64,000 nucleotides of DNA from Hyphomicrobiales bacterium. GTDB taxonomy: Bacteria; Pseudomonadota; Alphaproteobacteria; Rhizobiales; Beijerinckiaceae. Positions 1 to 64,000 of the stretch are shown here, piece by piece (positions within the stretch are counted from its first letter, which is position 1; every line of letters starts with the position of its first letter). The notes beneath the pieces were generated by a model. That model saw nothing but the letters and a program-made list of their open reading frames with translations. It had not been told where the DNA came from and searched no databases. The stretch covers positions 1-64,000 of the forward strand of contig JAQGKD010000029.1 of NCBI GenBank assembly GCA_028290285.1, written 5' to 3'. A program made the translations under genes and the position numbers.

Positions 1-96
1 GAACATCCACCCGGCAAAGGCCGAGAGGAGGCAAAGCCATTGGTACGACGTAATTTTGGATTCGGCGGTCGCATCGACCATGATTGCGTTTGCCAT
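1..96 (-). CDS. MFS transporter, N-terminal fragment (runs off window start)
   Basis: Only the first 32 codons are in the window. The reading frame starts with ATG at 94-96, preceded by a GGAG Shine-Dalgarno (in GGGGAGCTCAAGG). It ends in QWLCLLSAFAGWMF, which resembles the start of the first membrane helix of major facilitator symporters for aromatic or other organic acids. It is divergent from the catabolic cluster that starts at 592, and each side has one copy of the same palindromic operator. It would therefore fit as the uptake system for the substrate of that cluster. The family call rests on a very short stretch, so the substrate class is inference. Confidence 0.55.
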   Translation of the reverse strand, partial: MANAIMVDATAESKITSYQWLCLLSAFAGWMF

Positions 97-230
97 CCTT
101 GAGCTCCCCTTGGCGCGAGCCGCGCCCCTTGGACCGGCGGTTCTTTTCGACCGCCTGAATCTATGCTCTTCCGCAGGCTCCTCCATTGGCCGAACCTTCC
201 GGCCAAGGCGGTTACTGCCCACCTAAATTA

Positions 231-245
231 TTCTACTCAGTAGAA
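231..245. promoter_or_regulatory. Palindromic operator, copy 1 (TTCTACTCAGTAGAA)
   Basis: This is a 15-bp inverted repeat with a single central base. Read on the minus strand it is identical to copy 2 at 439-453. It lies 134 bases upstream of the MFS start. A degenerate half-copy (TTCTATTAGTGGAA) follows at 252-265. It is a likely binding site for a dimeric repressor or activator; the IclR protein at 5446 is the obvious candidate, which is inference. Confidence 0.55.
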
Positions 246-438
246 TTTAATTTCTATTAGTGGAACATGAGGTTTCTGGGCTGTCAATTCCAGCTTCAAC
301 TTCCAGACAATTCTTTATGCGCCGCACTGCACAATAAACGCTCAGCTTATTTCGCGCCGCAGCAGAGCTTTGAGCCGCGAAGACTGAATGTCCCGCTTGA
401 CAGCTGACGTTCCATTGGTTCCAATGATCGGTATAGTA

Positions 439-453
439 TTCTACTGAGTAGAA
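439..453. promoter_or_regulatory. Palindromic operator, copy 2 (TTCTACTGAGTAGAA)
   Basis: This is the same 15-bp palindrome in the orientation of the + strand genes, one base after a TATAGT -10-like box (432-437). The site would overlap the transcription start of the catabolic cluster. It lies 138 bases upstream of the thiolase start, almost the same distance as copy 1 from its own gene, so each divergent promoter appears to have one operator. Confidence 0.55.
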
Positions 454-591
454 CAAATGTCCGGGAATAAGTGACGTCAAGTCGCGCCGCCGGCATTGAG
501 CACGGGATGAAACGCTCCGATCGGACATACGCCCGCGTGTGACGAGCCCGGCCCGTTTCCTCTCAAATCGGGCATCTGATCAGAGGCGGCC

Positions 592-1746
592 ATGAAAACC
601 GATTTCTCCCGCGAGGTTTGTGTCGTCGGCACGGGCATGATCCCGTTTTCGAAATATCCGGACAAGACGCTCGCCGAGATCGGCTGGCCTGCCGTCAAGG
701 AGGCCATTGTCGAAGCGGGCCTGCCGCCCAAGCAGATCGGCGCGGTGTTTTGCGGTACGGCGCTCGGCGGCATGCTGGCCGGACAACGCGTCATGAAAAC
801 TCTCGGTATCACCGGGATGCCGATCATCAACGTCGAGAATGCGTGCTCGTCGAGTTCCTCCGCGCTGGCGCTCGCCTGGCTCTCCGTCGCGAGCGGCCAG
901 CATGACGTCGTCGTCGTCATAGGTGTCGAAAAGCTGACCAAGTTCGGCGGCGGCACGCTGCCGCTCGAGCGCGAGGACTGGGAGGTCAACCAGGGCATGG
1001 TCATGCCCGCGCTCTATGCGATGCGCGCCCGCCGCTACATGCATGAATACGGCCTGACGAATGAGCAACTCGCACAGGTTTCCGTCAAGGCTCACGACCA
1101 TGGCGCGACGAACCCGTTTGCCCAGATCCGAAAGCGCGTGAGTCTCGAAGAGGTCATGGCATCTCGCCCCGTGGCCGATCCCTTCACGCTCTGGCACTGC
1201 TGCCCGACCGGGGACGGTGCTGCCGCCGTCGTTCTCGCGGCCGGACACATCGCACGCCGCACCGACACGAAGCCTGTTCGTATCGTCGCCTCCGACGTGA
1301 CGTCCGGTCTCTTCACAGACGGGTTCCGCGACATGACCTGGCCCGAACTGACCGCACGCGGCGCCCTGGAAGCCTATGAAATGGCGGGGCTGGGCCCAGA
1401 AGACATTGACGTCGCCGAAATCCACGACGCATTCACCATCGCCGAGTTGATGTACTACGAGGCCTTCGGCTTCTGCCCTCGCGGCGCGGCCTACGGGCTG
1501 CTGTCGAGCGGCGAGACGTCGCTGGGGGGCAAGCGGCCAGTCAATCCGTCGGGAGGTCTGCTCTCGCGCGGCCATCCGGTGGGGGCGACAGGTGTCGCCC
1601 AGGCCGTCGAGGTTGTGCGGCAATTGCAGGGCCGCGCCGGTGCGCATCAGGTGGAGGGCGCACGCGTCGGGCTGACCCACGCGACGGGCGGCGGCATCGC
1701 AGGCGTCGACCACGGCGCATGCTCCATCCATGTGTTTGCCCGATGA
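592..1746 (+). CDS. Thiolase family protein (SCP2/acetyl-CoA acetyltransferase type)
   Basis: 384-residue thiolase-fold protein that probably cleaves a 3-oxoacyl-CoA, or condenses two acyl-CoAs, in the CoA-dependent pathway of this cluster. The nucleophilic cysteine is present (NACSSS, Cys85), as is the catalytic histidine motif GHPVGATG (His328). The HDCF motif of SCP2-type thiolases reads HDAF here (278-281). The C-terminal CxG motif of classical degradative thiolases is replaced by HATGGG, so it belongs to the SCP-x-like group rather than FadA. The start has a GAGG ribosome site 6 bases upstream. It is the first gene of a long + strand cluster, and its stop overlaps the next start (ATGA). 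A DUF35 partner typical of such thiolases lies 6.5 kb downstream at 8308. Confidence 0.85.
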   Translation: MKTDFSREVCVVGTGMIPFSKYPDKTLAEIGWPAVKEAIVEAGLPPKQIGAVFCGTALGGMLAGQRVMKTLGITGMPIINVENACSSSSSALALAWLSVASGQHDVVVVIGVEKLTKFGGGTLPLEREDWEVNQGMVMPALYAMRARRYMHEYGLTNEQLAQVSVKAHDHGATNPFAQIRKRVSLEEVMASRPVADPFTLWHCCPTGDGAAAVVLAAGHIARRTDTKPVRIVASDVTSGLFTDGFRDMTWPELTARGALEAYEMAGLGPEDIDVAEIHDAFTIAELMYYEAFGFCPRGAAYGLLSSGETSLGGKRPVNPSGGLLSRGHPVGATGVAQAVEVVRQLQGRAGAHQVEGARVGLTHATGGGIAGVDHGACSIHVFAR

Positions 1747-2603
1747 AGGCCGCCCCTTTCGAATATCACGCCCCCTCGGGACTGGCGGAAGCAGCGGGAT
1801 TGCTGGCTCAACTCGAAAACGCCAAGGTCGTCGCGGGCGGTCAATCGCTCGTGGCCATGATGAACTTTCGCTATGTGATCGTCGATCATCTGGTCGATCT
1901 GAACAATGTGGCAGGGCTGTCCGGCATTGAACTCGCCGGTGATCGCCTTCGCATCGGAGCCATGACACGGCAGCGCGATCTCGAAGATTCGAGTCTCGTC
2001 GGCCGCCACTGCCCGTTGCTGCACGAAGCACTCCGATATGTCGGACACCGGCAGACGCGCAACCGGGGCACCATCGGCGGCAGCCTCGCCCATGCCGATC
2101 CCTCGGCAGAGCAGCCCGCCGTCTGCGCCACCTACGATGCCGATGTACAACTGGTCTCCGTGCGCGGAACGAGGACCGTGCCCTTCGCTCAATTCGGCGT
2201 GGACTTCATGGCCACCGCCATCGAGCCCGACGAGATCCTCGCCGCCATCGAGTTTCCTCTTTGGTCGCCGAAGCACGGCTTCGGTTTCCGGGAGTTCGCA
2301 CGCCGGCATGGCGACTTCGCCGTCGTAGCCTGTGCGGCCCTGCTGGAGATGAACCCGGATCGAAGCATCGCGCGTGCCGCCATCACGCTCGCAGGCGTCG
2401 GCGTCAAGCCGGTGCGCGTGACCGCCGCCGAACAGGCGCTCTTGAACAGGCCGCTCGACGAGGCCAGCCTCAAAATGGCGGCTTCGATAGCAGGCGACAT
2501 CCAGCCGATCTCCGACATCCATGCCGGCCCCGACTATCGACGCCATCTGGCCCGCGTGCTGACGCGCCAGGCCATCATGGACGCCGCGAGCAGGGCGAGC
2601 TGA
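1743..2603 (+). CDS. Molybdenum hydroxylase, FAD-binding medium subunit
   Basis: 286 residues. This is the medium subunit of a xanthine dehydrogenase/CoxM-type enzyme; it carries FAD and passes electrons from the 2Fe-2S subunit. The FAD motifs are visible: AGGQSLVAMMNFR near residues 33-45 and RGTIGGSLAHADPSAE near 105-120. I chose the ATG at 1743 because it overlaps the thiolase stop and begins directly with the conserved MKAAPFEYHAP; an in-frame ATG at 1719 lies inside the thiolase gene. The following two genes supply the other subunits, so this is a complete L2M2S2-type enzyme. Confidence 0.9.
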   Translation: MKAAPFEYHAPSGLAEAAGLLAQLENAKVVAGGQSLVAMMNFRYVIVDHLVDLNNVAGLSGIELAGDRLRIGAMTRQRDLEDSSLVGRHCPLLHEALRYVGHRQTRNRGTIGGSLAHADPSAEQPAVCATYDADVQLVSVRGTRTVPFAQFGVDFMATAIEPDEILAAIEFPLWSPKHGFGFREFARRHGDFAVVACAALLEMNPDRSIARAAITLAGVGVKPVRVTAAEQALLNRPLDEASLKMAASIAGDIQPISDIHAGPDYRRHLARVLTRQAIMDAASRAS

Positions 2604-2612
2604 GGGAACGAC

Positions 2613-3098
2613 ATGACGTCACGCACCATCACACTCCAGGTCAACGGCACGAGCTACACGGCCGATGCGGAACCACGCGTTACGCTGGCCGATTTCCTTC
2701 GCAATCAACTCGATCTCACGGGAACGCATGTCGGCTGCGAACATGGCGTCTGCGGCGCCTGCACCGTGCTGGTCGATGGCCGCGCAATGCGCTCGTGCCT
2801 GATGTTCGCAGTCCAGGCGGCCGGTCACGCGATCACGACGGTCGAGGGTCTGGGGCCGCGCCCCGGCGAGATGGGCGTTCTTCAGGAAGCGTTCCAGCAG
2901 CACCACGGCTTGCAATGCGGCTTCTGCACGCCCGGCATGCTGACGACGCTGACCGAACTGCTGGCGGATCATCCCGACCCGACCGAGCAGGAGGTGCGTG
3001 AGGTCATCACGGGCAATCTGTGCCGGTGCACGGGATATTCCGGAATCGTCGCCGCAACGCTCGACGCAGCCGAACGCATTCGCGCAGGGAAGGTCTGA
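2613..3098 (+). CDS. Molybdenum hydroxylase, 2Fe-2S small subunit
   Basis: 161 residues with the two 2Fe-2S domains of the xanthine dehydrogenase/CoxS family. The N-terminal plant-ferredoxin-type cluster ligands are in CEHGVCGACTVLVDG. The C-terminal all-helical cluster ligands are in CGFCTPGM and NLCRCTGY. It moves electrons from the molybdenum site in the large subunit to FAD in the medium subunit. It starts 9 bases after the medium subunit, and the large subunit starts 2 bases after its stop, so the three are translated together. Confidence 0.92.
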   Translation: MTSRTITLQVNGTSYTADAEPRVTLADFLRNQLDLTGTHVGCEHGVCGACTVLVDGRAMRSCLMFAVQAAGHAITTVEGLGPRPGEMGVLQEAFQQHHGLQCGFCTPGMLTTLTELLADHPDPTEQEVREVITGNLCRCTGYSGIVAATLDAAERIRAGKV

Positions 3099-3100
3099 CC

Positions 3101-5449
3101 ATGGGTGTCAAACACGTCGGAGCCCGCGTCGCCCGTCTCGAAGATTCCGCCCTCCTGACAGGAAACGGCCGGTTCACCGACGACATCAAGATTCCCGGCA
3201 TGGTTCACGCCTGTTTCGTGCGCTCGTCGCACGCCCATGCCCGCATTCTCGGCATCGATGTCGAGGATATCCGCAAGATGCCGGGCGTCCTCGCGGTCTA
3301 CACGGTGGACGATCTGCCGGGCCTGATGAGCCGCGACCGCATGCCGATGCTCGTGCCCAACACGTCCATCGCGGCCATGCGAACTCAGCATTGCCTGGCG
3401 AAGGACGAGGTCTGCTACGTCGGCCAGGCGATGGCGGTCGTCATCGCGACGACACGTCATCTCGCCGAGGATGCAGCCAATGCGGTCTTCGCCGACCTCG
3501 AGCCGCTTCCCGCCGTCAGCGATTGCGTGCTGGCCCTGCAGGCCGGTTCGCCGGCCACCCATGCCGATCTGCCGGGCAATGTCGCGTCGAACTTCGTCTC
3601 GACCTATGGCGATGTAGACGCGGCCTTTTCCGGCGCAGCGCACGTCTTCCGTGAGACGATGTTCCAGCACCGGGGCGGCGGCATGGCCATCGAGACGCGC
3701 TGCGTCGTGGCGAACTACGACCGCGCGGCCGATCTGCTGACGGTCTGGGCGGCGACACAGACACCGCATATTGCCAGACGCATGCTCTCCGACCTGATCG
3801 GCAGGAGCGTCGAGAAGATACGCGTCGTTGCTCCCGATGTCGGCGGCGGCTTCGGGCCCAAGGCGATCTATTACCCCGAGGAGGCGGTCATCGCGGCGAC
3901 GAGCCTCATGCTCGGACTCCCCGTGAAATGGACGGAAGATCGCCGCGAACATTTCATGTGCGCGACGCAGGAACGCGACCAGCATTGGGATGTCGAGATC
4001 GCAGTCGACAAGGACGCACGCATTCGTGGCGTTCGCGGCACCATGCTGCATGACAGCGGCGCCTTCATGCCCTGGGGCATCATCATGCCCTATATCGCCT
4101 CCACGACGGTGCCCGGACCCTATGTCGTCCCGGCCTACAAGCTCGATGTGACGGTCGTACTCACCAACAAGGTGGCCACGACACCGGTCCGTGGGGCAGG
4201 CCGGCCGCAAGCGGTCTTCGCGATGGAGCGGTTGCTCGACCGGGTCGCGCGCGAACTCTCCATCGACACGGTCGAGGTGCGTCGCCGCAACCTGATTCAG
4301 CCCGAGCAGATGCCCTATTCGGTAGGCCTCATTTTCCGTGACGGAAAGCCGCTCATCTACGACAGCGGCGATTACCCCAAGGCGCAGGAAGCCGCGGTCT
4401 CGCTCTCCGGCTATGCCGGATTCAAGGAGCGGCAGAAGTCGGCGCTTCAGGCTGGCAAATACCTCGGGATCGGTATCGCAAATTACGTCGAGGGAAGCGG
4501 GCTCGGGCCCTTCGAGGGCGTCACCATCAGGGTGCAGCCCAACGGCAAGATCGCCGTTGCCACCGGCGCGACCAACCAGGGGCAGGGGACACGCACGACC
4601 CTGACCCAGATCGTGGCCGATCATCTCGACTGCTCGATTGACGATATTGAAATGACCATCGGCGACACTTCGGCCATCGCCAACGGTGTCGGCGCCTTTG
4701 CGAGCCGTCAGGCCGTGAACGCGGGATCGTCCGCCATGATCGCGGCCAAGGCCGTGCGGGCACGGGTCGTCACACTCGCCGCCAAGGCGCTGGGCGTCGA
4801 GGAGGACGATATCGTCGTCGACAACGGACGCGCCTCCGCGAAGGGCGGCAACAAGCCCGAAATCGGCTTCGGCGATCTGGCGCGCATAACACAGGGCATG
4901 CCGGGTTTCGCGATGGCGCCCGGAGACCAGCCGGGGCTCGAGCACACCGCCTATTTCACGCCCCCGCAGGCGACCTATTGCAGTGGCACCCATGTGGTCG
5001 AGGTCGAAGTCGACATCGACACGGGCAACGTGCACATCGTCAACTACACCGTCGCACACGACAGCGGGACCATCATCAATCCGCTCGTCGTCGACGGGCA
5101 GGTGCAGGGTGGCGTGGCCCACGGCATCGGCAATGCGCTCTTCGAATTCATGCGCTACGACGAGAACGCCCAGCCCTTGACTGTGACCTTCGCGGATTAT
5201 CTCCTGCCCATGGCCACCGATGTTCCTACCTGCCGGATCGCGCATGTCGAGACGCCCAGCCCCCACAATCCACTGGGTGTGAAGGGCGCGGGCGAAGGCG
5301 GTACAATTCCAGCGCCGGCCGCCATCATTTCAGCGATCGAGAACGCACTCGCGCCCTTCGGCGTCCATTTCGCGGAAACGCCGCTCACGCCCGAGAGGAT
5401 CGTGGAAAAGCTCGAGGCCGCCGGCGCCTATCGGGAGGTGGCGTCATGA
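3101..5449 (+). CDS. Molybdenum hydroxylase, molybdopterin-binding large subunit
   Basis: 782 residues with the catalytic molybdenum subunit fold (xanthine dehydrogenase/CoxL superfamily). It uses water to hydroxylate a ring or acyl carbon. Visible motifs are VGGGFGPK, PVRGAGRPQ and, near the C-terminus, KGAGEGGT, which holds the catalytic glutamate. The CO dehydrogenase form I motif AYxCSFR is absent, so this is not an aerobic CO dehydrogenase in spite of the cox-like layout. The ATG at 3101 directly follows the small-subunit stop; an earlier in-frame ATG at 3020 lies inside that gene. Neighbours (UbiD decarboxylase, CoA-transferase, CoxG-like protein) suggest the substrate is an aromatic or heteroaromatic acid or its CoA thioester. 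Confidence 0.9.
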   Translation: MGVKHVGARVARLEDSALLTGNGRFTDDIKIPGMVHACFVRSSHAHARILGIDVEDIRKMPGVLAVYTVDDLPGLMSRDRMPMLVPNTSIAAMRTQHCLAKDEVCYVGQAMAVVIATTRHLAEDAANAVFADLEPLPAVSDCVLALQAGSPATHADLPGNVASNFVSTYGDVDAAFSGAAHVFRETMFQHRGGGMAIETRCVVANYDRAADLLTVWAATQTPHIARRMLSDLIGRSVEKIRVVAPDVGGGFGPKAIYYPEEAVIAATSLMLGLPVKWTEDRREHFMCATQERDQHWDVEIAVDKDARIRGVRGTMLHDSGAFMPWGIIMPYIASTTVPGPYVVPAYKLDVTVVLTNKVATTPVRGAGRPQAVFAMERLLDRVARELSIDTVEVRRRNLIQPEQMPYSVGLIFRDGKPLIYDSGDYPKAQEAAVSLSGYAGFKERQKSALQAGKYLGIGIANYVEGSGLGPFEGVTIRVQPNGKIAVATGATNQGQGTRTTLTQIVADHLDCSIDDIEMTIGDTSAIANGVGAFASRQAVNAGSSAMIAAKAVRARVVTLAAKALGVEEDDIVVDNGRASAKGGNKPEIGFGDLARITQGMPGFAMAPGDQPGLEHTAYFTPPQATYCSGTHVVEVEVDIDTGNVHIVNYTVAHDSGTIINPLVVDGQVQGGVAHGIGNALFEFMRYDENAQPLTVTFADYLLPMATDVPTCRIAHVETPSPHNPLGVKGAGEGGTIPAPAAIISAIENALAPFGVHFAETPLTPERIVEKLEAAGAYREVAS

Positions 5450-6258
5450 GCGAACGAACTTCGGGCGAGGCGCTTGGCACGGTGCAGCGGGTGATCGAAG
5501 TCCTGCGGCACCTCGCGGAGAGCGGCGAGACGACGGTGACAGCCACCTCCACCGCCGTCGGCCTCGCGCCCAGCACCTGCCACCGCATGCTGGACCTGCT
5601 GGCCAAGGACGGCATCGTGGAGCGCGACGCCGCGAAGCGAAGCTACCGCGTCGGCCCGGAGTTCTACCGACTCGCGGCTCTCGTGCAATCGCGGCACGAT
5701 GTGCGCTCCATCGCACGCCCCTTCCTGAAACAGGTTGTGGATGCTTGTGACGAAACCTGCGTGCTCAGCCTCTATCTGCCGACGGAAGGTCACATGACCT
5801 TCGCCGAGAAGATCGATTCGAGCCACATGCTGCGCTATCAGCTGCCCATGAACAGCCCCCTTTCCGTGCTGTGGGGAGCCAGCGGGCGCGCCATACTGGC
5901 TTATCTGCCTGCCTCGGAGTTCGCGAGCCTCTATGCGAGGGGACAGCGCGCCCCGGCATCCGGCGAAGCGCTGCCGCGCCGGGACATTCTTGAAGCCGAG
6001 CTGAACGCGATCCGTCTTCGTGGCTACGCCGTGTCTCGCGGCCAGAAGATCGCGGGCGCGGTCGGAATCAATGCACCCGTTTTCGGCGCCGATGGCCGCG
6101 TGGTCGGCAGCTTCGGTGTGACGGTGCCCGAACAGCGCATCACACCAGCGCAGGAAAACAGGCTGGGCAGGCTCGTCTGTGAACACGCGGCCGCGCTCTC
6201 GCGCGCGCTCGGGTCGACAAAACATTCCGTTCCTCAGATCGAGTTGGTTCAAGAATGA
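5446..6258 (+). CDS. IclR family transcriptional regulator
   Basis: 270 residues. An N-terminal winged helix-turn-helix (about residues 8-70, with the recognition helix near PSTCHRMLDLLAKDG) is followed by the IclR effector-binding domain (about 85-255). The effector domain shows the usual GRAILAYLP and GAVGINAPVFG segments. It starts by ATGA overlap with the molybdenum large subunit and overlaps the CoA-transferase start in the same way, so the regulator is co-transcribed with its probable targets. The repeated palindrome in the divergent promoter (231-245 and 439-453) is the most likely binding site, and a pathway intermediate is the likely effector; both are inferred from position. Confidence 0.9.
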   Translation: MSERTSGEALGTVQRVIEVLRHLAESGETTVTATSTAVGLAPSTCHRMLDLLAKDGIVERDAAKRSYRVGPEFYRLAALVQSRHDVRSIARPFLKQVVDACDETCVLSLYLPTEGHMTFAEKIDSSHMLRYQLPMNSPLSVLWGASGRAILAYLPASEFASLYARGQRAPASGEALPRRDILEAELNAIRLRGYAVSRGQKIAGAVGINAPVFGADGRVVGSFGVTVPEQRITPAQENRLGRLVCEHAAALSRALGSTKHSVPQIELVQE

Positions 6259-7511
6259 GTGCACGTTCAGCACAGGACGCCGCGTCTCCGGTCACCTCCC
6301 GGCCGCTCAGCCATCTGAGGGTGCTCGATCTCACCCAGTTCCTCGCGGGGCCATACGCCACGCAGATTCTTGGCGACCTCGGGGCCGACGTGATCAAGGT
6401 CGAGAGTCCCGAAGGCGACATGACACGCGTGCTCCCGCCGCATTTCGTCGGTCCGGACAGCGCCTATTATCTCAGCGTCAATCGGAACAAGCGAAGTCTC
6501 GCCGTCGACATGAAGACCGCGGAAGGACTTGCGATCGTGCGGGCGCTGGCGCTGGCCAGCGACGTCGTGGTGGAAAATTTTCGGCCGGGCGTCCTCGACA
6601 GGCTGGGTATTTCCTATGCCGACCTCCTGAGCGAAAAGCCCGCTCTCGTCTGGTGTTCGATCAGCGGCTTCGGCCAGGACGGTCCCTATCGTGATCGTCC
6701 CGCCTACGACATGATCGTGCAGGCCATGTCGGGAGGCATGTCGATCACGGGCGAACCGGAGGGGCATTACGTCCGCTCCGGAATTCCGCTGGGCGATCTT
6801 TCGGCTGGCATGTACGGCGTGATTGGCGTCCTGGCCGCGCTCGCGGAGAGCGCACGAACCGGCAAGGGCCGCCGTGTCGATGTCGCGATGCTCGATTGCC
6901 AGGTGGCCATGCTGAGCTATCAGGCGGCCTATTACTTCGCCTCGGGCATCGTGCCTGGACGACAGGGCAGGGCGCACGACTCCATCCCGACCTATCGGTC
7001 CTTCACCTGTGAGGACGACGCCGATGTCGTCATCACCGCCAACACCGAGCGGATGTGGCAGTCGCTCTGCGGCGTTCTCGGGCGGGCCGACCTTCTGACC
7101 GATGAGCGCTTTCTGATCAACGACGCTCGGTACCAAAACCGCCAGGCGCTATGGACGATCATCGAGGCCGAATTTCGCAAGCGTCCCGCTGCCGACTGGG
7201 TCGAGCGGCTGCTTGCCGAGGGTATTCCGGCGGCAGTCGTCAATACACTCGATCGTAGTCTTTCGGATGCGCAGGTTCTCCACCGCGATATGGTCGTCGA
7301 GATGGACGGCCCGACCGGAGATCACATTCGCGTCGCGGGCAATCCGATCAAATTCACCGGCGAGAGCGAACCGCACCACCGCTACCCTCCGGCGCTCGGA
7401 GCCGATCAGGCGGACGTGCTGCAAAACGTCCTCGGATATACGCAGGATCGGATCGAGGGGCTGCTCGAAGCCCGGGTCATCGGATCCCGCAAGAACGCAA
7501 AACGCGCCTGA
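6255..7511 (+). CDS. CaiB/BaiF (class III) CoA-transferase
   Basis: 418 residues. Class III CoA-transferases move CoA from a donor thioester to a carboxylic acid through an aspartyl intermediate. The N-terminal signature (GPYATQILGDLGADVIKVE) and the segment RPAYDMIVQAMSGG, which carries the catalytic aspartate, are both present. The length is typical for the family. It starts by ATGA overlap with the IclR gene. In this cluster it would activate the growth substrate, or a decarboxylated product, to the CoA thioester used by the molybdenum hydroxylase, the hydratase and the thiolase. Confidence 0.9.
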   Translation: MSARSAQDAASPVTSRPLSHLRVLDLTQFLAGPYATQILGDLGADVIKVESPEGDMTRVLPPHFVGPDSAYYLSVNRNKRSLAVDMKTAEGLAIVRALALASDVVVENFRPGVLDRLGISYADLLSEKPALVWCSISGFGQDGPYRDRPAYDMIVQAMSGGMSITGEPEGHYVRSGIPLGDLSAGMYGVIGVLAALAESARTGKGRRVDVAMLDCQVAMLSYQAAYYFASGIVPGRQGRAHDSIPTYRSFTCEDDADVVITANTERMWQSLCGVLGRADLLTDERFLINDARYQNRQALWTIIEAEFRKRPAADWVERLLAEGIPAAVVNTLDRSLSDAQVLHRDMVVEMDGPTGDHIRVAGNPIKFTGESEPHHRYPPALGADQADVLQNVLGYTQDRIEGLLEARVIGSRKNAKRA

Positions 7512-7541
7512 AGGCGCTGCTGACAAATGGGAGGAAACGCC

Positions 7542-8267
7542 ATGAACAATGCAGAGCATCCATCCGTCCGCATTACGGATGTCGATCAGGTCCGCACCAT
7601 CACCATTGACAGGGCAGAAAAGTCGAACCTCCTGACGCTGGAGATGATCGCGGTTCTTGCCCGCGCTTTCGCAGGCACGCCTGAAACCGCCAAGGCGATC
7701 CATTTCACGGGCACAGGCGCGGACTTCTGCAAGGGGCGCGACCCGCAGGGCAACCCCGTCACCACCAATGCGCTCGAACTGCGTGCCGCACTCGTCGAGC
7801 CGATCCTGACGCTCTACGATGCCATGGCTGCCTGCCCGGTTCCGATCGTCTGCAGCGCTCGGGGTCTTTCCAACGGGCTCGGGGCGGCGCTCGTCACGGC
7901 CAGCGACATCAGCATCGCCTCAACAAATGCGCGGTTCCGCCTTTCCGAAATGGAGAAGAACCTTCCGCCGACGCTCGCCATGTCGGCCATGATGCGGCGC
8001 GTGCCGCAGAAGGCGCTCACGTTCCTGGTTCTGGGCATGGACGAGATCGATGCGGCCACGGCTCTATCGATGGGCCTCGTCAGTTCTGTCGTGGAAGACG
8101 AGCGTCTCGAAGCGGAGGTCGCGCGTTATCTGGCGACCCTCGTCGCGCGCTCCCGCCCGGCGCTTGTCGCAGTGAAGGACTACCTGCGGGTGGCGCCGGA
8201 ACTCGGCCCCCGAAGCGCCCGGGATCTCGCGGCCAATCTGCTGGCCGCCGTGCTGACGTCTCAATGA
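7542..8267 (+). CDS. Enoyl-CoA hydratase/isomerase family protein
   Basis: 241 residues of crotonase fold. The oxyanion-hole region is recognisable at CSARGLSNGLGAALVTASD and is followed by FRLSEMEKNLPP. The canonical acid/base glutamates cannot be placed with certainty, so the reaction (hydration, isomerisation or ring hydrolysis of a CoA thioester) is open. The ATG at 7542 is preceded by a strong GGGAGGAAACGCC ribosome site; an in-frame ATG at 7527 lies upstream of that site. It lies 30 bases after the CoA-transferase. Confidence 0.85.
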   Translation: MNNAEHPSVRITDVDQVRTITIDRAEKSNLLTLEMIAVLARAFAGTPETAKAIHFTGTGADFCKGRDPQGNPVTTNALELRAALVEPILTLYDAMAACPVPIVCSARGLSNGLGAALVTASDISIASTNARFRLSEMEKNLPPTLAMSAMMRRVPQKALTFLVLGMDEIDAATALSMGLVSSVVEDERLEAEVARYLATLVARSRPALVAVKDYLRVAPELGPRSARDLAANLLAAVLTSQ

Positions 8268-8307
8268 AGCTGACATGGATGGCAAGCTTATTCCGGAGAA
8301 ACACGCC

Positions 8308-8730
8308 ATGACGGACATCTCATCCCGCCCCGACCTCGAGTCGTTGAACCTCATCTCGACCTCGCTGGTGGACGTGGCGACCGACGGCCACATCCGGCTC
8401 CTGGGCGGCAGGTGCCGCGCGTGCGAGGACCTGAGCTTTCCGCGCGCCGCCGTCTGCACGAACTGCCTTTCGGAAGACATAGAGACGGTGGACCTCCCCG
8501 ATCAGGGCACGCTCTATTCCTATTCTATCGTGCATCAGGCCCCCAAGGGATGGAACGTCCCCTACGTGCTCGGATACGTCGACCTGCCGAATACGGTGCG
8601 TGTCTTCGCCCATATCGACGTGCCGCACGCGGAACTGACAGTCGACATGAGGGTCAAGCTCTCCATCGGCGTCGTGGGGACCGACCCGGCGGGGGCGCCA
8701 CGCTCCACCTACACGTTCGTTGCAGCCTGA
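8308..8730 (+). CDS. DUF35 zinc-ribbon/OB-fold protein (thiolase partner)
   Basis: 140 residues. An N-terminal rubredoxin-like zinc ribbon (CRAC then CTNC) is followed by an OB-fold acyl-CoA-binding domain (GTLYSYSIVHQAP onward). Proteins of this type (ChsH2, BbsA) form complexes with thiolase-like enzymes, here most likely the thiolase at 592. I place the start at 8308 because CGGAGAAA lies just upstream; an in-frame ATG at 8275 would add 11 residues. It sits between the hydratase and UbiD genes. Confidence 0.85.
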   Translation: MTDISSRPDLESLNLISTSLVDVATDGHIRLLGGRCRACEDLSFPRAAVCTNCLSEDIETVDLPDQGTLYSYSIVHQAPKGWNVPYVLGYVDLPNTVRVFAHIDVPHAELTVDMRVKLSIGVVGTDPAGAPRSTYTFVAA

Positions 8731-8740
8731 AGGATCGCAG

Positions 8741-10417
8741 ATGACGCAGGTTGGACCCGACGTGACCGACACGAGCGAGACGACGGCGGGCCGCTGCTAT
8801 GCGGATCTGCATGAGCATATCGAACGGCTCGACGCCGCCGGACTGCTCTATCGGATCGACGCGCCGATCAACAAGGACACGGAGATGCATCCCCTCGTGC
8901 GCTGGCAGTTCCGGGGCGGGATTCAGGAAAAGGATCGGCGGGCCTTTCTCTTTACCAACATCGTCGACAGCAAGGGCCGCCGCTACGACATGCCGATGAT
9001 CGTCGGCGCCTTCGCTGCCTCCTCCGACATCTATCGTGTCGGCATGAATGTCGACAGCATCGAGAAGATCGGTCCGAAATGGGCGCACGCGATGTCCCAT
9101 CCCGTGGCCGCCAATGTGGTCACGAGCGCGCCGTGCCAGGAGATCGTTCTGAGCGGGGCTGAACTCGAAGGCCGTGGCCAAGGGCTGGAATCGCTCCCAA
9201 TCCCGATCTCGACACCGGGTTTCGATGCGGCCCCGTATCTGACCGCGACATGCGTGATCACATCGGACCCCGAGACCGGCACCCAGAACATGGGCACCTA
9301 TCGCGCGCAGCTGAAATCGCCGACGCGGCTCGGGATGATGATGGCGGTCAGCACACGGCCCGGCGGTTTCGAGCACTGGAAGAAGTATCAGGCTCTGGGG
9401 CGCAGGATGCCCATTTGTCTCGTCGTCGGCTGTCCGCCTATCGTCGGCTTTCTGGGGCCGCAGAAACTGCCGATCGGCGTGGACGAAATCGAGGTCGCCG
9501 GCGGCCTTGCGGGCGGACCGATCAACATGGTGCACGCGACAAGCGTCGATCTCATGGTTCCCGCCGAATCCGAACTCGTCATCGAGGGTTACGTCGATCC
9601 CGACTACCTGGAACCGGAGGGGCCGTTCGGGGAGTCCCACGGCTATGTCGCGCTCGAGGAATATAGCGTCGTTGTCGAAGTCACCGCGATCACGCGGCGT
9701 CGCAACGCGATCCTGACGTCGATTATCTCGCAGGTCACGCCGAGCGAATCGAGCGTCGTCAAGCGTCTCGCCTACGAGCCGCAATATATGACCCATCTGC
9801 GCGATCATCTGGCGATCAAGGGCATCAAGCGCGTGTCCATGCACGAGCCGCTGACGAACCTGCGCCGCATCGTCATCCTGCAGTTCGCGCCCGGCACGCC
9901 ACGCACCGAGATCTGGCGGGCGCTCTACGGCACGCTGACGCTTCAGGCCGCGATCGGCAAGTTCGTCATCGCAGTCGATGAAGATATCGATCCCGAAAGC
10001 ACCGACGCCGTGTTCTGGGCGATGTCCTACCGCTGCAATCCCGCCGAGGACACGCGCATCGTCGATGAGCGCGACAAGGGCCACGGCCCACGCACGACGG
10101 AAAAGCCGGGCGCCGATTCCGCCATGCTCGTCGATGCCACCATGAAACATCCGATGCCGCCACTGGCGCTGCCGAAGCGCGAGTTCATGGAGAACGCCAA
10201 GGCGCTGTGGGAGCGGCTGGATCTTCCGCAGTTGCGGCCCGAAGCGCCATGGTTCGGCTATTCGCTCGGCGACTGGACAGACGAATGGGACAAGACGGCC
10301 ATGGATGCCACGCGCGGCGACTGGATGGACAAAAGCGAATCCTACCGGCAGCGCCGCCGCAAAGGCGTCGACCTGAACACGCCCTGCCGAAGCGTCCCGC
10401 CCGAAGATGCCAAATAG
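8741..10417 (+). CDS. UbiD family (prenylated-FMN) decarboxylase
   Basis: 558 residues, somewhat longer than typical UbiD. The family's E-R-E catalytic triad is visible: arginine in GTYRAQLKSP and the two glutamates in PEGPFGESHGY. The family decarboxylates, or reversibly carboxylates, aromatic and alpha,beta-unsaturated acids or aromatic acyl-CoAs with prenylated FMN. No UbiX-type prenyltransferase is in the window, so the cofactor must come from elsewhere in the genome. The start at 8741 has AAGGA upstream. With a CoA-transferase and molybdenum hydroxylase in the same cluster, it may remove a carboxyl group from an aromatic dicarboxylate or its CoA ester. Phthaloyl-CoA decarboxylase and furandicarboxylate decarboxylase are the closest precedents by context only. 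Confidence 0.88.
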   Translation: MTQVGPDVTDTSETTAGRCYADLHEHIERLDAAGLLYRIDAPINKDTEMHPLVRWQFRGGIQEKDRRAFLFTNIVDSKGRRYDMPMIVGAFAASSDIYRVGMNVDSIEKIGPKWAHAMSHPVAANVVTSAPCQEIVLSGAELEGRGQGLESLPIPISTPGFDAAPYLTATCVITSDPETGTQNMGTYRAQLKSPTRLGMMMAVSTRPGGFEHWKKYQALGRRMPICLVVGCPPIVGFLGPQKLPIGVDEIEVAGGLAGGPINMVHATSVDLMVPAESELVIEGYVDPDYLEPEGPFGESHGYVALEEYSVVVEVTAITRRRNAILTSIISQVTPSESSVVKRLAYEPQYMTHLRDHLAIKGIKRVSMHEPLTNLRRIVILQFAPGTPRTEIWRALYGTLTLQAAIGKFVIAVDEDIDPESTDAVFWAMSYRCNPAEDTRIVDERDKGHGPRTTEKPGADSAMLVDATMKHPMPPLALPKREFMENAKALWERLDLPQLRPEAPWFGYSLGDWTDEWDKTAMDATRGDWMDKSESYRQRRRKGVDLNTPCRSVPPEDAK

Positions 10418-10424
10418 GAAATCC

Positions 10425-10439
10425 GCCGGGCTTCCCGGC
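10425..10439 (+). other. Short intergenic hairpin
   Basis: GCCGGG and CCCGGC pair around a 3-base CTT loop, 8 bases after the UbiD stop. There is no T tract, so it is not a standard terminator. It may stabilise or process the mRNA between the decarboxylase and the binding-protein gene. Confidence 0.35.
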
Positions 10440-10512
10440 TGAGCAAGAGAAGACATGCAGACGCATACGCCAGCAACGACGTAGCGAACAAAAATCATCA
10501 GGGAGTGTACCG

Positions 10513-11541
10513 ATGCATCGTTCGATCTATCTGGGACTCAGCGCGACTTTCGCAGCCTTGGTCTGCGCCACAGGCGTAAATGCGCAAGCGCCCGAGGAAT
10601 TCTACAAGGGCAGGACGATCGACATGATCATCGGCTACGCGCCCGGTGGCAGCAACGACACCTACGCGCGCATTCTTTCGAACCACATGGGAAAACATAT
10701 TCCCGGGCACCCCGGCATCGTCATTCGCAACATGCCGGGGGCCGGAAGCTTTCTTGCCGTGAACCAGGTCTACAGCGCTTCGCCGCGCGACGGGACCGTC
10801 ATCGGGCTGGGTGCTCCCACCATCGCTCTCGATGAACGTCTCGGGACCAACGGCGTTCGTTTCAAGACGAAGGACCTGAACTGGATCGGCCGCACCAATT
10901 CCATCGTCAATATCGTGATGACGTGGAAGACGTCGCCGGTAAAGAAGATCGAGGACGCATTCACGCGGGACGTAAATCTGTCCGGGACCGGAGCAGGGTC
11001 CACGGTCTCGATCTATCCCAACGTGCTCAACAAGATCGTCGGCACGAAGTTCAAGCTCATCATGGGCTATCGCGGTTCGAGCGAGGCGATGCTCGCCATG
11101 GAGCGCGGCGAGGCGGAAGGGCATTCCACATCGTGGGAAGCGGTCAAGACCGCGCATCCGGCATGGATCACGGACGGCAGCATCAACAACATCCTTCAGT
11201 TCGGGCTGACACGCCATCCTGAAATGAAGGACGTGCCGACTGCGATTGAATTGGCAAAGACCCCCGAACAGAAGGCCATCCTCACGGCCGTGATGAATGC
11301 GACCGAGGTCGGGACGGGCTTCTTCACGACGCCCGGCGTTCCCGCTGATCGCCTGAACACGCTCCGCCGTGCTTTCGACCAGACCATGAAGGATCCGGAC
11401 TTCCTGAAGGAGGCGGAAAAGATGCGGGTCGATATTCAGCCGCTCACGGGTGAGAAACTTCAGGAGCTCGTGGCCAGCGTGTCCGACCTCTCACCGGAGC
11501 TGACAGAAAAGCTCCGCGCTGCCTATGTTCAGGACCAATAG
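10513..11541 (+). CDS. Bug/TctC family periplasmic substrate-binding protein
   Basis: 342 residues. The N-terminal signal peptide (LSATFAALVCATGVNAQA, cleavage after NAQA or NA) is followed by the Bug fold: GRTIDMIIGYAPGGSND and NMPGAGSFLAVN. Bug proteins bind carboxylates in the periplasm and usually deliver them to TctA/TctB membrane proteins; neither partner is in the window, so this is an orphan binding protein. The start at 10513 follows CAGGGAG. It is placed after the UbiD gene and before the CoxG-like gene. It probably captures the acid degraded by this cluster, and a second paralogue lies at 41253. Confidence 0.88.
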   Translation: MHRSIYLGLSATFAALVCATGVNAQAPEEFYKGRTIDMIIGYAPGGSNDTYARILSNHMGKHIPGHPGIVIRNMPGAGSFLAVNQVYSASPRDGTVIGLGAPTIALDERLGTNGVRFKTKDLNWIGRTNSIVNIVMTWKTSPVKKIEDAFTRDVNLSGTGAGSTVSIYPNVLNKIVGTKFKLIMGYRGSSEAMLAMERGEAEGHSTSWEAVKTAHPAWITDGSINNILQFGLTRHPEMKDVPTAIELAKTPEQKAILTAVMNATEVGTGFFTTPGVPADRLNTLRRAFDQTMKDPDFLKEAEKMRVDIQPLTGEKLQELVASVSDLSPELTEKLRAAYVQDQ

Positions 11542-11564
11542 TCTGGCGTTCAGGAGGTGTAAGC

Positions 11565-12131
11565 ATGAAGATCAAGAACGAAGTCCTCATCAAGCGCCCG
11601 ATCGACGAAGTCTGGGCTGCGATCAGCGATATCCCCCGCGTGGCGCGCTGCGCCCCGGGGGCTGAACTCATCGAGTCGCGCAGCGACGACACGCATGTGG
11701 GCACGATCGGCGTTCGGCTTGGGCCGGTGGCACTCAAGTTTAAGGGAATCGTGCAGTTCGTCGAGCGGGACGAGGCTGGATACCGGATCGTCGCCAAGGC
11801 GCAGGGCAACGAGGAGAAGGCGCGCGGCAACGCCAATGCCGACGTCGTCTTTGCACTCACGCCAGCTGACGGGGGCACCCGTATTTCCGTCGACTCAGAC
11901 ATACAGCTCGCAGGAGCGATCGCACAATACGGGCGAGGCACCGCGCTCATTCAGGGCACTGCGCAGGCCCTGATGACGCAGTTCGCCAAGAACCTCGAAG
12001 CCAGCCTGTCCGATCCCGACAGCGCGCAGGCCGGCGCGAGCAAGGAAATCGGACTGACCAGCACGTTGGCGAAAGGCATCTGGAACGCCGGGGCAGGGAT
12101 GCTTCGGCGCGGCGACCCCGACAAGGCTTAG
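11565..12131 (+). CDS. CoxG-like SRPBCC family protein
   Basis: 188 residues. It begins with the CoxG-type pattern MKIKNEVLIKRPIDEVW, followed by IPRVARCAPGAELIES, and continues as a START/SRPBCC ligand-binding fold. In carboxydotrophs CoxG attaches CO dehydrogenase to the membrane, and similar proteins accompany other molybdenum hydroxylases. Here it probably serves the hydroxylase at 1743-5449. A GGAGG ribosome site lies upstream, 23 bases after the Bug gene. The C-terminal 45 residues, after the SRPBCC core, look like a linker with a short amphipathic tail. Confidence 0.82.
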   Translation: MKIKNEVLIKRPIDEVWAAISDIPRVARCAPGAELIESRSDDTHVGTIGVRLGPVALKFKGIVQFVERDEAGYRIVAKAQGNEEKARGNANADVVFALTPADGGTRISVDSDIQLAGAIAQYGRGTALIQGTAQALMTQFAKNLEASLSDPDSAQAGASKEIGLTSTLAKGIWNAGAGMLRRGDPDKA

Positions 12132-12187
12132 GTCCGGCGCGTCCTTTAGAGGTGGTGCTAACGTGCCTCGAGGTGCTCGGTCTGATA

Positions 12188-12217
12188 TAAGCTCGTCCAC
12201 AAGAAGAGACGAGCTTA
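12188..12217 (+). promoter_or_regulatory. Perfect 10-bp inverted repeat before the MmgE/PrpD start
   Basis: TAAGCTCGTC and GACGAGCTTA pair perfectly around a 10-base loop. The repeat ends 11 bases before the ATG at 12229, right next to the ribosome site. It has no T tract. It could be an operator, an RNA hairpin that affects translation start, or an mRNA-stabilising element between CoxG and MmgE/PrpD. Confidence 0.45.
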
Positions 12218-12228
12218 AGGGAAGAGAC

Positions 12229-13602
12229 ATGGCAGGCGCATCCGACACTCCGATTTCAGCCGAAGCCGCGACTCTCGCTGCCTATGTCGCCGGCACGATG
12301 GACCGGCCGCTTCCCGCGGACGTGCTGCAAAAAACCAAGTTCCATGTGCTCGACACGCTGGCCGCGATCCTTTCCGGCTCGCGCCTGCGCGCCGGCGTTT
12401 TAGGCGCAAAATATGTCGCAGGACTTAACGGCGGCGGCGACGCCACCGTCATCGGCACGCAATGGCGCGTGCCGGCTGAAAGCGCGGCCCTCGCCAACGG
12501 CATGGCGGGCCATGGCGACGAGACGGACGATTCTCATCTCGGCGGTCGCTTCCATCCGGGCTGCGGCATCATTCCCGCCGCTCTCGCCATCGCCGAGGAG
12601 CAGGATCTCGGCGGCGCAGATTTCCTGCGCGCAGTCGCGCTCGGCTACGACATCGGCGCCCGGCTCACCATGGCGCTGGGTTACACCCGTCCCGACACGG
12701 CGAAGCACAGCACGCATTCACTTGCGCCCGCCTTCGGCGCGGCGGCGGCCTGCGCGGCGCTGTTCCGCTTCGACGAGCAGCGCGTGCGCTGGGTCATGTC
12801 CTACGCCTCGCAGCAGGCGTCCGGCATTCCGTTCTGGCAGCGCGACACGCACCATGTGGAGAAAGCCTTCGACTTCGGCGGGATGGGCGCGCGCAACGGC
12901 GTTGCCGCCGCGCGCATGGTGGCCGCGGGCTTCTCCGCGGTGGAAGATCCCTTCTCGGGCAAGCACAATCTCTTCACCGCGCTGGGCGACGAGCCGGAAC
13001 CCGCGAGACTTGTGGCCGAACTCGGCGAGCGCTACGAAATCATGCAGGCCTCCATCAAGAAATGGTGCGTCGGCTCGCCCATCCAGGCGATCCTCGACGC
13101 GACGACCGCGCTGGTGAAGGAGCATCGCGTGAAGTCCGCCGATGTGCGCCGCATCACCATCACCATGCCAGACGACCGGATCCACATCGTCGATGACCGC
13201 ACCATGCCCGACATCTGCGCGCAGCACCTCTGCGCCATCGCTATTCTGGATGGGGGCATCACCTTCGAAAGCGCGCATGATTATGCCCGCATGGCCGACC
13301 CCGCCGTGCAGGCGCTCCGCGCGTGCATCGATCTCGTCGCCAGCGCGGAGCTCACGGTGGCTCTTCCGGCGCGTCAGGCCATCGTCCAGATCGAGACGGA
13401 CAGGGGAGTGCTGCGCCACCACGCGCGCGCGGTGCGCGGGACGCCGGACAATCCGATGACGGCGGCGGAGATCGAGGTAAAGGCGCTGGATCTCGTCGCG
13501 CCGATCATCGGCGCGGACCGGGGCAGGGTGCTCGTCGCCGTTGTCGCGCAGCTCGAGCAACTTGGCTCCATGCGCGATCTGCGCGCCTGCCTAGAAGCGT
13601 GA
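12229..13602 (+). CDS. MmgE/PrpD family protein
   Basis: 457 residues of the 2-methylcitrate dehydratase/cis-aconitate decarboxylase superfamily. Recognisable segments are LDTLAAILSGSR, GMAGHGDETDDSH, KKWCVGSPIQAILDAT and a C-terminal AEIEVKALDL. Members dehydrate, decarboxylate or isomerise carboxylic acids. This one sits at the end of the catabolic cluster, so it may act on a ring-cleavage or side-chain intermediate. I chose the ATG at 12229, preceded by GGGAAGAGAC, over an in-frame ATG at 12163 that lies upstream of the hairpin. It is convergent with the CoA-transferase at 13620. Confidence 0.88.
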   Translation: MAGASDTPISAEAATLAAYVAGTMDRPLPADVLQKTKFHVLDTLAAILSGSRLRAGVLGAKYVAGLNGGGDATVIGTQWRVPAESAALANGMAGHGDETDDSHLGGRFHPGCGIIPAALAIAEEQDLGGADFLRAVALGYDIGARLTMALGYTRPDTAKHSTHSLAPAFGAAAACAALFRFDEQRVRWVMSYASQQASGIPFWQRDTHHVEKAFDFGGMGARNGVAAARMVAAGFSAVEDPFSGKHNLFTALGDEPEPARLVAELGERYEIMQASIKKWCVGSPIQAILDATTALVKEHRVKSADVRRITITMPDDRIHIVDDRTMPDICAQHLCAIAILDGGITFESAHDYARMADPAVQALRACIDLVASAELTVALPARQAIVQIETDRGVLRHHARAVRGTPDNPMTAAEIEVKALDLVAPIIGADRGRVLVAVVAQLEQLGSMRDLRACLEA

Positions 13603-13619
13603 GTGTGACCAGCAGCGGC

Positions 13620-14858
13620 TTACGTGACGCCGGCGTCTGCGAGCCCCTGGATCGCGGCGGGATCCAGCCCCAAAACGTCCGCGAGCACCTCGCGCGTATG
13701 TTGCCCGAGCATGGGCGGCGGCAGGCGGTATGCGACCGGCGCGTCCGATAGCCGGATCGGATTCCCGACAAGCGGCACGCTGCCTGCGAGCGGATGGTCC
13801 ATCTCGATCCTGACGCCACGGTCCTGGACGTGCGGATCAGCAAACACTTCAGCCAGAGTGTTCACGGGACCGCAGGGCACGCCGACCTTTTCGAACATGG
13901 CGACCCATTCGGCAGTGGGGCGCAACATCGTTGCCTGCTGAAGGGATGGAATAAGCTCCAGCCGGTTCTCGACTCGCGCGCGATTGCTGATGAAGCGCGG
14001 GTCAGTCGCCCATTGGGGATGACCGAGGCACACACACATGCGCGCAAACTGCCCGTCGTTGCCAACGGCGACGATCATCGCGCCGTCGGCTGTGGGAAGG
14101 TCCTGATACGGAACGATGCTCGGGTGTGAATTTCCGAGGCGCACGGGCGACGTGCCTGTCAGGAGATAATTGGAACCCAGGTTCGCCATGGCGGCGATCT
14201 GGCTGTCGAGCAGCGCCATGTCGATATGCTGCCCCCGGCCGGTCGCGGTCCTGTGAGTCAGCGCGGCTAGAATTGCAACGGTCGCGTAAAGGCCGGTCAG
14301 GATGTCGGTGATGGCCACGCCGACCTTCTGCGGCCCGTCGCCCGGCTGCCCATCTGCGCGCCCCGTGACGCTCATCAGCCCGCCCATGGCCTGAACGAGA
14401 AAGTCGTAGCCAGCCCGATGCGAATAAGGACCCGTCTGCCCAAACCCCGTGATCGAGCAATAGACGAGCCGGGGGTTTAGCGCATGCATCGACGCATAGT
14501 CGAGGCCGTATTCTTGCAGGCCTCCGACCTTGAAATTCTCGATGAGAATATCCGAAGATTCCGCGAGCTTCAAAATCAGCTTGCGGCCCTCCGGATGCGT
14601 GATGTCTATCGTGACCGACTTCTTGTTCCTGTTGGCGCAGAGGAAATAGGCGGATTCGGACGTCTCCGCCCCCTCGGCATCGTGTAGATAAGGAGGCCCC
14701 CAGCCGCGCGTGTCGTCACCCGCGCCGGGCCGCTCGATCTTGATCACTTCCGCGCCGAGATCGCCCAGCATCTGGCTGGCCCACGGACCCGCGAGCACGC
14801 GCGACAAATCCAGCACGCGAAGCCCTTCGAGGCAGGCTGGCGAACCCAGTGGCGGCAA
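13620..14858 (-). CDS. CaiB/BaiF (class III) CoA-transferase, possibly glutarate-specific
   Basis: 412 residues with the class III signature (GPWASQMLGDLGAEVIKIE) and the catalytic-aspartate segment RAGYDFLVQAMGG. Only about 170 bases separate it from the glutaryl-CoA dehydrogenase gene on the same strand. This pairing matches succinyl-CoA:glutarate CoA-transferase plus glutaryl-CoA dehydrogenase, so glutarate activation is a reasonable guess. The specificity is not shown by the sequence itself. It is convergent with the MmgE/PrpD gene, with a 17-base gap. Confidence 0.88.
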   Translation of the reverse strand: MPPLGSPACLEGLRVLDLSRVLAGPWASQMLGDLGAEVIKIERPGAGDDTRGWGPPYLHDAEGAETSESAYFLCANRNKKSVTIDITHPEGRKLILKLAESSDILIENFKVGGLQEYGLDYASMHALNPRLVYCSITGFGQTGPYSHRAGYDFLVQAMGGLMSVTGRADGQPGDGPQKVGVAITDILTGLYATVAILAALTHRTATGRGQHIDMALLDSQIAAMANLGSNYLLTGTSPVRLGNSHPSIVPYQDLPTADGAMIVAVGNDGQFARMCVCLGHPQWATDPRFISNRARVENRLELIPSLQQATMLRPTAEWVAMFEKVGVPCGPVNTLAEVFADPHVQDRGVRIEMDHPLAGSVPLVGNPIRLSDAPVAYRLPPPMLGQHTREVLADVLGLDPAAIQGLADAGVT

Positions 14859-15031
14859 TTGATCGCTCCTTCACTCACGCATTGGATGCTTCAGTCGAAG
14901 CGGGCTGCCTTGCGCATCAGCGCGTGAACTTCGACGGGTTGAACGACGTACTCGGCTATGCAGATCGACAAGCACGAGCGCCGCGCGGCTCGGTTCGTCA
15001 ACAAGGTTCTTCATGAGAGGAGCCTTCGCCT

Positions 15032-16240
15032 TCAGAAAAAGGCCTGCAAGCCGGTTTGCGCGCGCCCGAGGATCAGCGCATGCACATCGTGCGTTCCCTC
15101 GTAGGTATTTACCGCTTCGAGATTCTGCGCGTGGCGCATGACGTGATAGCCGATCTGGATTCCATTGCCACCGTGCATGTCGCGGGCCTGTCGCGCGATA
15201 TCGAGCGCCTTGCCGCAATTGTTGCGCTTGATCAGCGAAACCATCTCCGGCCGCGCGCGGCCTTCGTCGAAGAGACGCCCGACACGCAGGCTAGCCTGTA
15301 ATCCCAGTGCGATTTCCGTCTGCATGTCGGCCAGTTTCTTCTGCACCAATTGAGTCTGCGCGAGCGGCCGTCCGAACTGCTGGCGATCCAGCGTGTATTG
15401 CCGGGCGCGATGCCAGCAATCTTCAGCTGCGCCCATCGTTCCCCATGCGATGCCGTATCGGGCGCGGTTGAGGCAACCGAACGGCCCCTTCAGGCCGCGC
15501 ACATTCGGCAGCAATGCGCTTTCGGAAACCACGACGCCCTCCATCACGACTTCTCCCGTGACGGAGGCGCGCAGGCTCAGCTTGCCCTCGATCTTCGGCG
15601 CGGTAAGGCCCCTCATGCCTTTTTCGAGAATGAAGCCCCGGATCTCGTTGTCATGGGCCGAGGACTTCGCCCAGACGACGAAGACATCCGCAAGAGGCGC
15701 ATTTGAAATCCAGGTCTTCGAACCGGTGAGACGATAACCGTCCGCCACTTTCTCGGCGCGCGTGCGCATGCCGGCGGGGTCCGATCCGGCGTCGGGTTCG
15801 GTAAGGCCGAAGCAGCCGATCCATTCGCCCGAAGCGAGCTTGGGCAGATAGCGGCGACGCTGCTCCTCGCTGCCGTAGGCGTAGATTGGATAAATGACGA
15901 GCGACGATTGCACGCTCATCATGGAACGGTAGCCTGAATCGACACGCTCGACCTCGCGCGCGACCAGGCCGTAGGACACATAGCTCGCACCTGCGCCGCC
16001 ATATTCTTCCGGCAGCGTGACGCCGAGCAGGCCTAGTTCCCCCATCTCACGGAAAATCGCGGCATCCGTCTTTTCCTGCAGATAGGCATCGTTGATGCGC
16101 GGCATCAGCTTGTCCTGCGCATAGGAATGCGCGGCGTTCTGGATCTGGCGCTCCTCCTCGTTGAGCTGATCTTCCAGCAGGAACGGATCGAACCACGAGA
16201 ACCCGCCCGCACGTCCAGCGATAGAACCGGCCTCACTCAT
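15032..16240 (-). CDS. gcdH: Glutaryl-CoA dehydrogenase (acyl-CoA dehydrogenase family)
   Basis: 402 residues. It oxidises and decarboxylates glutaryl-CoA to crotonyl-CoA using FAD. The family signature is strong: [13 protein letters not shown] contains the Arg and Ser that hold the substrate carboxylate in characterised enzymes. [14 protein letters not shown] is the FAD region, and [16 protein letters not shown] carries the catalytic glutamate. I chose the ATG at 16240 because it begins the conserved N-terminus (MSEAG...[13 protein letters not shown]); an open frame extends further upstream into the tRNA gene and is not real. It links the catabolic island to crotonyl-CoA and acetyl-CoA. Confidence 0.9.
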
Positions 16241-16526
16241 TGCATTTTCTCCAGAAAACTCACGCCGTGGCACCGCTTCCGCGATCATCAAGCTGTCGGG
16301 CGCTTCCATATGAAAGCGCCCTGTGGGCCAACTTCGCATCCTGGGTTTGAAAGCGCGCGTAAGCAGATGCGGATTTTCATCATGCCACGATATTTGAGTC
16401 CGTTCTCGTCCGGTCGTATGTTCAACGAACCCTGCACGCGGACCGGTCGGGATAGCCGGGACAGATCCGCGGCCCGGGCTAGGGACCGTGCCCGCCGGGG
16501 GTGCTCTGAAACACTGAATAGGGCTC

Positions 16527-16616
16527 TGGCGGAAGAGGTGAGATTCGAACTCACGGTAGGCTTTCACCTACGGCGGTTTTCAAGACCGCTGCCTTAAACC
16601 ACTCGGCCACCCTTCC
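16527..16616 (-). tRNA. tRNA-Ser (anticodon TGA)
   Basis: 90 nt. It folds as a class II tRNA with a long variable arm. The acceptor stem pairs GGAAGGG with CTCTTCC, followed by the discriminator G and an encoded CCA. The D-arm reads TGGCCGAGTGG. The anticodon loop is CTTGAAA, with TGA at 16580-16582 on the complementary strand. The T-arm contains GTTCGAATC. It reads UCA and other UCN serine codons. Confidence 0.96.
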
Positions 16617-16820
16617 AGGCCCAAACCAGGCCGGACGCGAGCGCGTCGTGGCGCTTCGCTTGCCTCCGCGCGACGCGCGGTGACATGGCGCGTTGATACC
16701 GAGCGTCGGGCGCCTTGTCGAGTGCCGAGCGCGCCTCGCGAAAATATCTCGCTTTCGTGTAGAGCCGTTTGGTCGATTGCCACGTAGCTTCCTCGGTCTA
16801 AACGATACGAGGAGCGGGCA

Positions 16821-17228
16821 ATGGCACTATCGCGGGCAGCATCTTTCATCGGGGCTTTGCTGGCAGGCGGGCTGGTCGCGCCGCAAGCCGGCATGGCCGA
16901 TGCGTCACTCTCGCTCTCGGGGCCCGACCTCGGACGCGCTGTCTCGGGACGGCAGATCTATCTTTCCACCCCGCTCGGGGGCGAGTTTCCGCTCAATTAC
17001 CGCGCCGACGGCCGGGTCGACGGTACTGGCGACGCCGTTGGCCTGGGTAAGTTCATGCAGCCGAAGGATAGCGGGAGGTGGTGGGTCGCCGGGAACAAGC
17101 TCTGCCAGAAGTGGACAAGCTGGTATGATGGCAAGGTTTTCTGCTTCACGCTTCAGAAGGCAGGCGAAGATCGGCTCAGCTGGCGGCGGGACGACGGGAT
17201 GAGCGGCACGGTGCGCGTGGGACGCTAG
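16821..17228 (+). CDS. Secreted hypothetical protein (DUF995-like)
   Basis: 135 residues. The N-terminus is a probable signal peptide (ASFIGALLAGGLVAPQAGMA, cleavage after GMA). The mature part has a repeated small beta pattern and ends with GRWWVAGNKLCQKW...CFTLQKAG. The tryptophans and paired cysteines recall the DUF995 family of rhizobial periplasmic proteins. Function is unknown. A GAGGAG ribosome site lies 8 bases before the ATG. It stands alone between the tRNA gene and the RlpA-like gene. Confidence 0.7.
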   Translation: MALSRAASFIGALLAGGLVAPQAGMADASLSLSGPDLGRAVSGRQIYLSTPLGGEFPLNYRADGRVDGTGDAVGLGKFMQPKDSGRWWVAGNKLCQKWTSWYDGKVFCFTLQKAGEDRLSWRRDDGMSGTVRVGR

Positions 17229-17481
17229 CTCAAGCTTCGGCGTAAAGCCGCGTAGCATTCCCCACGGTGCATGGCAGGGCTTCGCCGCAATTTGGTCCCA
17301 ATTGCCGGGCCTAGCTGCCTCCTATCGGGGGCAGACCATCCGACTCGGGGCCGAAGTTGCGTCCCGACCGGGTTCGGTGGAAAACCTTTCCTTAACCGAC
17401 CTCGCGCAAAGGTGGGGATTGCCGTGGATAGTTTCCTCGCGATCTCGACAGGCGCCGCCGAGACTTGAGGGACAGCCATCC

Positions 17482-18513
17482 ATGCGCATCCGGTGGAATT
17501 TTGGTTTTGCGTACCGCCCCATGCGTCTTTGTGAACTTGTGCCCTTTGTTATCAGTGCGTCGCGCCTTGAAGGCTTGCGGGCGTGTTTTCCTGCGACCCT
17601 CACCTCGCTAGTCTGCCTGGCAGCGGTCGCCGGCTGCGCGCAGGCCCCGGCGGGTCGTCCGGGCTCCAAGGAATATTTCCCATCGTCCGTCTATGGCGCG
17701 GCGAGCCCGCGCGTGGTGGCGGACGGGGAGGCGGTGCCGCGCGGCGGCGGACGCTACCTCGTGGGACGCCCGTACACGGTCGCCGGCCGGATGTATTACC
17801 CGCGCGAGGTCAACGTTGCGACAGCGCAGACCGGCAAGGCATCCTGGTACGGCTCGGCCTTCCACGGTCGCCGCACCGCGAATGGCGAAGTCTACGACAT
17901 GCGTTCTGTCACCGCCGCGCATCCGACCTGGCCGCTGCCGAGCTATGCGCGCGTGACCAATACCAGAAACGGCCGCTCGATGATCGTGCGGGTGAACGAT
18001 CGCGGGCCCTATCACGCCGGGCGCGTGATGGACGTGTCGTCCCGCGTCGCCGATTCTCTCGATTTCAAGCGCTTCGGTACGGCGGAAGTGAAAATCGAAT
18101 ATGTCGGCAAGGCAGGCCTCGCTGGATCTGACGACCAGTTGCTGATGGCGAGCCTGCGGTCGGACGGACGTCCGGCAACGCTCGAGGGCAATCCCGGGAC
18201 ATCGCCCATCATGGTCGCGGAGGCCGAACCCGGGGCTTCGCAAACCACCGTGGTCGCAGCGGCCCCGACTCGCTCGATTTTTCAGGCGCCAGCAGTTTCG
18301 CCAATCCAGGTTGCCGAGGCCACAGCGCCGGAGGAGGCGACGAGCTTCGCCCCAACGACGACCATGCTGCCACTCATGCCGCCTTTGCCGCCCATTCGCC
18401 CGATGTCGCTCGGGGGCTTGCACGGACGTTCGCCCTCGAACGCCCTGAACTATGCCGCGAGCCGGCAGAGCAGAGCATTCTCGGGTCCGTTCGAGACGCT
18501 GAAACTCGATTGA
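17482..18513 (+). CDS. rlpA: RlpA-like septal ring lytic transglycosylase lipoprotein
   Basis: 343 residues. After a hydrophobic leader there is a lipobox (LAAVAGC), so the protein is probably an outer-membrane lipoprotein. The central double-psi beta-barrel is clear: TGKASWYGSAFHGRRTANGE, then RVTNTRNGRSMIVRVNDRGPY and GRVMDVSS. RlpA cleaves glycan strands lacking stem peptides and binds at the division septum. No SPOR domain is visible; the last 100 residues are Pro/Ala-rich. The start could be ATG 17482 or 17521. The next gene is a D,D-carboxypeptidase, as is common in this order. Confidence 0.85.
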   Translation: MRIRWNFGFAYRPMRLCELVPFVISASRLEGLRACFPATLTSLVCLAAVAGCAQAPAGRPGSKEYFPSSVYGAASPRVVADGEAVPRGGGRYLVGRPYTVAGRMYYPREVNVATAQTGKASWYGSAFHGRRTANGEVYDMRSVTAAHPTWPLPSYARVTNTRNGRSMIVRVNDRGPYHAGRVMDVSSRVADSLDFKRFGTAEVKIEYVGKAGLAGSDDQLLMASLRSDGRPATLEGNPGTSPIMVAEAEPGASQTTVVAAAPTRSIFQAPAVSPIQVAEATAPEEATSFAPTTTMLPLMPPLPPIRPMSLGGLHGRSPSNALNYAASRQSRAFSGPFETLKLD

Positions 18514-18661
18514 AGCCTGCCGGGTGGGCCGCGCCTTTGACGCTGAGCGGGGCCCCTGGCGCGCTATGCGCCCGTTGCTTTTGACGTTTCGCCAGTGCAC
18601 AGTCAGGGCTTATCTGGTGCGACTCCCCACTTATCGGGGACATGGCGATTACGGGGCGTTC

Positions 18662-19861
18662 GTGGCTTTCTCCTTCGGGCTTTTGCGGATCGCAACGATC
18701 GTTTTCGCAGGCCTGCTGGCCGCGGCCGGCGTGCCCGAGCGCGCACGGGCTCAGAGCCAGCCTTTTCAAACCAGCGTGCCCAGTGCGATCCTGATGGATG
18801 CGGAGAGCCATTCTGTGCTCTTCGAAAAGAATGCCGACCAGCTCATTTCACCCGCGTCGCTTGCCAAGATCATGACGGCGGAGATCGTCTTTCGTGAATT
18901 GAAGGAAGGGCGGCTGACACTCGACAAGACATTCACCGTTTCCGAAAACGCGTGGCGGCGCGGCGGCGCGATGGCAGGCGGGTCGGCGATGTTCGCCGCC
19001 CTTCACAGCACCATACGTCTGGAAGATCTGCTGCGCGGGCTGATTATCCAGTCCGGCAACGATGCAGCTATCGTGATTGCAGAGGGCATCAGCGGGACAG
19101 AAGAGACCTTTGCCGGGCTCATGAACCGCCGCGCGGCGGAACTCGGCTTCGACAAGATGACCTTCAGGAATTCCTGGGGAAAATACGACCCCGAGGAAAA
19201 GGTGACCGCGCGGCAGATGGCGATGCTGGCCGACCATGTCATCCGCACCTATCCTGAGTATTATCATTTCTTCGGCGAAAAGGAGTTCACCTGGAACAAG
19301 ATCCGCCAGGTGAACCGGAACCCCCTGCTTTTCATGGATCTGGGCGCGGACGGTCTGAAAACCGGCAATGTCGGGGATTCCGGCTATGGGCTCGTCGGCT
19401 CGGCGGTTGAAAACGGCCAGCGCCTGATCGTCGTCGTCATGGGCGCGAAGACGGCGCGCGAGCGGGCGGACGAAGCACGCAAACTGCTGTCCTGGGGCCT
19501 GCGCTCCTTCGAATCCAAGATCGTGTTCGAGCCCGGCGCGGAGATCGGCGCTGCACAGGTTTACGGCGGCGCGAAGCGCAGCGTGCCACTGGTGGCGGAT
19601 GGGCCGGTCAAGCTTCTCGTTCCGCGCGGCTCGGCCGAGCGTTTGATCGCTCAGATCGTTTATCAGGGGCCGCTCATGGCGCCCGTTGCGCGAGGCGCCA
19701 CCGTTGCCAAACTGCGCATCATGCGCGGCAAGACGCTGGCGCTCGAGGCGCCCCTGCAAGCAGCCGAAAGCGTCGAAAATGGAACGCTTTCACAGCGCGC
19801 TATGGATGCGGGTCTGGAACTCGGCCTCGGCCTCTTCCGCAAATACGTGCTGAAAAACTGA
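18662..19861 (+). CDS. D-alanyl-D-alanine carboxypeptidase (PBP5/DacF family)
   Basis: About 399 residues. It trims the terminal D-alanine from peptidoglycan stem peptides in the periplasm. Catalytic motifs are SLAK (in SPASLAKIMT), SGN (QSGNDAA) and KTG (LKTGNVGDSGYG); a PBP5-type C-terminal beta domain and a terminal amphipathic helix follow. I suggest the GTG at 18662, which gives a clean signal peptide ending in RARA. ATG codons at 18524 and 18566 are in frame and would add up to 46 residues. Its stop overlaps the tmk start by one base, so they are co-transcribed. Confidence 0.88.
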   Translation: MAFSFGLLRIATIVFAGLLAAAGVPERARAQSQPFQTSVPSAILMDAESHSVLFEKNADQLISPASLAKIMTAEIVFRELKEGRLTLDKTFTVSENAWRRGGAMAGGSAMFAALHSTIRLEDLLRGLIIQSGNDAAIVIAEGISGTEETFAGLMNRRAAELGFDKMTFRNSWGKYDPEEKVTARQMAMLADHVIRTYPEYYHFFGEKEFTWNKIRQVNRNPLLFMDLGADGLKTGNVGDSGYGLVGSAVENGQRLIVVVMGAKTARERADEARKLLSWGLRSFESKIVFEPGAEIGAAQVYGGAKRSVPLVADGPVKLLVPRGSAERLIAQIVYQGPLMAPVARGATVAKLRIMRGKTLALEAPLQAAESVENGTLSQRAMDAGLELGLGLFRKYVLKN

Positions 19862-20568
19862 TGCCGGCGACTGCGAATAAGGCGCTTGGGCGCTTCATCA
19901 CGTTCGAAGGCGGCGAGGGCGCAGGCAAGTCGACGCAGGTGAAGCGACTCGTCGCGGCCCTTCAGGCGGGCGGTCTTGAGACAGTCGCAACACGGGAGCC
20001 CGGCGGTTCGCCCAATGCCGAGGCACTGCGCAAGGCACTTCTCGCGGGCCTCGTCGCGCCGCTCGGGCCGGCGGCGGAAGCCCTCGTCTTCTCGGCGGCG
20101 CGCATCGATCATCTCGACAATCTCATCCGTCCGGCGCTGGATCGCGGGGCTTTTGTCGTCTGCGACCGCTTTGCGGATTCAACGCGCGCCTATCAGGGCG
20201 CATCGGGCAAATTGTCCGACACGTTCATCGACGGCCTTGAGAAAGTGACCGTCGGCGAAACGCGGCCCGACCTGACCTTCATGCTCGATCTTCCGGCGGA
20301 GGAGGGGCTTGCGCGGGCAGGCAAGCGGCGCGGGGCAGGGAAGGTGGATCGCTTCGAGGCGGAGGACCTGAGCTTCCATCAGGCATTGCGGCAAAGTTTT
20401 CTGGACATCGCGAAGGCACATCCCGAACGATGCGTTGTGATCGACGCTACGCGGCCGGTTGACGCCGTGGCGGCGGATATCTGGCGCGTCGTCGAGAGCC
20501 GGTTGTTCGGCGCGAAGAAGCCAGCTCCCCGGCGGCCGAAGAAGCCGACCGCGAAGGAGACGACATGA
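19861..20568 (+). CDS. tmk: Thymidylate kinase
   Basis: 235 residues. It phosphorylates dTMP to dTDP. The P-loop is FEGGEGAGKST, followed by the TREPGG segment, the DRF (DRY-type) motif in CDRFADSTRAYQG, and a LID with RRGAGKVDRFE. The C-terminus is extended by a Lys/Pro-rich tail (KKPAPRRPKKPTAKE), which is not part of the fold. It sits in the conserved order carboxypeptidase-tmk-holB-metG, overlapping both neighbours. Confidence 0.95.
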   Translation: MPATANKALGRFITFEGGEGAGKSTQVKRLVAALQAGGLETVATREPGGSPNAEALRKALLAGLVAPLGPAAEALVFSAARIDHLDNLIRPALDRGAFVVCDRFADSTRAYQGASGKLSDTFIDGLEKVTVGETRPDLTFMLDLPAEEGLARAGKRRGAGKVDRFEAEDLSFHQALRQSFLDIAKAHPERCVVIDATRPVDAVAADIWRVVESRLFGAKKPAPRRPKKPTAKETT

Positions 20569-21647
20569 AGCGCGCCCGCGACGACGCAGCGGTTCCCGAA
20601 AGCGACCGCTTTCTGGACGCCCCGCATCCGCGCGACACAGAGCGGCTGTTCGGCCATGACGCGGCGCAGGCGCGGCTGCTCGATGCCTATCGCTCGAACC
20701 GCCTGCCGCAGGCCTGGATCATCGGCGGGCGCGAGGGCATTGGCAAGGCGACGCTGGCCTGGCACTTCGCCCGTTTCGTGCTGGCATATCCCAATGTAAA
20801 CAGCGCCGAGGTGCGCCATGCTCAGGATCTCTCCGTGCCACCGGATCACCCCGTGGCGCGGCGGATCTCCTCGCTCTCCCATGGCGACCTGACGCTGACG
20901 CGGCGCGAATGGGATCCGAAGAGCAAAAAGCTCTTCACGGAAATCCGCGCACCCGACGTGCGGCGCCTGATCGATCTATTCCGGCAGGCGGCGGGGGAGG
21001 GCGGCTGGAGGATCTCCCTTCTCGACAGCGCCGACGACCTCAACAAGACCAGCGCCAATGCATTGCTGAAGCTCATCGAGGAGCCCCCGTCGCGGTCCCT
21101 CTTCTTGATGGTCGCCCACCGCCCGGCCTATGTGCTGCCCACAATCCGCTCGCGGTCGCGAATGCTGCACCTCGAGCCTCTGCAGCCGACCGATGTCGTT
21201 CGCGCCATGAAACAGGCGGGAGAACCGTGGTCGCGCGCGACGGTGGACGATCTGACGGCTGCGGCGGAGCGGGGGCAGGGCTCCGTACGAGAGGCCATGC
21301 GCCTGCTCGACGGCAAGGGCCTTGCTCTCGCCCGGCGCCTTGAGGCCTTGCTCGCACGCCTGCCCGATGTGGACTGGGTGGAAGTGCACGACCTGGCCGA
21401 TATTCTCGTCGGCCGCGACGGGCAGGAGGATTTCGAGACGACGCTGACCACCGTCTTCGACTGGATCGACGCCACGGTGCGCAGGGCCTCGGCCGGGTCG
21501 CCGGCCAGTCTTGCGCCCTACGCCGAGGTATGGGAGAAGATCGCCGCGTCCGCGCGCGAAACGGAGGCCTATAATCTCGACAGAAGGCCGCTTATCCTGT
21601 CGATATTCGCCGGCCTCGCCGCCGCCGCGCGCGCCGCTCGTGCGTGA
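20565..21647 (+). CDS. holB: DNA polymerase III subunit delta'
   Basis: 360 residues. This clamp-loader subunit of the AAA+ fold shows IIGGREGIGKATLAWHFARF (a modified P-loop), then LLDSADDLNKTSANALLKLIEEPP and RSRSRMLHLEPL. These segments are typical of the delta' and DnaX group. The four-cysteine zinc module found in DnaX is absent, as expected for HolB. It overlaps tmk by 4 bases (ATGA) and is followed after 30 bases by metG. Confidence 0.92.
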   Translation: MKRARDDAAVPESDRFLDAPHPRDTERLFGHDAAQARLLDAYRSNRLPQAWIIGGREGIGKATLAWHFARFVLAYPNVNSAEVRHAQDLSVPPDHPVARRISSLSHGDLTLTRREWDPKSKKLFTEIRAPDVRRLIDLFRQAAGEGGWRISLLDSADDLNKTSANALLKLIEEPPSRSLFLMVAHRPAYVLPTIRSRSRMLHLEPLQPTDVVRAMKQAGEPWSRATVDDLTAAAERGQGSVREAMRLLDGKGLALARRLEALLARLPDVDWVEVHDLADILVGRDGQEDFETTLTTVFDWIDATVRRASAGSPASLAPYAEVWEKIAASARETEAYNLDRRPLILSIFAGLAAAARAARA

Positions 21648-21677
21648 TGGCGCGCCGAAACACGGACAGGATTTTCG

Positions 21678-23240
21678 ATGGCCGCGCGCCAGACCTTCTA
21701 CATCACGACTGCGATTCCCTACGCCAATGGCGCGCCGCATATCGGGCATGCCTATGAGCGCATCGCCACCGATGCGATTGCGCGGTTCAACCGGCTTGAC
21801 GGTCGCGATGTCCTGTTTGTCACCGGCATGGACGAGCATGGCCTGAAGATGCAGCAGACGGCCATCCGCGAGGGCATCACCCCCCAGGCGCTGGCCGACC
21901 GCACAGCCGCGCAGTTCGAAGCCATGGGCGAGAAGCTCGACGCGCGCGCCGACGATATCGTACGCACGACGCAGCCCCGCCACCGCGCCGCAGCCCAGGA
22001 AATCTGGGAGCGCATGAAGGCGCGCGGCGACATCTACCTGTCGAAATATTCGGGCTGGTACTCGGTGCGCGACGAAGCCTATTTCGACGAGAGCGAACTG
22101 ACGATCCGCGACGACAAGCGCTATGCCCCCACCGGCACGCCCGTCGAATGGGTCGAGGAGGAGAGCTATTTCTTCAAGCTCTCCGCCTATGCGGAGCGAC
22201 TGCTCGCGCATTACGAGGCGCATCCGGACTTTGTCACGCCCGACAAATACCGCAACGAGATCGTCGCCTTCGTGAAGCGCGGGCTGAACGACCTGTCGAT
22301 CAGCCGCACGACCTTCGACTGGGGCGTTCCCGTGCCGGGCGATCAGAGGCACGTCATGTATGTGTGGGTAGATGCGCTCACCAATTACATCACGGGTACT
22401 GGCTTCCCGGATGCGGGCGCGGAGCGTGCGCGGTTCTGGCCCGCCGATGCGCACGTGATCGGCAAGGACATCACGCGCTTTCACGCGGTCTACTGGCCGG
22501 CCTTCCTGATGTCGGCGGGGATCGACTTGCCGAAGCAGATCGTGGTGCACGGGTTCCTGTTCAACCGCGGCGAGAAGATGTCGAAGTCGGTCGGCAATGT
22601 GATCGACCCCTTCACGCTGGCCGATCATTATGGTGTCGATCAGCTTCGCTATTTCTTCCTGCGCGAAGTGCCGTTCGGACAGGACGGCAATTATTCGCAT
22701 GAAGCGATCGTGAATCGCATCAATGCAGATCTCGCCAACGATCTCGGCAATCTCGCGCAGCGCTCCTTGTCCATGATCGCGAAGAACTGCGATGCGCGCG
22801 TTCCCGAGCCCGGCGTATTCACCGAGGCCGATGTCACGATCCTCGAAGATGCCTATGGGCTCGCGGACAAGGCGCGCATTGCCATGAACGATTTCGCGCT
22901 GCACCAGATGCTGGCCGAGATCTGGCGCGTCGTCTCGGAAGCCAATCGCTATTTCGCGTCCGAAGAGCCGTGGATCAAGCGCAAGACCGACCCGGCGCGC
23001 ATGGCCACCGTCCTCTATGTCACGGCGGAAGTGCTGCGCAACGTGGCCATTCTCGCGCAGCCGGTGATCCCGAGCGCCATGCGCAAGCTGCTCGATCTGC
23101 TGTGCATCGATGCGGCATCGCGCGACTTCGCCCATACTGGGGCAGGCTTTCCGCTGATCGCGGGCACGGAACTCCCGGCGCCCGCGCCGATCTTTCCACG
23201 CTATGTCGAGCCAGAAAGCGCCGAGGGGAGCAAGGCCTGA
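21678..23240 (+). CDS. metG: Methionine--tRNA ligase
   Basis: 520 residues. The class I synthetase motifs are present: HIGH as [10 protein letters not shown] near residue 20, and KMSKS as [15 protein letters not shown] near residue 300. The connective-peptide region ([14 protein letters not shown]) lacks zinc-binding cysteines. There is no C-terminal EMAP-type tRNA-binding domain, which matches the short form found in many alphaproteobacteria. It lies in the housekeeping run after holB, and its stop overlaps the tatD start. Confidence 0.95.
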
Positions 23241-24037
23241 TGCTGATCGACAGCCATTGCCATCTCGACTTCCCGGACTTCGCGCCGGAGCGCGACGCCG
23301 TCGTGGAGCGGGCGCGGGCGGCTGGCGTCGGGCGTCTGATCACGATCTCGACGCATGTCGCGCGCTACGACAACTATCGCGCTATCGCGGACGCCTACGA
23401 CAATGTGTGGTTCACGGTGGGCACCCATCCGCATCAGGCGCATGAGGAGCCCGACGTTCCGGTCAGTCGCCTGGTCGAACTCGCCGGCCATCCGCGTTGC
23501 ATCGGCATCGGCGAAGCCGGGCTCGATTATCATTACGACCGCAGCCCGCGCGACGTCGCCGCGCAGGTGTTTCGCAGGCATATCGCAGCGGCGCGCGAGA
23601 CAGGACTGCCGCTTGTCATCCACGCCCGCGACGCCGACGACGATGTTGCCGCAATCCTGCGCGAGGAAATGGGGAAGGGGGCTTTCAAGGCCCTGCTCCA
23701 TTGCTTCACAGCCTCGCGCGCGCTCGCGGAAACCGGCCTCGAACTCGGGCTCTACGTTTCCTTCTCGGGCGTCATCACCTTCAAGAATTCGCAAGCCCTG
23801 CGCGACATCGCCCGCGATGTCCCGCTCGACCGGTTGCTGGTGGAAACCGACGCGCCATTCCTGGCGCCGGTGCCTTATCGCGGCAAGCGTAACGAGCCGG
23901 CCTATGTCGCCTCGACTGCCGCCGTTCTGGCGGACGTGAAAGGCGTCAGCGCCGAGCAATTGGCGCAGGCCACGACGGCCAATGTGCTTCGGCTGTTCTC
24001 CAAAATGCCGCCCATCGAAACGACGGCGGCCGCATGA
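23240..24037 (+). CDS. TatD family metal-dependent hydrolase (DNase)
   Basis: 265 residues forming a TIM-barrel amidohydrolase fold. Metal-ligand motifs are DSHCHLDF at the N-terminus, GEAGLDYHYD, HARDADDD, LHCFTAS and ETDAPFLAP. TatD proteins are 3'-5' exonucleases acting on damaged DNA or RNA. The ATG at 23240 overlaps the metG stop by one base, and its own stop overlaps the next gene (ATGA). The metG-tatD-MBL order is conserved in related genomes. Confidence 0.92.
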   Translation: MLIDSHCHLDFPDFAPERDAVVERARAAGVGRLITISTHVARYDNYRAIADAYDNVWFTVGTHPHQAHEEPDVPVSRLVELAGHPRCIGIGEAGLDYHYDRSPRDVAAQVFRRHIAAARETGLPLVIHARDADDDVAAILREEMGKGAFKALLHCFTASRALAETGLELGLYVSFSGVITFKNSQALRDIARDVPLDRLLVETDAPFLAPVPYRGKRNEPAYVASTAAVLADVKGVSAEQLAQATTANVLRLFSKMPPIETTAAA

Positions 24038-24828
24038 GCTTTGCGATTACCATCCTCGGTTGTGGCTCGTCTGGCGGCGTTCCTCGGGTCGGCGGCGATT
24101 GGGGAGCTTGCGACAGAGCCAACCCGAAGAACCGGCGGCGCCGCTGCTCCATTCTTGTGGAGCGCGCGCAGGGCGATGCGCGCACGGTTGTGCTGGTCGA
24201 CACCTCGCCCGACCTGCGCGAGCAATTGCTGGGCGCGGAGGTGACGCGGCTCGACGGCATTCTCATGACGCATGCCCATGCGGACCATACGCACGGCATC
24301 GACGATGTGCGGCCGCTCGTCATCTCGATGCGCAAGCGGATCGAGATCTTCATGGACGAGCCGACCGCAGCCGATATGCGGGTGAAGTTCGCCTATGTCT
24401 TCGAGACGCCTGAGGGCAGCCAATATCCCCCGCTGCTCGACGAGCGCGCTCTGACGCCGGGCCACCGTGCCGTCATCAAGGGGCCGGGCGGTCCAATCGA
24501 GAGCATGCCGTTCCGGCTCGAACATGGCGAGATCGACGCGCTCGGCTTCCGTTTCGGCGACGTGGCCTATACGCCCGACGTGAGCGCCGTGCCGCGAGAC
24601 AGCTGGCGCTTTCTCGAAGGACTCGATATCTGGATCATAGATGCCCTGCGCTACACACGCCATCCCAGCCATTTGTCCCTGGGCGAATCGCTCGACCTGA
24701 TCCGGCAGCTGAAGCCGCGCCGGGCGATCGTGACCAATCTGCACACTGACCTCGATTTCGAGCGGCTGCGGCAGGAACTGCCTGAAAACGTTGAGCCTGC
24801 CTACGACGGGATGCGGATCACGTTCTGA
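24034..24828 (+). CDS. MBL-fold metallo-hydrolase (PhnP-like)
   Basis: 264 residues. The metal site THAHADHTHGIDD is the metallo-beta-lactamase HxHxDH motif. The N-terminus GCGSSGGVPRVGGDWGAC, with a CSILVE segment, resembles PhnP-type phosphodiesterases acting on cyclic phosphates. No phn genes are nearby, so the substrate is unknown. It is the last gene of the dacF-like/tmk/holB/metG/tatD run. Confidence 0.85.
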   Translation: MSFAITILGCGSSGGVPRVGGDWGACDRANPKNRRRRCSILVERAQGDARTVVLVDTSPDLREQLLGAEVTRLDGILMTHAHADHTHGIDDVRPLVISMRKRIEIFMDEPTAADMRVKFAYVFETPEGSQYPPLLDERALTPGHRAVIKGPGGPIESMPFRLEHGEIDALGFRFGDVAYTPDVSAVPRDSWRFLEGLDIWIIDALRYTRHPSHLSLGESLDLIRQLKPRRAIVTNLHTDLDFERLRQELPENVEPAYDGMRITF

Positions 24829-24882
24829 ACGGGCAGGGCTCGTCACCGCGTCACCTAGGCTTCGCGGGCTGCATGCGCTAGG

Positions 24883-26226
24883 GTGCGAACCTTCACAGAA
24901 GGAGCCCGAAAGAAGGGCGTTTGCCTCCCCTTGTTCGAATTAGCGGTCGCCGCGCTTTTGATAGCGCTGAACGGTGTTTTTGCAGTTTCGGAACTCGCGC
25001 TGGTTTCCGCGCGCGCCTCGCGTCTGAGGGTTTTGGCCGAAGGAGGCCGCCGAGGCGCGCGCACGGCCTTGAACCTCGCCGAAAACCCGGGCAAATTTCT
25101 GTCGACGGTTCAGATTGGCATCACGCTCATCGGCGTCCTCGCGGGTGCGTTCTCAGGCGCCGCGCTGGGTGCCGATCTCGTCGAAATCCTGCGCGCACGC
25201 GACGTGCCTCCATGGATCGCGGACCCCCTGGGCTACGGGCTGGTGATCAGCGCCATCACCTATCTATCTGTTGTAATTGGAGAACTGGTCCCAAAACAGC
25301 TCGCCTTGCGCAATCCGGAGGCGATTGCCTGCGCGGTGGCTCCCGGAATGCTGCTGCTATCCCGGATCGGCGCTCCCATCGTCTGGCTGCTCGATGCTTC
25401 GTCGCGCCTGATCTTCGGCCTGCTCGGGCTCGGCGAAGCCCCGGCCAGCGCCGTGACCGAAGAAGAGATCAAGAACATGGTCGAGGAAGCGACGAGCGCA
25501 GGCATCATCGAAGTGGACGAGCGCCGGATGATCTCAGGCGTGCTGCGCCTGGGAGATCGTGCCGTGCGCGCTGTCATGACGCCGCGCACCGATGTCGACT
25601 GGATCGACCTGGCCGACGACGACGAGCATATCCGGGCAAAGCTGATCCAGACGACTCATTCGCGCCTGCCTGTGGGCGAAGGATCTTCGGACAATATCGT
25701 GGGCATTATCCAGTTGCGTGACCTTTTGCCGGCTTACATGCGTGGCGACCACGTCGACTTGAGATCCTTCGTTCGCGCAGCGCCCGTGGTGCCGGACCGG
25801 ATCGACGCGCTGGAGGCGCTGAACGTCCTGCGCGAGGCTCTGGTGCCGATTGCGCTCGTCCATGACGAATACGGCCATTTCGAAGGCCTGGTGACGCCAG
25901 CCGACATTCTCGACGCCATCGCAGGCGCCTTCAAGTCGGACGACGATACGGCAGAGCCGGAGGCCGTCGAGCGCGAGGATGGAAGCTGGCTGCTGGCCGG
26001 CTGGATGCCCGTGGACGAGATGTCGGACCAGCTCGGCATCAACCTGCCGCGCACGCGCGAATATGAGACCGTGGCCGGACTGGTCATCGACAAGCTGCAC
26101 CATCTGCCGGCCACGGGAGAGTATATCGAGACGCTCGGCTGGCGCTTCGAGGTCGTGGATCTGGACGGTCGCAGGATCGACAAGGTGCTGGCGCGCAAGC
26201 TGGAGGATGCTGAAGCGGACGGCTGA
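24883..26226 (+). CDS. Hemolysin/CNNM-CorC family membrane protein
   Basis: 447 residues. An N-terminal DUF21 membrane domain (about 15-200: LFELAVAALLIALNGVFAVSE, then hydrophobic segments to LIFGLLGLG) is followed by a CBS pair and a C-terminal CorC/HlyC transporter-associated domain (DGSWLLAGWMPVDEM onward). CNNM/CorC proteins are linked to magnesium and cobalt efflux. The start is uncertain. A GTG at 24883 gives this length, while a TTG at 24931 directly before the first helix is also possible. Older names such as hemolysin are not supported by function. Confidence 0.88.
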   Translation: MRTFTEGARKKGVCLPLFELAVAALLIALNGVFAVSELALVSARASRLRVLAEGGRRGARTALNLAENPGKFLSTVQIGITLIGVLAGAFSGAALGADLVEILRARDVPPWIADPLGYGLVISAITYLSVVIGELVPKQLALRNPEAIACAVAPGMLLLSRIGAPIVWLLDASSRLIFGLLGLGEAPASAVTEEEIKNMVEEATSAGIIEVDERRMISGVLRLGDRAVRAVMTPRTDVDWIDLADDDEHIRAKLIQTTHSRLPVGEGSSDNIVGIIQLRDLLPAYMRGDHVDLRSFVRAAPVVPDRIDALEALNVLREALVPIALVHDEYGHFEGLVTPADILDAIAGAFKSDDDTAEPEAVEREDGSWLLAGWMPVDEMSDQLGINLPRTREYETVAGLVIDKLHHLPATGEYIETLGWRFEVVDLDGRRIDKVLARKLEDAEADG

Positions 26227-26388
26227 TGTGGACGATGCCGGGTCGCCTGGCCGAAGCTGATTTTCATCGAGATTTCAAGCGCAAGCGTTTCGCGCGGCCT
26301 TCCGGGTCAGAGATTAGGTTCCATAATATACCTTATGCGAATATCCTGTGTCCCAGCGCCCAAAGCCCCCGCCAATACCCCCGGAGTG

Positions 26389-26412
26389 AAAAAACCGGCG
26401 TCTTGCGCACCG
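26389..26412 (-). terminator. Possible rho-independent terminator of the pbpC transcript
   Basis: On the minus strand CGGTG and CGCCG pair (one G-T wobble) around CGCAAGA, followed by GTTTTTT. It lies about 40 bases after the pbpC stop. The stem is short, so the call is weak. Confidence 0.35.
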
Positions 26413-26450
26413 CGCGCTGAAGCGGATCGGCGGCGGCCGGCGCTCGAAAG

Positions 26451-28544
26451 CTAGTCCAGCCGCACGAGCACGCTGTCGCTCGCGCCTTTCGCATCGATCA
26501 CGGAGACTCGGGCAAAGCCGGCGCCATCGGGTTGCCAGATGGATTGCCGCCGTAGATCTGGCGGGGCGACGGGAGCGCCATTGATCATCCAGGTAAAAGG
26601 CGCGACGCCGCCCTGCGCCTTCAGGGCAAGTGCCGTGGAAGCGCCGACGCGCAGACCCAGATCGACCCGCGCGCCATCGGGCGGAAAGGCGATCTTCAAT
26701 TGCGCGGTCCGAACCGCCTCCAGCGTCTTCGGCGCGTCCTTGCGCAGATGACGCAGTGGCGGCGGCAGTTGCGATGTGTGGGCGACGAACGCCCCGCGGG
26801 GCTGCGGAATCGGCGCGTAATCGGCGCCAGCGCGTGCGAATGCGTCGAACAGGACGGGCGCTGCGACCTGCCGTGCAACGAGCCCGGGAACCGCGCCATT
26901 GTCCGCGCGTCCGAACCAGACCGCGATCGTGAGCTTGCGGTCGAAGCCAATGGCGAAACCGTCCCGATAGCCGTAGGACGTGCCAGTCTTGAAGGAGATG
27001 CGCCCGGCGGCGGAATTCACCGGCGGCGGCGCGCCGCGCAGGACATCGGCCACGTACCAGCTGGCGACCGGCTCCGCAATGCGCCGGTCCTTCACCTCCG
27101 GCGGCGGCACATCCAGACGCTCCATGAGTTCTGGCGCGCGGCCACCCCGCGCAAGCCCCGCATAGAGCCGCGCAAGGTCGGTCAGTGTGATGCCGAGCCC
27201 GCCGAGGCCTATGGAAAGGCCCGGCGCGGCATCGGCCGAGAGCGCGATATGCGCACCCGCATTGCGCAGCCGGGCCAGGAAATGCGCGGCGCCGACCTCG
27301 TTGAGAAGAACGATGGCTGGAATGTTCAGCGAGTTCTGCAAGGCAACACGCGCCGTCACCTGCCCCTGAAACGTCAGGTCGAAATTCTCCGGCGCATAAA
27401 GCCCGAAGCGGGATGGGCGGTCGTCGAGCACGGTCTCTGGATGGGCGATGCCGTTCTCGAAGGCCAAGGCATAGATGAACGGCTTCAGCGCAGAGCCCGG
27501 CGAGCGAAGCGCCTGAGTCATGTCAACGGCCCCTGCCCGTGCCTCCGCGTAATAATCCGCCGAGCCGACACGCGCGCGAATGTCGCCCGTGGCGTTGTCG
27601 ATCACGATCATCGCCCCGGTCACTTTCGGCCCGAGGCGCTCGGCGGCCTCCTTCACCAACTGTTCGAGCGAGATCTGCAGTTTCTGGTCGAATGTAAAGC
27701 GCAGGATACGCCTTGCCGGGTCGACCTTGTGCGCGGCTTCCGTCGCGTGCGCGGCGAGCACGGGAAAGGTCCTACGCTCCTGCGGCACGATATCGGCCTT
27801 CGCTGCTTCGGCCTCTGCAGGCGAAATCAGGCCATACCGCGCGACTCGATCGAGCACACGGTTTCGCGCGAGAAGCGCGGCCTGCGGGCTGCGGTCGGGG
27901 CGTCGAAACTCGGGCGACTGCGGCAACGCGACCAGCAGCGCCTGTTCGGATAGTGACAGACGCCGCGGTTCCTTGCCGAAATAGGCGAGGCTCGCAGCGC
28001 GCAACCCCTCCAGATTGCCGCCGTAGGGGGCGAGCACGAGATAAAGATCGAGGATTTCGGCCTTGCTGAAACGCGCCTCGAGTTCGAGTGCGCGTGCGAT
28101 CTGGCGCAGTTTCGCCGAGGGCGTGCGCAGGTCGCGTGGCTCCAGCAGGCGCGCAACCTGCATGGTGAGCGTCGAGCCCCCGGAGACCACACGCAGATGC
28201 GACGCGAGTTGAAATACGGCGCGGGCGAAGGCGCGCCAATCGAGCCCGCCATGCGCGTAAAACCGCCGGTCCTCATAGCTGCGTAGCATGTCGATGAAAC
28301 GCGGATCGACATCGCCCGCGGCGAGCGGCAGCCGCCAGCGGCCATCCTCCGTCGTGAACGCGCGCAGCAGCCTGCCCTCGCGATCGACTGCGATGGACGA
28401 GCCCTGCCCCGCCCTCGTGAGATCCAGCGGGCCGAGCGATCGTACATATTGCGCCCAGCCCACGGGAAGCCCGAGGCCGAGCACGGCTGTCGCGATCATG
28501 GCGGCGGCGAAGCGCCTGCGTGACCGGGATGCGCGCATGTTCAC
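26451..28544 (-). CDS. pbpC: Penicillin-binding protein 1C
   Basis: 697 residues. After one N-terminal membrane segment (AAMIATAVLGLGLPVGWA) there is a GT51 glycosyltransferase domain with the EDRRFYAHGGLDWRAF signature. A transpeptidase domain follows, with SxxK as SALK in RSPGSALKPFIYAL, the SLN motif in QNSLNIPA, and KTG in SFKTGTSYGYRDG. A C-terminal BiPBP-type beta domain covers about the last 85 residues. It polymerises and may cross-link peptidoglycan. Its start overlaps the stop of the alpha-2-macroglobulin gene (ATGA); this pair is widely conserved, and the two are thought to act together in repair after attack on the envelope. Confidence 0.93.
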   Translation of the reverse strand: MNMRASRSRRRFAAAMIATAVLGLGLPVGWAQYVRSLGPLDLTRAGQGSSIAVDREGRLLRAFTTEDGRWRLPLAAGDVDPRFIDMLRSYEDRRFYAHGGLDWRAFARAVFQLASHLRVVSGGSTLTMQVARLLEPRDLRTPSAKLRQIARALELEARFSKAEILDLYLVLAPYGGNLEGLRAASLAYFGKEPRRLSLSEQALLVALPQSPEFRRPDRSPQAALLARNRVLDRVARYGLISPAEAEAAKADIVPQERRTFPVLAAHATEAAHKVDPARRILRFTFDQKLQISLEQLVKEAAERLGPKVTGAMIVIDNATGDIRARVGSADYYAEARAGAVDMTQALRSPGSALKPFIYALAFENGIAHPETVLDDRPSRFGLYAPENFDLTFQGQVTARVALQNSLNIPAIVLLNEVGAAHFLARLRNAGAHIALSADAAPGLSIGLGGLGITLTDLARLYAGLARGGRAPELMERLDVPPPEVKDRRIAEPVASWYVADVLRGAPPPVNSAAGRISFKTGTSYGYRDGFAIGFDRKLTIAVWFGRADNGAVPGLVARQVAAPVLFDAFARAGADYAPIPQPRGAFVAHTSQLPPPLRHLRKDAPKTLEAVRTAQLKIAFPPDGARVDLGLRVGASTALALKAQGGVAPFTWMINGAPVAPPDLRRQSIWQPDGAGFARVSVIDAKGASDSVLVRLD

Positions 28545-31500
28545 CTGCCTGCGCCGACCTCGAGCGTGCCGAAACCGGTGCGCCCGAACCGTTCGGGGCG
28601 ATACATGTCCTCGATGGTCGCAGGCGGATAGGCATAGCGCCCGGGCGTCACGGCACGCACGATATAGGCGACGTTGAAACTCGCCTTTTCCGATCCGTCT
28701 CGCTCGAACGCCGCGACGAAACGGTCGTCGCGATATTCGGTGTAGGTCGCCTCGACCGTCGGCTTGGCGAAGGCCAGCGCCTCCACGGAACCGCCGTCGA
28801 ACAGTTTGGGATTGTCGATCTCGAGTCCGGCGGGCAGGTGATCGACCAGCAGCAGCCGTCCATATGCGGCCTCTAGCTCCGTGACTTTCAGCGCGATGAC
28901 GAAACGGTCGTTCTGCTTGATGTCGGCCATGTTCTTGGGCTTGCCGTCGAGCGCGAAGAAGCTGCGCTCGACCTGATAGCCCTGCGACGCCGCCGGCTCC
29001 GGCTGGGTGGGATGGCCCGACGTGGTCACGACGATCTGTGTCTGGCCCTGCCCCGCGTTGCCGATTGCGATGGCATCCCCCGCGAGCGCCTTTGCAGGAA
29101 AGGTGCGATAAAGTGCGCCTTCATGCGGCTGACCCCCGACGGTCAGCGACATGCCTTGAGCCTGGGCCGAGACGGCGGAAGCGGCCAGCACCATCCAGTT
29201 CATTTCCTGCGTGCTGACGTAGCGTGTGGTTGCGCGGTCCTGCTGCACGGCGACGCCCGCAAGCGAGATCAGGTTGCGGTCGGCATCCGTCTCGGCGGCC
29301 AACGCCATCAGGCCTGCGCTGTCACGCAGACGCGAGCCGTAGTCCGGTCGCGAAAGGCGGGAGGTCTGCGTCTGGCGCAGGAGCGTCGCAGCGGAGGCGA
29401 AGACCGTCTGTGCCCGTGCGCGGTCGCCCAGCATGGCGAGCGCCGCGCCGAGTTGCGCGCGTGCCAGCACGGTCTCGAAGCTTGCCAGCTTGGTGTCCGA
29501 GAGATAGCGCAAATCGCCCATGATCGGGCGGCCGTTTCGCGCGAGAACGTAGATCGCGTAAGCGATTGCAGGTCCCTGCTCGCGTTTCACCTCGCCGGAA
29601 TTGACCACCTGATTGCGCAGCCGTGTCAGCGCCTGATCGAAGGATCGTTGCGGCACGGCATATCCCGCTTCGCGCGCCCGCGTCAGGAAGTCGGAAACGA
29701 AGGCATCGAGCCAGAGATCGTTGCCAGCACCCTCGGTCGACCAGAGCCCGAATGCCCCGTCACCGTCCTGGCGCGCCAGCACGCGATCGATTGATTCCTT
29801 CACGCGTCCAGCGACATCGCCGTCGATACCGAGCATCTGCTGGCTGGCGAGCTTGTTGACGTAAAGCAGTGGCATGGCGCGGCTGACGGTCTGCTCGGAA
29901 CAGCCGTAGGGATAGCGATCGAGCGCCTGCAACAGGGCGGGCACGTCGATGCCGCCGAATGGGGAGACGGCCACCGAGACCGCACCGGTTCCGGGCAGGA
30001 ACTCGGACAACAGGTCGTTGGAGATGGATACGCTGCCACCAGCCGGCAGCGGTCGCACGACGCGGCGATAGATCTCACCCGAGCCCGGCTGGACATTGAC
30101 CACGAAACTCTGTGTCGCATCCACGCCCGGACCCGTGAGGCGGAGATCTATGACCCCCTGCCCGAGGCCCGATCCCGTCAGCGGAATGCTCAGTGGCACG
30201 CGCTCGCCCTTGGCGAGCGAGATCGTGCGGCGGCGCGAATTGGGGGCGACGGTGAGTGGCCCGCGCACATCGAGCGCGATGGAATAATCGCCTGCCGCGC
30301 CTTCCACATTGTCGAGTTGCACATGCAGGCGCGAAACATCGCCCAGCGACAGGAAGCGCGGCAATGTCGCCTGAACGACCACGGGATCGCGGATGATGAC
30401 ATCCTTCGACGCCTGTCCGACCCTGGTCTTGGACCAGGCAACTGCCATCACGCGCACGGAGCCGTTGAACGCGGGGATGTCGAAGGTCACCTGAGCCGTG
30501 CCGTCCGGCCCGACCTTCACGACGCCGGAATAGCGCGCCAGCGGCTCCTGCGTGGGCCGATTGCCCTGCGCACTGCCGCCCGCGTCACCACCCGAGCGGA
30601 TCGCGCCGCGCGAGCCCTGCATGCCGTCGATCAGCAGGCCGTAGAGATCACGGATCTCGTTCGAGAGTTGCTTCTGGCCGAAGAAATAGGCCGAGGCATT
30701 GGGCGCCTCATAGCGGGTCAGCGAGAGAATGCCGACGTCGACCGCAGCCAGCGTGATCTCAGCATCCTCGCCAGGCGCGAGCCCGCCGATGCGAACGGGA
30801 ATCGTCAGCGGCCTGCGCGGCTCCATTTTCTCGGGTGTTCCGAGATCGACCGTCAGGCGACGTACGTCCTTGTCGATATCGAACCATGACAGCCCGAGCG
30901 CACGTCCGGGCATCCGCTTCGCCTGCTGGTCCAGCGGACGATGCACGAAGGCCACGGCATAGGCGCCCGCGCCCCACTCTCTCTTGACCGGGATGACGAC
31001 CTCGTTGTCGCCCGCCTTGATGTCGGCGACGCGGATGTCATGCACCTTGTCGCTGACGATGGCGACATTCGCCTTGCCCGCAAAGCGAGAGGCAATGCGC
31101 AGCTTCATCTGGTCGCCATTCTTGTAGTCGGTCTTGTCGAGCGTGACTTCCAGCAGGTCGGGCGTATCGGCCGTGGCCTCGCCAGACCATCCCACATTGA
31201 AGCGGACGCTGGTCGGGGCCAACGTCCCATCGTCGCTCGTGATGTCGAGCCGGTGCGCGCCCCAGCCGACGGAGGCAGAGATGCGCGCGAGATCGGTCGA
31301 AGATACGTCGACGCGGCCATCGGCGATGCGGCGCGTCGACTTCACGCGCTCGAAGCCCCAGCGTCCGTCGGAATTGTACCATTGGTATTCATTGTTGATG
31401 CGCGACAGCGACCATTGCAGGTTGCGGCCGGGAACGCGGGTGCCATCGGCCGAGACCGTCGCCACGTCGAAGGTCGCGACTGACCCCTCCGACAGATCAG

Positions 31501-33769
31501 TAAAATTCTTGCGGATGGCAATGAGCCCGTTGGTGGGCCGGACCGGCAGCATCAGGACACGCTCCACCGCGCGCCCGCCGGGCTCGCCTGCGCGCAAAAC
31601 GATCTTCGCTTCGACGGGTCGCGGCGCTGTGACTTCGGGGATGGGCACCTCCACGGTGACGCGCCCCTGCGCGTCGGTGGTTGCCGCCCCCTCGATATCG
31701 CTGCGAACGGCCTCGAAGCTCTCGTCCTCGAGACCCGCGATGAAGCCGCTGAGGCCCGGGATGTTCATGGTCCGGGCGACGTCTATGACGAGTTCGCCCG
31801 TCACTTCCAGCCCCGCGCCCGGTGCGCCGTAGAGATAGCGGGCCTGCGCGTCGATGCGCGCTGGCTGGCCCGGGATGAGCAGATTGTCCTTCGGCTTCAG
31901 CGTCAAGTCGAGACGTTCGGGCACGTAATCCTCGACGAGAAATCCGACGTCGCCGATGGCGGGGCTCTTTGGATCGGCGAAGGCCTGCACGTGCCACGCG
32001 CCCGTGGCCGCGCCTGAAAGCAGCGTGAAGGAAAAGGCCCTGCCGCCGAGCCCCTGGTCCTCGACGCGTTCGCGCTTGTATTCGACGCCGTCGGGACGCT
32101 TCACGACCAGCGTCACGGGGAGTCCGGTCACCGCGCCGCCGAGCGCATCGCGCAAGAGCGCCGTGACATTGACAGTCTCGCCCGAGCGATAGACACCCCG
32201 TTCGGGGTACACGTAGGCGTCCAGCTTCTGCGTCAAGGCGCGTCCCTTGACGCCGCGATCGGTCAGGTCGAACGGCGTCTGGCCGAGATCGAGGAAACCA
32301 TAGTCGTCCTCTTTCGCGGCGGCGATGATGCCCGGCGCCATGCCGCCGGTTCCGCGCGACAGGCCGGGATCGAAGCGAACATGCCCGTCGGCCCCCGTCG
32401 TCTGCGTGGCGAGGATCTCGTTGTTGCGCGCGATGAGGCGCAGTTCGACGCCAGAGATCGGATCGGCGGTGGCCAGCGACCGCGCGAAGGCATGCACGCC
32501 GTCGTCGCCTGAGAAGGTGGTGAGGCCGATTTCGGACACGACGAACCATTGCGTCGCCTGCGCCTCGTAGAGATCGCTCTGCTCCTGGGATGAGGACTGC
32601 GAAATCGGCGTCCCGCCTGCCCTCGCCGTCATCACATAGACGCCGGGCTCCAGGCGTCCGATGGCCTCCGTCACCGGAAAGGCGGTCACGACATCGCGGT
32701 TAAGTTCGGATCGAACATCGAGCGTTCCCGACCAGACCTTCACACCCGCATCGTCGATGATCTTTCGCGCGCCCTCGCCTGCGAGCTGGGAAAGAAATTC
32801 GCTGGAGCGAAGGGTGGGCAAAAGATTGCGGTCGCCGATGCGCATCACGTCGATGCCGACGCGATCCGTGTTCACCGACACGACGGGAATGCCTTCCTGC
32901 CCCACGCGCGGCAGCACGTAGTTCTTGCCCGTGAAACGCACGCGCGCCGAGCGGTCCTTGACGTAGATCTCGTAGTCGGCCGACTTCAGCAGGCTTTCAC
33001 CGACCGACGACGGCAGGCCCTGGCGCAGCACGACGGAATAGCGGTCGCCATGTTTCAGGCCTTCGACGCACAATTGCTGGTCTTCGGTGGAGATCGCCCC
33101 ATTAGCGGAGCCCGAGATGGCAACGAAAGGCGCGAAATCGACTTTTCCGCGCGCCAGCGGCTCGGAAAACTGGAAACAGGCACGAGGAGAAGCGGCATCG
33201 TTGTCGATCTTGTAGGCAACGATGCGGAAGCCCTGCTCGGCACGCAGCTTTTCGTAGGTCGCGCGCAGCGCGGCATCGTCGGCAAGGTCGAGGCTTGCGC
33301 GATAGGCGTTGAGCGCGAGGCGATACGACCCTTGCGAATTCTGCACGGCGCCGATCAACGCCAGCGCCTCGGCCTCGTCCTTCGGCATCGAGGCCCGCAG
33401 ATACCCGACATAGGCGGCGGCCAGCGCGTTGCGCGACCATTGCCAGCTGTTGTTGGTCTCCTGCTGCGCCAACATCCTGGAAACGCGCGCATAGGCGAGC
33501 CAGCTCTGCGCATCCCGCGGTGCGGCTGAAATGGCGGTGCCGAGGGGCGCGAGCGCCGCGCGTGGATTTCTGGGTAGGGACGTCAGGGCCGCCGAGCGAA
33601 GATCTTCAACCGTCCGCGTACCCGCCGCCGGACTCTCCTTGCGCAATTGCTCTTCCAGCCGAATTGCATTGCTGGCGAGATCGTCACGTACATAGGCCTT
33701 CTGGGCGAAGGCGGGCGCCGCGAATGTGAGTGTAAAGACGACGGCAAGCAGCTTGATGACCGCACGCAT
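28541..33769 (-). CDS. Alpha-2-macroglobulin family protein (bacterial A2M, YfhM type)
   Basis: 1742 residues. A2M proteins trap attacking proteases by a bait region and a reactive thioester in the periplasm. The thioester motif is intact: YGCSEQT, with Cys1290 and Gln1293. A series of beta-sandwich MG domains precedes it and a helical thioester domain follows. I chose the ATG at 33769, which gives a clear signal peptide (VIKLLAVVFTLTFAAPAFA, cleavage before QKAY); an upstream in-frame ATG at 33814 would hide it. No lipobox cysteine is present, unlike the lipoprotein forms of enteric bacteria, so this one may be soluble. It is translationally coupled to pbpC. Confidence 0.93.
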   Translation of the reverse strand: MRAVIKLLAVVFTLTFAAPAFAQKAYVRDDLASNAIRLEEQLRKESPAAGTRTVEDLRSAALTSLPRNPRAALAPLGTAISAAPRDAQSWLAYARVSRMLAQQETNNSWQWSRNALAAAYVGYLRASMPKDEAEALALIGAVQNSQGSYRLALNAYRASLDLADDAALRATYEKLRAEQGFRIVAYKIDNDAASPRACFQFSEPLARGKVDFAPFVAISGSANGAISTEDQQLCVEGLKHGDRYSVVLRQGLPSSVGESLLKSADYEIYVKDRSARVRFTGKNYVLPRVGQEGIPVVSVNTDRVGIDVMRIGDRNLLPTLRSSEFLSQLAGEGARKIIDDAGVKVWSGTLDVRSELNRDVVTAFPVTEAIGRLEPGVYVMTARAGGTPISQSSSQEQSDLYEAQATQWFVVSEIGLTTFSGDDGVHAFARSLATADPISGVELRLIARNNEILATQTTGADGHVRFDPGLSRGTGGMAPGIIAAAKEDDYGFLDLGQTPFDLTDRGVKGRALTQKLDAYVYPERGVYRSGETVNVTALLRDALGGAVTGLPVTLVVKRPDGVEYKRERVEDQGLGGRAFSFTLLSGAATGAWHVQAFADPKSPAIGDVGFLVEDYVPERLDLTLKPKDNLLIPGQPARIDAQARYLYGAPGAGLEVTGELVIDVARTMNIPGLSGFIAGLEDESFEAVRSDIEGAATTDAQGRVTVEVPIPEVTAPRPVEAKIVLRAGEPGGRAVERVLMLPVRPTNGLIAIRKNFTDLSEGSVATFDVATVSADGTRVPGRNLQWSLSRINNEYQWYNSDGRWGFERVKSTRRIADGRVDVSSTDLARISASVGWGAHRLDITSDDGTLAPTSVRFNVGWSGEATADTPDLLEVTLDKTDYKNGDQMKLRIASRFAGKANVAIVSDKVHDIRVADIKAGDNEVVIPVKREWGAGAYAVAFVHRPLDQQAKRMPGRALGLSWFDIDKDVRRLTVDLGTPEKMEPRRPLTIPVRIGGLAPGEDAEITLAAVDVGILSLTRYEAPNASAYFFGQKQLSNEIRDLYGLLIDGMQGSRGAIRSGGDAGGSAQGNRPTQEPLARYSGVVKVGPDGTAQVTFDIPAFNGSVRVMAVAWSKTRVGQASKDVIIRDPVVVQATLPRFLSLGDVSRLHVQLDNVEGAAGDYSIALDVRGPLTVAPNSRRRTISLAKGERVPLSIPLTGSGLGQGVIDLRLTGPGVDATQSFVVNVQPGSGEIYRRVVRPLPAGGSVSISNDLLSEFLPGTGAVSVAVSPFGGIDVPALLQALDRYPYGCSEQTVSRAMPLLYVNKLASQQMLGIDGDVAGRVKESIDRVLARQDGDGAFGLWSTEGAGNDLWLDAFVSDFLTRAREAGYAVPQRSFDQALTRLRNQVVNSGEVKREQGPAIAYAIYVLARNGRPIMGDLRYLSDTKLASFETVLARAQLGAALAMLGDRARAQTVFASAATLLRQTQTSRLSRPDYGSRLRDSAGLMALAAETDADRNLISLAGVAVQQDRATTRYVSTQEMNWMVLAASAVSAQAQGMSLTVGGQPHEGALYRTFPAKALAGDAIAIGNAGQGQTQIVVTTSGHPTQPEPAASQGYQVERSFFALDGKPKNMADIKQNDRFVIALKVTELEAAYGRLLLVDHLPAGLEIDNPKLFDGGSVEALAFAKPTVEATYTEYRDDRFVAAFERDGSEKASFNVAYIVRAVTPGRYAYPPATIEDMYRPERFGRTGFGTLEVGAGR

Positions 33770-33847
33770 GGAAGGCACTCCGCTGACCGCTCTGTCGGGA
33801 ATGCAACCTGCCACGTTCAGGTCGCTGCGGGAAGGTGGGCGTTTTCA

Positions 33848-35024
33848 TTAGGCTGCAGAAACGGGCTCCGACGCGTCCACCGGGACCGGAACGGCCGCTT
33901 TGGGTGCACGCACGGATAGATAGAGCACTATCACGCCGAGCGCGCCGGGAACGACGGCCAGCGATGGCGCGTCGGTGGCCCAGACCAACGCGGCTGCGAT
34001 CAGGCAGCCGGATGCCGCCCCCGCGTCCCACCCCGCTTCCGCGGCAAAATGGAAGCGGTAGGCGGCACCCGTTTGCTGTGCACGATCGTATATGACGCTC
34101 ATCAGGACGGGAACATAGATCCCCATGACTGCGGCGCCCGTTGCATTGGCGATGGTCGCGGCGATGGGAGACCATGTGGCGCTGGCGCGCAGCGCAAAGC
34201 CGAGGGCCAGAGCCCAGCAGACAATGACGAGTGAGCGCTGGCGCCCGCCCCGGTCGATCGCACGCCCACCGGCCAACCCGGTTGCGGCACCGGCGAGCGC
34301 CGCCGCAGCATTCGCGATGCCGAAGGAGTCGTAGTGCGAGCCCAGCGACACGAAGAGCACCATGGGCCAGGCCAGCGCGAGGCCGGACGCAATCCAGCCG
34401 TCTGAGGCGAAGGCCAGCATCGCCCCTCGATCGATCCCCTGCATCGATTCGCGGGCGCGCGGAACCGGACCCGCCGGGATCGACCCCATGAGGACGAGCG
34501 GCACGGCGGAGGCCACCATCAGAACCCCCGCGACGGCAAAGTCGAAAGCCGGGCCGAAATGCTGGAGCAGAACGCCGCCCGCCAGCGGACCGAGAACGCC
34601 GACCAGCGCGCCGACCGCTGTCCGAATCCCGAGCTCCCGCCCGCGGGAGCCGTCGACGCCCGTGACGGCCACGGCCGCGTGATAGACCGGGCCAATATAG
34701 AGCCTCGGACAAGGCGACCGCCGTCAGCCAGACGACGAGCCAGATCACCTGATCGGCGTATGCGAGCGGAATGAACTGGGTCGCGCCGAGCATGGCTCCG
34801 CTGACGATCGCGCCTCGATAGCCCAGCCGCCGCACGACGCCGAGCCCGACAAACCGCAGAGCGCACCGAATAATCAATAGCGAGGCATAGGCGACGAGTG
34901 CTTCGGAAAGGCTGAACCCGAGCTGAAGCAGGTATGCGCCCACGAAGCCCGCCGCCATGGCGACCGACAGCTGATAGAAGGCATAGTGGAGCGTGAGCAG
35001 CCGGAACCGGCTGAAACGGGACAC
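33848..35024 (-). pseudogene. MFS transporter with a single-base frameshift
   Basis: Two overlapping reading frames together encode one major facilitator protein of about 391 residues. The first 111 residues (GTG start at 35024, preceded by GAAGGA) run to SEALYWP. The rest continues in another frame as AVTGVDGSRGRELGIRTAVG and reaches the stop at 33848. Removing one C from the CCC run at 34689-34691 restores SEALYWPVYHAAVAV. Membrane segments and the helix-4/5 region look intact on both sides. It could be a recent inactivation or a homopolymer error in the sequence. It follows the DUF3830 gene on the same strand. Confidence 0.8.
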
Positions 35025-35075
35025 GGTACAAATCCTTCGGAAGGCGCGGTTTTCAAGCGTCCTGAATGGCTCGCA

Positions 35076-35489
35076 TCAGGCCAGTTCAAAGACGATCTTC
35101 TGCGCGCCCTTCCACAATACGGTCTTGCCGAGCGCCGTGAGGTTCTCAAGCCCGGATGTCAGCGTGATGAAATGATTGCCCGCCAGCTGCCCGGCCTTGC
35201 TCGCGAACTGCACCGCGCCGTAGCCCAGCAGGATCTCGGTCTCGCTGACACCACCCGGATAGAGGATGATCTGGCCCGGAGCCGGATAGCTGGTCGCATT
35301 CTCGTAGCCGACCCCGAAGTGCAGGTCGCCGAGCGGCATCCACACGCCCTCGCCGCTCCACCGGACGTGAATGACCTGGCTGTGGAAAGGCAAGTGCTTG
35401 CGAAACATCGCGCATGTTTGGGGGGCGAGTTCGTCCTCGAAACGAGCGCCGAACGTAAAGTCACCTGCTGTGATGCGAAGCTCGCTCAT
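35076..35489 (-). CDS. DUF3830 family protein (cyclophilin-like fold)
   Basis: 137 residues. It begins SELRITAGDFTFGARFEDELAP and includes FHSQVIHVRWSGEGVW and GQIILYPGGVSETEILL. This matches the DUF3830 family, small proteins with a cyclophilin-like barrel found in transport or catabolic operons. Function is unknown. The ATG at 35489 is preferred to an in-frame TTG at 35498. The MFS pseudogene starts 51 bases downstream, so the two probably form one unit. Confidence 0.75.
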   Translation of the reverse strand: MSELRITAGDFTFGARFEDELAPQTCAMFRKHLPFHSQVIHVRWSGEGVWMPLGDLHFGVGYENATSYPAPGQIILYPGGVSETEILLGYGAVQFASKAGQLAGNHFITLTSGLENLTALGKTVLWKGAQKIVFELA

Positions 35490-35706
35490 CCCGATCAATC
35501 CTCAAGAAATCTGATGCGCGAGGGGTAGCATAGGAATGACCGGGCGCAAAAGCGTTCCCGGCTCCGTCGCTGCTGAAATTCCAGCCACAAGGCGTGTCAA
35601 AAAAGGCCTGAGGCGCTGCGAGCCAAGCTCGAAACGGTGCAATCCACAGTGGCGTTGAAATCAGGAGTTTCGCAGCAGAAGTCGTTGGCTGGCAGGCGAG
35701 TCTACC

Positions 35707-36030
35707 TCAGCACGCAGGCGCGCAATAAAGACGATACAACGTCTCTAGCACGGCGCGCACTTCCACGCTCGCGAGCCTGTAGTAGATGGTCTGCCCGTCA
35801 CGGCGTGTTTCGACAAGGCGAAGCGAACGCATCTTGCCCAGATGCTGCGAAAGTGCCGACGGCATGAGGCCGACGATGACAGCGAGCTCGCCGACAGACT
35901 TTTCCCCTTCGAGAAGCGAGCAGAGGACCATCAGACGCTTTGCATTCGCCATCGCCGTCAGGAGGCGTGACGCTTCATCCGCCCGCGCTTCAAGACCGAT
36001 CATCAATGTGTCGTCCATTCCAGCTTCCAT
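35707..36030 (-). CDS. ArsR-family regulator, persulfide sensor type (BigR/SqrR/YgaV-like)
   Basis: 107 residues forming a winged helix. The recognition region is SVGELAVIVGLMPSALSQHLGKMRSL (split here by position: helix-turn-helix about residues 46-70), followed by a wing with RRDGQTIYYRL. Two cysteines, Cys37 in VLCSLL and Cys103 in LYCAPAC, are 66 residues apart. This is the same spacing as the sensing cysteines of SqrR and BigR, which form a disulfide or polysulfide link with reactive sulfur. A start at 36018 is also possible and has a better ribosome site. It is divergent from a YgaP-type membrane protein, with a palindrome between them. Confidence 0.85.
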   Translation of the reverse strand: MEAGMDDTLMIGLEARADEASRLLTAMANAKRLMVLCSLLEGEKSVGELAVIVGLMPSALSQHLGKMRSLRLVETRRDGQTIYYRLASVEVRAVLETLYRLYCAPAC

Positions 36031-36031
36031 C

Positions 36032-36067
36032 TTGACATTTTAGCAGCTTCGCAATTACGTAGTAATT
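36032..36067 (+). promoter_or_regulatory. Promoter with ArsR-type operator for the DUF2892 gene
   Basis: A consensus -35 TTGACA lies at 36032-36037. A perfect palindrome AATTAC-GTA-GTAATT at 36053-36067 covers the expected -10 position (TACGTA at 36056, 18-base spacer). A regulator bound here would block the promoter. The ArsR-family gene diverges from this spot, so it is the likely owner of the site. Confidence 0.6.
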
Positions 36068-36092
36068 ATAGTTTTACGAGGAGAAATCAACA

Positions 36093-36317
36093 ATGGCGAA
36101 TATCGGTTCCATCGATCGCACAATCCGCCTCCTCCTGGGCGCCGTCCTCGTGATCGCTCCGTTCCTGCCCCAGACCGTCGACGTGTTCGGGAACTGGGGT
36201 CTGTGGAAATACGCCGTCTCGGCGGCCGGCCTCGTCATGATCGGCACGGCGGCGTTTCGCTTCTGCCCGGCCTACACATTGCTGGGCATACGAACCTGCA
36301 CGCTCGCAGACAAGTAG
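36093..36317 (+). CDS. DUF2892 inner membrane protein (YgaP-type membrane domain)
   Basis: 74 residues. Two membrane segments (RLLLGAVLVIAPFLPQTV and WKYAVSAAGLVMIGTAAF) are followed by RFCPAYTLLGIRTC. This is the DUF2892 domain that forms the membrane part of the rhodanese YgaP; here it is alone, without the rhodanese domain. It has a GAGGAG ribosome site. Divergence from a sulfur-sensing regulator suggests a role in sulfide or persulfide handling, which is inference. Confidence 0.85.
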   Translation: MANIGSIDRTIRLLLGAVLVIAPFLPQTVDVFGNWGLWKYAVSAAGLVMIGTAAFRFCPAYTLLGIRTCTLADK

Positions 36318-36494
36318 CCGATTCATGTAAGCGCGCACCTCTCGGCTTTCCCCCGGTCGGTGCGCGGTCATTTTGCGGTTTCGCTTAAAGGTTCGCCCCT
36401 CTCCATATTTTGATCGGACGGCCCGCGAATCAGGAACCTCCTTCCGCCTCGGCAGTTTCTCGGCAGCCAAAAACGGCTTCTGGAGGGAACGTCA

Positions 36495-36569
36495 ATGAGC
36501 GGAATTATTTACCTGGTTGGTCTGGTTGTCGTGGTGCTCGCCATTCTGTCCTTCTTCGGTCTTCGCTGA
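36495..36569 (+). CDS. 24-residue single-helix membrane peptide
   Basis: A short gene with a good ribosome site (TGGAGGGAAC) and ATG at 36495. The product is MSGIIYLVGLVVVVLAILSF followed by FGLR, a single hydrophobic helix with a polar N-terminus and a basic C-terminus. Similar tiny proteins are frequent in rhizobial genomes, from memory. It lies 22 bases before the start of a multi-pass membrane protein gene and is probably co-transcribed with it. Function is unknown. Confidence 0.65.
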   Translation: MSGIIYLVGLVVVVLAILSFFGLR

Positions 36570-36591
36570 TAAGCAGAGGGAGAGACAGGTC

Positions 36592-37500
36592 ATGCAAACA
36601 ACAGACACACCCGGCGGGCCTTGGTCCGCTTCGGAAATCGGATGGAGCGCGGTCATCGCCGCTGCCGCGATCACGGCGGCCCTTTTCTTGGTGTTCGTCA
36701 CCTTTGGTTCAGCGCTGGGGCTGGGTGTCGCCTCCTCCGCGCCGACATGGCGTGACGCCTCCTTCGCTTTATGGCTGCTCTCGGGCGTCTATCTGCTCGT
36801 CGCAGCGCTCGTGAGCTTCGCGGTCGGTGGTTACATCGCCGGCCGGCTCCGTCCCAAAGAGGCTATAGACGACACGGACCAACCGGAATTCCGCGCGGGT
36901 CTCCGCGGACTCGTGGTCTGGGCACTGGCCGTTCTCGCCAGTGCTGTCCTGACGCTCGCGCTCGCGCGCAGCCTCACCCCGGCCGCTCCTTCTTCGGGTG
37001 GAAATGCCGGGCAGTCCAGTTCTGTTGGCGGCGAAAGTCTGATTGCCTACGAACTCGACCGCCTGTTCCGGGCTGAGCGTCGTCCGGGCGAAGACCTCAG
37101 CTATCCTCGTTCCGAGGCCGCCCGCATTCTGCTGACGACGTCCGGCCATGAGGATATCGTGCCCGAGGATCGCCGCTATCTCGCGACGCTGGTGCGTGCC
37201 GCAACGGGTCTTGCTCCCGCCGATGCCGATCGTCGCGTGGGAGACGTGGTCGCTCGGTCGCGCGAGGCCTTGTCGCGGGCGCGGCGCGTCACGGTTCTGC
37301 TCGGATTCATGTCGGCCGCGAGCCTGCTGCTTGGCGCTGCCGTGGCCTGGTTCGCCTCCATCCGGGGTGAGCGGGATGCGCGGGGGCTCGATGTTTCGGC
37401 CTTTCATACGATGTTTGGCGCGAGGGGCGTGCCGGGGTTCCCGAAAAGAGCGCCCGTTGGTGCGGGCGAATCCGAACAAACGCGCTATCCGCCTGTGTGA
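36592..37500 (+). CDS. Membrane protein of unknown function
   Basis: 302 residues. Predicted membrane segments are about 18-42 (WSAVIAAAAITAALFLVFV), 55-80, 105-128 and 243-265 (VTVLLGFMSAASLLLGAAVAW). A soluble part of about 110 residues, with many Arg and Glu, lies between the third and fourth. Glycine/alanine-rich first helices recall the Rhizobiales PhnA-like proteins. No catalytic motif was seen. I chose the ATG at 36592, after AGAGACAGG, over an earlier in-frame start that overlaps the small peptide gene. Confidence 0.75.
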   Translation: MQTTDTPGGPWSASEIGWSAVIAAAAITAALFLVFVTFGSALGLGVASSAPTWRDASFALWLLSGVYLLVAALVSFAVGGYIAGRLRPKEAIDDTDQPEFRAGLRGLVVWALAVLASAVLTLALARSLTPAAPSSGGNAGQSSSVGGESLIAYELDRLFRAERRPGEDLSYPRSEAARILLTTSGHEDIVPEDRRYLATLVRAATGLAPADADRRVGDVVARSREALSRARRVTVLLGFMSAASLLLGAAVAWFASIRGERDARGLDVSAFHTMFGARGVPGFPKRAPVGAGESEQTRYPPV

Positions 37501-37526
37501 GCCGAAGCTTCTTTGCGTATCGCTTG

Positions 37527-37550
37527 CCGCCTCCGCACATGCGGGGGCGG
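37527..37550 (+). terminator. Strong GC hairpin after the membrane protein gene
   Basis: CCGCCTCCGC and GCGGGGGCGG pair over 10 bp (one G-T wobble) around an ACAT loop, 26 bases after the stop at 37500. There is no good T tract, so termination efficiency is uncertain. Confidence 0.5.
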
Positions 37551-37603
37551 TTCGCGTTCCGGGCATTGTGTTGTAGATACCCAACCGTTCGGAAAGAAGA
37601 ATC

Positions 37604-37993
37604 ATGGCTGAACCACACCATTATCCGCCCCTTCCACCCATGCTCACCGGCATTCGCGGCCGCTGTCCGAGGTGCGGCCAAGGCAAATTGTTTTCAGGTT
37701 ATCTGAAGCTCGCGCGGCGCTGCGACGTATGCGATCTCGATTTCGCCTTCGCCGACCCCGCCGACGGCCCAGCCTTTTTCGCACTCACGATTATGAGCTT
37801 CCCCATCCTCGGTTTCATCTGGTGGCTGGACGCGACTTTTGTGCCGCCGTGGTGGGTGCACGCAGTGGTCAGCCTGCCGATCCTGATCCTCGCCTGCGTC
37901 CTGCCGCTGCGCCCGCTGAAGGGCTGGCTCGTCTGCTCGCAATATTTCCACAAGGCTGAAGAAGGACGCCTGGCCCCGCGCGATCTGCCGTAG
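37604..37993 (+). CDS. DUF983 family membrane protein
   Basis: 129 residues. An N-terminal zinc-ribbon-like part has two CxxC pairs (CPRCGQGKLF and CDVCDLDF). Two membrane helices follow (FFALTIMSFPILGFIWWLD and VVSLPILILACVLPL). This is the DUF983 pattern common in alphaproteobacteria, often near cytochrome oxidase or dnaJ genes; neither is here. Function is unknown. A GAAAGAAGAATC ribosome site precedes the ATG. Confidence 0.85.
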   Translation: MAEPHHYPPLPPMLTGIRGRCPRCGQGKLFSGYLKLARRCDVCDLDFAFADPADGPAFFALTIMSFPILGFIWWLDATFVPPWWVHAVVSLPILILACVLPLRPLKGWLVCSQYFHKAEEGRLAPRDLP

Positions 37994-37994
37994 G

Positions 37995-38387
37995 TCAGGT
38001 GCCCGAACCCGGCACATAGCAGTAAACAAACGGCTCCTTGGGCGGGCCTCCGAGAAAGATGACGATGTGGCCGGTGATATTGGGGTCCTTGTTGACCTTA
38101 TGCGGCGGCACTTCGATCATTGTTCCGACTGGCACGCTATTGCCGCGATTGTCCGTAATTCGCGCGAACACCCTGCCCTCGCGTATCTCGTACTCATCGG
38201 CGAAATAGGCGTCGGCATCGCCACAGCAGCTGACCAGCGGGTGATCGGGCTGCCTCAGGTTTCGGAACCAGGCGCGTGTTTCGGGGTCGCTGCCATCCCA
38301 CTGGCCGTTGTCTCGTGCCAGCAGAGGCCCGGAAAGAGCGCATAGACTGATGCATGCGACGACTAAGGAAAACGAGCCACCCACCAT
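37995..38387 (-). CDS. Secreted conserved hypothetical protein
   Basis: 130 residues with a signal peptide (SFSLVVACISLCALSGPLLA, cleavage before RDNGQW). The mature part contains LVSCCGDADAYFADEYEI with a vicinal cysteine pair and a third cysteine near the end (VYCYVPG). Small proteins with the CCGxxD pattern are common in Rhizobiales and uncharacterised. A GGGGGG tract precedes the ATG. It is convergent with the DUF983 gene. Confidence 0.75.
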   Translation of the reverse strand: MVGGSFSLVVACISLCALSGPLLARDNGQWDGSDPETRAWFRNLRQPDHPLVSCCGDADAYFADEYEIREGRVFARITDNRGNSVPVGTMIEVPPHKVNKDPNITGHIVIFLGGPPKEPFVYCYVPGSGT

Positions 38388-38565
38388 GTCGGGCCCCCCT
38401 GTTCGGTCACTTCAATAACGAAGCCCGGCGCAAGACTTTCCGTCAGCCTTTGCGGATGTCGTTACACCGCCAAGCAAAAGTCCTCAGTCCGTTTAGGCCC
38501 GCGTCGGCACTATGGCGGTGAAATTTCGCGTGGTTTTGATCTAGCGCAAAGCACGAGAGCCGCGC

Positions 38566-38591
38566 TTCCGCATAATTTCCCCTATGCGGAA
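38566..38591. promoter_or_regulatory. Inverted repeat upstream of the Rieske oxygenase gene
   Basis: TTCCGCATA and TATGCGGAA are perfect 9-bp arms separated by 8 bases. An overlapping smaller palindrome GAACAATGTTC begins at 38589. The site lies about 70 bases before the start codon, where a regulator would control transcription. No regulator gene lies in this second island; the IclR protein of the first island or a distant one may act here. Confidence 0.5.
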
Positions 38592-38659
38592 CAATGTTCT
38601 GCATGAAGGAACAATAAGCTGGCCAAAGTGCTGGCGGAAACGCGCGACGGAGATCTGCC

Positions 38660-39946
38660 ATGCTATCCAGAGAACAGAATGCTCTCGTCACCCAGACGGG
38701 CCCCGGCACGATGATGGGCGACCTCTTCCGCTGCTATTGGCTACCCATTCTGCTCAGTGAGGAGCTACCCGAGGCCGATTGCCCGCCCGTGCGGGTGAAA
38801 ATCCTCTCCGAGCGCCTGCTCGCCTTCCGCGACAGCAACGGCACGCTCGGCCTGATCGACGAGTTCTGCCCCCATCGTGGCGTCTCGCTCTGGTTCGGCC
38901 GCAACGAAGAATGCGGGCTTCGCTGCCCCTATCACGGCTGGAAATTCGACGTAAACGGACAGTGTCTTGAGGTCCCCTCCGAGGATCCGGCCTCTGGCTA
39001 CGCCCAGAAGATCAAGCTGACGTCCTATCCCGTGATCGAGAAGGGCGGCGTGATCTGGACCTATATGGGCAAGCCGGAAAACAAGCCGGACGAACCCGGC
39101 TATGAGTTCGCGGTCGTTCCCCGCAAACAGTGCTTCATCTCGAAGCGCGAACAGGAATGCAACTGGCTTCAGTCACTCGAAGGCGGCATCGACTCGAGCC
39201 ACGTGTCCTTCCTGCATCGCGGCGACGTGACGGCTGACCCGCTGTTCAAGGATGCCGGTGGCAACAAGTACAATCTCGCCGACCTGTCGCCCGTCTTCGA
39301 GGTGATCGAGAGCGAGGGAGGCCTCTACATCGGCGCACGTCGCATGGCCGAGGACGACCAGTATTACTGGCGCATAACCCCCTGGCTCATGCCCTGCTAC
39401 ACGGCTGTCCCGCCGCGCGGCGACTATCCGATGCACGGTCATTTCTGGGTTCCGCGCGACGACGAGACCTGCGTTGCCTGGAGCTTCGACTACCATCCCG
39501 TGCGCGAGCTGACGGCGGCTGAAGTCGGCCACATGAAGGCCGGCAAAGGCGTCCACTGCAAATACGTTCCGGGCACCTACAAGCCGCTCGCCAACAAGGA
39601 CAACGATTACCTGATGGACCGCGAGGCACAGCGTCTCGGCACCACCTACAGTGGCATCGAGGGCATCGCGATCCAGGACGCATCCCTGCAGGAAAGCATG
39701 GGGCCGATCGTCGACCGCACGAAGGAAAACCTCGTCGGCTGCGACAACGGCATCATCATGGCCCGGCATCGGATCATGCGCGCTGCCAAGGCCTTGCGTG
39801 AAAAGGGCACTCTCCCGCCGGCTCGCACGCCCGAGCAGCAGAGCGTGCGCGCCACCGCAATCCTTCTGAAGCGCGACGTTCACTTCAAGGACGGCGCCAA
39901 GGAAGCCCTGAAAGCCAAGAAGGGTGTCCCGCAGACCACCGTCTGA
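38660..39946 (+). CDS. Rieske non-heme iron oxygenase, large subunit (phthalate dioxygenase type)
   Basis: 428 residues. The Rieske 2Fe-2S ligands are Cys70-x-His72 and Cys89-x2-His92 (FCPHRG and CPYHGW). The mononuclear iron site shows the DxxHx4H pattern in GIDSSHVSFLHRGD. The single-subunit architecture matches phthalate 4,5-dioxygenase and vanillate demethylase types, which hydroxylate or demethylate aromatic acids with a separate reductase. No reductase gene is nearby. It has its own promoter region with an inverted repeat and is followed by a terminator, so it is a single transcription unit next to the CoA-transferase cluster. Confidence 0.92.
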   Translation: MLSREQNALVTQTGPGTMMGDLFRCYWLPILLSEELPEADCPPVRVKILSERLLAFRDSNGTLGLIDEFCPHRGVSLWFGRNEECGLRCPYHGWKFDVNGQCLEVPSEDPASGYAQKIKLTSYPVIEKGGVIWTYMGKPENKPDEPGYEFAVVPRKQCFISKREQECNWLQSLEGGIDSSHVSFLHRGDVTADPLFKDAGGNKYNLADLSPVFEVIESEGGLYIGARRMAEDDQYYWRITPWLMPCYTAVPPRGDYPMHGHFWVPRDDETCVAWSFDYHPVRELTAAEVGHMKAGKGVHCKYVPGTYKPLANKDNDYLMDREAQRLGTTYSGIEGIAIQDASLQESMGPIVDRTKENLVGCDNGIIMARHRIMRAAKALREKGTLPPARTPEQQSVRATAILLKRDVHFKDGAKEALKAKKGVPQTTV

Positions 39947-39991
39947 TCTCTTCCACCGTTCGACACGTCCTCCCGTCGTGTCCGACTTGAG

Positions 39992-40020
39992 CCCGCCGCA
40001 GCAATGTGGCGGGTTTTTTC
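39992..40020 (+). terminator. Rho-independent terminator of the Rieske oxygenase gene
   Basis: CCCGCC and GGCGGG pair around GCAGCAATGT and are followed directly by TTTTTTC. It lies 46 bases after the stop at 39946 and separates this gene from the cluster beginning at 40096. Confidence 0.85.
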
Positions 40021-40095
40021 TTTCGTTGCCCCCTGCTCGGACTTGCGCCAAAATAGCGTCAACGCGGCGATCAAGTCCGCATCGGGGGAGGGAAA

Positions 40096-41256
40096 ATGCC
40101 TGGAGCGCTGGAGGGAATCCGCGTCGTCGAATTCGCAAATTACGTGTCGGGTCCCTATGCCGGCATGCTGCTCGGCGATCTCGGGGCTGATGTCATCAAG
40201 GTCGAAGAGCCCAAGCGCGGCGACCCATTTCGTGGCTGGGGCCGTGTCGAATATTCTCCGACCTTCGGCTCGGTCAATCGCAACAAGAAGAGCGTCACGC
40301 TCGACCTGAAGAGTGAACCCGGCAAGGCCGATGCACGCGCGCTGGTGGCCACCGCCGACGTGGTGATCGAGAACTTCCGCCCCGGCGCGATGGACCGTCT
40401 AGGCCTCGGCTACGACAGCTTCATCGCAGCAAATCCCGGCGTGATCTGGTGCTCCATCACCGGCTTCGGGTCCGACGGGCCGGACGCCCTGCGCCCCGGT
40501 TACGACACGGTGGGACAGGCGACGAGCGGCCTTTTGAGCCTCCTCACCGACACGACCGACCCCAAGCCCATGGGCATTTCCCTTTCCGATCACCTCGCCG
40601 GAATCACCGCGACGAACGGCATCCTCGCAGCACTCATTGCGCGCGGACGCACCGGCAAGGGACAGCGCGTCGAGACGTCGCTGCTCGAATCGACCCTGTC
40701 GTTCTGCGGCGAGAATGCGGCCCGCTTTTTCGAGAACGGCAAGGTGCCCGGCCGGGCCACGCGCACGCGTCAGGCGCAGGTCTATGCCTTCACCGCGGCG
40801 GACGGAAAAGCCTTCGTGGTGCATCTCTCCTCGCCGGCCAAGTTCTGGGAAGCGCTGGTGGGTGTCGTCGGGAAGCCCGAGTGGCTGAGCGATACACGTT
40901 TTATGAGCAAGGAAACGCGGGGCACGAACTACGACGATCTCAACGCGGCGCTGGCGGAAATCTTCCGTGGCGACACGCGCTCAGCATGGCTGAACCTCCT
41001 GCAGGCAGCCGACGTTCCCTCGGCGCCGCTCAACACGCTCGACGATGTCTTCTCCGATCCGCAGGTGCAGCACCTGAAGATGCGCGTCGATGTCCCCCAT
41101 CCGAAACTCGGCTCCGTGGGATATGTGCGCAACGGCCTGCGACTGTCGGATACGCCGGCCTCCGTGCGCACATGCTCTCCGGAACTCGGGGAGCACAACG
41201 ACGAGATACTCACTTCCCTGCGGCAGGCGGCGGAGACGACGGGAGCGCGCTCATGA
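40096..41256 (+). CDS. CaiB/BaiF (class III) CoA-transferase
   Basis: 386 residues. The family start (GPYAGMLLGDLGADVIKVEE) and catalytic-aspartate segment (RPGYDTVGQATSG) are present. It has a strong ribosome site (GGGGGAGGG) and is the first gene of a four-gene cluster with ATGA coupling to the next gene. It probably makes the CoA thioester that the thiolase-like/DUF35 pair downstream acts on. It is the third class III CoA-transferase in the window. Confidence 0.9.
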   Translation: MPGALEGIRVVEFANYVSGPYAGMLLGDLGADVIKVEEPKRGDPFRGWGRVEYSPTFGSVNRNKKSVTLDLKSEPGKADARALVATADVVIENFRPGAMDRLGLGYDSFIAANPGVIWCSITGFGSDGPDALRPGYDTVGQATSGLLSLLTDTTDPKPMGISLSDHLAGITATNGILAALIARGRTGKGQRVETSLLESTLSFCGENAARFFENGKVPGRATRTRQAQVYAFTAADGKAFVVHLSSPAKFWEALVGVVGKPEWLSDTRFMSKETRGTNYDDLNAALAEIFRGDTRSAWLNLLQAADVPSAPLNTLDDVFSDPQVQHLKMRVDVPHPKLGSVGYVRNGLRLSDTPASVRTCSPELGEHNDEILTSLRQAAETTGARS

Positions 41257-42275
41257 AACAGCAATTTCTGCTCGCGGCAGCCATTGTTCTCACGGCCGCC
41301 ATCCCGTCGCGCGCTGATTCCGTCTCGGATTTTTTCACCGGCAAAAAGATGATGCTGGTCACCTCGGCCTCGGTCGGTGGCGGCTACGATCAATATGCGC
41401 GCCTGCTGGCCCGGCACCTGCCTCGCTACATTCCGGGCGCGCCGACGATGACCGTGCAGAACATGCCGGGAGCCGAAGGCATCAAGGCCGCGAACTACCT
41501 TTACGCGGTCGCGCCCCACGACGGCACTGTCGTGGGCGGCCTGCAACGCAACACGGGGCTGGCGGCCTTCTACCATCCCGACAACAGCGGCGCGCAGTTC
41601 GACGCGCGCAAGTTCACCTGGCTCGGCTCGACCCAGCAGGAAATCGGCCTCTTCATCGTGCGCACCCAGACGGGCGTGAAGACCGTCCAGGACCTCAAGA
41701 CACACGAAATCACGGGCAGTTCGACATCGCGTAATTCCCCGAGTTCGATCTATCCGCGCCTGCTCAACGCGCTCTACGGCACGAAGCTGCGCGTCATCGA
41801 AGGCTACGACGGATCGCAGGCAGCCCTGCTGGCGCTCGAACGCGGCGAGGTCGATTCGCACGTCTCGGGCGGCTCTTCGGCCGCCTTCCGGGCGCGTTTC
41901 CAGCCTTGGGAGAAGGACGGAAGCGCGCGCGTCGTCCTGCAACTCGGCATGGAGCGCGATGCGGAATATCCGGATGTTCCGACCGCGTTGGACATCGCGC
42001 CGACGCCCGACGCGCGCAATATTTTCGAGATCGCCTTCGTCGAGCAGGTCATGGGCCGCCCCTTCGTGCTGCCGCCCGGCGTCCCCAAGGATCGCGTCGA
42101 AGCTTTGCGCAAGGCCTTCGACCAGACGATGCGCGACAAGGACTTTCTCGAAGATGCGAAGAACCAGAAAGTCGAGATCGACCCCGTGAGCGGCGCGCGG
42201 ATCAACGAACTGCTGGAAAAAGTCTACACCGCCCCGCCGGAACTGGCCCAGCGCGTGCGCGATCTCGTGAAATAG
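41253..42275 (+). CDS. Bug/TctC family periplasmic substrate-binding protein
   Basis: 340 residues. The signal peptide (QFLLAAAIVLTAAIPSRA) is followed by the Bug motifs TSASVGGGYDQYARLLARHL and NMPGAEGIKAAN. It is a paralogue of the protein at 10513 and likewise has no TctA/TctB genes nearby. I chose the ATG at 41253, overlapping the CoA-transferase stop; the same frame is open far upstream inside that gene, but that part is not coding. It probably binds the carboxylate used by this cluster. Confidence 0.88.
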   Translation: MKQQFLLAAAIVLTAAIPSRADSVSDFFTGKKMMLVTSASVGGGYDQYARLLARHLPRYIPGAPTMTVQNMPGAEGIKAANYLYAVAPHDGTVVGGLQRNTGLAAFYHPDNSGAQFDARKFTWLGSTQQEIGLFIVRTQTGVKTVQDLKTHEITGSSTSRNSPSSIYPRLLNALYGTKLRVIEGYDGSQAALLALERGEVDSHVSGGSSAAFRARFQPWEKDGSARVVLQLGMERDAEYPDVPTALDIAPTPDARNIFEIAFVEQVMGRPFVLPPGVPKDRVEALRKAFDQTMRDKDFLEDAKNQKVEIDPVSGARINELLEKVYTAPPELAQRVRDLVK

Positions 42276-42283
42276 GCTGATAC

Positions 42284-43489
42284 ATGAACCTCGTCACTGA
42301 AGCTTCCCTCATCGAGCCAGCGCGCGAATTGCGCGACACCTGCGCCATCGTCGGCACTGCGACCAGCCGGCTCGGGAAAGTGCCCGGCGTCTCCAGCCTC
42401 GATCTTCTCGTCGAGGCCATTCGCGGCGCGCTGGACGACGCGGGATTGAAGGCCTCCGACATCGACGGCGTGCTCTGTCGCGGGCCGGACGAATCCTATT
42501 CGCATCACCAGATGGTGGCCGAAAGACTTGGCATCAACGCCCGTTTCTCGACAACGCTCACTAATGGCGGCGCGAGCCAGATCATGTCCGTCGCGCTCGC
42601 CGTCATGGCGATCCGCTTCGGCCTCGCAAAGACGATCGTCTGCGGATTCGGGCGCGATACCTGGTCGCGCACCCATGCGACGGAAGAGGCGCGCGTTCGC
42701 AACGAAACGCGACCCGCAGCCCTTCGCGCGCGCGAATTCGGCCCGGAATACGGCTATTTCGGTGCGACCGCGGCGCATGGACTGGGCGCGACCCGCCACA
42801 TGCATCTCTACGGGACGACCCGCGATGATTTCGGTGCCATAGCGGTCGCCTTCCGCGAACATGCCCTGCGCAACCCCGATGCGCAGATGAAGAAGCCGCT
42901 TTCCATGTCGGACTACCACGCAGGCCGCGTCATCGTGGCGCCCTTCGGCATGTACGATTGCAGCCTGCGCTCCGACGCTGCGGGCGCCGTCATCGTCACC
43001 AGCCGAGACCGCGCGCGCGACCTGCGTCAACCGCCCGTGCTCATCAAGGGCTTCGGCACGCACAACAACACGCGCGGCTGGTTCGCCGACGACAATATGG
43101 TGGTGACGGCGGCAAAGCAGAGCGGCGAGGCGGCGTATCGCATGGCGGGCCTTGCGCCCTCCGATGTCGATACCGCGCAGATCTACGACTGCTTCACCTA
43201 CATGGTGCTGGCGCAGCTCGAGGATTACGGCTTCTGCAGGAAGGGCGAAGGCGGCGCCTTCGTCTCGTCAGGCGCGTTGCGGCTCGGTGGCGCCCTGCCC
43301 TGCAACACGTCGGGCGGCCAGCTTTCCGAGGCCCATGCGGAAGGCATGCTCCAGATCGTCGAAGGTGTTCGCCAGCTGCGGCACACCTATTCGGCTGAGC
43401 GACAGGTGAAGGACGCGGAAATCGCACTCGTTTCAGGTCATGGCGGCAATCAGGTTTGCCATTCCACTCTCATTCTCGGACGCGCATGA
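42284..43489 (+). CDS. Thiolase-like protein lacking the nucleophilic Cys (Ltp2-like aldolase candidate)
   Basis: 401 residues of thiolase fold related to lipid-transfer proteins and SCP2 thiolases. Where thiolases have N-A-C-S, this protein has Asn94-Gly-Gly-Ala, so the nucleophilic cysteine is missing. The HDCF motif is replaced by Tyr301-Asp-Cys-Phe. The C-terminal histidine segment is present as SGGQLSEAHAEG. The steroid side-chain retro-aldolase Ltp2 also lacks the cysteine, uses tyrosines, and needs a DUF35 partner, which is the very next gene here (ATGA overlap). A carbon-carbon lyase acting on a beta-hydroxyacyl-CoA is therefore more likely than a thiolase. The start is 8 bases after the Bug gene. 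Confidence 0.85.
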   Translation: MNLVTEASLIEPARELRDTCAIVGTATSRLGKVPGVSSLDLLVEAIRGALDDAGLKASDIDGVLCRGPDESYSHHQMVAERLGINARFSTTLTNGGASQIMSVALAVMAIRFGLAKTIVCGFGRDTWSRTHATEEARVRNETRPAALRAREFGPEYGYFGATAAHGLGATRHMHLYGTTRDDFGAIAVAFREHALRNPDAQMKKPLSMSDYHAGRVIVAPFGMYDCSLRSDAAGAVIVTSRDRARDLRQPPVLIKGFGTHNNTRGWFADDNMVVTAAKQSGEAAYRMAGLAPSDVDTAQIYDCFTYMVLAQLEDYGFCRKGEGGAFVSSGALRLGGALPCNTSGGQLSEAHAEGMLQIVEGVRQLRHTYSAERQVKDAEIALVSGHGGNQVCHSTLILGRA

Positions 43490-43902
43490 TGACCGACACG
43501 CGACCCAAGCCAACGCCCCGCCCCGCGCCCGAATCGCTGCCATATTGGCAGGCCGCGCGCGAGCATCGCCTGTCGATCCCGCGCTGCGACGACTGCGAGC
43601 GCTTCTGGTTCCCGCCCTCGCGCTCCTGCCCGCATTGCCTGTCGCCGAATTTCGCCTTCAGGGACGTCTCGGGACGAGGCAAGGTCTTCAGCTTCGTGAC
43701 CTTTCACCGCGTCTATCATCCCGCCTTCGAGACCGAAGTGCCCTATGTCGTGGCGCTCGTTGAGCTCGAGGAAGGCCCGCGCCTGCTCACCAACATCCTC
43801 GGCATCTCGCATGAAGAGGTTCGCTGCGAGATGCCGGTGGAAGTGGTGTTCGACGATGTCGACGTGCAGACTACCGTGCCGAAGTTCAGGCCTTCGGCTT
43901 GA
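43486..43902 (+). CDS. DUF35 zinc-ribbon/OB-fold protein (thiolase/aldolase partner)
   Basis: 138 residues. The zinc ribbon has CDDC and CPHC pairs ([18 protein letters not shown]), followed by an OB-fold ([16 protein letters not shown] onward). It is the probable ChsH2/BbsA-like partner of the thiolase-like protein just upstream, overlapping it by ATGA. The start at 43486 gives that overlap; the next codon is also ATG. The last 17 bases overlap the convergent aquaporin gene. Confidence 0.87.
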
Positions 43903-44629
43903 GCATTTCCGGCGTCGAGGTGCCCGTGACCTCGGCACGCGGCTCCTCGCTGAGGAAGCGATAGATCACGCCACCGAGCGCACCGCCGATCAGCGGCGCC
44001 ACCCAGAACAGCCAAAGCTGCTGGATCGCCCAGCCGCCGACGAACAGCGCGGGGCCGGTGCTGCGCGCCGGGTTGACCGATGTATTGGTGACGGGAATGC
44101 TGACGAGATGGATCAGCGTGAGCGCGAGGCCGATGGCGAGAGGCGCGAAGCCGGCAGGCGCTTTCCCGTGCGTCGCACCCATGATGATGAACAGGAACAT
44201 CATGGTCATCACCACCTCGGTGATGAAGGCCGCCACGAGGCTGTAATTCCCGGGCGAATGCTCGCCGTATCCATTCGACGCCATGCCCTTCGCGATATCG
44301 AAGCCGGGCGCACCGCTGGCGATGAAGTAAAGCAGGCCGGCGCCGATGAAGGCTCCGGCAACCTGCGCGACGATATAAGGCGCGACCTGACCTGCCGGAA
44401 ATCGCCCCCCGGCCGCAAGCCCCACGGTCACGGCAGGGTTCAGATGGCAGCCCGAGATATGGCCGATGGCGTAGGCCATGGTCACGACGGTCAAGCCGAA
44501 CGCGAGCGAGACGCCGAGCAGCCCGATTCCGACCTGAGGAAATCCAGCTGCGATGACAGCGCTGCCGCAGCCCCCGAAGGTCAACCAGAACGTACCGATA
44601 AATTCTGCGGCAAGCTTTCGAGCATCCAT
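43886..44629 (-). CDS. aqpZ: Aquaporin (AqpZ family)
   Basis: 247 residues. This MIP-family channel has both NPA motifs ([10 protein letters not shown] and [12 protein letters not shown]) and six membrane segments. The segment after the second NPA has ARS, the arginine of the selectivity filter. It most resembles water-specific AqpZ rather than glycerol facilitators. A GGGAGATCG ribosome site precedes the ATG. Its 3' end overlaps the DUF35 gene on the other strand. Confidence 0.92.
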
Positions 44630-44806
44630 AACGATCTCCCAGGATCAGAACAAGGAGTCGAGAATAGCCTACGCCATCTGTACTGCAAAGCTTGGTCGAA
44701 TTCGTACAATAGGTCAGGCGGTGAGGCGCTGGGAACTGACTAAAGCATTGCTCTAATTCTCTATTGCCAAGGTCAAGAATGAACCTGGCGGCGCGAGCCC
44801 CGGTCG

Positions 44807-45520
44807 TCAGATCTTTTTGAGCCGATTTAGCTCGGCCTGAATCAGCGTTTCAGCCTGCTTGATCGCGGCCTGCGCGGGCATGTCTGCCGGGACAGCAGGG
44901 AGATAGGACACGGTGATCGTGCCTGCCCGCTTGTGCTTCTGCTCGGTCCCCCAGAACGATCCGGCATTCACGGCCACCGGCAGCATCGGCGCATGGAGCT
45001 TTGCATAGAGCAGTTCAACGCCGCGCTTGAACTCCACAGGCGCCCCCGGTGCGCTACGCGTCCCCTCCGGAAAGATCAGCACGGGGCGGCCTTGCGCAAG
45101 GGCAGCCGCGCCCTCGTCGATCATCTTGCGGATCGCCTTGGACCCGCTCTCACGGTCGATCGTGATCATCGGGGACCTGCGCAGAAACCAGCCGAAAATC
45201 GGTACGTCGAGCAATTCCTGCTTCGTCACGATCGCCACGTCACGGAACAGGACGAGCGAAGCAATGGTCTCCCACGTCGACTGGTGGTTGGCGACCACGA
45301 GACAGGCTTGCGCAGGAATGTTCTCGCGGCCGACCTCGACATAACTCAAGCCCACGACCCATTTCAGCAGGAAGAGTACGCCGCCCGCCCATATGCGGCT
45401 GCCGGCACGGACCCAGCGCTCGGGGGTGCCCGCCAGCCAAATCGCGAGCAACACCGGAGAAAAGGCAGCCGTCCAGGCCGCCCAGAGGCCGGTGAAGACA
45501 AGAGATCGCATGCGTTGCAT
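44807..45520 (-). CDS. plsC: 1-acyl-sn-glycerol-3-phosphate acyltransferase
   Basis: 237 residues. The acyltransferase motifs are NHQSTWET (an H-x4-E variant of the usual H-x4-D) and FPEGTRS. An N-terminal hydrophobic segment (LVFTGLWAAWTAAFSPVLLA) anchors it to the inner membrane. It adds the second acyl chain in phospholipid synthesis. The H-x4-E form is seen in other bacterial PlsC proteins. A second in-frame ATG at 45511 is an alternative start. Confidence 0.88.
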   Translation of the reverse strand: MQRMRSLVFTGLWAAWTAAFSPVLLAIWLAGTPERWVRAGSRIWAGGVLFLLKWVVGLSYVEVGRENIPAQACLVVANHQSTWETIASLVLFRDVAIVTKQELLDVPIFGWFLRRSPMITIDRESGSKAIRKMIDEGAAALAQGRPVLIFPEGTRSAPGAPVEFKRGVELLYAKLHAPMLPVAVNAGSFWGTEQKHKRAGTITVSYLPAVPADMPAQAAIKQAETLIQAELNRLKKI

Positions 45521-45882
45521 CGTCAGCCATTCGAAACAGGGTTGCCCGGCGCTGGTGAGATCCCGCGCCTTGCCCAGGGACCAAAACGCTCATCTACCAT
45601 CGTTCAGGGCAAATCTGTAGCGCCCCGGAACGACAGGTCCCATCCATTTGGCTCAAACAACAAAGCGGCCGTGGCAACTGGCGTCTTGAAGTGGTACACT
45701 CTTCGAGAAGACGGCTGCGCGACGCGACCCTGTGAGCATGGGCGCTGATCGGTCCACTGGATCCATTGCAGATCCCGTGAGAGCAAGGCAGCTGCCTCCA
45801 GGCAAGATCACCAGCGTTCCCTATGCGCCAAACGCGTATATGATACGTGCTAAGTTTTTGAATCTTAAGGATGAAGTGGGAT
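45521..45882. other. Intergenic region
   Basis: About 360 bases between plsC and the DUF6481 gene without a convincing coding sequence. It holds a GGCAGCTGCC palindrome at 45787-45796 and a TATGAT box at 45839-45844 that could be the -10 element of the downstream gene. No clear -35 was seen. Confidence 0.4.
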
Positions 45883-46239
45883 ATGAAAGAGAAGGGTTTC
45901 AACGATCGGCTGAGCGCCTCCGTGAAAGCAAAACAGGAGATGGCAGCCAAGTTCCTGAAGCGCCCCGCGGAAGACGATCCGGCCATCCTCGAGCGCCAGG
46001 CGGCCCGCGCCGCCGTCAATGCAGCGCGAGAGATTCGCACGGCTGAGCGCGAAGCAAAGCGCCTTGAAGACGCAAAGATCGCGGCCGAAGCAGCCGTCCT
46101 CGCGGAAATCGCCGCAAAGGAACGGGCCGCTCAGGACGAAGTCGCAGCAGCGGAACGCGTGCTCGAGGAAGAGAAGCTTGAGCTCGAACGCAAGGCAGCC
46201 CGCGACGCGCGCTACGCAGCCCGCAAGGCCCGCAAGTAA
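45883..46239 (+). CDS. DUF6481 family charged coiled-coil protein
   Basis: 118 residues, almost wholly helical and rich in Ala, Glu, Lys and Arg. It begins MKEKGFNDRLSASVKAKQEM and ends in an Arg/Lys-rich tail (RDARYAARKARK). The pattern of a short conserved start followed by a long charged coiled coil fits the DUF6481 family of alphaproteobacteria. Function is unknown; nucleic-acid contact by the basic tail is only a guess. An in-frame ATG at 45871 is an alternative start. Confidence 0.72.
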   Translation: MKEKGFNDRLSASVKAKQEMAAKFLKRPAEDDPAILERQAARAAVNAAREIRTAEREAKRLEDAKIAAEAAVLAEIAAKERAAQDEVAAAERVLEEEKLELERKAARDARYAARKARK

Positions 46240-46308
46240 TCATTTTTCGTCTGGCCGGTGAGACGAACGAAGAGACTTCATTCCACACCGCGCCAAGGAA
46301 AAACGGTT

Positions 46309-46503
46309 ATGCCGCACAAATTCAAATGCCAGCAGACGGTTCTGTTGAACCAGCTAGGGTTCGCCGACAGCCGGCAGATCACCACAACCATCTATGAGGT
46401 CGTCCGGCTCATGCCGGCCGACCAGACGGGCGAGCTATCCTATCGCATCAAGGCAGGCACGATAGAGCGCGCCGTGAGGGAAAGCGAAATCCGCAGCACC
46501 TGA
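46309..46503 (+). CDS. Small hypothetical protein
   Basis: 64 residues, MPHKFKCQQTVLLNQ at the start, and no recognised motif. It is basic near the N-terminus and predicted as a small beta fold (YEVVRLMPADQTGELSYRIK). Proteins of this type, seen in rhizobia, are uncharacterised. The ATG at 46309 has AAGGAAA upstream; an in-frame ATG at 46258 is less likely. It follows the DUF6481 gene by 69 bases. Confidence 0.65.
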   Translation: MPHKFKCQQTVLLNQLGFADSRQITTTIYEVVRLMPADQTGELSYRIKAGTIERAVRESEIRST

Positions 46504-46539
46504 CGCTCGGATTCTTTCATCGGCTGACTTGTCCGCTTG

Positions 46540-47799
46540 CTACCGGCTCGTTGGCAGCGCAGAGGCGGCGCTGGAAACGGTACCGCCGAGACGGCCACCC
46601 AGATCTTCGAACTGATCTGCCAGTCCTTCGCGCGTGCGTCCGTCCACCAGCGCGACAGGTGCCGAAATGGCGATGCTGGCCGCGCGGCCCACTGTACTCG
46701 CAGCCCCCGTGGCGACCATTCCGAGTGTTTCGCCGAAGCCCGCCTGTGAATCGGACAGGGCCTGACCTGCCGTCAGACGACCGCTGATCATGCCGGCCAC
46801 CGTTGAGCTTTCCGCGAACTTCCCGTGATTGAGGGAGTCCGTGGATTGCACGTTGGTGAGATCGATCACTTGAATATGCTCGTCGGCGAGCTGGGTGCGA
46901 ACCGGCTCGCTGTTCGGATTGACTGCGCCCAGACGCGGCGTGTTTCCCCAAATGCGGCTCGACACAGCAAGCGCCTTGTCGTCCTGCGAGACAAAAAGGG
47001 TGAAAGGCGGGCGCTTGTCCCCGATGGTCGCGATCTGTCGGCGGAACACATCGACATCCACGTCGGGCGCCGCGAGCATGACATTCACGATCTTGGGCGC
47101 GATGCGGCCGTTGCGGATCGACATCTGGCGCAGCGCTTCCAGTGTGACCCAATTCCCCATGGAGTGCGCGAGTATGGTCACCTGCCCGACGGCGGGGTCC
47201 TTGGCGAGCGTCTGCAGGACCGCCTCGAGCGCGTCGCGCGAATAATTTCCGCTCTCCCGATCGTAGGTATAGGCCAGAAGGCGGCCGCGAGACGGCCACG
47301 TAAAGAGGATCGGCAAGGCCGGCGCCCGGGAATCGTGGACAATCTGCGCGAGACGATAGACAGCCTCTTCGAAGCGCGTGTTGTAGCCATGGACGAAGAG
47401 CAGTACGTCGCGCGTCTTCGCCTTCTTCAGCCGCGTATGGAAAATGGCCAGAGCCTGCCCCTGGTCGATGCGCTTGGCCTCGATCGTCGCGAACTCACGC
47501 TGCGGGTCGGGCGGCATGTGCGCGGGCCATTGCACGTCTCCGATCTGGCGGGCTGCATCGGGGGGGATCGAAACCGCGATTTCGGCGAAGCCCAGGCCGA
47601 TGCCGCGCTCGCCTGTGAACATCTCCCCTTGCGTAGCGCCAACGCTGCTTCGCGTCGAGGCCACGAGCAGATCCACCCGCGACGTCCCGGGCACTTGAAG
47701 GCCAACTGGCGTCAGCACGCCCTCGGGCCGCCCGGCGCAAGCCGACAGAACGGTTGCAAACAGGATCACGAATGCGAACGCGGAAAATTGTTTCTGCAA
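46540..47799 (-). CDS. DUF900-type alpha/beta hydrolase lipoprotein
   Basis: 419 residues. The best start is a TTG at 47797-47799 with AGAGG upstream. It gives a lipoprotein signal (FAFVILFATVLSAC, lipobox LSAC). The hydrolase domain contains LLFVHGYNTRFEEAVYRLAQ and the nucleophile elbow AHSMGNW. This is the DUF900 esterase-like fold. The substrate is unknown. The same frame is open far upstream, but that region lacks coding character and overlaps the divergent monooxygenase gene. The C-terminal 90 residues are Ala/Ser-rich. Confidence 0.82.
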   Translation of the reverse strand: MQKQFSAFAFVILFATVLSACAGRPEGVLTPVGLQVPGTSRVDLLVASTRSSVGATQGEMFTGERGIGLGFAEIAVSIPPDAARQIGDVQWPAHMPPDPQREFATIEAKRIDQGQALAIFHTRLKKAKTRDVLLFVHGYNTRFEEAVYRLAQIVHDSRAPALPILFTWPSRGRLLAYTYDRESGNYSRDALEAVLQTLAKDPAVGQVTILAHSMGNWVTLEALRQMSIRNGRIAPKIVNVMLAAPDVDVDVFRRQIATIGDKRPPFTLFVSQDDKALAVSSRIWGNTPRLGAVNPNSEPVRTQLADEHIQVIDLTNVQSTDSLNHGKFAESSTVAGMISGRLTAGQALSDSQAGFGETLGMVATGAASTVGRAASIAISAPVALVDGRTREGLADQFEDLGGRLGGTVSSAASALPTSR

Positions 47800-47977
47800 C
47801 GGAACGCCTCTGTAAAGATGCGCCAGTCTAGGACCTTGGACCGGCTGTGTACCGAGGCGTGCGACGATTTCAGAAGCTTGTCGCTTTCCGGCCACTTGAG
47901 TGTAAAAAGCTGAGCATAGACATTGGCTTGATCCGTTTAGCCCTGAGGTTTCAACGGGCGCGCTTGAGGAGCCGCGA

Positions 47978-49141
47978 ATGAGCAGCCAAGCCTTTGCCGC
48001 AGATGTCATGGTCGTCGGAGCGGGTCCGACTGGTCTGGCGCTGGCCGCCGAATTGAGGCGGCTCGGCGTGTCCATCCATATCGTCGACGCGCAGGCCGAA
48101 GGCGCCAACACCTCCCGTGCAGCGGTCGTCCACGCCCGCACCCTCGAAGTGCTGGAACCACTCGGCGTGACAGCGCACCTGCTCCAGGACGGATTGAAAG
48201 TTCCCACCTTTCGCATTCGAGACCGCGACAACGTTCTGCTCAGCATCGATTTTTCGACGATCCCGAGCGCCTATCCCTTCGCGCTCATGTGCCCGCAGGA
48301 TCGTACCGAAGCCATTCTCCTCGCGTCTCTCGAGAAACTGGGAGGGAAGGTCGACCGTCCCTGCGACTTCCTCGGTTTTGAAACCGAGGGATCGCAAGTG
48401 GTGGCCACGGTCCGAAGCGACGGAATCCGCCGGGGCATCCGCTCACGCTGGCTCGTGGGATGTGACGGCATGCACAGCCGCGTTCGCGACGTCGCGCAGA
48501 TTGCATTCGAAGGCGCGGTCTATGAACAGAGCTTCGTCCTCGCCGATGTCAGGATGGATTGGCCCGGGAGCCGGGAGGAAGTAAGCCTGTTCCTCGCACC
48601 CGAGGGGCTGCTGGTCGTGGCTCCCCTGCCCGGCGATCGCTTTCGCATCGTGGCAACTATGGATGACGCGCCGGTCTCGCCATCTCTTGGCGACGTCAAT
48701 GCGCTTCTCGCGACGCGCGGCCCGATCGCGGTGCGCGCGAACGTCCAGGATGTTCTCTGGAGTTCGCGTTTCCGCGTCCATCACCGCATTGCGACCAGTC
48801 CGCGCAAGGGACGAGTGCTTGTTTGCGGCGACGCTGCGCATGTTCACAGTCCGGCCGGTGGCCAGGGCATGAACACGGGCATCCAGGATGCGGTCTCGCT
48901 GGCGCAAGCGCTGGCCGAAACCCTGCGCGATGGCAACGAAACACGCATCGACGACTGGGCGACCGAACGTCACGAAGTCGCGGCGCGCGTGGTGACCCTG
49001 ACCGATCGGCTGACGCGCATGGGAACGGCGAGATCTCCCACCGCACAAAAGCTTCGTAATGCCGCGATCCATTTTGCCGGCAGCCTGCCGATGGTCCGCG
49101 CGGCCCTCGCGCGTAACATCGCGGAATTGCCACCGCGCTGA
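47978..49141 (+). CDS. FAD-dependent monooxygenase (PHBH/UbiH type)
   Basis: 387 residues. The three flavin motifs are present: GAGPTGLALAAELRRLG near residue 11, GCDGMHSRVRD in the middle and GDAAHVHSPAGGQGMNTGIQ near residue 290. Enzymes of this class hydroxylate phenols or quinone precursors with NAD(P)H and oxygen. It is shorter than MhpA-type enzymes and has no C-terminal thioredoxin-like domain. It is divergent from the lipoprotein gene and convergent with the cytochrome c gene. The substrate is unknown. Confidence 0.88.
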   Translation: MSSQAFAADVMVVGAGPTGLALAAELRRLGVSIHIVDAQAEGANTSRAAVVHARTLEVLEPLGVTAHLLQDGLKVPTFRIRDRDNVLLSIDFSTIPSAYPFALMCPQDRTEAILLASLEKLGGKVDRPCDFLGFETEGSQVVATVRSDGIRRGIRSRWLVGCDGMHSRVRDVAQIAFEGAVYEQSFVLADVRMDWPGSREEVSLFLAPEGLLVVAPLPGDRFRIVATMDDAPVSPSLGDVNALLATRGPIAVRANVQDVLWSSRFRVHHRIATSPRKGRVLVCGDAAHVHSPAGGQGMNTGIQDAVSLAQALAETLRDGNETRIDDWATERHEVAARVVTLTDRLTRMGTARSPTAQKLRNAAIHFAGSLPMVRAALARNIAELPPR

Positions 49142-49152
49142 TGCGCAGCCCT

Positions 49153-49557
49153 TCACCGCTTCAGCGTCATCTTCTGCAATGCATCGTCCTTGGCGGGCAG
49201 ATCGGCACTTCCCGCCGCATAGCCGTTGCGCAGCAGGATGAAGCTGACGATGTCGGCATAATTCCTGTCCGTCAGGCTGCCCGGATTGTCCGGCGGCATC
49301 GCGGTCTTGATGTATTCGAAGAGCGCCGCAACATCGCCATTCCCCCAATGGTCCCGGAACCACGAGCCTCGCAGCGGCGCGCCGCCGAAGTCGCCATCGT
49401 CGAGTCCCTCCCCGTGGCACATGACGCAGGAATGCACATAAGCCTCCTGCCCGCGCGCGGCCTGCGCCTGCGAGAAGGCCGGTGGTCCGGCCTCCTGTCC
49501 CGATGCGGATGCTGGCGCGAGCAGCGCCAGCATGGCAAGCGCGATGCGAATTCTCAT
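49153..49557 (-). CDS. Small periplasmic cytochrome c
   Basis: 134 residues. A signal peptide (RIALAMLALLAPASASG) is followed by one heme-binding motif CVMCH and a distal methionine candidate in AMPPDNPG. It starts by ATGA overlap with the stop of the quinoprotein gene upstream. It is therefore the likely electron acceptor of that dehydrogenase, as in other PQQ enzyme/cytochrome c pairs. The frame is open further upstream, but that part belongs to the quinoprotein gene region. Confidence 0.87.
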   Translation of the reverse strand: MRIRIALAMLALLAPASASGQEAGPPAFSQAQAARGQEAYVHSCVMCHGEGLDDGDFGGAPLRGSWFRDHWGNGDVAALFEYIKTAMPPDNPGSLTDRNYADIVSFILLRNGYAAGSADLPAKDDALQKMTLKR

Positions 49558-51323
49558 GGCAGGGTGAAGACCCACAGCATGGACCCGCCATCGGGATTCT
49601 TGACCTCCGGCGTCAGCGTATTCAACGAGCGCAATTGCGATGAGCCATTTCCCACCGCGACCGCGACATATTGCTTGCCACCTGCGGTGAAACTGATCGG
49701 CGGTGCGTTCAGCGCATTGTTCGTGCGCACCTCCCACAAAACCTTTCCGGTCGTGTCGTCGAGCGCGCGGAACATGCGGTCGAGCGACCCCGTGAACACC
49801 ACGCCGCCGGCGGTTGGCATCACCGCGCTGCTGGCCGATGTATGCTCCCGATACGACCAGGCCTGGCTTCGATCCGTCAGATTGATCGCGTCCACGCGGC
49901 CGAAATTCCCGTCGCTTTTCGGCACCGGAATACGCGCATAAACGGCGCGACCCCCGCCCGTATAGGCTTCGCCCGGGTCGAGCGGAGTCGGCGTCGTGTT
50001 CGAGCAGAATTCCGTGAGCGGCAGATAGAGCATCTGGGTTTTCGGACTGTAGGCGGTCGAGGGCCAGCCGCGTGCGCCGGGATCGGCGGGACAATTCACC
50101 GTCGTCTTGCCGATGTGCGGAATGGCGTCGGGATTGAGAGTCTTTTCGCCGGTCTTCGCATCGATAGCCGACACCACGTTCTGGTGAACGGTTTCCTTCG
50201 CCCAGAGGAACTTTCCATTGGTGCGGTCGAGCACTTCGACGATGGCGAGCTTGCCCGCCGTGACCACGGTCTTGCGCATCTGCCCGTCGACGGGGATATC
50301 CACTAGAATGCGCTCATAGGCATAGTCGAGATCCAGCGAGTCGTTCGCCAGATGCTGGTAATGCCATTTCAGTTTGCCCGTATCGGGATCGATCGCCAGC
50401 GTCGAGTCGGTGTAGAGCGCGCTGTTGTCGAAGCCCTCTTTCTTCGGCAGAGTGCCGCGCATTTCCGCGATCCAGGGATAGGGCTGGCCGACGCCGTGGA
50501 AGACGGTATTTGTCTCCGGGTCGTAGCTGCCCGCGATCCACGCGGAGCCACCGAAGCGCTGCTCGATGGGGAGCCCATTCCATGTCTTCTCGTTTGGATC
50601 TCCCGTCTGAGCGACGGTGTGGACGCGCCAGCGCTCGTCGCCAGTCTTGGGATCGTGCCCCGTGATGAAGCAGCCCCCCGCCTGCGCGGCATTGCATCCA
50701 CTCATGGACGCGATAAGCGTTCCATTTGCCATGAACGGGCCGCTCGAATAGCGGAAGCCCTTGTTCCAGTCGGCGACGGTGTGGTCGAACGCGACCTTGC
50801 CCGTCCGCACGTCCAGCGCAACCAGGTGTGCATCAGACGTCGCTATGAAAAGCTTGTCCTCGTAGATCGCCATATTGCGCTTGGCGAGCGAATTGCCGCC
50901 CTGCGCGATCAGCTTGGGGGAGATATCGCGGCGATATTCCCAGAGCAGATCGCCATTCGCCGCGTTCAGCGCCTGGATCTTGTCGCCAGCATTTGTGATG
51001 AAAAGCACGCCGTCATGAACGAGCGGCTCGATCTCCGTCACGCCCGAGGTCAACGACCACGTCCATGCGACGCGGAGATTCTTCACATTGTCTTTGTTGA
51101 TCTGGTCGAGCGGGCTGTATCCCCAATTGGCGTAGGTACGCCGCCACATGAGCCAGTCGCCATCCGGCGGCTTGCGCAGGATGTCCTCGGTCACCGGCGT
51201 CCAGCTCTTCAGCGGACTGGGGGGAGCTGTGGATTGCGCCTGCGCGCAGGAAAGCGCTGCCAGTACAGGCATGCTGAACGACAATGCAGCGAGCAACGAC
51301 GCGCGAAGACGGCTCCCGACCAT
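49554..51323 (-). CDS. PQQ-dependent dehydrogenase (quinoprotein, uncertain substrate)
   Basis: 589 residues: a signal peptide (LLAALSFSMPVLAALSCAQA) and an eight-bladed propeller with repeated tryptophan-docking motifs. Aligned by eye with methanol dehydrogenase, the catalytic Asp is kept in NDSLDLDY. The position two residues later is Asp, as in lanthanide enzymes. However, the metal-ligand Asn of GTGNP is Gln here (GVGQPYPW), and the metal-ligand Glu region reads SGCNAAQAGGC. It is thus an atypical subfamily and the substrate is unknown. The start at 51323 follows GGGGGAAGCC. It is coupled to the cytochrome c gene. Confidence 0.88.
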   Translation of the reverse strand: MVGSRLRASLLAALSFSMPVLAALSCAQAQSTAPPSPLKSWTPVTEDILRKPPDGDWLMWRRTYANWGYSPLDQINKDNVKNLRVAWTWSLTSGVTEIEPLVHDGVLFITNAGDKIQALNAANGDLLWEYRRDISPKLIAQGGNSLAKRNMAIYEDKLFIATSDAHLVALDVRTGKVAFDHTVADWNKGFRYSSGPFMANGTLIASMSGCNAAQAGGCFITGHDPKTGDERWRVHTVAQTGDPNEKTWNGLPIEQRFGGSAWIAGSYDPETNTVFHGVGQPYPWIAEMRGTLPKKEGFDNSALYTDSTLAIDPDTGKLKWHYQHLANDSLDLDYAYERILVDIPVDGQMRKTVVTAGKLAIVEVLDRTNGKFLWAKETVHQNVVSAIDAKTGEKTLNPDAIPHIGKTTVNCPADPGARGWPSTAYSPKTQMLYLPLTEFCSNTTPTPLDPGEAYTGGGRAVYARIPVPKSDGNFGRVDAINLTDRSQAWSYREHTSASSAVMPTAGGVVFTGSLDRMFRALDDTTGKVLWEVRTNNALNAPPISFTAGGKQYVAVAVGNGSSQLRSLNTLTPEVKNPDGGSMLWVFTLP

Positions 51324-51458
51324 GGCTTCCCCCCCAATCGCGAGCCTGGCCGATGGCCAGACCGCGTCCCCTCTTTGCGAGGAGTTCGGGGGCATCATGG
51401 CGCGAGCCGACGATTGTGGCAATCGCCGGCGGACGCGGAGCGGGAAGGCTTGCGCCCC

Positions 51459-51596
51459 TCAGCCCTTCTTCTTCGGCCCGTTGACGGGCGCGGTCATGCC
51501 GCGCGTGAGCAGGGAAGATGCGGTCTCGGCTGAGGCGACCTTGGTGGCCTTCGGCTTTTTAACTTCGCGATTGCTGCGCTTCTGACTCTTGGCCAT
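51459..51596 (-). CDS. Small basic hypothetical protein
   Basis: 45 residues: MAKSQKRSNREVKKPKATK at the start, and GPKKKG at the end. It is strongly basic and probably disordered. Similar short basic proteins are widespread in Rhizobiales, from memory. The ATG has a GGAG site 6 bases upstream (GCAGGAGACGGAT). A terminator hairpin lies just upstream of it, so it has its own transcript or depends on read-through from the cold-shock gene. Confidence 0.65.
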   Translation of the reverse strand: MAKSQKRSNREVKKPKATKVASAETASSLLTRGMTAPVNGPKKKG

Positions 51597-51617
51597 ATCC
51601 GTCTCCTGCGCCTGGGT

Positions 51618-51655
51618 AAAAAAAAGCCCCGCGGCCGACATGCGGCGCGGGGCTT
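51618..51655 (-). terminator. Rho-independent terminator of the cold-shock gene
   Basis: AAGCCCCGCG and CGCGGGGCTT are perfect 10-bp arms around a 12-base loop. On the minus strand the hairpin is followed by a run of eight T. It lies about 140 bases after the cold-shock stop. Confidence 0.9.
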
Positions 51656-51792
51656 AGTGAGGTGCAGAGCACCTCGTCGTACAGAATGCTACCAAAACAA
51701 TCTTAGCTGTCGCCAGTTCATCCGTGGTCGACGCACTTGATCGAGTTGGCTGCCGGCAGTCTCATGGTTGTCCACGGCCGCCAGCGATGCAA

Positions 51793-52005
51793 TCAGTCGA
51801 GAGCCTTGAGATTGTCAGCCGACATCTTGCCGCTCTTACGGTCGGAGACGAGTTCGAACTCGACCTTCTGACCTTCGCGGAGATTGCCGATACCTGAACG
51901 CTCGACAGCGCTGATATGGACGAAAGCATCGCTTCCGCCGCCATCCGGCGCAATGAAGCCAAAGCCTTTTTCAGGGTTAAACCACTTCACAGTTCCCGTA
52001 GCCAT
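51793..52005 (-). CDS. Cold-shock protein (CspA family)
   Basis: 70 residues of a single cold-shock domain. The RNA-binding motifs are KGFGFI (RNP1-like) and DAFVHISAV (RNP2). It starts [18 protein letters not shown]. It acts as an RNA chaperone. An AAGGAAG ribosome site is 6 bases before the ATG. The upstream 359-base region up to the YhaO start is gene-free and may include a long 5' leader of this transcript. Confidence 0.95.
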
Positions 52006-52364
52006 GGAAACTTCCTTTTCAAGAACATAGATAGCTTGCCTGCGCGAACGCAGACCGTCGAATTTGCATTTTCGGGTGCGAAGAGTATCAGCAAGCGCGA
52101 AATTGCTTCAGCGCGAGACCAAGTCATCTGGCCGTCCATCGACAGTGCCCATATGCCCACCTTCCTGAAAAAACGCAAGCCATTTCTATGATTTATTCAA
52201 AATGAGCCAGCTCGGCCGCAGATAACAGGCTGCTGCGCTTCAGTTTATTCGAAGCCCTGCCCGCGACATGAGGGACCCTTCTGCTCCGGGCGTACATGCT
52301 AAGCCTAGCCATCGCATTCCCTTCGATTCGGCAGGACTTTGCTGATTTTTTCCGGGACACCTCC
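52006..52364. other. Divergent region between cold-shock and YhaO genes
   Basis: 359 bases with no convincing gene. It should hold the promoters of both divergent genes and probably the long leader RNA usual for cold-shock genes. No clear -35/-10 pair could be assigned. A small AGCAA/TTGCT repeat was seen on the cold-shock side, without clear function. Confidence 0.45.
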
Positions 52365-53597
52365 ATGGACTTCACCTTCCTGCATGCGGCCGACTTGCAC
52401 CTCGGCAGCCCGCTCACGGGTCTCGCCATGAAGGACGAGGACGTGGCCCGGCGCTTCGCGGCGGCCAGTCGCGAGGCCTTTTCCGAGCTCGTCGCGCGGG
52501 CCCTGACCGAGAAGGTGGCCTTCGTGCTCATCGCCGGGGATGTTTATGACGGCGACTGGAAGGACACGTCCATCGGGCTCTTCTTCAATCGCGAGGTGGC
52601 GCGTCTCGCGCGGGCGGAAATCCCGGTCTATTTCATTCGCGGCAATCATGATGCCGAAAGCGAAATCACCAAGGCCGTCCTCCTGCCCGACAGCGTGATG
52701 GAGTTTTCCACCCGCAAGGCCGAGACGAAGCGCATCGAGGCGTTGAAGGTCGCGATCCACGGGCGCAGCTTTCCCGACCGCGCGGCGAGCGACAATTATG
52801 CGCTCACCTATCCGGCCGCCGTTCCGGGCTGGTTCAACATCGGCATGCTGCACACCTCTCTCGAGGGCAATGCGGCCCATGCGGTCTATGCGCCCTGCTC
52901 CATGGGCGATCTCGTCAGTCGCGGTTACGATTACTGGGCGCTCGGCCATGTGCATGATTATGCGGTGCTCAATGAAAATCCGTGGGTCGTCTATTCCGGC
53001 AACTTGCAAGGCCGCAGCGTGCGCGAATGCGGTCCGAAGGGGGCCGTGCTCGTCGATGTAAGAGATGGCAGCATCGCCGGGCTGCGTCCGCTCATCGTGG
53101 ACAAGGCCCGCTGGCTTCATGAGACGGTTGATATTTCCGGTCTCGATGATGAGCGTCTTCTCGACGACATGCTCCGCGAGTCGTTGCGGCTCCCTCTCGC
53201 CCAGAGCGAAGGCCGCCTCAGTGCGGTTCGGGTTACGCTCACGGGAACAACCCCGCTGCACGGCACAATCAAGGCGCAACTCGCGAGCAGGCGCGATGAT
53301 CTACAAGCCCTGATGAACCATCTGCACGAAGACGCCTGGCTCGAAAGCCTGAAGATCACGACACGCGAGCCGCATGCCGCGCGCATCGAGGCGAGCGGCG
53401 GCCTGGATCCGCAGGCACTTCTCGCAGGGCTTGAAAGTGACGATGAAATCCGCGCTCAGGCGCGAGACATGATCGCGCTCGTCAAATCGAAGATGCCGGC
53501 GGCCTTCAGCGAAGACGGACTGGACGATCTCGACTCTCTTCTCGCCGATGCGCGCGCGCTTGCGACGGCGCGAGCTCTTAACGGGACGGGGCACTGA
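52365..53597 (+). CDS. YhaO-type DNA repair exonuclease (SbcD-like phosphoesterase)
   Basis: 410 residues. The calcineurin-like motifs are in order: LHAADLHLGSPL, IAGDVYDG, RGNHDAES, GMLHTSLEG and LGHVHD. This is the Mn-dependent nuclease fold of SbcD and Mre11. The partner at 53601 is the ATPase YhaN, 3 bases downstream, so the two form an SbcCD-like complex. The ATG at 52365 begins the conserved N-terminus; an in-frame ATG at 52296 is less likely. Confidence 0.9.
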   Translation: MDFTFLHAADLHLGSPLTGLAMKDEDVARRFAAASREAFSELVARALTEKVAFVLIAGDVYDGDWKDTSIGLFFNREVARLARAEIPVYFIRGNHDAESEITKAVLLPDSVMEFSTRKAETKRIEALKVAIHGRSFPDRAASDNYALTYPAAVPGWFNIGMLHTSLEGNAAHAVYAPCSMGDLVSRGYDYWALGHVHDYAVLNENPWVVYSGNLQGRSVRECGPKGAVLVDVRDGSIAGLRPLIVDKARWLHETVDISGLDDERLLDDMLRESLRLPLAQSEGRLSAVRVTLTGTTPLHGTIKAQLASRRDDLQALMNHLHEDAWLESLKITTREPHAARIEASGGLDPQALLAGLESDDEIRAQARDMIALVKSKMPAAFSEDGLDDLDSLLADARALATARALNGTGH

Positions 53598-53600
53598 ACG

Positions 53601-56600
53601 ATGCGCATCGTCAATCTCGACCTCGATCGCTATGGCCCTTTCACCGACAAGCCTCTCGTCTTTCGGCCCGACGCGAAACTGCACATCGTCTTCGGCCGCA
53701 ACGAGGCGGGTAAGAGCTGCTCGCTCGCGGCTGTCACCGATCTGCTGTTCGGCATCGAGCGTTCGACGCGTTTCGACTTCCTGCACCCGGGCAAGGATAT
53801 GCGTGTCGGAGCGTGCATTCGTGACAGCAAGGGTGCCGAACTGTCGTTCCGCCGCCGCAAGAACAAGCCGGCACTGACGGACCTCTCAGACCGCCCCCTG
53901 CCCGACGATGCGCTCGCGCCCTTTCTTGGCGGACTGTCGCGCGACGTGTTCCGCCGCGCCTTTGGGCTCGATGCCGAGGCTTTGCGCAAGAGCAGCGACG
54001 AATTGAAACAGAGCGACGGTGAACTTGGCGCGGCGCTCTTTTCGGCAGCATCGGGGCTGCGCGGGTTCAGCGACGTGAAAGCGGCCCTCGAAGCAGATGC
54101 GCTGAAGCTTTTTGCCAAGTCGAAATCCAAGGATCGCCTGTTTTATCAGGCCAGCGACCGCTACGAAAAAGCCCGCAAGGATCTGCGCGACAGCGAGACG
54201 CGCGCGGGTGCTTTGAAGGCCTTGCGCGACGATCAGGCCATGCAACTGCGGCAGGTCGAGACGATCCGCGAAAGACGCGCTGTCATCGCAGCCGAACAGG
54301 CGCGCCTCGCTCGTCTCAGGCGCGCCGCGCCGGTTGTCCGGGCCATCGACGCGGATGCGGCGCGTGCCGACGCGCTGGGTGCCCTGCCTCAGGCGCATGA
54401 AGGCCTCGGGGACGCACTCGTCGCAGCGCTCGACACGGCGGCCAAAGCCGCTCGTGCGCAGGATGATGCTGAAAAGCGGGCAGAGAAGCTCGCCGCGGAA
54501 CTGGACGCCATCGGGATCGATCCGGCACTGCTGGAACGCGCCGACGATATCGAGGTGCTGCAAAGGCAATCGGGCGAATATCTCAAGGCGCTTCGCGATC
54601 TGCCGGGTGTCGAACGCGAAGAGGACGCCGTCATCAGAAGCCTCGACGCGCTTGCGGCGCGTCTTGGCCTTGCCGACATCGCTGCACTTCTGGCGCACCA
54701 GCCAGACGACGCGAGCCGCGCCCATGTCGCCGAATGTATCGCACGGAGCAAGCGCCTCCAGGTCACGCTCGCCACGCGCACCACCGAGCGTGATCGCGAA
54801 AACGAAACGCTGGCGATCAAGAAGCAGGAGCGAGACAGGCGGGGGCCGCTGCGCGATCCCCGGCCCTTCAGGGAACGTCTCGCTGCCCTCGCCCCCGTTC
54901 TGAAGCTGATGGAGAAAACCATAGCGCAAGAAGCCGACATCGCAGCGGAGGCGGCGCGTATTGCCGATGCGGCGGCACGGCTCGCACCCTCCGTTCGCGA
55001 CCTCGATGCGCTCGCGAAAACGCAGCTACCTTCACGCGGAACGATGGGCGCTTGCGCCACCCGTCTGGCCGAGGTCGATCAGAAGATCGCGCGGGACGAA
55101 CAGAACCTCCATGCGGGCCGCGCCGAGATTGCGCGCCTCGTCACCACGCTCGCCGACCTTGCTGCCGCTGGCGCGGTTCCCACGCCCGAGTTGATCGCAT
55201 CCACTCGCTCGGAGCGGGACGCGCATTGGAGCCTTTTGTCCGCGACCCTTTTCCAGAAGGCAGGCGCGCTCGACGCATCCGGGCTCGCGGCGACGGTCTC
55301 CGGCTTCGAGATCGCTAAAAGCGAGGCCGACCGTCTGGCGGACGCAGCTGCCAACGACGCCCAGCGCGTCGCCTCCCATGCTGAGGCGACGCGGCGGCTT
55401 GCCGAACAGGAAAAGCTCGCGAGCGGAATCGAAGCAAGGCTCGCCAGCCTGACGGAAGCCAAAGACATTGCTGTGGAGGACTGGCGCTTGCAATGGGTGC
55501 CTGCGAACGTCGCGCCGCTGTCCCCTACGGACATGACGGCATGGCTGGTGCAACTCGAAGCCCTGCTGGAGCGGCGCGAAAATCTTCAGCAGCATCGCTC
55601 CGAAGTCGCGTCGGCGAAGGGCAGCATCGATGCGGCGCAACCGGCCTTCGATGCTCTGGTGGCCGATCTCGGTCTGGCAACCATGCCGGGCCTGCCCGTG
55701 GGTGCGGTACAAGGGCGTATCGAAGCGGAGATCGCCCGCGCAGCCGAGATCTGGGACGCAGCGCGCGCCTCCGATGCGATCCTCGGCGACCTGGAAAGCC
55801 GGCTGCAAGCGGCCATCGCGGCTGCGGGCGAGGCGGAGCGCGCCATGACCGCCTGGCAGGAGACGTTCCGCGCCGCGCTGCCCCGCATAGGCCTGCCGGA
55901 AACCGCGACGGAGAACGAAGCCGAGGCGGTGCTGGCCGCGTGGAAGGACGTGCCTGCGACGGCCAGCCAGCACGAAACCCTGCGCCGCCGCATCGATGGA
56001 ATGAAGCGCGACGCCGGAGCCTTTGAACGCGACGTCGGCGCGCTTGCAGCCAGGGCCGCGCCGGATCTGGCGGGGGGAAACGCCGACGCCAATCTGCGCG
56101 CGATCGTGCAACGTCTCACCCTTGCACGCGAAGCACAGGCGCGGCGAAAAGAACTGGCGCGCCGGGTCGACGAAGCACACATTTTGGCACGCGACGCGGT
56201 TGACGCGGAAGCCGCGGCCAATCGCGACCTGACCCATCTTGCACAAAGGGCTGGCCTCGCCGCAGACGCCGAACTCGAGGATCTCGCGCGGAAACTCTCA
56301 ACCCGCGATGCGATCGAAGCAGACCTGCGCAAGCGCCGGGAAGAACTCGCCAACGCAGCCGACGGCCGCGACGAGATGAGCTTGCGGGAGGCTTTGTCGC
56401 TCTACGATCCGGACACGGCTGAAGGCGATCTCGCCCGCCTTAAGGAAGAGGATCGCGCGCTCGATCGTTCCGGCCAGGAGGCCTTCGCTGCCGCGCGCGA
56501 GGCCGCGCAGCGGCTGGAAGCTCGCGAAGGCTCGGTCGGCGCCGAAGTCGCGATCCAGCAGCGCCGGAACGCCGAGGCTGAAATGAGCGAGGCCGCGCGC

Positions 56601-57071
56601 GACTGGGTCGTGCTGAGCCTCGCGGCCGGCATGATCGGCACGGCCATCACGCGCCAGCGCCTCGGAGCGCAGGAGCCGATGATGGCGCGCGCCGGCCAGC
56701 TCTTCGCGCTGCTGACCGGAGGCGCATTCACCGCGCTCGGGCAATCCTACGACGAGGTTCCCGTGCTCACCGCCTGCCGGTCGAACGGCCGGGATGTCGA
56801 GGTCACCAATATGAGCGAGGGAACGCGCGACCAGCTCTATCTCGCCCTGCGGCTCGCCTATGTCGAGGATTACGCCAGCCGGGCCGAGCCGCCGCCCTTC
56901 ATTGGGGATGACCTCTTCTCATCCTTCGACGACGCGCGCACCGCCAACGGCCTGCGCGCTCTGGCTGCGATTGGGGACAGCATTCAGCCAATTCTCTTCA
57001 CACACCACGCCTTCGTGGTGGATATCGCACGCCAGGAGCTTGGAAGTTCCGTCGACGTAGTCCTAATTTGA
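53601..57071 (+). CDS. YhaN-type AAA/SMC-like ATPase (SbcC-like)
   Basis: 1156 residues. The N-terminal Walker A is GRNEAGKSCSLA. A long coiled-coil middle (about 200-950, rich in Ala, Glu, Arg) follows. The C-terminal half has the signature region NMSEGTRDQLYLALRLAYVE and Walker B FIGDDLFSSFDD, as in Rad50/SbcC-type proteins. It probably forms a DNA-end-processing complex with the nuclease at 52365. No zinc hook (CxxC) was noticed in the coiled coil. Confidence 0.9.
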   Translation: MRIVNLDLDRYGPFTDKPLVFRPDAKLHIVFGRNEAGKSCSLAAVTDLLFGIERSTRFDFLHPGKDMRVGACIRDSKGAELSFRRRKNKPALTDLSDRPLPDDALAPFLGGLSRDVFRRAFGLDAEALRKSSDELKQSDGELGAALFSAASGLRGFSDVKAALEADALKLFAKSKSKDRLFYQASDRYEKARKDLRDSETRAGALKALRDDQAMQLRQVETIRERRAVIAAEQARLARLRRAAPVVRAIDADAARADALGALPQAHEGLGDALVAALDTAAKAARAQDDAEKRAEKLAAELDAIGIDPALLERADDIEVLQRQSGEYLKALRDLPGVEREEDAVIRSLDALAARLGLADIAALLAHQPDDASRAHVAECIARSKRLQVTLATRTTERDRENETLAIKKQERDRRGPLRDPRPFRERLAALAPVLKLMEKTIAQEADIAAEAARIADAAARLAPSVRDLDALAKTQLPSRGTMGACATRLAEVDQKIARDEQNLHAGRAEIARLVTTLADLAAAGAVPTPELIASTRSERDAHWSLLSATLFQKAGALDASGLAATVSGFEIAKSEADRLADAAANDAQRVASHAEATRRLAEQEKLASGIEARLASLTEAKDIAVEDWRLQWVPANVAPLSPTDMTAWLVQLEALLERRENLQQHRSEVASAKGSIDAAQPAFDALVADLGLATMPGLPVGAVQGRIEAEIARAAEIWDAARASDAILGDLESRLQAAIAAAGEAERAMTAWQETFRAALPRIGLPETATENEAEAVLAAWKDVPATASQHETLRRRIDGMKRDAGAFERDVGALAARAAPDLAGGNADANLRAIVQRLTLAREAQARRKELARRVDEAHILARDAVDAEAAANRDLTHLAQRAGLAADAELEDLARKLSTRDAIEADLRKRREELANAADGRDEMSLREALSLYDPDTAEGDLARLKEEDRALDRSGQEAFAAAREAAQRLEAREGSVGAEVAIQQRRNAEAEMSEAARDWVVLSLAAGMIGTAITRQRLGAQEPMMARAGQLFALLTGGAFTALGQSYDEVPVLTACRSNGRDVEVTNMSEGTRDQLYLALRLAYVEDYASRAEPPPFIGDDLFSSFDDARTANGLRALAAIGDSIQPILFTHHAFVVDIARQELGSSVDVVLI

Positions 57072-57167
57072 TGAAACGTCTGCCAAAAACACTCTTGGTC
57101 TTGAACTGATCGTCGATGGACCCACCCACCGCGATCGGGCGTTAGCTATGTGACAGGGGGCACGTCA

Positions 57168-58343
57168 ATGTGGGCTTATGTTAGCGAGCTTCTGAATGCG
57201 GACAGCCTGTCGCCACATGGAATTTGCCTGCTGTGGCGGCCAGACCTGATCTGGACCCATGCGACATCGGACATGTTGATCGGTTTCTCCTATTTCTCCA
57301 TCCCGGTCGCGTTGGGCTATCTCGTGTCCAAGCGTCCGGATGTCAGTTTCAATTGGGTCATCTGGTGTTTTGCCGCCTTCATCCTAGCCTGCGGCACGAC
57401 GCATTTCCTGTCCATATGGACATTGTGGGTCCCTGACTACGGCCTTGAGGCCCTCGTCAAAGCCATCACCGCCGCTCTATCCGTCGCAACCGCCGTCTTG
57501 ATGTGGCCCCTTCTCGGCAAGGCGCTCGCATGGCCCTCGCCGGCGCAACTCGCGGCTGCGAACAGGGACCTGACTGCCCTCATCAAGGAACGGGATGAGG
57601 CGCTCGTCGCGCTGCGCCGGGAATCGATAGACCGCCAGAAGGCAGAGGAAATGCTGCGGCAAGCGCAGAAGATGGAAGCCATCGGGCAGTTGACCGGCGG
57701 CATCGCCCACGATTTCAACAATCTTCTGACGGTTGTGAGCATGAACCTGGACCGCCTGGAAGGCGCGCTGCGCACCCATGCGGACGCCGGGGTCACGCGG
57801 TCGGTCGCACATGCCCGGTCCGCCGCCGAAAAGGCAGCTGGCATCACCGCGCGCATGCTGTCCTTCGCTCGCATGGGGCAGGTCGATCCCAAGGCTCTCG
57901 ATGCCCGTGACGTTCTGAAAGATATGGAGCCACTCTTCCGCAATGCGGTCCAGAAGCCGCACGAACTGGTTTTCGATTTTGACATGAACCCATGTCCGGT
58001 CCACGTTGATCGGCAGCAATTCGAGAACGCCATCCTCAATCTCGCGATCAACGCGAGGGATGCGATTCCGAAGACGGGAATTGTCAAGATCACGGTCGTT
58101 GCGGAGCAGAAGATGATCGCAATCGGCGTTACGGACGATGGCGAAGGCATGCCCGAAAGCGTGCGCCAGCGAGTCTTCGAGCCATTTTTCACGACAAAGG
58201 ACGTTGGCAAGGGCTCGGGTCTTGGCCTCAGTCAGGTCTACGGCTTCGTCCAGCAGTCCGGCGGCCTCGTGGATATTGTCAGTGCGCCCGGTCAGGGCAC
58301 GGCAATCACCATCCGGCTTCCCAGGGCCGGGGCGGAAAAATGA
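57168..58343 (+). CDS. Sensor histidine kinase with ethylene-receptor-like membrane domain
   Basis: 391 residues. The first 120 or so form three membrane helices matching the ethylene-binding domain of plant ETR1 with a constant offset of ten residues. The matches are Asp35, Tyr42, Ile45, Pro46, Ile72, Cys75 and His79, equivalent to ETR1 Asp25, Tyr32, Ile35, Pro36, Ile62, Cys65 and His69. In ETR1 the Cys and His hold Cu(I). A short coiled coil (about 127-168) leads to the kinase: H-box GGIAHDFNNLL (His181), N-box NLAINARD, G1 DDGEGMP and G2 GKGSGLGLSQVYG. There is no GAF domain. The ATG at 57168 follows GGGGG; an in-frame GTG at 57150 is possible. It is coupled (ATGA) to the response regulator. 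Confidence 0.9.
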   Translation: MWAYVSELLNADSLSPHGICLLWRPDLIWTHATSDMLIGFSYFSIPVALGYLVSKRPDVSFNWVIWCFAAFILACGTTHFLSIWTLWVPDYGLEALVKAITAALSVATAVLMWPLLGKALAWPSPAQLAAANRDLTALIKERDEALVALRRESIDRQKAEEMLRQAQKMEAIGQLTGGIAHDFNNLLTVVSMNLDRLEGALRTHADAGVTRSVAHARSAAEKAAGITARMLSFARMGQVDPKALDARDVLKDMEPLFRNAVQKPHELVFDFDMNPCPVHVDRQQFENAILNLAINARDAIPKTGIVKITVVAEQKMIAIGVTDDGEGMPESVRQRVFEPFFTTKDVGKGSGLGLSQVYGFVQQSGGLVDIVSAPGQGTAITIRLPRAGAEK

Positions 58344-58720
58344 TCGACGCCACCCGGCCCGCCGCCCGCGCGCTTGTTGTCGAGGACGAAGAACTCGTCC
58401 GCGAAATCCTGATTTGGGCCTTCGAGGACCTGGGGTTCGAGGTGACGGTCGCGTCCAGTGGCGACGAGGCAGCTGGCATGTTCCGGTCCACCGCCCAATT
58501 CGACGTCCTTTTCACGGACATCCGTATGCCAGGCGCGATCGACGGCTGGACCCTGGCCGAGAAGGCCAGGGAGGTTTCCCCCGCCCTGCCCGTCATCTAT
58601 GCCAGCGGCTTCAGTTCCGAGCCGCCCCGGCAGGTCCCGCAAAGCGTCTTCCTCCAGAAGCCGCTCCGAACCGATGCATTGCGTCAGGCGTTGATCGCAC
58701 TCGGGATGCCTATTTCCTGA
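58340..58720 (+). CDS. Single-domain response regulator
   Basis: 126 residues of receiver fold only. Conserved residues are Asp15/Asp16-type acidic pair in VVEDEE, the phosphorylated Asp60 in FTDIRMPG, and Lys107 in LQKPLR. It overlaps the histidine kinase stop (ATGA), so it is the direct partner. With no DNA-binding domain it must signal through protein contacts, or pass phosphate on to another protein. Confidence 0.92.
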   Translation: MIDATRPAARALVVEDEELVREILIWAFEDLGFEVTVASSGDEAAGMFRSTAQFDVLFTDIRMPGAIDGWTLAEKAREVSPALPVIYASGFSSEPPRQVPQSVFLQKPLRTDALRQALIALGMPIS

Positions 58721-58748
58721 TCGAGGAAGCCTCGCCGAGGAGCTTCGC

Positions 58749-59465
58749 ATGACCCTGCAACTCTATTACTGGCCTGGCCTGCCGGGGCGTGGCGAATTCG
58801 TGCGTCTCGCCCTGGAACAGGCTGGCGCGCCCTATGTGGATCTGGTCCGCGACACGCCCAAGGGCATGGCCGCGCTCATGGAAATCATGGAGGATGAGGG
58901 GGCGACGCCGCCCTTCGCTCCGCCCTTCCTGAAAGATGGAAAGCATATCATCGGCCAGACCGCCGCGATCCTTTTACATCTGGGAGACACGCTCAACCTC
59001 ACGCCGCGCGATCCTTTCAAGCGAATCTGGGTCCACCAGATGCAACTCACCATCGTGGATGCGGTCGCCGAGGTGCACAATGTGCATCATCCCATTGCAG
59101 TCAGCGCGTATTACGAAGACCAGAAGCCGGAAGCCCGCCGCGCCGCGAAAGCGTTTCGCGACGAGCGGATCCCAAAGTTCCTCGGCTGGTTCGAGCGAAT
59201 TCTGGGCAATGACGAGCGCGGCGGAAAATGGCTTGCGGGTCGCTCCGTCAGTTATGCCGACCTATCGCTGTTTCACCTCGTGGAGGGCCTGCGTTACGCG
59301 TTCCCGAAGGCGATGAAACGACACCAGCCAGAGCTGCCTCGTGTCATGGCCCTCGCGGACGCGGTGCGGGATTTGCCCAATATTGCCGCCTATCTGAAAA
59401 GCCCGCGCCGCCTTGCCTTCAACGAGGACGGTATCTTCCGCCATTATCCAGAGCTGGACGGATGA
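58749..59465 (+). CDS. Glutathione S-transferase family protein
   Basis: 238 residues. The N-terminal thioredoxin-like domain starts LQLYYWPGLPGRGEFVRLAL, where Tyr7-like and Arg residues bind glutathione. IIGQTAAILLHLGD is the cis-proline/SNAIL-like segment (here GQTAAI). The helical C-terminal domain follows. It resembles sigma/alpha-like GSTs. A GAGGAG ribosome site precedes the ATG, 28 bases after the response regulator, so it may be co-transcribed with the sensor pair. The substrate is unknown. Confidence 0.87.
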   Translation: MTLQLYYWPGLPGRGEFVRLALEQAGAPYVDLVRDTPKGMAALMEIMEDEGATPPFAPPFLKDGKHIIGQTAAILLHLGDTLNLTPRDPFKRIWVHQMQLTIVDAVAEVHNVHHPIAVSAYYEDQKPEARRAAKAFRDERIPKFLGWFERILGNDERGGKWLAGRSVSYADLSLFHLVEGLRYAFPKAMKRHQPELPRVMALADAVRDLPNIAAYLKSPRRLAFNEDGIFRHYPELDG

Positions 59466-59468
59466 CGG

Positions 59469-60566
59469 TCACGCCCGCAAGCCGAGACGCTGCATGCGCG
59501 GCAGCACCTCATCGCGCATGGCCGGGAAATCGGAGATGTAGTTGACGAGCCCGAGCGCCGCCCCGTCCAGTCCCGCGTCGCTCATGCGCTTAAAGCTTTC
59601 CGCGGCATCGTCGTAGCTGCCGATGACGGGATAGGTGCCGACGCCGCTGATGAGCCGCTCCTTCAGCCGTTTCATCGCATCGAAGGCCGTCTTGCGGCCC
59701 TTGGTGCGGATGACCGCCGCATGTTCCGCAGCCTCCCAATCGCCCATGTCGTAGACGATGTAATGATAGTAATCCTCTGCTTCCTTGCGCGTGGGACGGC
59801 AGATCAAGTGTCCGCTCGCATAGACCCCGACCTTGCGTGCCGCATCGCTGGTCGATTCGCGCACTGTGCGGACCTCGTCGGCCAGGGTGTCGAGTTCGAC
59901 GATCGTCATGAACAGGGCATCGGCGTGATTGGCTGCGAACGAGCGCCCTTCCGCTGAATTGCCGGCGCTGATCAGCAAGGGCTCGCCGTCACCCCATGGC
60001 TTTGGCTTCGACAGCACACCCTTCAAATCGAAGAAACGCCCGGCGAAATCGAAGGGCTCCGTCTCGCTCCAGACCCTCTTGCAGAGGGCGACCCATTCCT
60101 CCGTGTAGGCATAGCGCGCATCGTGATCGCGCAACTCGACGCCGAACATGTCGAATTCGCCCTTGTTCCAACCCGACACGATGTTGAGGCAGAAACGGCC
60201 GCGCCCGATATGATCGGCCGTGACGATCTGCTTGGCCGCAAATATCGGATTGATGAAAGCAACATGCAGCGTGCCGGAAACGGAGATGCCTTCGGTCGCC
60301 GCGAGCAGTCCGGCCGCCCAGGTCAGCGTCTCGAAGGATGAACCCTCGGTATCGGTCTCGCCTTTGTAGCCATGCCAGCGCCCGATGGGCAGCAGGAACT
60401 CGAGCCCAGCCTTGTCGGCCAGACGCGCCGCCGTGAGATTATTCTCGAAGGACGCGTCCCACCGCTCCGGTGCCTTGGTCATCGTCATGCCGCCGGAGCA
60501 GTTCATCGCGAACAGGCCGAGCTTGAATTTGTTCGGCCCGGCCATGCGGGTATTCGGTCTGATCAT
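59469..60566 (-). CDS. LLM class flavin-dependent monooxygenase (RutA/SsuD-like)
   Basis: 365 residues of the luciferase-like TIM barrel. Recognisable parts are FAMNCSGGMTMTK, SGTLHVAFINPIFAAKQIVTAD (helix preceding IGRGRFCLNIVSGWNKGEF) and LLISAGNSAEGRSFAA. The arrangement is like pyrimidine monooxygenase RutA and alkanesulfonate monooxygenase SsuD, which use reduced flavin from a separate reductase; none is nearby. The ATG at 60566 follows AGGACC. It is convergent with the GST gene and lies 50 bases after a binding-protein gene on the same strand. Confidence 0.87.
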   Translation of the reverse strand: MIRPNTRMAGPNKFKLGLFAMNCSGGMTMTKAPERWDASFENNLTAARLADKAGLEFLLPIGRWHGYKGETDTEGSSFETLTWAAGLLAATEGISVSGTLHVAFINPIFAAKQIVTADHIGRGRFCLNIVSGWNKGEFDMFGVELRDHDARYAYTEEWVALCKRVWSETEPFDFAGRFFDLKGVLSKPKPWGDGEPLLISAGNSAEGRSFAANHADALFMTIVELDTLADEVRTVRESTSDAARKVGVYASGHLICRPTRKEAEDYYHYIVYDMGDWEAAEHAAVIRTKGRKTAFDAMKRLKERLISGVGTYPVIGSYDDAAESFKRMSDAGLDGAALGLVNYISDFPAMRDEVLPRMQRLGLRA

Positions 60567-60618
60567 CGAAAGGTCCTGAAACTTTGCAGTTGAAATGCGC
60601 GGCAGCGAACCGGTGCCC

Positions 60619-61644
60619 CTATTTGAAGGGTCCCAGCGCCTTCACGGCGGCGTCCACGAAGGAGGAATCCACGATCTTTGAGAGATCGAGCTTGCTCTCG
60701 ACCAGCCCCTGAGACGTATAGAAATCGAGGTCGCGCTGCAGGCTTTCAACATTCACCTTGCCGTCCGGGTCCATGCCCGTGGGCGTAATCTTGCGCAGCA
60801 GGTCGGCATTCTTCACCGAGGTATATTCGGTCAGGATGGCGATCACCTCATCCGACGTCTCGCCCGCGAGATGGCCGTCCTTGAGGGCTTTCAGGTAGAA
60901 CCTGATGCCGCGCACATAGGCCTTCATGAAGCGCGTCGCGAGATCGGTCTTCTTGGCGAAATCCTCGGCGTATATGAGGGTCGCGATCTGATGGTTCGGA
61001 TAAATCTGATCGTCTCGCGTGATCTCCACCGCTTGCCCGCCCTGCACGGCCAGTGTCGCGATGGGCTCGATAGTTGCGCCCGCATCCACCGACTTGTTCT
61101 GCATGGCGATGAGATGATCGGGGAAGGAGAGGTTCAGAGTATCGACATCGGCGTAGGTCAGGCCGACTGACGTCAGCATCACGTTGAGCATCGCCGTATT
61201 GCTGACACCTGGCGCGTTCATCGCGACCTTCATGCCTTTCAGGTCCTTCAGCGTCTTGAAACGCCCGGAATCGACGAGGTCTTTGCGGACGATCAGCTTT
61301 GTCGCGCCATAACCCGGCGTCGATTGCGCCTTGTCCGCGACGATGCGCAGGCTGATCTTGCGCGCGACCGCATTGTACATCCCCGCAGACGGTGACCCGG
61401 CGCCGACATCGAGCTGCCCTGCCCCCATCGGCGCAACCATCGTTGCAGCCGACTGGAAGACGGTCATCTTGACCTCGAGTCCCTCGTCCTTGAAGAATCC
61501 CTTCTTGTCGGCAATGAAGATCGGTGCGTCGCTGATGGCGCCCAGCGTTCCCACGCGCACTTCCGTCAGCCCCTGCGCACAGGCGTGACCAGCGGCAAAT
61601 ATCAGTGCGATGCGGATGGCAGCGCGACGCCAGTGTGCGGACAT
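60619..61644 (-). CDS. ABC transporter substrate-binding protein (NMT1/SsuA-like)
   Basis: 341 residues. A signal peptide (AAIRIALIFAAGHACA) precedes an NMT1/SsuA-type type II binding fold: EVRVGTLGAISDAPIFIADKK, then LEVKMTVFQSAATMVAPMGAG. Such proteins bind sulfonates, nitrate or pyrimidine precursors. No permease or ATPase of the right type is in the window. The GGGAGG ribosome site is clear. With the LLM monooxygenase after it, uptake of a sulfonated or nitrogen-containing compound is plausible. Confidence 0.87.
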   Translation of the reverse strand: MSAHWRRAAIRIALIFAAGHACAQGLTEVRVGTLGAISDAPIFIADKKGFFKDEGLEVKMTVFQSAATMVAPMGAGQLDVGAGSPSAGMYNAVARKISLRIVADKAQSTPGYGATKLIVRKDLVDSGRFKTLKDLKGMKVAMNAPGVSNTAMLNVMLTSVGLTYADVDTLNLSFPDHLIAMQNKSVDAGATIEPIATLAVQGGQAVEITRDDQIYPNHQIATLIYAEDFAKKTDLATRFMKAYVRGIRFYLKALKDGHLAGETSDEVIAILTEYTSVKNADLLRKITPTGMDPDGKVNVESLQRDLDFYTSQGLVESKLDLSKIVDSSFVDAAVKALGPFK

Positions 61645-61748
61645 ACAATTACCTCCCGAATGCCGGCCCGCCTGCTGGCGTTGGCCGTGCGCGCTTGGCG
61701 CTTGCCGGAACTATGGCGGCGCGTGCCTCCGGGATCAAGCGCCAGGCG

Positions 61749-62246
61749 CTATTGCGGTGGGGGCGTAAGGCGCATCGTGAACATGTTCACCTTGTCGTTC
61801 GGCCCGAACGGACCCGGCACCTTGTTGGAGATGGCCGGTAGGTTCTTGAGGTAGAGGGCAATCGAGCGGACATCGCTGTCCGTCAGGTTGGCGAAATCCC
61901 GCCAGGGCATGATGGGAGCCAGTTCCCGGCCATCCGGCCGCTTGCCGGTCTTGAGGGCCGTGACAATCTGGTCGACCGACCAGTTGCCGAGTCCCGTCTC
62001 CTTGTCCGGAGTGAGATTTGGCCCGGCAAAAGCGCCGAGTCCCTGGATGACGAACGCGACATCCGAACCACCCAGAGTACGGCTGACATCCCGCTTGCCC
62101 ATGAAATTGCCCGGCGTATGGCAATCGTTGCAGCCGGCGAAGGACGCGAGATACTTGCCTCGCGCGACATTGGCGGTCTGCGCATGAGCAGCCCCGGTGC
62201 TCGCGGCGATGGCCGCCAGCAGAACGATTGCGGAATACTTCCCCAT
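61749..62246 (-). CDS. Periplasmic cytochrome c, single heme
   Basis: 165 residues. A signal peptide (SAIVLLAAIAASTGAAHA) is followed by one heme motif CNDCH in GCNDCHTPGNFMG. A distal methionine candidate lies in APIMPWRDFANLTD. This is the diheme-like alcohol dehydrogenase cytochrome subunit pattern reduced to one heme. I chose the ATG at 62246 after GGGAGGACTGACC; an in-frame ATG at 62267 is upstream of that site. It is about 100 bases upstream of the binding-protein gene. Confidence 0.87.
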   Translation of the reverse strand: MGKYSAIVLLAAIAASTGAAHAQTANVARGKYLASFAGCNDCHTPGNFMGKRDVSRTLGGSDVAFVIQGLGAFAGPNLTPDKETGLGNWSVDQIVTALKTGKRPDGRELAPIMPWRDFANLTDSDVRSIALYLKNLPAISNKVPGPFGPNDKVNMFTMRLTPPPQ

Positions 62247-62326
62247 GGTCAGTCCTCCCCTTGTCATCGGGGATGATGAAACCAGATTGCTTGCTGTACT
62301 TCAAGTATATGCAGAATCGGTCGAAG

Positions 62327-63088
62327 TCAGCTCTTCAATTTGTATCCCGTCTTGAACATCCAGGCGACGATGGCCATGCAGACACCCAGGAACACGAGCG
62401 TCATGGTCAAGCTGACGCCGACGGAGACGTCGGCCTTGTCGTAAAAACTCCAGCGAAAGCCGCTGACGAGATAGACGACGGGGTTGAACAGGGTCACCTT
62501 CTGCCAGAACGGCGGAAGCATGTGGATGGAATAGAAACTGCCGCCCAGAAACGTGAGGGGCGTGATGATGAGAAGCGGCACGATCTGCAGCTTCTCGAAG
62601 CCGTCGGCCCAAATGCCGATGATGAATCCGAGCAGGCTGAAGCTCACGGATGTGAGAACGAGGAACACCAGCATCCAGATCGGGTGCTCGATGCGCAAGG
62701 GCACGAAGAGCCCGGCAGTGGCAAGGATGATGAGGCCCAGCACGATCGACTTTGTCGCGGCGGCGCCGACATAGCTCACCACGATTTCGAAGAACGAGAT
62801 TGGCGCTGACAACAGCTCGTAGATCGTGCCTGTGAACTTCGGGAAGTAGATCCCGAACGAGGCATTGGCGATGCTCTGCGTCAGCAGCGACAGCATGACG
62901 AGGCCCGGCACGATGAAGGCCCCGTAGCTCACGCCGTCGATTTCCGTGATGCGTGAGCCGATGGCCGCGCCGAAGACCACAAAATAAAGAGAGGTGGAGA
63001 TGACGGGCGAGACGATGCTCTGCAACAGAGTGCGCCATGTGCGCGCCATCTCGAACATGTAGATCGCGCGGATCGCATACGGGTTCAT
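62327..63088 (-). CDS. ABC-2 type transporter permease (YadH-like)
   Basis: 253 residues with six membrane segments. It starts [20 protein letters not shown], followed by [20 protein letters not shown] and [17 protein letters not shown], as in the YadH/DrrB-type exporters. It would export drugs, lipids or polysaccharide. The ATG at 63088 follows GAAGGAT and overlaps the stop of the ATP-binding protein gene (ATGA). A longer open frame upstream is the shadow of that gene. Confidence 0.9.
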
Positions 63089-64000
63089 GGCCGATCCTTC
63101 ACGAGGCTGACGAAAATATCTTCGAGCGACGATTGCTTGGTTTCGAGATCGCGGAAGCGGATGCCCTCCGTCGCGAGCCCATGCAGCAGCGTGGTGATGC
63201 CCGTTCGCTCGCTCTGCGTGTCGTAGACGTAGACGAGATCGTGGCCGTCGTTGGCAAGATGCAGATCGAATTCGGCGAGCGAAGCTGGCAGCTGTGTGAG
63301 CGGGTGATCGAGATGCAACAGCAGTTCCTTTTTGCCGAGCTTCCGCATCAACTCGGCCTTGTTCTCGACGAGGATCAATTCGCCGTTGCTGATGACGCCG
63401 ATCCTGTCGGCCATCTCTTCGGCTTCCTCGATGTAATGCGTGGTGAGGATGATGGTGACGCCCGTCTCCCGAAGGGCACGGACCATGTTCCACATGTCGC
63501 GGCGCAGCTCGACATCGACACCGGCGGTGGGCTCGTCAAGGAAGAGGATGCTCGGCTCGTGCGACAAAGCCTTGGCGATCAGCACGCGCCGTTTCATGCC
63601 GCCAGAAAGCGTCATGATCCGGCTGTCGCGCTTGTCCCACAAGGACAGGTCCTTGAGCACTTTTTCGATATGCGCGGCGTTGCGCGGCTTGCCGAAAAGG
63701 CCCCGGCTGAATGTCACAGTTGCGATGACGGTCTCGAAGGCATCGGTCGTCAGTTCCTGTGGAACGAGGCCGATCTTGGCACGAGCGGCGCGATAGTCGC
63801 GCACGATATCGTGTCCATCCGCGAGCACCGTTCCACCGCTGGGCGTCACGATGCCGCAAATAATGCTGATGAGTGTCGTCTTTCCGGCGCCGTTCGGGCC
63901 GAGCAGCGCAAAGATTTCCCCGCGGCGAATGTCGAGGTCGATGCCTTTGAGGGCCTTGAAGCCGGTCGCGTAGGTCTTCGACAGATTGGATATGGAGATG
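63085..64000 (-). CDS. ABC transporter ATP-binding protein (YadG-like), cut by window end
   Basis: About 304 residues are visible and the start codon is outside the window. The P-loop is GPNGAGKTT, 45 residues into the visible part, after the segment [19 protein letters not shown]. The Q-loop is LVPQEL, the signature LSGGMKRR, Walker [13 protein letters not shown], and the H-loop LTTHYIEE. The C-terminal extension matches the DrrA/YadG group of exporter ATPases. It pairs with the permease at 62327. Only a few N-terminal residues should be missing. Confidence 0.93.

Follow-up and report, generated by a model that had tools for sequence, protein, structure and literature searches.

A gene pair in a 64,000-nucleotide stretch of a Hyphomicrobiales bacterium contig (the whole stretch is referred to here as the window) raises the question of whether a histidine kinase with an ethylene-receptor-type sensor placed directly on its catalytic half can be a complete ethylene receptor and, if so, how the signal would pass from the membrane to the kinase and beyond. 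For the plant receptor ETR1, a 2019 paper presenting a model describes the route from ethylene perception in the membrane to the downstream signal as still elusive (PMC6586836). The original prediction of such a sensor on a kinase, coupled to a single-receiver regulator, was supported by domain matches. Our overall reading, which we consider probable, is of a minimal ethylene receptor that forms a two-gene cassette with the adjacent regulator and would signal through a coiled coil.

Gene anatomy and the predicted ethylene-binding site

The coordinates agreed with a 391-amino-acid kinase and a 126-amino-acid regulator coupled by ATGA and followed closely by a GST gene (Table 1). Searches with hmmscan against Pfam matched the N-terminal part of the kinase to PF25487, the ethylene receptor 1-like N-terminal domain, with an E value of 2.7e-38, scoring 130.6 bits where the cut-off is 27; with a score so far over the cut-off, the match of seven binding residues described below is not due to chance. 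The HATPase_c match (73.3 bits) was also over its cut-off. The HisKA match (E 3.1e-5, 24.4 bits) was below the Pfam cut-off of 26.9, and the placement of H181 despite this score rests on the AHDFNN motif and alignments. The order of matches was PF25487, HisKA and HATPase_c, with no Pfam match to PAS or GAF between the ethylene-binding domain (EBD) and HisKA, in agreement with the expectation of a sensor joined straight to the kinase without a GAF domain. The regulator was matched by Pfam as a receiver domain alone, with residues D16, D60 and K107 assigned by motif. The receiver and the kinase, the latter with H181 and its ATPase boxes, both look intact in their motifs.

Table 1. Positions in the window of the kinase-regulator pair, its domains and its surroundings
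Feature	Position	Strand	Basis or remark
EBD histidine kinase, 391 aa	57168..58343	+	ATG start, stop codon included; same start in L127 homologue (MWAYL...)
Ethylene-binding domain PF25487, residues 27-121, with D35, Y42, I45, P46, I72, C75, H79 and K98	57246..57530	+	
TM1, predicted helix 25-55 (D35, Y42, I45, P46)	57240..57332	+	AlphaFold2 model
TM2, predicted helix 62-87 (I72; C75 and H79 as putative Cu(I) ligands)	57351..57428	+	AlphaFold2 model
TM3, predicted helix 91-120 (K98)	57438..57527	+	AlphaFold2 model
Continuous predicted helix 125-204, from linker to first DHp helix	57540..57779	+	Model; heptad-stepped lengths in relatives
Phospho-acceptor His181, AHDFNN motif	57708..57710	+	HisKA match, alignments
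HATPase_c, residues 281-386	58008..58325	+	Pfam match
Response regulator of a single receiver domain, 126 aa, joined by ATGA; Asp60 as phospho-acceptor by motif	58340..58720	+	
AAA_27-to-GST interval containing the kinase-regulator pair	57072..58748	+	68 bases, gene-free, in G008:C676 (L249)
GST gene	58749-59465		Begins 28 bases past regulator

All seven residues critical for ethylene binding in ETR1 had been claimed for the kinase at an offset of +10, and all seven were found (Table 1), Tyr42 being the counterpart of ETR1 Y32; the offset is derived from ETR1 residue numbers. By helix geometry of the monomer, the binding residues of TM1 lie within 100 degrees of each other and those of TM2 within 60, each group thus being on a single face of its helix. 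The ETR1 ethylene-binding positions given in the literature consulted are D25, I35, P36, I62, C65 and H69 (PMC6586836, PMC11819568). Lysine 98 aligned with K98 of AzoEtr1, an ethylene receptor of Azospirillum brasilense, which has been equated with ETR1 K91 (PMC11819568). The set of relatives, searched with EBD, HK and REC profiles built from sequences collected in this analysis (some relatives were also run through Pfam), comprised 125 distinct EBD open reading frames, identical EBDs being counted once. The full set of residues (DYIPICH) was kept in 84 of the 125, and each of these 84 also had the TM3 lysine.

The first 130 residues of AzoEtr1 bind 14C-ethylene, the protein mediates ethylene responses, and its gene is overlapped by that of a single-receiver regulator, AzoRR-Etr1, characterised in 2025 (PMC11819568). 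A search of plasmid records yielded 19 with an EBD match, of which the seven top ranked were Azospirillum megaplasmids with 55-58% identity over all 131 residues. The EBD from the plasmid of strain Sp7 was 57.3% identical to that of the window over 131 amino acids, and its locus encodes, by Pfam, a 525-amino-acid EBD-PAS-kinase; length, architecture and strain agree with AzoEtr1 and hence make a proven receptor a close relative of the window kinase. The likeness extends to D35, H79 and K98, which carry the same numbers in both proteins, and to the overlapping regulator. AzoEtr1 differs in that a PAS domain separates its EBD from its kinase and in the motif AHEMSQP in place of AHDFNN; of the AzoEtr1-type layout, the window has the regulator overlap but lacks the PAS domain. 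A counterpart in layout was on plasmid p2 of Novosphingobium sp. ES2-1, typed as conjugative, where a PAS-less kinase (WP_230487955.1, 51% identical to that of the window) has an overlapping regulator (WP_039338037.1). With AzoEtr1/AzoRR-Etr1 and the PAS-less Novosphingobium pair, the kind of unit found in the window is already known, and the description of it as unstudied has to be amended; its difference from AzoEtr1 lies in the missing PAS domain.

Two further receptors were compared. SynEtr1 (Slr1212) of Synechocystis is likewise a histidine kinase with an EBD and signals to a response regulator but, in its published description, on which this comparison is based, is a dual receptor for ethylene and light whose regulator drives a small RNA, whereas no photosensory domain was matched in the window kinase. 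Arabidopsis ETR1 shares the seven binding residues, the Lys91 equivalent and a three-helix sensor; it has a GAF domain and is described as signalling mainly without its histidine kinase (PMC6586836, PMC11819568), in contrast to the direct two-component pair of the window.

These comparisons bear on the ligand. The Cu(I) site could sense a cue other than ethylene, such as copper, CO, a different small alkene or the state of the membrane, with ethylene binding perhaps possible but unphysiological. The conserved residues indicate a binding-competent site, and relatives occur on Novosphingobium plasmids from activated sludge and a lake and in a phage record. We nevertheless regard a non-ethylene cue as unlikely, given that all seven ETR1 residues and Lys98 are kept and that its close relative AzoEtr1 both binds the gas and mediates ethylene responses. 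The window kinase is thus read as probably a functional and complete ethylene receptor of minimal design, and ethylene, by kinship with a proven receptor, as its likely ligand.

Linker register and the proposed path from membrane to kinase

The spacing between the TM3 lysine and the phospho-histidine was counted in residues and classed modulo 7; 36 of the 125 open reading frames were left out of these counts as truncated at the end of the locus, of other kinase types or kinase-less. Among the first 32 kinases with the EBD directly attached (direct kinases), 18 fell in class 1, 9 in class 6 and 5 elsewhere. The register rule was noted at this point, before further genomes were searched. The enlarged set of 47 comprised 23 kinases in class 6 and 18 in class 1, with the other 6 elsewhere. 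All 22 direct kinases with the AHDFNN motif and intact binding residues were in class 6, with lengths of 62, 69, 76, 83 and 97 residues; the window kinase has 83 and the Novosphingobium ES2-1 kinase, in the same register, 69, two heptads fewer. Fourteen of these 22 came from searches made after the rule, and all 14, including the new lengths of 62 and 76, fitted it. Intact direct kinases of other types were mostly in class 1 (12 of 15, with 3 outside it), and the 10 direct kinases with altered or missing binding residues were spread over class 1 (n = 6), class 5 (n = 3) and class 6 (n = 1).

With each length counted once, the P values were 0.0004 for the AHDFNN kinases and 0.016 for the other types, values that are indicative only because lengths were treated as independent while the sequences are related; at 60% EBD identity the 22 AHDFNN sequences formed a single cluster, and at 70% they formed eight. 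A control of 29 intact receptors with spacings of at least 180 residues (a PAS or GAF domain was confirmed by Pfam for AzoEtr1 only) had 20 distinct lengths and a P value of 0.79, hence no preferred register. Without collapsing, 10 of these 29 were in class 1, and six of the 29 had the single length of 197, itself of class 1. The rule was missed by two of the 16 direct kinases that were found after it and whose histidine could be located: one (L229) has the first binding residue altered, and the other, a phage kinase (L254), has a spacing of 68 residues and all seven residues intact. These counts indicated that linker length in direct EBD kinases tends to step by sevens within a kinase type, with exceptions. 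Heptad-dependent linkers are documented for light-sensing kinases; a search of titles and the starts of abstracts, with bioRxiv and most subscription papers outside it, found no report of them in ethylene receptors among the papers listed.

Off-register EBD hybrid kinases with altered binding residues (DFTAVCR) were also observed at two loci (L189 and L204), which belong to two genomes of a single genus and resemble each other. These receptors have possibly turned to another ligand.

An AlphaFold2 monomer model of the window kinase, built on an alignment of 47 sequences of which 8 had a whole or partial EBD, had a mean pLDDT of 87.3 and a pTM of 0.59. The model predicted the three membrane helices listed in Table 1, a four-residue break and then an unbroken helix from residue 125 to 204 that contains His181. 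The best PDB match, by sequence as well as by fold, was CckA (5idj), and the best 50 of 611 Foldseek rows were all histidine-kinase or related two-component entries. A sequence search of the PDB detected no solved EBD structure, the lone match (E 0.53) being an endoglucanase. The unbroken predicted helix is in keeping with a signal that travels along a rigid coiled coil.

From the conserved residues and the kinship with AzoEtr1, Cys75 and His79 of the three-helix membrane domain would hold Cu(I) and the domain would bind ethylene; binding would shift TM3 of the receptor dimer. This movement would cross the short Pro-Ser-Pro break into the continuous coiled-coil helix entering the DHp domain and there, as the model and the heptad-stepped linkers suggest, alter the balance of kinase and phosphatase activities at His181, from which phosphate would pass to Asp60 of the adjacent regulator. 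The latter would most likely serve to relay the phosphate or to drain it, as a sink, and not as a DNA-binding output.

The regulator and the extent of the unit

Linkers of 83 residues in the family of the window occur with a separate receiver in six proteins and with a fused one in four. Among the receivers of AHDFNN kinases, the other eight separate ones were 40-64% identical to that of the window and 15 fused ones 30-39%; for the remaining five separate and two fused receivers, identity was 20-28%. Most loci of relatives were available with flanks of 1,500 bases, so a missing downstream regulator there does not prove its absence. Kinase and receiver distances were correlated in 14 split pairs (r = 0.90; 0 of 5,000 permutations) and in 17 fused proteins (r = 0.85), a correlation that common ancestry by itself would also produce.

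The single receiver may be a phosphate sink, in which case the true output would lie on a different route, for example through an Hpt protein as in CckA-type relays. The kinase half scored best with PRK13557 hybrid kinases and then with CckA in NCBIfam, and kinase and receiver resemble these families, with all scores far below the cut-offs; those proteins have another sensor, and the window kinase lacks a fused receiver. The CckA models NF046020 and NF046026 gave 208.9 and 180.3 bits against 1000, placing the kinase outside CckA proper. A regulator that consists of a receiver only, and relatives with a receiver fused to the same kind of kinase, argue in the same direction, the fused forms suggesting that a receiver of this kind is an intermediate rather than the final output. 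The ATGA coupling, the repeated split pairing and the distance correlation show an association of kinase and regulator without separating relay from sink. We regard the sink as a real but lesser possibility.

The original prediction had also mentioned the neighbouring GST gene, for which a functional meaning was not supported. A contig of a same-genus genome (G008, 69% complete; contig C676) carries AAA_27 (70% identity), GST (81%) and LLM (93%, for the portion that the contig covers) in the order of the window but without the kinase-regulator pair, and AAA_27 and GST are separated there by the short gap given in Table 1. In another member of the genus (G002), the pair lies elsewhere, with a kinase 66% identical to that of the window; it was observed directly behind a pst-phoU-phoB cluster (L127:5743-8132; gene names assigned by eye). 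Inclusion of GST in the sensor unit was rejected on these two counts: GST adjoins AAA_27 with or without the sensor and hence is outside the unit. We infer that the pair is a two-gene cassette separate from its neighbours. A gain in the lineage of the window is the simpler reading of this arrangement and is more likely than a loss in G008; no target-site repeats were evident at the junctions of the pair.

Distribution among bacteria, plasmids and phages

PF25487 was detected in 3 of 25 genomes of the genus of the window, and so is not a core function of the genus. In samples that overlap with each other, it was found in 20 of 119 genomes of the family, 54 of 347 of the order (47 above the cut-off), 28 of 385 of the class and 29 of 398 of the phylum. 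One genome of the same order has a homologue that shares 94.7% identity with its counterpart in Bradyrhizobium sp. AT1, which makes Hyphomicrobiales the probable order of the window. The EBD on the conjugative Novosphingobium plasmid described above was 58.8% identical to that of the window over 91%.

Some relatives depart from the two-gene form. Stand-alone EBD proteins of about 140 amino acids with all seven residues, in a chain without a kinase, were observed at two loci (L156:8693-9106 and L157:8391-8810), where separate kinase and receiver reading frames begin about 1.7 kb downstream of the EBD gene. In one genome (G100), a gene for an EBD, kinase and receiver in a single chain contains two TAG codons in frame (L132:7465-9264). 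These codons prompted the idea that TAG encodes Gln in this genome (L002/L132), which was rejected since formate-tetrahydrofolate ligase ends at TAG and rpoB has no internal stop; the genome uses TAG as a stop, and the gene is probably decaying.

This related gene, the patchy occurrence in the genus (3 of 25 genomes) and the empty site in the sister genome G008 are what would be expected if the pair in the window were a recently acquired, non-functional passenger between unrelated genes. The window copy, however, is free of stops, keeps its binding, kinase and receiver motifs and has 66% identity to one that lies elsewhere in another genome of the genus, all of which suggests selection, so that a passenger appears very improbable and a probably functional cassette is the reading retained.

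EBD genes were also observed in phage records. Jumbo-phage sequence in a record of 80 kb (IMG/VR 3300045107_000039) contains, at L254:5001-6469, the off-register EBD kinase mentioned above with an overlapping receiver; the kinase has 377 amino acids, a PF25487 match with an E value of 1.7e-26, and all seven residues plus the lysine. A second record (L255; IMG/VR 3300045256_000050, 245 kb), identical to the first over 10,369 bases, also has matches to terminase, to a portal protein (1.3e-67) and to a major head protein (9.1e-81). The Maribacter phages Molly_1 to Molly_5 encode a 289-amino-acid hypothetical protein (L121:3935-4804) that has an EBD (PF25487, E 1.5e-16) with the residues NYISICH and no kinase match, and its gene is directly upstream of an amidase gene and near a terminase gene. 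No relevant report of an ethylene receptor in a phage was found by title or start of abstract among the papers listed, again with bioRxiv and most subscription papers outside the search.

What is new here is the PAS-less form, the heptad-stepped linker and the patchy spread as a two-gene unit. Tentatively, and with less confidence than in the reading of the pair itself, ethylene sensing may circulate among bacteria, plasmids and even large phages as a two-gene plug-in, whose simplest form would be an EBD set straight on a kinase with a linker that changes by whole heptads within a kinase type. A receptor without a middle domain and with a simple rule of linker length makes the transmission of the ethylene signal testable by linker insertions, and the pair in the window illustrates how patchily bacteria hold a sensor for a plant gas.
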